Virus record (IMG/VR): IMGVR_UViG_3300025872_000328
Coordinates: 1-22,652 of that record
DNA length: 22,652 bases
Origin: a virus
Strand: one strand, 5' to 3'
Positions within the stretch are counted from its first letter, which is position 1. Each line of letters starts with the position of its first letter. Position numbers and translations under genes: made by a program. A model generated the notes under the pieces. It saw only the letters and a list, made by a program, of their open reading frames with translations. It searched no databases and had not been told where the DNA came from. Positions 1 to 22,652 of the stretch are shown one piece after another.

Positions 1-14
1 CAATGGAATACTCT

Positions 15-392
15 TCAGCCATTTTTGCCTCGCTTTTTGATCTCGTCGGCCTGTACCGCCATGAATGCGGAATCCAATGCCATTAACGCTTGAATCTCGA
101 TACTGTCTGGTCTGACTCCTGTTAACTCGGACCAACAAACGATTTCATTATAGCTAATCGGGTTCACCCCGAAGCCATTGCTGGCTCTGGTTCGGGACAA
201 TTCGATAAACCAACCCCAGCAATAGCCCAGCGCCTCTGGAAATGGCAGGGAGCGATATTCTTCCGGGATTTCTCCTGCGCCTTTGGCGATTGCGGTTGCA
301 TGACTCCTAAGAGTCGAACCATCCGCTTGCAAAGAGTCCAGTTCAAATTCCCGCCTGCCATACGCCGCCAGATCCTTGATTAGCTCTGCGTA
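15..392 (-). CDS. Tail assembly chaperone, frameshifted C-terminal part (gpT of gpGT)
   Basis: This is the -1 frame extension of the upstream chaperone gene. The frame is open from the TGA at 419-417 to the stop at 15-17. It has no credible start of its own: the first candidate is a TTG at 332, well inside the coherent protein sequence, without a clear ribosome site. Read by -1 slippage at 392-398 it adds 125 residues to 133 residues of gpG, giving a 258-residue gpGT protein. In lambda-like siphoviruses such G/GT proteins bind the tape measure protein and tail tube subunits during tail assembly and are absent from virions. The next leftward gene, outside the window, would be expected to be the tape measure protein. 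Seen: open frame, slippery heptamer, position after the tail tube gene. Known: the G/GT arrangement. Inferred: function of this copy. Confidence 0.85.
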   Translation of the reverse strand, partial: YAELIKDLAAYGRREFELDSLQADGSTLRSHATAIAKGAGEIPEEYRSLPFPEALGYCWGWFIELSRTRASNGFGVNPISYNEIVCWSELTGVRPDSIEIQALMALDSAFMAVQADEIKKRGKNG

Positions 393-790
393 AAATTTGC
401 CAGATTGTTTGACGCCTCAAAAATCTGCTCACGAATTTCTGAGTTGTTGCGGCACAGCTTTAAAGCCGCTTCTGGCGAGAATGGTTCCTTGATGTTGCGC
501 CAGCCAACAACGCGAATGGCTGCAGCACCAATACCAAACTCTTCGTCATCCTCGACGAGGCGCTCGACTTCTTTACCGCGCTTGGCGGCAATGGCTTCCT
601 GCGTCCTGCGACGATTGAGATTTTTACGAATCCACTCCTGTACCTTCGGAGCCTGTGAGCCGAGGACAGAGATAAACACACCTGTGGGGCGGCCATCGCC
701 ACGCAGATACTCAAATTCAAAAGAATTCTCAGACGCCGACACCAGGTTCAAGTCATCCAGAGAAATTACGTCAATTTGTTCCTGTTTCAT
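380..790 (-). CDS. Tail assembly chaperone gpG-like
   Basis: A 136-residue protein directly downstream of the tail tube gene. The C-terminal half, with the signature EPFSPEAALKLC and a terminal stretch around SNNLANF, looks like the common siphovirus tail assembly chaperone family. I chose the ATG at 790: AGGA lies nine bases upstream of it, whereas the ATG at 796 has only three bases of spacing. The frame is open up to 841 but that part is inside a terminator hairpin. The protein is acidic and lysine-rich in the middle (AAKRGKEVERLVEDDEEFG), as in relatives. A fraction of ribosomes should shift to -1 at 392-398, three codons before the stop, to make gpGT. The product probably chaperones the tape measure protein. 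Confidence 0.85.
   Translation of the reverse strand: MKQEQIDVISLDDLNLVSASENSFEFEYLRGDGRPTGVFISVLGSQAPKVQEWIRKNLNRRRTQEAIAAKRGKEVERLVEDDEEFGIGAAAIRVVGWRNIKEPFSPEAALKLCRNNSEIREQIFEASNNLANFTQS
392..398 (-). other. Programmed -1 ribosomal frameshift site (A AAT TTT)
   Basis: On the minus strand the zero-frame codons GCA AAT TTT ACG contain the heptamer A AAT TTT, a perfect X XXY YYZ slippery site. It lies in the 36-base overlap between the open -1 frame and the zero-frame stop at 382-380. After slippage the frame reads AAA TTT TAC and stays open for 125 codons. A Shine-Dalgarno-like GAGG at 417-414, about 15 bases upstream, could stimulate the shift. I did not find a strong downstream hairpin. 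Confidence 0.85.
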
Positions 791-811
791 CTTCATTTTT
801 CCTGTTGAAGT

Positions 812-841
812 AAAAAATGGGGCGACACGGTGCCGCCCCAT
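812..841 (-). terminator. Intrinsic terminator after tail tube gene
   Basis: Minus-strand RNA reads AUGGGGCG, a nine-base loop, CGCCCCAU, then six U. This is an 8-bp GC-rich stem plus U-tract, located between the tail tube stop (866) and the gpG start (790). It should end most transcripts after the tail tube gene, leaving the chaperone genes to read-through, which fits the large excess of tube subunit needed over chaperone. Confidence 0.9.
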
Positions 842-865
842 GTTATTCAGCCGCCAGTACGGGGG

Positions 866-2080
866 TTAGGCCGCTGAATCCTGCACCATGATGGTGGATG
901 CGTAGTTAGCCGCAGATGCACCACCAGCGGTGTTCTTGAGGGCAACAAACGGGAAGGTGCGGGTCAGACCGTTCTGACCGTCACCAACGTCTGCGCCACC
1001 GACCTTGACCCGAGACATCTGGAAGCTGATGAAGTCAGCCGCCTTGTCATTCGAGGTGGTCAGAACCACGTTTACAGAGACTTCAGTCTCGTCAATGAAG
1101 TAATCGCGGAAGGTTCCATCGGTGAAGTAAACCGTCATATTGCCGGTTACACCGACAGTGCCTTGGAATACGTCAGGACGGCTGTTAGAACCGACCACCG
1201 CATCTGCTGCTACCGTGTTGCCGTTAACATCGAAGTCGATGGAGGTGATGACAGCGACTGCGGTTCCAGCAACGAACAGAAGACCGTTAGCACCAGCAAC
1301 TGCACCTGAAGTGCTGATCGCGCTGGGGCTGGTCAGTACCTGTGATGCACCCGTGGTAAGGCCGAGACCAACCAGCGGGAAGTTGACAGTAGCAAGACCG
1401 GTGGCCGGGATCGTTACCGCGCAGTTGGTGACATTCACATCGGTGAACAGTTCTGACTGCGAGATGTCATCGAACCAATGCTCAATCGTGTAATAGTCGT
1501 GCGTCTGGCTGGATTCCGGGACGTAGGAAACCTTACCGGGAACCGCAACGGTGACACCCGTCACTGAGGTTGATTCATTCGCGAGTGCTGCGCCATTCAA
1601 CGGGCTAACAGTCAGCGTGGTAGCCGTGACCGCAGTAACCAGAAGGTTTTTGCCGATGTTGGCTGCAACCAGCGTACCGCCTGACAGACGAACGACCATG
1701 CCAGCCTTGATGCCAGAGGTCAGCGGGTTGCCGGTCTGGAACGTGATAACGCCAGTCGATGCAACCAGCGTGATTGCTGCACTGGTCATGGAAGAAACTG
1801 CCGTGAAATCCTGACGCAGTACGGAGGCCATCAGATCCTTGTAGGTTCCAGGCGATACTTCACCCGCGATAGAACCGGTGACCTGGCGGGGGCCATGACG
1901 ATAATCCGCGATCTGCTGGTCAGGGCGAATTTCCGCTGACTGGTATGCTTCCTTGGTCAGGTTGATGGTTGAACTGGTGCGGCGAAGCTGCTGACCACCA
2001 GAGCCAGATGCTGCTGAACCGAGTCCAGACTGTTTTTTGTAAGCAAGAATCTTGCTTACGCCTTGTGCAATGTTTGCCAT
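866..2080 (-). CDS. Major tail tube protein
   Basis: A 404-residue protein resembling phage tail tube proteins of the large, domain-inserted kind. The N-terminus (MANIAQGVSKILAYKKQSG) and the following segment, which includes SIAGEVSPGTYKDLMASVLR at about residues 70-89, look like the N-terminal beta-sheet domain of that family. A Thr/Ala/Val-rich middle resembles an inserted Ig-like or beta-sandwich domain. An acidic, aromatic stretch with TVYFTDGTFRDYF follows near residue 315. AGAGG sits nine bases before the ATG. The gene is followed directly by a strong terminator, as expected for an abundant virion protein. The neighbours, tail terminator upstream and gpG/gpGT downstream, are the canonical siphovirus order. 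Family assignment is by recognition, not by search. Confidence 0.85.
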   Translation of the reverse strand: MANIAQGVSKILAYKKQSGLGSAASGSGGQQLRRTSSTINLTKEAYQSAEIRPDQQIADYRHGPRQVTGSIAGEVSPGTYKDLMASVLRQDFTAVSSMTSAAITLVASTGVITFQTGNPLTSGIKAGMVVRLSGGTLVAANIGKNLLVTAVTATTLTVSPLNGAALANESTSVTGVTVAVPGKVSYVPESSQTHDYYTIEHWFDDISQSELFTDVNVTNCAVTIPATGLATVNFPLVGLGLTTGASQVLTSPSAISTSGAVAGANGLLFVAGTAVAVITSIDFDVNGNTVAADAVVGSNSRPDVFQGTVGVTGNMTVYFTDGTFRDYFIDETEVSVNVVLTTSNDKAADFISFQMSRVKVGGADVGDGQNGLTRTFPFVALKNTAGGASAANYASTIMVQDSAA

Positions 2081-2092
2081 TTGCGTCTACCT

Positions 2093-2500
2093 CTAAGGGA
2101 AAATGTCTGCCGAAAAATAGATCGTCACGGGAAGCCGATAACGATCACCGTCAATAATCGCCGGGGCGATAGTCGGGGTGCGATCAATCAGAACATCAGT
2201 GCCGCCTGACGATAGACCCAATCCACGCTGAAACTGATTACGGATCAGTTCAGCCCTTGCTGATGCTGCCTTAGGCCCTGTTCCCGGTGGATAGCACAAC
2301 AAAACTTGCATGAATCCTCTAACCCTATACATGGCATCACCCAGAGTCGGGTTTTCCGTTTCGTTATAGAGGATATTGATTTGCTGAAAAGGTGTGCCAG
2401 TGACAGGGGTAAATGGTACGCCTTCCCAAGCCGTGGCAAGCGATGGAGTCATGGCATTCAATCGGGTCTCAAGTGCTGCCCTGATATTTACAATGCTCAT
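2093..2500 (-). CDS. Tail terminator protein
   Basis: A 135-residue protein of the DUF4128/tail terminator type. These form a hexameric ring that caps the tail tube and joins it to the neck. Recognisable features are the N-terminal helix (IRAALETRLNAM), then a proline-rich VPFTPVTGTPFQQ segment, an YRVRGFMQVLLCYPPGTG strand-turn, and a C-terminal strand ending in VTIYFSADIFP. It starts with an ATGA overlap on the stop of the upstream gene (2497-2500), so the two are probably translationally coupled. Its place between the neck protein and the tail tube agrees with the role. Confidence 0.75.
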   Translation of the reverse strand: MSIVNIRAALETRLNAMTPSLATAWEGVPFTPVTGTPFQQINILYNETENPTLGDAMYRVRGFMQVLLCYPPGTGPKAASARAELIRNQFQRGLGLSSGGTDVLIDRTPTIAPAIIDGDRYRLPVTIYFSADIFP

Positions 2501-2904
2501 CTAACCTCCGACATGGATGCCTTCGCTGCATCTGCAAAGATGCTCCCAAAGCGCTGCACCGAAAGCCTAACCATACCAGAAGGAGCCTGCTTGCTTGACC
2601 CGTATTCAAGCCTCTGTATATACGGCACATTGTTGGAAAGCCAAACAACATGACCTGTGCCTTTTACCGTTTTGGTGACTTCAGAAAACGCGACAGATCC
2701 ATTAGCAGATCCAAGTGCTGCGCTATCTAATCTGTCAGTTTCAGAAGTAATCGGTGATCCAATAGAACATTGCCAGTTGCCTTTGGCGCGGCCAGTGTCA
2801 ACTGGTGTCATCTTGATGACTGATCCAAACAGTTCAATCGTAGACTTGCGGATAACGGTGTCGATCCGCTTGTTAACTCGATTGACAATTGAATTCATGC
2901 TCAT
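2497..2904 (-). CDS. HK97 gp10-like neck / tail completion protein
   Basis: A 135-residue protein with the familiar TPVDTGRAKGNW motif (residues about 33-44) followed later by IQRLEYGSSKQAPSGMVRLS. This pair of motifs marks the HK97 gp10-like head-tail connector or tail completion family, which acts at the head-tail interface. The N-terminal helix is basic and amphipathic. ATGA overlaps at both ends (2901-2904 and 2497-2500) place it in a tightly coupled cassette with the head-closure and tail terminator genes. Confidence 0.8.
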   Translation of the reverse strand: MSMNSIVNRVNKRIDTVIRKSTIELFGSVIKMTPVDTGRAKGNWQCSIGSPITSETDRLDSAALGSANGSVAFSEVTKTVKGTGHVVWLSNNVPYIQRLEYGSSKQAPSGMVRLSVQRFGSIFADAAKASMSEVR

Positions 2905-3263
2905 TTGCGGATCTGCATTACATACAGCGCGTGTTCTTCACCAGACCAGATGATCTGAGTAGAAATAACCGTGTAGGTCACAGAATCGATAATGAATCGG
3001 TCATTAGGGTTCGGTTCTGTGTTGCCTTTTGCTGCAATCGTTAGCTTCTTGTCACCTTTTTCAACCAGTCCAGCGGCATATTCTTCGCCAGAATATTCCT
3101 CAAGGATGGCCTTTGGTACTCCGACACTCGTAGAACCACCAGAAACATCACCAGTAATCGGGTCATACGTTCCCTCGGTCACAATGGTGTGACTGACTGC
3201 CTTGCCGTATTTATTCAGCAAGCGAACAGCAGTGGCTCTGGCCTTGGTGTCGAGTGCTGTCAT
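2901..3263 (-). CDS. Head-closure / neck protein (putative)
   Basis: A 120-residue protein in the slot where siphoviruses encode a head-completion or head-closure protein. After an N-terminal helix (ARATAVRLLNKYGKAV) it is mostly predicted beta strand, with a DRFIIDSVTYTVISTQII segment at residues about 88-105, the usual sequence style of these small barrel proteins. It is joined by ATGA overlaps to both neighbours. The role rests on position and general appearance rather than a diagnostic residue; it could also be numbered among the neck proteins. Confidence 0.6.
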   Translation of the reverse strand: MTALDTKARATAVRLLNKYGKAVSHTIVTEGTYDPITGDVSGGSTSVGVPKAILEEYSGEEYAAGLVEKGDKKLTIAAKGNTEPNPNDRFIIDSVTYTVISTQIIWSGEEHALYVMQIRK

Positions 3264-3781
3264 GTCCGCATCAACTTCACTTGGTTGGCGCTGGAGGCAA
3301 AGTAAATGCTCAGGCTGTTCTCGACTTGCAGATACCGCTTGTACTGCGGACTGAATTTGTCGTACTCAACTTCAATCGGGCCGACTTTTTCACGAATCGT
3401 GACCTGACCTTGATCGTCCAGCAATGTCTCGGTATTGGCTTTCAGCGCAAGTTCAGCGCAGGCGTTTTTGACCAGAGTCGGGACAATGTCAAAGTCAACG
3501 TATTCCGGGTACGCATTGACCGAGCAAATATCACGGACAGGAACATAGATCCGAGGCCAGTCGAGTGCTTGCGTGTTGACATACCGGTATCCATCCCAGC
3601 GCAAGCGATAGACAGCGACCATGTAATCGGTCGCGCCTCGCAGTAACTGTTCTTTTTGGGTGGTGGTCAGTGCCGCCCAGTCCGTGTTGCCACGGTTGCT
3701 GTGGTAAGTATCTGCCTCGGCTACGCTGACATAGCTTTCACTATTCGGGAGTCCAGAGCCATCCTCAACTATTAAGCTCAT
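3260..3781 (-). CDS. Head-tail connector (adaptor) protein, DnaT-like fold family
   Basis: A 173-residue protein starting at ATG 3781, which overlaps the upstream TGA as ATGA; four extra upstream codons are also open but lack support. The sequence pattern, NSESYVSVAEADTYHSNRG followed by W..L...QKEQLLRGATDYM and ALDWPR, is typical of the phage adaptor proteins often annotated as DnaT-like. In virions these line the portal and connect it to the head-closure protein. Mostly helical up to residue 120, then a short strand region (TIREKVGPIEVEYDK). The role follows from family and position after the coat gene. Confidence 0.75.
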   Translation of the reverse strand: MSLIVEDGSGLPNSESYVSVAEADTYHSNRGNTDWAALTTTQKEQLLRGATDYMVAVYRLRWDGYRYVNTQALDWPRIYVPVRDICSVNAYPEYVDFDIVPTLVKNACAELALKANTETLLDDQGQVTIREKVGPIEVEYDKFSPQYKRYLQVENSLSIYFASSANQVKLMRT

Positions 3782-4254
3782 TCTTCCACCCACTCAATCA
3801 TGCCAAAGACGCCAGACCCTGAAATCACCGTGTTATCCGCGAAAATGCAGATTCCTTCACCCGGAAGCAGGATAAATCCTTCCAGATGATCAAACTCAAT
3901 GGTAGATGCTGAACCGGTAGTCTTACTGACGATGGATCGCTCAAGAAAATAGGTTTCCCGAGTCACGCCGGTCATTGTCAGACCACCATTGGCGCGATTG
4001 CAGATCATTTTGCTAGGTTCTTCGTTATTGTCATAACGAGTCGCAACGATGATATCGCCACCAGTTGGCTGACCCTTGATTCGCTGCCAGCCATAGATTG
4101 AATTAGCGCCACCGCCAGCATCTGCTGAGTCAAGTTGCAAGTGCATCCGAATCAGGCGAACCGATAGAACGTCTGAGTTGTACCAAGACTGATACGCCGT
4201 ATCTTCTGTGAAAACAGTTGGCTTGACCGCGATGCGTGAGCAGTACCGTTTCAT
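3778..4254 (-). CDS. Unknown virion-region protein
   Basis: A 158-residue protein I do not recognise. It begins [10 protein letters not shown], is rich in Gly, Ser and Thr, and looks like a beta-rich protein with a strand near the C-terminus ([15 protein letters not shown]). Its reading frame is framed by overlaps: the preceding 48-residue gene ends inside its start codon and its stop overlaps the connector gene start. Its position among head genes suggests a capsid decoration, fibre-like or head-completion protein, but nothing in the sequence decides this. No signal peptide or membrane segment is seen. Confidence 0.65.
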
Positions 4255-4397
4255 TTCTTGGCCTTCTTCTTGGCAGTTTTAGCCACAGACAAGGCAATGG
4301 CTACCGCTTGCTTCTGTGGCATACCCGGATGCTTTTTCATCTCGGTCGAGATGTTTTTGCTGATCGTTTTCTGCGAGTAACCTTTTTTCAGTGGCAT
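4251..4397 (-). CDS. Small basic phage protein, 48 residues
   Basis: Starts [20 protein letters not shown] and ends in a Lys-rich helix ([11 protein letters not shown]). Small proteins with this KKGYSQ..ISKNI.TEM pattern and the [10 protein letters not shown] helix are common in phage genomes, including head gene clusters, but have no assigned function that I know of. The stop overlaps the start of the next gene (4251-4254). The strongly basic tail suggests nucleic-acid or capsid-lumen contact; this is inference only. Confidence 0.8.
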
Positions 4398-4418
4398 AGC
4401 GATAACCTTAAATTAGGT

Positions 4419-4458
4419 GGGACGGCAAGAACCGTAACAGGACTCCGGGAGCCGCCCC
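4419..4458 (-). other. Intergenic stem-loop
   Basis: Minus-strand RNA GGGGCGGC can pair with GCCGUCCC (8 bp, one G-U) around a 24-base loop. It lies between two very small genes and has no U-tract, so it may be an mRNA processing or stability element rather than a terminator. Confidence 0.45.
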
Positions 4459-4465
4459 GAACTTA

Positions 4466-4621
4466 TCAGGCCGGTTCGTACCCGCCGACTTTGTAGTTCT
4501 CAACTTCACTCGGAGGAACTGCAACCTCGTAAGGAGGCGCGTAGATTTCCGGGTCACGTTTCATTACTACAAAACCGGCTGCGGGTTTCTCGACCTTTTC
4601 TGCTGGTTTTTTTTCAGCCAT
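4466..4621 (-). CDS. Small Pro/Glu/Lys-rich protein, 51 residues
   Basis: Begins MAEKKPAEKVEKPAAG and continues through an acidic, proline-rich region (PPYEVAVPPSEVENYKVGG). The composition is low-complexity at the N-terminus. It follows the coat gene terminator directly, so it is probably expressed at a lower level than coat protein. Short Pro/Lys/Glu proteins just after the coat gene occur in many siphoviruses; function unknown. The frame is clean and sits squarely in an otherwise empty gap. Confidence 0.7.
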   Translation of the reverse strand: MAEKKPAEKVEKPAAGFVVMKRDPEIYAPPYEVAVPPSEVENYKVGGYEPA

Positions 4622-4632
4622 GTTTACATCCT

Positions 4633-4663
4633 AAAAAAGTGGTGGGGATATTTCACCCCACCA
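4633..4663 (-). terminator. Intrinsic terminator after major capsid gene
   Basis: Minus-strand RNA UGGUGGGG, loop UGAAAUAU, CCCCACCA, then C and six U. A perfect 8-bp stem with U-tract starting eight bases beyond the capsid stop codon. Strong and textbook in form. Confidence 0.95.
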
Positions 4664-4670
4664 TTCGCTC

Positions 4671-5813
4671 TTAGCCGAGCAGGAGGGCAACGTGGTTGGG
4701 CTTCCAGACCTTTACGCCGTACAGAGCGCGAACTTCAATCATGGTCTTCATGTAGCCTTTGTAGACTGCAATTTCAAAGACCAGACCAGAGAAGGGGTCT
4801 TGGACGGTCATGATATCAACCGCAGCATCGCCACCAGCCGGGAGTGCCGGGGGACGAATACCCAGTTCGATAGCGGTGCGGTGGAATGCTACGTTTGCGG
4901 TGAAGCTGTTGCCAATGGTGATAGCATCGTTATCTGCTTCAGCAAAGCGAAGACCCGGAGCGCCAATGGTGAATGAACCACCTGACAGTGCAGTGTTCGC
5001 AACGTAGATGTCAGACGTACCAGCGAAGGTAACGCAGTCACCCGCCAGCAGAGTGCCAGAACCGGTGTCAACATTGATGGTGGTGTCACCAACAGCTCCA
5101 GCAGCAGAAAGCTGGTAAGACGTACCCGTTCCCTTGGTGTGACTTGCAACGCCAGCGGATTCCTTAATCATCAAGCCCTGAAGGTCAAGGAGCGTACCCT
5201 GACGGAGCAGATCCGTACCGCCAGAGGTGTTAACCTGCTGGAGTGATGCAAGGTTACGCAGCTTCGTGCCAGCCGCTGAGTTCATTACCAGCGTGATCTG
5301 GTTGTCAGTCGGGCAACCGTTGTCTACGAGGATCTGACGAACTTCTGCAACCGTGTTGAAGTTGGATGCAAAAGGAGTCGTGCCAGCAGAACCAACAGCG
5401 CGTGATGCGCCTTTGTAGGCAGCCGTTGCCAGCGTGGATTCGATGTTGTTGCAGATAGCCCGCATGGCCTGCTTGATCTGATCGCCATAGATCGTTTCAA
5501 AGCCTGAGCCATTGTTGACGTGCTTGATATCTTCGCCAGTCCACGGGATCTGTACGCTGACGTAGTTATCAAGGCTCATGGTCTTGTTGTCTACCGTCTG
5601 ATCGGTTCCTTCAGGAATCGTCATAGACGGAGCAAAAGACGTGTTTACACTCGGGGTGCGAGTGAAGGCTGCACGAATCGTGTCACCTTTAGCGGCACGA
5701 ATCGTGGCATCGCCATTGATCGTAGATGAAGGGATAAAGCCGACCAGTTCACGGCCAACTACATCAGCGGCTTTATAGATATCAGCCGCCAAGTTATTGA
5801 GAACATTTGCCAT
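4671..5813 (-). CDS. Major capsid protein, P22 coat family
   Basis: A 380-residue coat protein. The N-terminus MANVLNNLAADIYKAADVVG followed by RELVGFIPSS is the recognisable start of the P22 gp5-like coat family (HK97 fold). Later features fit: a TIPEGTDQTVDNKTMSL segment, a helix with GDQIKQAMRAICNNIESTL (spine-helix region), and a Gly/Thr-rich stretch at residues about 225-290, where P22-like coat proteins carry an inserted domain. AGGA lies seven bases before the ATG. It lies just after its scaffold gene and just before a strong terminator. It should be the most abundant product of the region. Confidence 0.9.
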   Translation of the reverse strand: MANVLNNLAADIYKAADVVGRELVGFIPSSTINGDATIRAAKGDTIRAAFTRTPSVNTSFAPSMTIPEGTDQTVDNKTMSLDNYVSVQIPWTGEDIKHVNNGSGFETIYGDQIKQAMRAICNNIESTLATAAYKGASRAVGSAGTTPFASNFNTVAEVRQILVDNGCPTDNQITLVMNSAAGTKLRNLASLQQVNTSGGTDLLRQGTLLDLQGLMIKESAGVASHTKGTGTSYQLSAAGAVGDTTINVDTGSGTLLAGDCVTFAGTSDIYVANTALSGGSFTIGAPGLRFAEADNDAITIGNSFTANVAFHRTAIELGIRPPALPAGGDAAVDIMTVQDPFSGLVFEIAVYKGYMKTMIEVRALYGVKVWKPNHVALLLG

Positions 5814-5860
5814 TGAAGATTCCTCAAGTCAGTTGTTACACCGACGAGAGGCAATGGCTT

Positions 5861-6484
5861 TTAGTCCGCTACCTTCCCGCCAGCTTTCGCAAATTCAGAC
5901 CGCTCAAAGTGTGATGCTGAATCAAACCTCTCACGAGTCCAAACCTTTGCGCCGGAGCCGCTTCCAGCACCGCCGCTTGCACCACCGCCACCATTGCTGG
6001 GTGCGGCAATGAAATGCTTGCCTTCATCACTGGTTGCCCAAGATGAAACAAACTCCGTCAATTCCTTGTCACCAATAAGTGCTTTCCTAGCATCTCCTTC
6101 GGCAACGATTTTTGCCTGACCGCTAAACATGGCCTTGACTGCTGGCAGCAATGGATTTGCTACCCCAGCCTTTACCAATGCATCTGTTAACCCGTTATCA
6201 ATGAGGAGTTTCTGGGTAAATCCAGCTTCAGCCGCTAATGCGTCCTGAGCCTGTTTCAGCAGTTTGTCCTGATCTTTCTTGGCCTTCTGTGCTAATCCCA
6301 GATCAGATTCCAAGGAGTCGATCTTTGATTGCAATCTGTCCAATTCAGCAGGATCAATTGCTTTACCCTTTCTGGCTTCCTTCAGTTCTGACAGAAGTTC
6401 CTGATTCTTCTTTGACAGACCGCCGGTAGCCGCCTCAACCGCCTCTGCAATTTTGGCGCTGAGTTCTTCTTCACTGATTTCCAT
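5861..6484 (-). CDS. Capsid scaffold protein
   Basis: A 207-residue, highly charged, mostly helical protein. Residues about 20-90 form a likely coiled coil (LSKKNQELLSELKEARKGKA and LDRLQSKIDSLESDLGLAQK). A compact alpha region follows, then a Gly/Ser linker (SNGGGGASGGAGSGSG) and a short C-terminal helix that probably contacts coat protein. Its place immediately before the coat gene and its composition are those of internal scaffolding proteins, which direct procapsid assembly and then leave. AGAGG is five bases before the ATG. No protease gene is seen nearby, so removal is probably by exit rather than cleavage, as in P22; that is inference. Confidence 0.85.
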   Translation of the reverse strand: MEISEEELSAKIAEAVEAATGGLSKKNQELLSELKEARKGKAIDPAELDRLQSKIDSLESDLGLAQKAKKDQDKLLKQAQDALAAEAGFTQKLLIDNGLTDALVKAGVANPLLPAVKAMFSGQAKIVAEGDARKALIGDKELTEFVSSWATSDEGKHFIAAPSNGGGGASGGAGSGSGAKVWTRERFDSASHFERSEFAKAGGKVAD

Positions 6485-6570
6485 CTATACCTCTGGTGTT
6501 GATGGTGTCCCTCTGGGACGGGTTAACGTGACGCAATCACGCTTAGGCGCGAATATACCACAAATGAAAT

Positions 6571-7623
6571 CTAGTCAATACCGGCCTTTTTAAACAAAGT
6601 CGCATCTTTAGAGCGTAATTGCGCCAATGTGTATTCTTTTCCAGACTGATCGACAAACCGATCTAAGTCCATGCCTTCTCGAAACAGCTTGCCGCGAGTC
6701 GGGCCGAGTACCTCATCCTGAAATGCGGCGGGTTTCTTTTTTAGCCATGTTTGGTAGGTTTCTGCTTCTGATACCTGACCATCCATAGAGGCGCGAGTTC
6801 CCGGTGGCGCTTCGTCTAGGTCAATTCCGAGTTCTCGGTATGACTTAAGGACTGGAGTAGTTGCCGATCGACATCTGAAGTGGGCAGGTGGTCTAGGCCC
6901 AGAATCAACCGGGTATACCTCTCCATCCCGTGACTGGCAGATAGGAGTAGTTCGAGCATCAAGAGTTGATACCCACTGAACGCCTTTGATGAGGTCATCG
7001 TTTGCACCATAGAAAGTTTGTCTTGCTTGGTTTGCCGTATGCGCGACTGCTGTTGACACCAATGCCTGTGCCTGTCTTTGATTAAGTGCTGTGATGCCAT
7101 CAGCATATTTCAGCGCTTTTGTGCCTATGACTCGCTTTGTAATTTGGCCGTATGACTCACCCTCAACAATGCCCATGCGTACAGCATCGCGTATGCGTGT
7201 ATAGCTGTCCTGATTCAGCTTTTCCACCCATTCGCTTAACAGCTTGCCTTCAAATGGCTTTGCCTCTACTGCGGCAATCAGCATCTCTGCTGATGGGCTG
7301 ACCATGTTGAGTTCTACGGGCGTTGAATCACGGATGACTTGCTCTTGGTGATTGGCTTCGTATTCAGCTAGGTCAGCCAGTTCCAATGATAGATCCCGGC
7401 CAGCTTCTTCCCATGATGCGCTAATGATATTGCGAACGCCTGCCAGCCTTGCATCTATCTGCTCTACTGTAAATCCAGATTCAATGTCAGATAGCTGTGC
7501 AGCCAGATCCTTGTCAGCCTGTGCCAGTACGTTCAGGATCTTTCTGGTAACTCCAGATTCATAGCGCAGCAAATAAATCTGGTGCGCTATTGCTCTGTCT
7601 CTGATTTCTTCGTTAGCGGTCAT
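6571..7623 (-). CDS. Minor head protein, Mu F / SPP1 gp7-like
   Basis: A 350-residue protein carrying the phage Mu protein F-like domain. The diagnostic part is at residues about 216-253: QWVSTLDARTTPICQSRDG and then PPAHFRCRS. The N-terminal 200 residues are helical, with a TAVAHTANQARQTFYG segment before the motif. Proteins of this family are minor head components, attached near the portal and present in a few copies, and are implicated in early capsid assembly or DNA ejection. Its ATG overlaps the portal stop as ATGA. Downstream of its stop lies an 86-base gap with two small hairpins (6507-6519 and 6527-6541) before the scaffold gene. Confidence 0.88.
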   Translation of the reverse strand: MTANEEIRDRAIAHQIYLLRYESGVTRKILNVLAQADKDLAAQLSDIESGFTVEQIDARLAGVRNIISASWEEAGRDLSLELADLAEYEANHQEQVIRDSTPVELNMVSPSAEMLIAAVEAKPFEGKLLSEWVEKLNQDSYTRIRDAVRMGIVEGESYGQITKRVIGTKALKYADGITALNQRQAQALVSTAVAHTANQARQTFYGANDDLIKGVQWVSTLDARTTPICQSRDGEVYPVDSGPRPPAHFRCRSATTPVLKSYRELGIDLDEAPPGTRASMDGQVSEAETYQTWLKKKPAAFQDEVLGPTRGKLFREGMDLDRFVDQSGKEYTLAQLRSKDATLFKKAGID

Positions 7624-9011
7624 GCGGTGGTCGGCATACCCGGAGGAGTCATATCAATGCGCTCCTTCTCATCATCAAAGCTGACTTCTGGCCTGATGAT
7701 GTCACCCTTTACCAGATTGTCGAACAGCGTCTGGTGACTAATAGCGCCTGCCTGCCAAGACTTAACCAGTTCGGCAACGTCTTGGTGCGTCATTGACTGC
7801 GGAATATAGTCGCGGTTGATCTCGATTCGCACATCTCCAGCAATGCTTGACCAGTTCGCCATCCATTCAAGGCAATGGGTTAGGCCAATGCTGATTGACT
7901 GGGCAATAGATGCCAGAACAGAGTTCTCTCCTGCTCTATGAATAGCAGCAGTCTGTGCAGTTTCTGTTGTGCGTTTTTCTGGTGCAAGGATTCTGGCCCC
8001 TAATGTAGCCATCATGGATTCCTTTGAGCGCAATGCTTCCCTCAGTTCGGAGAGTCCCTGACCTGAGAACTCGAGATAGAAAGCCTTTGCTGCTGGGTCG
8101 GGAAGCAGCCAAGCTGTGCCTGATCCGATTCTGAGTTGCGCTGATTGGTCATCAGAATAAAAACCAGTGACAACCGGAGTTGGCAGGCCCGTGAAATGCA
8201 GTCCGTGTTCGTAATCAGCGGTAGTTCTGTAATGGCTGATGTTAACGTCAACCAAGTCAAGCAGAGGAGGCTTGTCCACGTTTGGCCTGTTGTCACGGAC
8301 TCCAAAGAACTCAAACGGGATACGGGCAATCGGTCTGCCTTGTGACTGCGGGAACAGTTCAGACTCGACATAGAAGTCACCCTTTTCATTCTTGCGGAAT
8401 ACCCGCTGGCGGTAGATACCTTCTGGCAGATCCAGTACCCGCCATTGGGTTTTACATTCAGCCTTAAATTCGTCCTCGTAGATTTCGTAATCTTCTTCGA
8501 GAACGACCAAGGTCAGCATATCTATGCCTTGGATGCGGTCTGTGCGCCAGTTAATGATGGCCTCTGCGTCATACATCCGCATATATGGGCGCATACCCAG
8601 CGTCTGGGCCTGTGCCAGCGTGATTGCCTCTGCCATTGGTGGATGGTCTACCAGCACACCGCAGCGACCAATCTTGACCACTTCCTCTGCAAGCATCTCT
8701 GCGAACTGATGCAGTGATAGTCCAGACATCGTGATGTCAGCTACCAGTGACTCCATTGCCGTTGAGTATTCAGTAACCGGTGGCTTCAGGAACATCATGC
8801 CTGTCAGACCATCAATGGTGCGCTGTGTCGCGTTATAGAACAGTGCTCGATCTCGGTAGCCTTTGTATTCTTGATCTGTTTGCCCAGACAGCCTTGGTAG
8901 GTACTTGACGCCGTGTTCGTGGATCTCATCCTGACCTTCAGCGGCGTGTTCGCACCGTTCCCACTGGTCATAATGCTCTTCGTATTCTTCGTGCTTTGTG
9001 TCTACTGCCAT
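7620..9011 (-). CDS. Portal protein, DUF4055 family
   Basis: A 463-residue protein that I recognise as the DUF4055 type of portal protein. Clues are the N-terminal YLPRLSGQTDQEYKGYRDRA, the following TIDGLTGMMFLKPP, then ISHYRTTADYEHGLHFTGLP and a C-terminal helical region (TETAQTAAIHRAGENSVLAS) matching the portal stem and wing layout. Portals form the dodecameric DNA gate at one capsid vertex and bind terminase and connector proteins. It lies between large terminase (one base gap) and the Mu F-like gene (ATGA overlap), exactly the expected order. Confidence 0.88.
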   Translation of the reverse strand: MAVDTKHEEYEEHYDQWERCEHAAEGQDEIHEHGVKYLPRLSGQTDQEYKGYRDRALFYNATQRTIDGLTGMMFLKPPVTEYSTAMESLVADITMSGLSLHQFAEMLAEEVVKIGRCGVLVDHPPMAEAITLAQAQTLGMRPYMRMYDAEAIINWRTDRIQGIDMLTLVVLEEDYEIYEDEFKAECKTQWRVLDLPEGIYRQRVFRKNEKGDFYVESELFPQSQGRPIARIPFEFFGVRDNRPNVDKPPLLDLVDVNISHYRTTADYEHGLHFTGLPTPVVTGFYSDDQSAQLRIGSGTAWLLPDPAAKAFYLEFSGQGLSELREALRSKESMMATLGARILAPEKRTTETAQTAAIHRAGENSVLASIAQSISIGLTHCLEWMANWSSIAGDVRIEINRDYIPQSMTHQDVAELVKSWQAGAISHQTLFDNLVKGDIIRPEVSFDDEKERIDMTPPGMPTTA

Positions 9012-9012
9012 G

Positions 9013-10278
9013 CTAAATACCTACTACGCGGGCAAACTGCGGTCTATTGTTCTGGATAGGATAGCGATATACCACAAAATAGCCTGTCGCGTCATTCGAG
9101 TGGTCGAATCCAGATGCCTTGTCAGGTTCACCAGACTTGCTGTATGCCTGTTTTTCCAAGGCTTCAGCCAGAACAGGACAGTTATCAACGTTGACGCGAT
9201 ATCTCCGCTCTTCGATTGCTTTATTCATCGACAGGACGCGATCCTTGACTGCCGGGTTGCGTGAATCTACGCAAACCTGAAACCCTGCCGCACGAAGCAA
9301 AGCGTGATCAGATTGCGAGGCATTGTTGGTCTTTCGTGCAGAACCGCTGGCATCTGGATAAACCATGATGTGGTGACCTGGATATCTGTCTTTGATGATC
9401 TTGATCATTTCAGGCGTATCAAACGCCTTCACAATTTCCTCAACCGCTATTGGGTCATCATTTCTGATGACATGGACAACTGCCGCCATGTTGGTGACAT
9501 TGAAATCCATCCCGATGTGCAATGCTTCGCCAGGCTTGCTGTGTTTTGGCGCAATGATCGTGGCATCAGAACCGTTAAGTCTGCGGTCGAAAGATGGGTA
9601 GACGGAGCCTGCATTCAAATTGACGAATTCGCCATCAAGATATGCCGCCAGCTGGTTGCTACTGTACGTTGCGCGTAACTGATCGACGTATCCATCAGGC
9701 AGGTACGGATTGCTCCATGTTGATGCCCTTATCAGTTCGTATCCTTGCGCAGGATTCTTCCCCCACCGTTCGTACATGAAACCAAATCCTTCTGGCGTAG
9801 ACACAGCCGCAAGCGTATTCGCAGAACCGTCCGGCTTTTTCTGCCGACAACGGCCTAGCATCTTGATCCATACGTCATTGGCCTGATCCGGTCTTAGCGT
9901 ATCCGCTTCGTCAATGATCCCGTCTGCAATCTCAAAGCCGACCAATCGAGATGGGTTATCGGCTGATCGGAATATGATCTGGCTTTCGTTTTCAAGAGTC
10001 AGGATGGAATCGGCTTTGTTCAGTTTGTAGCTGACCTTCCATGATGAAAGCAGCTCTTCAAATCTAGGCCATGCGATCAGCCGCACAAGATCGAAAGTCG
10101 GCTCTACAAAGCCAAAATCCATTTTTCGGTAGCGTAGTGCCTGTATCGCAAGTCGCGTTACAGCCGCCTGCGATTTCCCAGACCCGTATCCAGCCACCAT
10201 AGCGGGATGCCTTGCTTCGGAGAATACGAATTCCTCCTGTGGGTCAGTGAGCGCTAGCGTTATTTTGTTGATGCTCAA
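9013..10278 (-). CDS. Terminase large subunit
   Basis: A 421-residue packaging motor with both domains complete. ATPase: Walker A GYGSGKSQ at residues 30-37, Walker B IIDEAD at 121-126. RNase H-like nuclease: GMDFN with acidic D258, YPDASG with D309, and HSNDA with D396. The initiator is TTG at 10278, ten bases after a perfect AAGGAG (10289-10294), both lying within the small terminase gene, which overlaps by 35 bases. The enzyme drives DNA translocation into the procapsid and cuts concatemers. Whether packaging is by cos or pac sites cannot be told from this window. Confidence 0.95.
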   Translation of the reverse strand: MSINKITLALTDPQEEFVFSEARHPAMVAGYGSGKSQAAVTRLAIQALRYRKMDFGFVEPTFDLVRLIAWPRFEELLSSWKVSYKLNKADSILTLENESQIIFRSADNPSRLVGFEIADGIIDEADTLRPDQANDVWIKMLGRCRQKKPDGSANTLAAVSTPEGFGFMYERWGKNPAQGYELIRASTWSNPYLPDGYVDQLRATYSSNQLAAYLDGEFVNLNAGSVYPSFDRRLNGSDATIIAPKHSKPGEALHIGMDFNVTNMAAVVHVIRNDDPIAVEEIVKAFDTPEMIKIIKDRYPGHHIMVYPDASGSARKTNNASQSDHALLRAAGFQVCVDSRNPAVKDRVLSMNKAIEERRYRVNVDNCPVLAEALEKQAYSKSGEPDKASGFDHSNDATGYFVVYRYPIQNNRPQFARVVGI

Positions 10279-10600
10279 TGACTAACGGCTCCTTCATGGT
10301 TGGGCGTTCAATGGCGAAGTGATAGCCGGTTGTGATGGCTACCTCACCAGACTGCTCCACCCTTGATAGTTTAGGCGCGGCAAATTCTGCAAGTTTCGTC
10401 AGAAGATCAAGCGCCTTTGCAGGATCATCAGCCGCAACCTGTTCCAGCCACAGCGATACGTTGTCTGCATTCTGTTCAAGCAATTTAGTCACCGTTTCGC
10501 GGAATGTTTTGGTGGCTTTGTTAGGCACTCCTGGTTTACGCCCAAGGCCACGATTACCCGTACCTGACCGTACTTTATGGGCTTCCTGTTGTGTCTCCAT
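10244..10600 (-). CDS. Probable terminase small subunit
   Basis: A 118-residue basic protein next to the large terminase. The N-terminus GRKPGVPNKATKTFRETV, a GRPKG-type DNA-binding start, and the helix ADDPAKALDLLTKLAEFAAP are seen in many phage proteins encoded just before TerL. GGAGG lies four bases before the ATG. It overlaps TerL by 35 bases and DUF3310 by 26 bases. I infer it to be the DNA-recognition subunit from position and sequence style. The alternative is an unrelated small DNA-binding protein. Confidence 0.65.
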   Translation of the reverse strand: METQQEAHKVRSGTGNRGLGRKPGVPNKATKTFRETVTKLLEQNADNVSLWLEQVAADDPAKALDLLTKLAEFAAPKLSRVEQSGEVAITTGYHFAIERPTMKEPLVIEHQQNNASAH

Positions 10601-10826
10601 TCGCCCTCCGCATCACTTCATCAAGTTTTTCAGCATAGTGGATAGCCTTCTCCGCATCATCATTAGCGCCATCCTTCCTGCCCTGTCGCATCGAATACTT
10701 GATGATGTTTCCTTTTAGGAATCCAACAAACTCTTCATGCGTCAGAACGGATTGCATCACATCCCACGGCTGCATCGCCATGTCTTTGTAATGCGTCCCT
10801 CCAATCTGTTTTGCGTCTGCGTTCAT
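10575..10826 (-). CDS. DUF3310 family protein
   Basis: An 83-residue protein of the DUF3310 family: IGGTHYKDMAMQPWDVM at the N-terminus, then FLKGNIIKYSMRQGRKDG and DAEKAIHYAEKLDE. Members are frequent in phages, sometimes annotated as nucleotide-kinase-like, and often lie beside nucleotide metabolism genes. The true activity is not established to my knowledge. It is coupled to the MazG-like gene by an ATGA overlap, which supports a joint role around nucleotide pools. Confidence 0.9.
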   Translation of the reverse strand: MNADAKQIGGTHYKDMAMQPWDVMQSVLTHEEFVGFLKGNIIKYSMRQGRKDGANDDAEKAIHYAEKLDEVMRRANGDTTGSP

Positions 10827-11125
10827 GCTTCTTTGACAAAAAGTCCATCCACCATTTTACCTTTTCGATCCTTAATCGCCTGCCACGCATATTCAATACA
10901 GGTTTCTACATCAACATTCCACATATGCGCCTGTATAACCAGCGTAACCATAATATCTCCAATGGCATCAACCGCCAGATAACCATCGTTTAATTCTATG
11001 GCTTCAAATAACTCCGATAGTTCCTCTTTGGTCTTGTCTGCCTGACGGGTTCTTGATGATCCATGCTCAGGATCAAATATCCCTCTGTCAGTTGCCCATT
11101 GGATTATTTCTTTTTCGCGGTGCAT
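10823..11125 (-). CDS. MazG-like nucleotide pyrophosphohydrolase
   Basis: A 100-residue, all-alpha protein with the MazG-type metal-binding pattern. A helix with KEELSELFEAI (about residues 33-43) supplies the ExxE-like acids, and VDAIGDIMVTLVIQA (about 52-66) supplies the Asp pair. Such enzymes hydrolyse nucleoside triphosphates to monophosphates and pyrophosphate. Phage copies are thought to clean nucleotide pools or alter host (p)ppGpp-type signalling. The ATG at 11125 lies within the end of the preceding small gene (38-base overlap). The substrate cannot be inferred. Confidence 0.8.
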   Translation of the reverse strand: MHREKEIIQWATDRGIFDPEHGSSRTRQADKTKEELSELFEAIELNDGYLAVDAIGDIMVTLVIQAHMWNVDVETCIEYAWQAIKDRKGKMVDGLFVKEA

Positions 11126-11306
11126 TATTCAATATCTCCAGTGTTAATTGTCTGATGGTGGCGATTGTATCCGCGTCGAGCGTTGCTGACCACCTGACCA
11201 TCCATCCGCGTCGCTCCATGTTCGATGGCAGTGATGCAAGGAACCTTGCGCGGCATTTTAGGCAGTCCCAGTGGTGGATGGGGCCTGCGCAAGGGTGATC
11301 TACCAA
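11088..11306 (-). CDS. Small Cys-containing phage protein, 72 residues
   Basis: A short protein with HHWDCLKCRARFLASLPSN followed by a helix starting MERRGWMVRW. The CxxCR.RFL..LP pattern followed by arginines is one I have seen in small phage proteins of unknown role; a single CxxC could form half of a zinc site. The initiator appears to be TTG at 11306, with AGG eight bases upstream, and it overlaps the stop of the 43-residue ORF by seven bases. Another frame across the same bases is open (see rejected items), so the choice rests on the recognised motif and the tight overlaps. Confidence 0.6.
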   Translation of the reverse strand: MVDHPCAGPIHHWDCLKCRARFLASLPSNMERRGWMVRWSATLDADTIATIRQLTLEILNNAPRKRNNPMGN

Positions 11307-11431
11307 TAGGGCAACCTGTTTTGATAGGTTGCACTGGCATCAAAGCCACACCATCCGTGGCCTGTAGCGTTTTTTTTGCCTTCAAAGTGCATCCTGTTTT
11401 CATTTTCTATATACGTTTTTTTTACGCGCAT
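11300..11431 (-). CDS. Possible 43-residue protein
   Basis: A short frame starting MRVKKTYIENENR and ending GFDASATYQNRLPYW. Its stop overlaps the TTG start of the 72-residue gene, and AGGA precedes the ATG by four bases. The end looks protein-like (Trp, Tyr, Asn mix). It would be the first gene of the leftward MazG/terminase series after the repeat region. It contains one copy of the GGTTGCACTG repeat. No family recognised; the call is tentative. Confidence 0.4.
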   Translation of the reverse strand: MRVKKTYIENENRMHFEGKKNATGHGWCGFDASATYQNRLPYW

Positions 11432-11585
11432 CCTGTCCTATATCCTCTTTTTTCTTTTTTATACTCTTTATCTATATATAGGTTACACTGGTTACACTGT
11501 AAGCAATAAAAGAACATAAAATCAATGACTTAGGACAGGAAAGCCTTCAGTGCAACCTCAAAAAGGTTTACCTATGGTTGCACTG
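11311..11585 (+). repeat. Repeat cluster, candidate origin or operator
   Basis: Five copies of GGTTRCACTG are present: 11327-11336, 11481-11490 and 11490-11499 (tandem, sharing one base), 11548-11557 (inverted), and 11576-11585. The last two form a perfect 10-bp inverted repeat around an 18-base spacer that itself contains AGGTTTACCT. GCAACCT (11311-11317) pairs with AGGTTGC (11326-11332). TCCTGTCCTA (11431-11440) and TAGGACAGGA (11531-11540) are a perfect inverted pair. GCATCCTGT occurs twice (11389, 11428). The middle (11400-11480) is very A+T-rich with long T-runs. The cluster adjoins the primase-helicase 3' end. The layout fits an initiator-bound origin with an unwinding region; a leftward promoter with operators is the alternative. 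Confidence 0.6.
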
Positions 11586-13645
11586 TTTAGCTTCGGACAC
11601 AGCAGCAGGCTGACTCCGTTGCTTCGTCTTGACCTGTTTCCATTCATGCGCCGGATGTGTCCACCGACTGATGTTGCATCCGATCTTGTCGGCTTATCGA
11701 TGCCAATGGACTGCAAAATATCCGTTGCAGTTTTCCATTCCCAAAGTGATTCTGGATCATCCCACGCCATGCGCGTGTTGATGCGCTCAACGATTGGATC
11801 AACCGCTGTGAATTGTTCATTATGTTCATTCAGTAAATCCATTTCTTCTGGTGTAAGAAAATAAGATTCCCCTTTTCGGTAATGGTGTAATACTTCAGCC
11901 CATACTTGCTGCATATCTATATCGTGCGAATGATTTATCTCCCTCGCTTCAATCGTCCAGAATCGTCTGTTACCTGTTGGATCATTTAAAAACTGTTTTG
12001 GATTCACTGATCCGAAGAATACAGTGCGTCTCGCATAGTGGGATTTTTTTCTGGCATATGCCCTGCGTAATACATCAGATTTGTTTGTGATAAACGCCTT
12101 CAATGCGGCGATATCTGATTTCTTGAACGTAGAATCGAGTTCTCCAAGTTCCACCAGCCAGAATGAGCAGGCTTGCTCCACTGAATCCTTGTCATCAGGA
12201 CGAAGCATCATGCCTTCCTTCAGCAGATCAAGTTCTTCTGGAACTAGTGACTTGAACCATTTGGTTTTGCCTAGGTACTGATCACCCTGGATTACCAAGA
12301 TTCCAGGAGCTGCCACGCCAGTCGGTGAAAATGCCGCCGCCACAGCCGACAGGAGCCACCGATACATCAAGATTTCTTTGAGTTCGTTGTCCTTGTTATG
12401 AGCCGTGTAGATCGTGTTGTAGAGGGTCGCTAATCGCTCCTCGCCATCCCACGGCTTTGATTCGATCCATGTTGCTACAGGATTGAATAGGTTCTGGTCT
12501 GCAAGATATGTAAGGAATTCTGGAACACGCGGCGTTGGAAAGTTGAACCGACTGCACTCGCTGATGATCCATGCAAGCGAAGCGTTGTCCTTGTTGTCTA
12601 CGCTGAACGATTTCCCAGGTATCAGGATTTCATCGTCCTTGCTTATGACGTTGTACCGAATCGTTACACCAAGCCGATAGATGATTTGCTTCAAGTTGTC
12701 GATGTGGGCAAGCGGCTTTCCTTTGTCGTTCGTGTGTTTCAGCGGTTCATGGTAATTTGTGATAATTTCCGGCGCGTAGACCGTTTCAGCGTGAACCGTT
12801 TCATCATGGATAGCTTCAATCTGAATTGGTTCGACTGGTTCAGGTTCTACGTATTCCCACAGTGGCGCGGCTTTGCAGATATTGACCAGCGTTTCTTTGG
12901 TTCCACCTGCTTTTAGCCAGTCTGATACATCGCCCTTGATTGGCAAATCTGGAAGATTAACGATCCTGATTGAAGTAGCCACGTTGCGTAGCTTGGACGC
13001 TACCAGTAACGCGTGATCTTGCCCAGCTTCGTCGTTGTCTGGAAGAATGACAACCAGTCGATTGCGGAAATATTGGACTATTTCGTCAGGAAACTTCCCT
13101 GCGCCTCCACTGTTGCACGTTGCGACCAGCCCTAGATTCCATAGCGAGTCAGCATCCTTTTCGCCTTCAACGATTAGAATCGTGTCGTTGCGCTTGTTGA
13201 ATTCCGGCAACCGATACGGAAGCGGTTTGATTCCCTTAATGCTCCACGATCCATCTGATGACCTTTGTCTGAACGTCTTTGGATTATCAAAGCGCATGAC
13301 CTGATAACGCAGTTCGCCATGCTCATCGACGTAGTTATACGTTGCGGCAAGTGTCCCTGATTTCTTTGATTGCGCTGGCTTAAATTCTGATTTCGGCTTG
13401 ATGCCTACATCCTCAAGCCATTTGATAGCGTCAGCGATAGACCCTCCACGGATATGCGTGATCAGATCAAGCGGGCCGCCACCTGTCTTTTCTTCGTGGT
13501 CGTACCATGTGCCTTCGTCTAGGTTGACTGACTTTGAGCCGTGTTGCCCAAAGCGTAACCGCTGACCACCGTTTTTTGTTTCTGTCGGCTTATCGCCAAA
13601 GATTTCCCGAACGATTGCAGGGAAGTATTGCGTGAATTCGCTCAT
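11558..13645 (-). CDS. Primase-helicase: TOPRIM + VapE-type ATPase
   Basis: A 695-residue replication protein. The N-terminal 100 residues resemble phage primase entry domains (GTWYDHEEKTGGGPLDLI), without a visible zinc-binding Cys set. A TOPRIM fold follows: VEGEKDAD at 159-166 and PDNDEAG at 202-208, the metal-binding acids of primases. The C-terminal half is a virulence-associated E (VapE) type SF3-like ATPase: Walker A GDQYLGKTKW at 454-463, Walker B-like FWLVELGELD at 495-504, then RTVFFGSVN and GNRRFW. The enzyme should unwind DNA and make primers for phage replication. AGGA lies six bases before the ATG. The last nine codons run into the repeat cluster at 11548-11585, consistent with an origin at the gene end. 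Confidence 0.9.
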   Translation of the reverse strand: MSEFTQYFPAIVREIFGDKPTETKNGGQRLRFGQHGSKSVNLDEGTWYDHEEKTGGGPLDLITHIRGGSIADAIKWLEDVGIKPKSEFKPAQSKKSGTLAATYNYVDEHGELRYQVMRFDNPKTFRQRSSDGSWSIKGIKPLPYRLPEFNKRNDTILIVEGEKDADSLWNLGLVATCNSGGAGKFPDEIVQYFRNRLVVILPDNDEAGQDHALLVASKLRNVATSIRIVNLPDLPIKGDVSDWLKAGGTKETLVNICKAAPLWEYVEPEPVEPIQIEAIHDETVHAETVYAPEIITNYHEPLKHTNDKGKPLAHIDNLKQIIYRLGVTIRYNVISKDDEILIPGKSFSVDNKDNASLAWIISECSRFNFPTPRVPEFLTYLADQNLFNPVATWIESKPWDGEERLATLYNTIYTAHNKDNELKEILMYRWLLSAVAAAFSPTGVAAPGILVIQGDQYLGKTKWFKSLVPEELDLLKEGMMLRPDDKDSVEQACSFWLVELGELDSTFKKSDIAALKAFITNKSDVLRRAYARKKSHYARRTVFFGSVNPKQFLNDPTGNRRFWTIEAREINHSHDIDMQQVWAEVLHHYRKGESYFLTPEEMDLLNEHNEQFTAVDPIVERINTRMAWDDPESLWEWKTATDILQSIGIDKPTRSDATSVGGHIRRMNGNRSRRSNGVSLLLCPKLNSATIGKPF

Positions 13646-13667
13646 CGTCCGTCCTGATGAAATCCGT

Positions 13668-13726
13668 CAAATAAAAACGCCCCAGGCAATGACGGCATTG
13701 CTTTTCGGTGATCGGCCTAGGGGCGT
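13668..13726 (-). terminator. Complex intrinsic terminator before primase gene
   Basis: Minus-strand RNA has ACGCCCCUAGG pairing with CCUGGGGCGU (one bulge), an inner hairpin GCAAUG-CCGU-CAUUGC, and the outer stem ends in GUUUUUAUUU. An 11-bp inverted repeat (13661-13671 with 13746-13756, AATCCGTCAAA) flanks it, one arm lying inside the end of the upstream gene. It should stop leftward transcripts before the primase gene unless antitermination applies. Confidence 0.8.
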
Positions 13727-13738
13727 GGGTAGTTTAGC

Positions 13739-14287
13739 CTAAAACTTTGACGGATTCTTATCGTGCCAATCAAGAGCTATTTTTAATGCTGATTTTGCAT
13801 CATCAGCAACAATTAGCTTGTTTGCCATTGTTTTTGCAAACCAGGTATCCGTTGAGTCAAATGGATTGCATCCTATATAAATTGGCTTGCACATTCCTCT
13901 GGCGCATCCAATTTCCGCAATTGTTCCATATGCGTGTTCGCTTTCATCTCCAAACCATGCAAACACAAAATCCGCTGCTTGAATTCCGGCAATTGATTTT
14001 TCTACGACAAAATATCTTAAAAAATCTTTCATGCCATGCCCTTCTAATGGCGCATCATCATCAAAGAAAAATCTATCACATGATGGGCCAACTGCATGAT
14101 CATAAGCGTGAGCGCAAGCGTGATCACATCCAACTGTAAATGGGCCTGTGTACGTCAGTTTCCTTCCATCAAAACTAAAGTCAACAAACTCTGCCTTGTG
14201 ATATTCATCTCCATTCCTTGCTATATCATCAACAATTCCAAATCGCGATCTATCTTTGTGAATTCTTCCGGCAATGTAAATTTTCAT
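13739..14287 (-). CDS. Nucleoside 2-deoxyribosyltransferase-like protein
   Basis: A 182-residue protein with a Rossmann-like N-terminus MKIYIAGRIH and, at residues 103-139, the pattern of nucleoside 2-deoxyribosyltransferase-like enzymes: GIQAADFVFAWFGD then YGTIAEIGCARG (E125 in the place of the usual catalytic Glu) and KPIYIG. Such enzymes move a deoxyribose between bases or hydrolyse modified nucleosides. Unusual is a His/Cys-rich stretch at 54-70 (CDHACAHAYDHAVGPSC), which may bind a metal. The gene looks more A+T-rich in wobble positions than its neighbours, suggesting separate acquisition. It is preceded by a structured leader and followed by a terminator, so it looks like a self-contained unit. 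Substrate unknown. Confidence 0.65.
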   Translation of the reverse strand: MKIYIAGRIHKDRSRFGIVDDIARNGDEYHKAEFVDFSFDGRKLTYTGPFTVGCDHACAHAYDHAVGPSCDRFFFDDDAPLEGHGMKDFLRYFVVEKSIAGIQAADFVFAWFGDESEHAYGTIAEIGCARGMCKPIYIGCNPFDSTDTWFAKTMANKLIVADDAKSALKIALDWHDKNPSKF

Positions 14288-14405
14288 AAATGCTCCGGGC
14301 CAAAAAAAGGCCCATCAAGTGAGGATGTGGTGGAACTCCCGATCCTAAACGACTGGGACACACCCTCAATTCATGAGCCTTTGTCGGGTTCCACGCCGAC
14401 CGTGG
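14288..14405 (-). ncRNA. Structured mRNA leader (candidate cis-regulatory RNA)
   Basis: The 118-base gap on the minus strand can fold well. GUGGAAC (14394-14388) pairs with GUUCCAC (14336-14330), continued by CGG-type pairing 14387-14384 with 14342-14339. Inside are hairpins with stems 14365-14368/14374-14377 and 14355-14357/14363-14365. CCACG (14405-14401) can instead pair with CGUGG (14395-14391), which excludes the first stem. A last hairpin GGGCC-U7-GGCCC (14313-14297) sits just before GGAG and the start codon. Exclusive pairings and a hairpin at the ribosome site are typical of regulatory leaders. No known riboswitch class was recognised. Confidence 0.45.
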
Positions 14406-14750
14406 TTATTTTAGCAGGTTGATTGCGTCCTTTGCACTCCTAACCACCCCCGCAATCCCACCCGCCTGATTAACGCGCAAGATGAACCGCTCCTGATCAT
14501 CAGTAACGCGACCCGTAGCGGTCTTGACTTCAGGAGCCAAGAACCTGCCATCAGGCGCGATTCCGATAATGTCCGATGATCCGACGCACAGGCCAACGTG
14601 CAAACGTCGCGGTTTTTTCAGGATTACATCGCCGTTTTTCAAATAAATTGGTTCGCCTACCCATGCAAGGCCAGTATTTTGCCGCCATACGGTGCATCCG
14701 GCCTCGGATAGAGCGAGGAGGCATTGGTTTTGAATGTTTTGTTCACTCAT
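14406..14750 (-). CDS. VRR-NUC domain nuclease
   Basis: A 114-residue protein starting MSEQNIQNQCLLALSEAG at ATG 14750, nine bases after GGAGG. A 14-codon upstream extension is open but lies inside the preceding small gene. Motifs of the VRR-NUC (PD-(D/E)XK-like) family are clear: GSSDIIGIAPDGRFLAPEVK supplies the Asp and ExK, followed by GRVTDDQERFI. Stand-alone phage VRR-NUC proteins are thought to cut branched or flapped DNA, similar to Holliday-junction resolvases, and often accompany replication helicases as here. The start overlaps the upstream stop (14743-14750). Confidence 0.88.
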   Translation of the reverse strand: MSEQNIQNQCLLALSEAGCTVWRQNTGLAWVGEPIYLKNGDVILKKPRRLHVGLCVGSSDIIGIAPDGRFLAPEVKTATGRVTDDQERFILRVNQAGGIAGVVRSAKDAINLLK

Positions 14751-14886
14751 TCTGTAATGCCTCCACCCTAGCCACCGCCTCTGGTATGCCATTCGAAACC
14801 TTAATGGCTACACGCTCCAGGAACGCCTCAACCTCATCAACCGTTGCGCCCGGCCTTGCGCGGGTAAAAAATTCTTCATCTGTCAT
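14743..14886 (-). CDS. Small acidic protein, 47 residues
   Basis: Starts MTDEEFFTRARPGATVDEVE; the rest is one probable helix (AFLERVAIKVSNGIPEAVAR). Start and stop both overlap neighbours: ATGA with the helicase stop and an eight-base overlap with the VRR-NUC start. AGGGGA stands five bases before the ATG. The tight overlaps on both sides make it a real gene. No family recognised; a helper of the helicase or nuclease is a guess from position. Confidence 0.7.
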   Translation of the reverse strand: MTDEEFFTRARPGATVDEVEAFLERVAIKVSNGIPEAVARVEALQNE

Positions 14887-16298
14887 AAGTATCCCCTAGC
14901 TTCCGTAAACATCGCCGGCGTCGGCCTAGCCCTGATTCTTGCCGCATGAATCATCACTGCCCACTCAGCCGGTTTATTGAGTCCTCTCCGCTTGCCAAGT
15001 TCCACCAAATCCTTCAGCGTTCTAGCTGATCCTTGCTCACGTTTCTTTTGCTTGCGTTGCGCTTCAATGTCAATCTGTTGAAGCTCACCATCTTCAACCT
15101 TGATTTCCCTTTGCTTTGGCCCTTCTTTGCCGCAGGAAGGGCACTCAGATAATCCTGCGCGATAGATGGCGTAGCACTCTGGGCACTGCCTGATCTTTAG
15201 GTCATTCTGGCTTGGCTTTTTGCGCTTTCCCTTGTTTGGATCTCCTTCAAGTCGCCATTCGCGTTCATCATCCGGCAGTCCATGACGTTGCCAGTTGCCG
15301 ACATGATCCAAAATCATTAGCGCCGGTTTATTGTCAGCCGTTCGGAATCCGCGCCCATTGCCCTGCATCCAAATAATCAACGATGCTGTGGGCCTGAGCC
15401 ATTGGACAACCTCAATCGCTGGAACGTCTACGCCCTCAATCATCAGTTCTACATTAGTCAGAACCTTGGTTTTACCTTCCTTAATGCGCCCCAGAATCGC
15501 CTGACGCTCTGATGATGGCGTATCACCGTCAATATGTTCTGCGCTGATTCCTGCCGAGTTATAAGCCTCACATACGTGCTTGGCATGGTTAATCGTGGCA
15601 CACATAACCACGCACCGTTTTCCGTATGCGAACTTCAGGTAATGCTCAACAGCATCACCTGTGACGGTCGGCTTATCGACAATCTGCTCAAGGATCTCTG
15701 GCGCATAATCACCCATGCGAGTTTTGACGCCATCCATGCTGACTTTAGATTCTGTCCCATACAGGCGGTAAGGACACAGGAAGCCTTGCTCAATCAATTC
15801 ACCGACCGATGGCCCTAGAACCATGTCCGTGAATATGTCGTTCAGCCCCTTGCCATCCGTCCGCTGTGGCGTTGCCGTAAGCCCGACAATCCGCGACTTT
15901 GGATACGCTTCAATGATCTTGCGGTAAGTATCAGCCGCCGCTCGATGCGCCTCGTCAATAATAATCAGCCCAGGTTCTGCCACGCGATCAAGACGCCTGA
16001 CCAACGTCTGCACCGATGCCACCTGCACAGGTATGCCAAGCGACATATTCCGACCTGCCGCAATGATTCCATGCTGTAGTTTCTGCTCCCATAGTGCGCG
16101 ACTGGTCTGCGACAGGAGCGTATCCCGATGGACACAAAACATAGAACTGATCCCGCGCTCTGCCGCCGTTGCCATCATATGAACAGTCAGAGCTGTCTTG
16201 CCCGCTCCTGTTGCCGCAACGACAAGGGTGGAGCGGTTATGGCGTAGGGATTCGCGGGTGGATGTGATGATTTCGGATTGGTATGGTCTTAGCTGCAT
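14883..16298 (-). CDS. SF2 DEAH-box helicase
   Basis: A 471-residue superfamily 2 helicase of the phage UvsW/Rad25-like group. Motif I TGAGKT (30-35), motif II DEAH (115-118), motif III TATPQR (141-146), and motif VI QGNGRGFR (312-319) are all intact. After the two RecA-like domains comes a basic linker (KGKRKKPSQNDLK) and a zinc ribbon with CPEC (372-375) and CPSC (386-389), then a C-terminal helical tail. The ATG at 16298 follows GGGGA; a GTG four codons upstream is possible but lies within the preceding gene. The role is probably origin or recombination-intermediate unwinding or fork remodelling. Confidence 0.92.
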   Translation of the reverse strand: MQLRPYQSEIITSTRESLRHNRSTLVVAATGAGKTALTVHMMATAAERGISSMFCVHRDTLLSQTSRALWEQKLQHGIIAAGRNMSLGIPVQVASVQTLVRRLDRVAEPGLIIIDEAHRAAADTYRKIIEAYPKSRIVGLTATPQRTDGKGLNDIFTDMVLGPSVGELIEQGFLCPYRLYGTESKVSMDGVKTRMGDYAPEILEQIVDKPTVTGDAVEHYLKFAYGKRCVVMCATINHAKHVCEAYNSAGISAEHIDGDTPSSERQAILGRIKEGKTKVLTNVELMIEGVDVPAIEVVQWLRPTASLIIWMQGNGRGFRTADNKPALMILDHVGNWQRHGLPDDEREWRLEGDPNKGKRKKPSQNDLKIRQCPECYAIYRAGLSECPSCGKEGPKQREIKVEDGELQQIDIEAQRKQKKREQGSARTLKDLVELGKRRGLNKPAEWAVMIHAARIRARPTPAMFTEARGYL

Positions 16299-16876
16299 AA
16301 AAATCCCCACTGGTCGGCCATAGCTTGAGCAATCCCAGAAAATGTGGCTGATCTAAGTTTCCATCTGTCTGGCGTTGGCGGTAGATAGTGCAACCTCATG
16401 CGCTCACGTTCTGGCAGTCTCATTGTCTGCTCTTTGACGTTATTGGTTGCAACCAGTTTCTGTAATCCTTTCAGCCACAGACAAGTTGCTTTTGTTTCCA
16501 TGTGCCCAAACATATACGGCTGTATTATTTGATCTGGTTTTCTCCAGATTGATGACATGACGCAAACCGGGTTTTCTATCGCTATTCGTGGAATGTCTGC
16601 CTTCGCCAGCATCATAAAAAATGAAGCACTTGCCTGCTGTTCACCTGCCATCCGTTTTTTTTCAAACCACGCTGCGCCAGAAACAGCAAGATTTGTGCAT
16701 GGTGGGTGGGCAATCATCAAATCCCACGGATAGTCGATCACATCTCTAACGTCACCTTGATAATGCGGCCCCGGCGATTCGGTCGGCAACAGATCGCAGC
16801 TCATGGCCTCATGCCCACCATTGATAAACGCATCGCGAACTGCTCCACTGTATTCACAGGCATCTAAAACGCGCAT
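16289..16876 (-). CDS. C5-cytosine-methyltransferase-like protein
   Basis: A 195-residue Rossmann-fold protein. MRVLDACEYSGAVRDAF stands in the place of the SAM-binding motif I, CDLLP is the motif II-like acid, AHPPCTNLAVSGA has the PC (residues 59-60) that carries the catalytic Cys in C5-methyltransferases, and ENP (101-103) is in the place of their motif VI ENV. It is far shorter than typical C5 enzymes and lacks a visible target-recognition domain. Similar short phage proteins are usually annotated as DNA methyltransferases. The ATG at 16876 overlaps the HTH gene stop as TGATG; a GTG one codon upstream is an alternative. Possible roles are DNA methylation for host restriction escape, or another pyrimidine modification. 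Confidence 0.7.
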   Translation of the reverse strand: MRVLDACEYSGAVRDAFINGGHEAMSCDLLPTESPGPHYQGDVRDVIDYPWDLMIAHPPCTNLAVSGAAWFEKKRMAGEQQASASFFMMLAKADIPRIAIENPVCVMSSIWRKPDQIIQPYMFGHMETKATCLWLKGLQKLVATNNVKEQTMRLPERERMRLHYLPPTPDRWKLRSATFSGIAQAMADQWGFLCS

Positions 16877-17046
16877 CACTTTTCCCCCAAATACTCCATC
16901 AACCGCCTCACCGTATCATGCGAAGGATTCGGAGTTTTTCCCGTCAACACGTTATGAATCGCCTGCCTGCTAAGTCCTGTAGCAACAGCCACCATCGACA
17001 GTCTACGATCCTTCAGCTTTTCCCTGATTTCTTCAAGCGTCATCAT
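16876..17046 (-). CDS. Small HTH (Cro/XRE-like) regulator, 56 residues
   Basis: Starts MMTLEEIREKLKDRRLSM and contains a helix-turn-helix: VAVATGLSRQAIHNVLTG (about residues 19-36), followed by NPSHDTVRRLMEYL. This is the shape of small Cro-type or anti-repressor-type DNA-binding proteins. AGGTGA is five bases before the first ATG at 17046, eight before the second at 17043. It is the first gene of the leftward transcript from the divergent promoters at 17071-17104, so it probably binds the adjacent dyad to control them and its own synthesis. No second repressor gene lies in the window. Confidence 0.85.
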   Translation of the reverse strand: MMTLEEIREKLKDRRLSMVAVATGLSRQAIHNVLTGKTPNPSHDTVRRLMEYLGEK

Positions 17047-17070
17047 TAAATTCACCTGCGTAAAAAAGAA

Positions 17071-17099
17071 TTGACAGTCTAATTCGTTGTGTTTACGAT
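17071..17099 (+). promoter_or_regulatory. Rightward sigma70 promoter (early recombination operon)
   Basis: A perfect -35 TTGACA (17071-17076), a 17-base spacer, and a -10 TACGAT (17094-17099). Expected start near 17106. It serves the exonuclease gene at 17144. Confidence 0.85.
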
Positions 17100-17104
17100 T
17101 TCAA
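17076..17104 (-). promoter_or_regulatory. Leftward sigma70 promoter (HTH regulator operon)
   Basis: On the minus strand -35 TTGAAA (17104-17099), a 17-base spacer, and -10 TAGACT (17081-17076). It shares the same DNA as the rightward promoter: each -35 touches the other's -10 by one base. Drives the HTH gene starting at 17046. Confidence 0.7.
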
Positions 17105-17122
17105 CCACTGGCAAGTGTTGCC
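17102..17122. promoter_or_regulatory. Dyad operator candidate
   Basis: CAACCACTGGCAAGTGTTG (17102-17120) has CAAC/GTTG ends and a TG.CA centre. Overlapping it is a perfect 13-base dyad GGCAA-GTG-TTGCC (17110-17122). It covers the rightward start site and the edge of the leftward -35, a good place for the HTH protein to bind. It would also form a small hairpin in the 5' end of the rightward mRNA. Confidence 0.5.
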
Positions 17123-17143
17123 GGTTTTCACACAGGAGTTTTT

Positions 17144-17929
17144 ATGTTGACCAAAGACCTATCAAACGATGCGTATCACGCGCACCCGGCAATCTCCAAA
17201 TCCGGCCTTGATCTGATTGCACGTTCTCCGGCGCATTACGCATACCGCGCACCCAAAGAACCATCACGCGCCATGGAAATTGGCACGGCTATTCATACGG
17301 CATTGCTTGAGCCTGAGCGTTACGCATCTGAATATCAGGTGGTTGATTGCGAAGATCGCCGCGCATCCATATACAAGGAAGCAGTAAAAATTCACGGGTC
17401 TGAGCGCGTATTGACCCGCGCCGAAGCCGACAAAATCACAGGCATGAGCGCATCAGTACAGGGTAATCCACACGCGCAGGCGTTGCTGAAGCATGATTTC
17501 GCGTCATTTGAAGTTTCGATTATCACCAAAGACCCAGAAACTGGCGTTGATGTGAAATGCCGCTTTGACTTGCTTGCAGGCAACAAAGCGCTGGATCTTA
17601 AAAAGACGCAGGATGCCCGCCCAGATTCGTTTGCAAAGTCGGTTGCCAACTATCGCTACATGGTGCAGGCCGCGTTTTATAGTGACGTATACCGTTGGGA
17701 AACTGGTGAAGAGCTTGAAGCCTTTGGTTTCTTAGTTGTTGAAGAAGAAATGCCACACGCCAGTGCAATCTACGTCCTTGACGATATGGCTCTGGACTAC
17801 GGTCGGATGCTGTACCGCAAGGAGCTAAATTTGTATGCCGACTGCCTAGATACTGGCGTATGGCCTTCAGTAGATCAAACGCCGCAGATCCTTAGCCTTC
17901 CTAATTGGGTTTATAAGGAGGTGGTGTAA
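17144..17929 (+). CDS. RecE-like / DUF3799 exonuclease (PD-(D/E)XK)
   Basis: A 261-residue nuclease. MEIGTAIHTALLEPE (44-58) is the conserved helix near the DNA-entry side. The active site is RFDLLAGN with D142 and DLKKT with D151 and K153 (D...DxK), followed by YRYMVQAAFY (160-169), which carries the conserved Gln. Enzymes of this group digest one strand 5' to 3' at double-strand ends, giving a 3' overhang for annealing. I chose ATG 17144, five bases after AGGAG; the frame is open upstream but that part is promoter and operator. The RecT partner lies two genes downstream. Confidence 0.9.
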   Translation: MLTKDLSNDAYHAHPAISKSGLDLIARSPAHYAYRAPKEPSRAMEIGTAIHTALLEPERYASEYQVVDCEDRRASIYKEAVKIHGSERVLTRAEADKITGMSASVQGNPHAQALLKHDFASFEVSIITKDPETGVDVKCRFDLLAGNKALDLKKTQDARPDSFAKSVANYRYMVQAAFYSDVYRWETGEELEAFGFLVVEEEMPHASAIYVLDDMALDYGRMLYRKELNLYADCLDTGVWPSVDQTPQILSLPNWVYKEVV

Positions 17930-18204
17930 TGCGTCCATTTAACCTTTACGAAGCCTTAGACGGTCATCCCGTCTGCATGGCAGGATTCCCGGAAACGCGC
18001 ATTGTTGGATTGCATTTATTTACGCAGTCAAACCATTCACATAGGTTGCTTGGCGTCGTTCATCATCTTGAGCGTTCGTACACAGGAGCAACCGATATTT
18101 ACACATGGACTCCAGATGGAATATTTGGTCACGATGATCCTGATAGCGATTTTTCTTGTATGCATCTGGTGATGTGGGAAGAAGGAGACGATGATAATGA
18201 GTAA
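17929..18204 (+). CDS. Unknown small protein between exonuclease and RecT
   Basis: A 91-residue acidic protein, start overlapping the exonuclease stop (TAATG). Features: MRPFNLYEALDGHPVCMAGF, a His-rich middle (NHSHRLLGVVHHLERSY), and an acidic tail (EEGDDDNE). The last bases hold the ribosome-binding site (AAGGAG) and the start of RecT. I do not recognise a family. Its central position in the recombination operon suggests an accessory or regulator of the exonuclease/annealase pair, but nothing demonstrates that. Confidence 0.75.
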   Translation: MRPFNLYEALDGHPVCMAGFPETRIVGLHLFTQSNHSHRLLGVVHHLERSYTGATDIYTWTPDGIFGHDDPDSDFSCMHLVMWEEGDDDNE

Positions 18205-18982
18205 CGCAATCGTTGAAGTCCGCTCACAACTGACCCGTATGGCCCCAGAACTTGCCAAAGTTTTGCCAGATCATGTGACCCCTGAGAAGTTTGAGCGCGT
18301 GACGTTGACTGCGTTACAGCGCAGTCCTGACCTGTTGGCTTGCGACAGAAAATCGCTGTTTGAATCCGTCATGCAATGTGCCCAGGATGGCTTGATTCCT
18401 GATGGGCGCGAAGCCGCTTTGACCAAGTTTGGTCAAAAGGTTGCGTATATGCCGATGGTTGCAGGAATCTTGAAGAAGATTCGTCAATCAGGCGATCTGG
18501 TTACGATCACGGCGCAAATGGTCTATCAGATGGATGACTTTCAATACTGGATCGACGATGAAGGCGAACACCTAAAGCATACGCCAGAAATGATCCGTGA
18601 TGCCGGTGAACCGTTAGCAGTCTACGCAATGGCCCGCACCAAGGATGGTGGCGTATATATCGAAGTCCTTCGCATGAGTGACGTTCAGAAGATCCGCGCA
18701 TCATCGCGTGGCGGTAATGGTGGCCCTTGGGCGCAATGGACTGATCAAATGGCAAAGAAATCAGCCATACGCCGCCTTGCCAAGCGATTGCCAATGTCAA
18801 CGGATCTTGAGCGCATCGTGCAGCGTGATGACCAGTTCTACCCATATCGTGAACCTGTCGTAGAACAGGCATCCAAAGCAGTCAGCGCATTAACTGTTGC
18901 AGAACCAGATATTATTGAAGATTCGCCCGTCAAGGACGAAGAAACCGCAGAAATAACCACTACAGACGCAGGAATTTTCTAA
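18197..18982 (+). CDS. recT: RecT-family single-strand annealing protein
   Basis: A 261-residue recombinase. The order MAPELAKVLPDHVTPEKFER, then LTALQRSPDLLACDRKSLF, CAQDGLIPDGREAALTKFG, and YMPMVAGILKKIRQSG is characteristic of RecT. The C-terminal third is acidic and variable. It anneals single-stranded DNA exposed by the exonuclease. I chose ATG 18197 rather than 18191: AAGGAG is nine bases before 18197 and only three before 18191. It overlaps the upstream stop. Gene symbol given for the family. Confidence 0.95.
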   Translation: MSNAIVEVRSQLTRMAPELAKVLPDHVTPEKFERVTLTALQRSPDLLACDRKSLFESVMQCAQDGLIPDGREAALTKFGQKVAYMPMVAGILKKIRQSGDLVTITAQMVYQMDDFQYWIDDEGEHLKHTPEMIRDAGEPLAVYAMARTKDGGVYIEVLRMSDVQKIRASSRGGNGGPWAQWTDQMAKKSAIRRLAKRLPMSTDLERIVQRDDQFYPYREPVVEQASKAVSALTVAEPDIIEDSPVKDEETAEITTTDAGIF

Positions 18983-18983
18983 A

Positions 18984-19283
18984 ATGGCAAAGAAACTATA
19001 CGATTTGGCAGTCAAGACCGGCGAATACACCGCAAACGGTCAGACCAAAGGCCGCTATGAAAACGTGGGCGCAGTCATGCAGTCCGATGACGGTGGCAAG
19101 TTCATTATGATGAAGCGCGTATTTAACCCCGCTGGCGTTCCCGATCTATCTGGGCGCAATAGCGATTCGATCTTGCTATCTATGTTCCCGCCGAAGGATG
19201 CAGATCAGCAGCAAGCACCGCAAAGACAGGCCGCGCCGCAACAGGCGCAGAATAGCGGATACTCAGACGATATCCCATTCTGA
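18984..19283 (+). CDS. SSB-like single-stranded DNA-binding protein
   Basis: A 99-residue protein starting one base after the RecT stop. The N-terminal part (MAKKLYDLAVKTGEYTANG, then GRYENVGAVMQ, KFIMMKRVFNPAGVP) looks like the short OB-fold phage DNA-binding proteins that sit beside RecT. A Gln/Pro/Ala-rich linker (residues 73-92) and the acidic terminal DDIPF follow, the hallmark SSB tip that binds partner proteins. It should coat single strands made by the exonuclease. It closes the recombination operon. Confidence 0.85.
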   Translation: MAKKLYDLAVKTGEYTANGQTKGRYENVGAVMQSDDGGKFIMMKRVFNPAGVPDLSGRNSDSILLSMFPPKDADQQQAPQRQAAPQQAQNSGYSDDIPF

Positions 19284-19306
19284 TTAACGATTATCACTCC
19301 CCTTTG

Positions 19307-19332
19307 CCCCGGCTTCGGTCGGGGATTTTTTT
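19307..19332 (+). terminator. Intrinsic terminator with UUCG tetraloop
   Basis: CCCCGGC-UUCG-GUCGGGG (7 bp, one G-U) followed by A and seven U. Very stable. It ends the recombination operon and lies 26 bases before the next gene start. Confidence 0.95.
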
Positions 19333-19358
19333 CAATGCCGGACAACAGGAGAGAAGGC

Positions 19359-20492
19359 ATGGAATATGCAATTTTAATGGCAGAGATTGATTCTCTTCCG
19401 CTAGATCAAAAAATAGACGCTATCAATGAATTGCGACAGGCAATTCATGAAATCAGCCCATTCAAGTCTGAGCCAGTTGATTTTGTGCGCTGGGTAAAAA
19501 ACCCATTAGTGCATTCAAACGATTACAACCCAAACAGTGTAGCGCCACCAGAGATGGAGCTTTTGCGCGTGTCTATTGACGCCGATGGATATACACAGCC
19601 AATCGTGTCAATGGCTGATCCTGATGGCCGCTATGAAGTCATTGATGGGTTTCACCGCCATAGGGTTGGCAAGGAATGCGCAGACATACAGGGCAGGGTT
19701 CATGGCTATCTTCCATTGGTGCAGATCAGAGAATCCCAGGTTGATAAAACCAATCGCATGGCATCAACGATTCGCCACAATCGCGCTAGGGGCAAGCATC
19801 AGGTTGAAGCCATGTCAGATATTGTTGTGGAGCTAAAACGCCGAAACTGGACTGATGAAAAGATCTCCAAAAACCTCGGCATGGATCAAGATGAGATTTT
19901 GCGCCTTTGTCAGATCACTGGATTGTCTGAATTGTTTTCCGATCAGGAATTTTCTCGCTCTTGGGATGTTGAAGGTGAGATAACCGAATCAGATTTTGAA
20001 GAATTGACCGATGACGTTGAATCTTACGGCGAAGAGGCTGATGGATTCAGGACGGTGAACACCAGTGACGAAAACCGCATTTTTCATACTTACGACAAGT
20101 GGGAATGCTATCGGGCTGGATTTTACGCGACCACAATGGATGGCATGACCAAGGCGCAATGCGAAGAATATTATCGCGTCTTTTTGTCTGACATTCCACG
20201 ATTCTCTAGGGCGCTCCATGGAGTCATTACGGAATGGAAACATTCTTGCGAACACTATCTAACCAATTCCGCAATGAATCGCATAGCGTGGCTTGGACAG
20301 GCGTCAGCGTGTTACGACATGGGCGTTCCATCAACATTTCGTAGTGGCTTTTTTTTGCTGACAGAAGAACAGCAAGAAGCTGCCAACCAATGCGCCCTTG
20401 AATATCTGAACACATGGCTTGTTGCTAACGGACGAGATGCCGTGACAATGGAAGAAGCCTACTCTGGTAGCAGACAATCGGACATTTACTAA
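19359..20492 (+). CDS. ParB/IbrB-like protein with extra C-terminal domain
   Basis: A 377-residue protein. Residues about 40-150 are a ParB/sulfiredoxin-type N-domain: YEVIDGFHRHRVGKE (92-106) matches the ParB GxxR nucleotide-site region and TIRHNRARGKH (137-147) is in the place of the second ParB box. A likely HTH follows (WTDEKISKNLGMDQDEILRL, 164-183). An acidic linker (190-227) leads to a separate C-terminal domain (about 228-377) with DKWECYRAGFYA, SCEHYLTN (286-293), and NRIAWLGQASACYDMG. I have seen this domain's sequence style in stand-alone phage proteins of unknown function, not in classical ParB. No ParA gene is near, so plasmid-type partition is unlikely. ATG 19359 is seven bases after AGGAG. 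Its stop overlaps the next gene's start by one base. Confidence 0.8.
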   Translation: MEYAILMAEIDSLPLDQKIDAINELRQAIHEISPFKSEPVDFVRWVKNPLVHSNDYNPNSVAPPEMELLRVSIDADGYTQPIVSMADPDGRYEVIDGFHRHRVGKECADIQGRVHGYLPLVQIRESQVDKTNRMASTIRHNRARGKHQVEAMSDIVVELKRRNWTDEKISKNLGMDQDEILRLCQITGLSELFSDQEFSRSWDVEGEITESDFEELTDDVESYGEEADGFRTVNTSDENRIFHTYDKWECYRAGFYATTMDGMTKAQCEEYYRVFLSDIPRFSRALHGVITEWKHSCEHYLTNSAMNRIAWLGQASACYDMGVPSTFRSGFFLLTEEQQEAANQCALEYLNTWLVANGRDAVTMEEAYSGSRQSDIY

Positions 20493-21697
20493 TGGCTATA
20501 AAACGATACCGCAAAGAATCGGTCCTTGATGCGGCAAGGGCAAGAATACGTGAAACATTTGATTCTGTTGAGCGTGTTTATACGGCATTTTCCGGCGGAA
20601 AGGATTCTAGCGTAATGATGCACCTTGTCATGGAAGAAGCTATTCGACGAAATCAGAAGATTGGCGTCATGTTTATCGACATGGAAGCCCAGTATGCAGA
20701 AACCATCGAACACGCTAAAGAAATGTTCGATATGTATGAGGATTACATTGATCCTCACTGGATCTGCATTCCTATGCTATTGCGTAACGCAGTCACAAAC
20801 TTTGAGCCGCGATGGACCGCATGGGATGAGGAAAAGAAAGACATTTGGATCAGGCCAAAGCCAGAATGGGCAAAGACCGAGCATGATTATCCATTTGCTG
20901 TGCCAGGAATGGAATTTGAAGAATTTATCGTTCTTTTTGGTGAATGGTACGGACAAAGCAAGCGCACTGCTGGGTTTATTGGCATCAGGGCACAAGAGTC
21001 GCTTCACCGTTATTGCGCTGTGGCAACATGGGAAAAAAAAGATTTAATGCTTCATAACCGCCGCTGGACCACAAAAATTGTGGCCGATACTTACAACGTC
21101 TATCCGATCTACGATTGGCTGACAGAGGATATCTGGCGGTTTCACGCCAAATACAAAGACAAACCGCATAACCGGATTTACGACAAGATGCACATGGCTG
21201 GGGTGAAATTAAGTCAACAACGCCTTTGTCAGCCGTTCGGAGACGATCAGCGCCGTGGTTTGTGGCTGTATCACATTCTGGAACCCCAGACATGGTTCAA
21301 GCTGATTGCTCGCGTTAATGGTGCGAACTCTGGCGCTCTCTATATTGAAGAGCGTGGAAACATTAACGGATACAACAAAATTAGCAAACCTCCGCATCAT
21401 AGTTGGCATTCATTCTGCAATTTGTTACTTCAGACGATGCCGAAGAAAACTCGAGATCACTACATCATTCGATTCAAAAAGTTCATTTATGGCTGGCATC
21501 AACGTGGTTATCCGCAGATTCCAGAAGAAGCGCCACCAGAACTTGAGGCCAAATGCTGGGCGCCGTCGTGGAGAAGAATGTGCAAGGTTTTATTGCGGAA
21601 TGACTATTGGTGCAAGGGCTTGGGTCAGGCTCAACCAAAAAGCGACGCCTATGCAAAATACAAGCAAATGAAAAAAGATGGACGATTGCCAAACTAA
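20492..21697 (+). CDS. PP-loop ATPase, PAPS reductase / DUF3440 family (IbrA-like)
   Basis: A 401-residue protein of the adenine nucleotide alpha-hydrolase fold. The PP-loop FSGGKDSS is at 33-40, GIRAQES at 164-170, and NVYPIYDWLTEDIW at 202-215. Size and order match the DUF3440 proteins, of which E. coli IbrA is the known example. It lacks the C-terminal ECG(L/I)H motif of true CysH reductases, so sulfate assimilation is unlikely. It is more like an ATP pyrophosphatase that adenylates or activates a substrate, as DndC and tRNA thiolation enzymes do. Several Cys are scattered in the C-terminal half (C246, and KCWAPS, MCKVL, YWCKG near the end). Start overlaps the ParB-like gene (TAATG), implying a paired complex. 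Confidence 0.88.
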   Translation: MAIKRYRKESVLDAARARIRETFDSVERVYTAFSGGKDSSVMMHLVMEEAIRRNQKIGVMFIDMEAQYAETIEHAKEMFDMYEDYIDPHWICIPMLLRNAVTNFEPRWTAWDEEKKDIWIRPKPEWAKTEHDYPFAVPGMEFEEFIVLFGEWYGQSKRTAGFIGIRAQESLHRYCAVATWEKKDLMLHNRRWTTKIVADTYNVYPIYDWLTEDIWRFHAKYKDKPHNRIYDKMHMAGVKLSQQRLCQPFGDDQRRGLWLYHILEPQTWFKLIARVNGANSGALYIEERGNINGYNKISKPPHHSWHSFCNLLLQTMPKKTRDHYIIRFKKFIYGWHQRGYPQIPEEAPPELEAKCWAPSWRRMCKVLLRNDYWCKGLGQAQPKSDAYAKYKQMKKDGRLPN

Positions 21698-22031
21698 ACA
21701 CTGCCCACACTGCCACCAAATCAAACCCATAACCGACTTCCACCTAAATCACGCCAGACCAAATGGTGCCAGGCAATCCTGGTGCAAGGACTGTAAAAAT
21801 CATCTGAAACGATCAACCACGCTACTGCGTGGCCCCGCTCCAGAGCGAACCAGGGTGATGCCGCAATGGGGTGAGAAACGCTGGAACGCCAAATTGACTG
21901 CTCAGGACGTGATCCTAATACGCGGACTGTTGCCCTGGCTGTCCTGCGCTGAGATCGCCAAAAAATTTGACGTATCCCGTACCTGCATCAGCAGCATCAA
22001 ACACGGATATTCTTGGTACAAACTAAAATAG
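21678..22031 (+). CDS. Zinc-ribbon + HTH DNA-binding protein
   Basis: A 117-residue protein whose start lies in the last 20 bases of the PP-loop gene. An N-terminal zinc site is formed by C9, C12, C36 and C39 (CPHC and CKDC), with KPITDFHLN between, as in zinc ribbons attached to phage HNH endonucleases. After a Pro-rich linker, residues about 73-113 form an HTH-like module (AEIAKKFDVSRTCISSIKHG) seen at the ends of homing endonucleases. No HNH catalytic residues are present between them. It may be a regulator or the DNA-binding remnant of an endonuclease. Possible partner of the ParB/PP-loop pair by position. Confidence 0.75.
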   Translation: MDDCQTKHCPHCHQIKPITDFHLNHARPNGARQSWCKDCKNHLKRSTTLLRGPAPERTRVMPQWGEKRWNAKLTAQDVILIRGLLPWLSCAEIAKKFDVSRTCISSIKHGYSWYKLK

Positions 22032-22034
22032 TTG

Positions 22035-22065
22035 TTGACATGGCGTAACCGATGGTTGATATAAT
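22035..22065 (+). promoter_or_regulatory. Rightward promoter with flanking dyad and 5' hairpin
   Basis: -35 TTGACA (22035-22040) and -10 TATAAT (22060-22065), both perfect, spacer 19 bases, slightly long. TGACAT (22036-22041) and ATGTCA (22064-22069) form an inverted repeat on the two boxes. The predicted mRNA starts with an 8-bp hairpin, GUUGAGGG/CCUUCAAC (22074-22094). Confidence 0.75.
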
Positions 22066-22110
22066 GTCATCACGTTGAGGGGTTGGCCTTCAACATCACC
22101 GGAGAGATAA

Positions 22111-22308
22111 ATGGACGTTGTATATGTTAAGTCAATCGAAAATTTCAGAGATTTAATGATTTCATCTGAGCAAGAGAAAGTAGACATTTTTTTGCCGGGA
22201 CACTCAGCAAAAATGCTGCTAATTGCAATGCGTTGGTACGACTGGTCGCATGCTGATCTGCAAGTCCATGCTGAAAACATGATTAGCATTGGTTGCGAAC
22301 CTTTTTGA
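22111..22308 (+). CDS. Unknown small protein, 65 residues
   Basis: First gene after the new promoter; GGAG is eight bases before the ATG. Sequence starts MDVVYVKSIENFRDLM and has FLPGHSAKMLLIAMRWYDW in the middle. Acidic N-terminal half, amphipathic helix after. No family recognised, no signal or membrane segment. The strong promoter suggests high or early expression, as for phage host-takeover proteins; that is inference only. Confidence 0.65.
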   Translation: MDVVYVKSIENFRDLMISSEQEKVDIFLPGHSAKMLLIAMRWYDWSHADLQVHAENMISIGCEPF

Positions 22309-22319
22309 TTGTTGCCGCT

Positions 22320-22502
22320 ATGGATGATTTTGACACCCCAAACACAAAGCCCGGATTCTGCCCTGAGTGTGACCAACGGGCAGACATCTGGAACGCTACC
22401 AAAAACCATTGGGAATGCTGCTACTGCAACTGGTCTGGATCAAAACCCAATCAAGAAAAACGCTTCAAACAGGAGAACGAGTCATGGTTTATTTGTTCGT
22501 AA
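22320..22502 (+). CDS. Small zinc-ribbon protein, 60 residues
   Basis: CPEC (C14, C17) and CCYC (C33, C36) form a clear four-Cys zinc ribbon in the N-terminal two thirds, followed by a charged tail. Starting at ATG 22320; no good ribosome site is seen, so translation may be coupled to the gene ending 12 bases upstream (TTG 22293 is an alternative start). Function unknown; such phage mini-ribbons may bind nucleic acid or host proteins. Confidence 0.6.
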   Translation: MDDFDTPNTKPGFCPECDQRADIWNATKNHWECCYCNWSGSKPNQEKRFKQENESWFICS

Positions 22503-22651
22503 TGCTTTGCATCATCATTTTCCCTTCAGCCGCTTTCTATGGTTGCTACGCATGGGCCGATCGCTACCAGTCCGCATCCCGCATGAGTAAGGCCGAACGT
22601 GATCGCCGTGAGCGCGATAGTCGCTACGCCAAAATGCTTCGGAGGGCGTGA
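22484..22651 (+). CDS. Small membrane protein, 55 residues
   Basis: ATG 22484 follows GGAG by eight bases and lies within the end of the zinc-ribbon gene. Residues 2-24 form one hydrophobic transmembrane segment (VYLFVMLCIIIFPSAAFYGC), followed by a basic, Arg/Asp-rich cytoplasmic-type tail (SKAERDRRERDSRY). The layout is an N-out, C-in single-pass protein. GGAGG just before its stop may be the ribosome site of a further gene beyond the window. Function unknown. Confidence 0.65.
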   Translation: MVYLFVMLCIIIFPSAAFYGCYAWADRYQSASRMSKAERDRRERDSRYAKMLRRA

Positions 22652-22652
22652 T

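Follow-up and report, generated by a model that had tools for sequence, protein, structure and literature searches.

From sequence and gene context, the two overlapping genes analyzed here in a phage genome are assigned to the IbrB/IbrA family (PHROG 2159 and PHROG 2302; DUF3440), and the IbrB-like protein carries at its C-terminus a separate domain, here called X, which among the loci found occurs only beside IbrA and IbrB. The predicted IbrAB system of this virus thus has at least three parts. We found no description of X as a module-specific third domain in the libraries and open-access papers searched. Overall, an ordinary IbrAB family assignment is joined by a real extension, X, and the mechanism claim shifts away from sulphur chemistry.

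Organization of the window and of the ibr genes

The window, meaning the whole stretch of DNA analyzed, comprises all 22,652 bases of one IMG/VR virus record and belongs to a tailed phage; a megablast search of phages with this full-length sequence gave no match. The tail, major head, scaffold, head morphogenesis, portal, terminase, primase/helicase and helicase genes lie on the minus strand, as does a small DNA methyltransferase gene (16292-16879; PHROG 757), whose product is not of the PHROG 11826 family seen in distant IbrA operons. On the plus strand, genes for an exonuclease VIII-like protein, RecT and a small SSB-like protein with a DDIPF tail stand directly 5' of ibrB.

The first gene of the pair, ibrB-X (19359-20492, plus strand), encodes 377 amino acids. 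Its ParB/sulfiredoxin-fold domain (residues ~28 to 205; 19440-19973) harbors the motifs NDYNPN, DGFHR and TIRHNRARGxH, all of which are kept in the family, and is followed by domain X (residues ~238 to 377; 20070-20489), which is homologous to separate open reading frames (ORFs) beside ibrAB in other phages. The second gene, ibrA (20492-21697, plus strand), encodes a PP-loop ATP pyrophosphatase of 401 amino acids composed of PAPS_reduct and DUF3440 regions; the ibrB-X stop and the ibrA start overlap by one base (TAATG). An in-frame ATG is also present at 19335, and an AGGAG lies a few bases 5' of the ATG at 19359, with no AGGAG-like site 5' of the one at 19335.

Upstream of ibrB, a GC-rich, intrinsic-terminator-like hairpin followed by a T-run (19307-19324, plus strand; 7 pairs, 6 of them G-C; fold energy -13.9 kcal/mol) may set the ibr genes apart from the recT/SSB operon. 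We give it no weight, because such sites are equally frequent in shuffled sequence (7 found in the window versus 6.3 expected). Downstream, an ORF at 21678-22031 has 20 bases in common with the 3' end of ibrA; its N-terminus has endonuclease VII/HNH-like PHROG matches and its C-terminus a weak helix-turn-helix match.

IbrB and IbrA form a constant pair

The first-pass annotation had observed that the pair recalls E. coli IbrB/IbrA, and this resemblance turned out to be true homology. The window proteins are 41% (IbrA) and 52% (IbrB) identical to the annotated IbrA and IbrB of Escherichia phage PhiR5_2, homologues of both genes are annotated as IbrA and IbrB in several phages, and YbdN and YbdM of E. 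coli K-12 align with window IbrA and IbrB, respectively, with the motifs kept.

The constant pairing of the two families, which the same annotation had proposed to test, was also recovered. When 50,697 phage records were searched by tblastn, IbrA was found in 216 and IbrB in 218, and the tallies by host were near-identical for the two genes (90 and 90 for Flavobacterium, 55 and 55 for Mycobacterium, 21 and 21 for Streptococcus, 12 and 12 for Arthrobacter), the two lists being compared through these tallies and not intersected record by record. In sampled cellular genomes of three phyla, DUF3440 was present in 18/388, 4/297 and 1/392, and IbrB adjoined IbrA for all 25 distinct IbrA genes, with the IbrB partner of one of them found in locus L241 from that genome. 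Since IbrA and IbrB are constantly paired in phages and in cellular genomes, their homologues do not mostly occur apart.

IbrAB-type pairs have a wide but patchy distribution, comprising phages of many bacterial phyla and E. coli K-12, and one has been found in a Heimdallarchaeal virus-like element (PMC8813620). IbrAB is also carried by phage FCL-2, for which neither an integrase nor a repressor was detected (PMC4541368), and given this phage the module is not limited to prophages.

IbrB is a ParB-type protein distinct from partition proteins

The ParB-type N-domain previously noted in the first gene was supported by two profiles, PHROG 2159 ("ParB-like," 1.5e-65) and PF02195 (ParB_N), the latter matching the full window protein at E=1.7e-4, which is under the Pfam gathering score; PF02195 was matched by 11/11 IbrB family members tested, at best with 4e-10. 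The helix-turn-helix that had been described along with it was not confirmed by the same search. No helix-turn-helix profile matched any of the 11 IbrB proteins at a Pfam E of up to 1, the output consisting of ParB_N and weak matches to unrelated families; past the ParB core lies a segment that looks helical and is unassigned.

DGFHR is found in 178 of 179 IbrB relatives and DGYHR in the remaining one, and RHNRARG is kept in 177. The DGFHR motif stands where sulfiredoxin has GGCHR, and the catalytic cysteine of that sulfiredoxin motif is absent from all 179 relatives. The canonical ParB partition model TIGR00180 gave the window protein 19.2 bits against a cut-off of 58.45, and no recurrent ParA-like neighbour was recognised among 197 viral loci. 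Both "partition protein" and "PAPS reductase" are misleading annotations for IbrAB pairs. Single-sequence searches of IbrA or IbrB against the PDB yielded nothing useful. As ParB-fold proteins vary in binding CTP, ATP or GTP (PMC12704722), the nucleotide bound by IbrB cannot be predicted from its sequence.

Domain X is a third part of the module

The first gene had been called a ParB-domain fusion, and a fusion it is; the partner domain, at residues ~230 to 377, had been left undescribed. Most known phage IbrB proteins end near residues 205 to 215 in window numbering, and the window protein extends to 377. Neither Pfam nor PHROG yielded a match to X. Its conserved residues are, in its own numbering, H6, W11, E12, W56, S59, E61, N70 and G76, and its AlphaFold2 model is all-helical (pLDDT 94). 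The fold search with this model was meaningless in the PDB (lowest E 1.4, no probability above 0.21) and gave one significant match only in BFVD, a protein of 116 amino acids, which is the length of the X homologue of Pseudoalteromonas phage XCL1123.

As ORFs of their own beside ibrAB, homologues of X are encoded by Microcystis phage Mwe-JY13 (7.6e-46), Pseudomonas phage Amjad_SA, phage XCL1123 and Mycobacterium phage Gaia (gp106). All five isolate phages with X (these four and Nebkiss) encode both IbrA and IbrB, for which the chance probability is 1.3e-12 (hypergeometric). A scan of 84,980 genomes gave six X loci, the most divergent at 27% identity; IbrA and IbrB were nearby in all six. Detectable X is absent from most isolate phages with IbrAB.

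Among 197 deduplicated viral IbrA loci, a sample biased toward relatives of the window and including the window virus itself, X was present in 185. It was fused to IbrB in 127 of these and separate in the rest, mostly in the order B-X-A or X-A-B. One contig of the sample, L014, is 99.96% identical to window positions 14057-22472 and is another assembly of the window virus, which means that its 100% match to X does not count separately. In the fused loci, the stop of X and the start of IbrA overlap by one base in 49/127 and are separated by 1 to 2 bases in 51/127. A linker with a median of 30 residues separates the B match from the X match. On a quick IbrA tree, the fusion state requires at least four changes. 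Though X is usually fused to IbrB, its pairwise divergence follows that of IbrA (r=0.80) more closely than that of IbrB (r=0.34), and this tracking suggests that X contacts IbrA.

Missing invariant cysteines argue against a common sulphur mechanism for IbrA

The SGGKDSS PP-loop and the GIRAQES site reported earlier in the second gene lie in a protein that matches PAPS_reduct (PF01507, 1.8e-14), DUF3440 (PF11922, 5.4e-34) and PHROG 2302 (1.5e-83). Across 179 IbrA relatives, the PP-loop reads SGGKDS in 142 and SAGKDS in 37, and a GIRxxES-type site is present in every one. Within a divergent IbrA set, reaching down to ~24% identity, 22 residues are invariant and centre on the PP-loop motif. They include SGGKDS, which is invariant in this set, the SAGKDS form being found in part of the larger set of 179, as well as D63, E65, G164, R166, E169, R173, P205, D208, W209, D213 and R244. 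No cysteine is among the 22. The best-kept cysteines in an alignment of 62 sequences, C374 (90%) and C246 (84%), are both replaced in divergent members.

These observations bear on the sulphur enzymes DndC and TtcA, to which the pair had been loosely linked. According to such a reading, IbrA would thiolate the DNA backbone, a base or tRNA, and IbrB would be a DndB-like partner. IbrA is of the same superfamily and has weak DndC matches, its fold search also returned NcsA/TtuA/LarE, sulphur transfer has been proposed for a Mycobacterium abscessus prophage protein (PMC8092301), and the cys regulon is raised when ybdNM is derepressed, which is a correlation only (PMC9068703). Against it, no cysteine is invariant either in the 62 IbrA proteins or in the extended set, and the cysteine ligands of a TtcA or Fe-S tRNA thiolase cluster are accordingly missing as a family feature. 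The DndC model TIGR03183 gave 22.8 bits (cut-off 290.4) and the CysH model PRK02090 gave 25.6 bits (cut-off 154), the catalytic C-terminal cysteine of CysH not being conserved, and no recurrent cysteine desulfurase or DndD/E-like neighbour was recognised in the 197 viral loci. The sulphur link is thus weakened, and we consider thiolation by IbrA improbable.

The AlphaFold2 model of IbrA (pLDDT 86) found its best fold matches in CysH, the PAPS domain of human FAD synthase (TM 0.67 by target) and CysD (0.64), the latter two being as close to it as CysH. AMP transfer by FAD synthase or CysD involves no catalytic cysteine. Because these two enzymes adenylylate without a cysteine and no IbrA cysteine is invariant, a sulphur mechanism common to the whole family is unlikely, and an adenylation-type mechanism, as suggested by the modelled fold, would be the simpler reading.

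In two loci, a small ORF after X (L238:6335-6589 and L240:6281-6595) repeats the C-terminal ~75 residues of IbrA, a full-length IbrA being encoded in the same operon. The C-terminal piece of IbrA may be an independent domain.

A cupin and other enzymes accompany IbrAB in relatives

Some IbrAB modules appear to include a cupin as an optional fourth part. In phage XCL1123, an ectoine-synthase-like cupin (PF06339, 1.7e-35) is encoded between IbrA and IbrB, the IbrB of Gaia has an EctC-like cupin as its N-terminal part, and a planctomycete metagenome-assembled genome has the gene order A-cupin-B-X. The residues of the H-x-E, Y-x-L and E-x-H segments, among them those that bind metal and substrate in ectoine synthase, are mostly kept in these cupins.

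A distant branch comprises Mycobacterium phage Gadjet, M. abscessus prophage prophi79-1, Arthrobacter phage Laroye, Bacillus phage 031MP002 and phage PJN03. All five encode IbrA and IbrB together with a second ParB protein, three of the five carry a methyltransferase of PHROG 11826, and most of the operons adjoin terminase. In Microbacterium phage Rasputia, three glycosyltransferase genes, an acetyltransferase gene and a methyltransferase gene precede ibrA at the right genome end (L279:12040-17097), and the left end (L278:1-1890) opens with three ParB genes; this run and the ParB genes form a candidate hypermodification cluster. In the window clade, the pair sits with replication and recombination genes and has no constant modification neighbour, no neighbouring gene being present in more than 37/197 loci.

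A second cassette near the IbrAB pair was observed in Fusobacterium phage phiFN37 (L009:10763-13072). It encodes a ParB-like protein, a queuine tRNA-ribosyltransferase-like protein and a queuosine-precursor transporter, and resembles DpdB/DpdA-type DNA modification.

Nucleic-acid modification is the preferred explanation

The pair had been suggested to mark DNA, modify tRNA or regulate host genes. Of these, nucleic-acid modification is best supported, through the methyltransferases, glycosyltransferases and cupin found in relatives, and regulation remains a rival. We tentatively favour the view that IbrAB-X is an ATP-dependent, adenylation-type nucleic-acid-modifying complex, because of the ATP pocket, the ParB partner, the methyltransferase-bearing branches and the presence of the pair in FCL-2. 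IbrA would bind ATP in the PP-loop pocket and transfer AMP to, or activate via AMP, a group on nucleic acid, most likely DNA, or on a small molecule destined for it. IbrB would recognise the nucleic acid and, by binding a nucleotide, gate the reaction, and the helical partner X, here part of the IbrB protein, would position IbrA. Optional enzymes such as the ectoine-synthase-like cupin and the methyltransferases could then elaborate the product. The catalysis, its nucleic-acid target and these roles of IbrB and X are what we infer.

ParB-fold proteins do accompany phage DNA-modification enzymes, as in the case of CmoX (PMC12783734) and of DpdA with DpdB (PMC12839542). Against modification, the methyltransferase and glycosyltransferase contexts are confined to distant branches. 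The open-access papers searched report no modified nucleoside for any IbrAB phage and contain nothing relevant on restriction resistance or modified bases in such phages. In addition, PP-loop enzymes also act on free metabolites. Serratia phage eta, which has a ParB gene, was considered as a case of modified DNA and set aside as uninformative, its DNA being unmodified and its paper making no mention of IbrA. A more specific version, a new hypermodification pathway in which IbrB would hold the DNA while IbrA activates by adenylation a base or amino-acid-like group on it, X would position both proteins and, in some phages, the cupin would form a cyclic amidine-type adduct by ring closure, is in our judgment a long shot.

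The main rival, which we regard as rather unlikely, is that the pair is a transcriptional co-activator, in which IbrB would bind DNA, IbrA would sense or make a nucleotide signal, phage or prophage genes would be turned on and X would be a regulatory interaction domain. E. coli ibrAB was reportedly named (Sandt 2002, cited in PMC10434257) for activating prophage eib genes, and this transcriptional activation is, to our knowledge, the only published function of IbrAB. ParB folds can be DNA clamps, and several Firmicutes and coliphage copies of IbrAB lie near antirepressor or repressor genes. Deletion of citR in E. coli derepresses ybdN and ybdM alongside broad expression changes, with the cys regulon and flagellar genes up and lrhA down (PMC9068703), but these changes may act through lrhA. 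Co-activation is further disfavoured by the missing helix-turn-helix match in IbrB, by the location of the window-clade pairs with replication and recombination genes, by FCL-2, and by the fully conserved ATP-pyrophosphatase pocket, which would be unusual for a mere regulator. For the cellular role of IbrAB-type pairs, the citR data on the K-12 region with ybdM, ybdN and citR (L242:4748-7619) are a lead in their own right.

The early-region location beside recombination genes would also suit a counter-defence or metabolite effector, which early in infection would consume or modify a nucleotide, a signal or a factor of the host and leave nucleic acid unchanged. Nucleotides can be substrates both of ParB-fold NTPases and of PP-loop enzymes, and the wide but patchy spread of the pair over phages and prophages and the extra cupin in some modules fit such a role. 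The methyltransferase- and ParB-rich operons of the distant branches point instead to nucleic acid, and PADLOC matched no model beyond weak DndC/BrxP; we regard an effector as unlikely. A toxin-antitoxin function, which a TASmania guilt-by-association label suggests for Listeria lmo1309-lmo1310 (PMC7020466), has nothing in its favour beyond this database label. No toxin or antitoxin family was matched, and an apparently lytic phage, modules of three or four parts and a conserved enzymatic pocket fit it poorly, making it very improbable.

IbrAB pairs are widespread. With a third domain, an optional cupin, methyltransferase-linked branches and an enzyme in which the ATP pocket is conserved and the cysteines are not, a vague annotation becomes a defined complex that is open to concrete tests.

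Comparison with known systems

With DndC/DndB, the window module shares a PP-loop enzyme and a ParB-fold partner, but it lacks conserved Fe-S or sulphur cysteines and no DndA/D/E partners were seen. The closest folds to IbrA are those of CysH, of the FMN adenylyltransferase FAD synthase and of the ATP sulfurylase CysD; IbrA differs from the latter two in its large DUF3440 C-terminal region. IbrB resembles SerK, sulfiredoxin and ParB (the ParB-CTPase fold) in its fold and phosphate-motif region; unlike them, it has no GERR box, no sulfiredoxin cysteine and no ParA-type neighbour seen, and it has a RHNRARGxH motif of its own. The DpdA/DpdB and CmoX cassettes likewise combine a modifying enzyme with a ParB-fold protein (PMC12839542, PMC12783734), although a TGT or a carboxymethyltransferase takes the place of the PP-loop ATP pyrophosphatase and is not homologous to IbrA. 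Closest of all are the E. coli IbrAB island and K-12 YbdN/YbdM, which are homologous proteins with the same pairing and motifs and with overlapping genes, the overlap being 28 bp for ybdN/ybdM and one base in the window. The enterobacterial copies run A then B without X, whereas the window has B then A, with X carried on IbrB.
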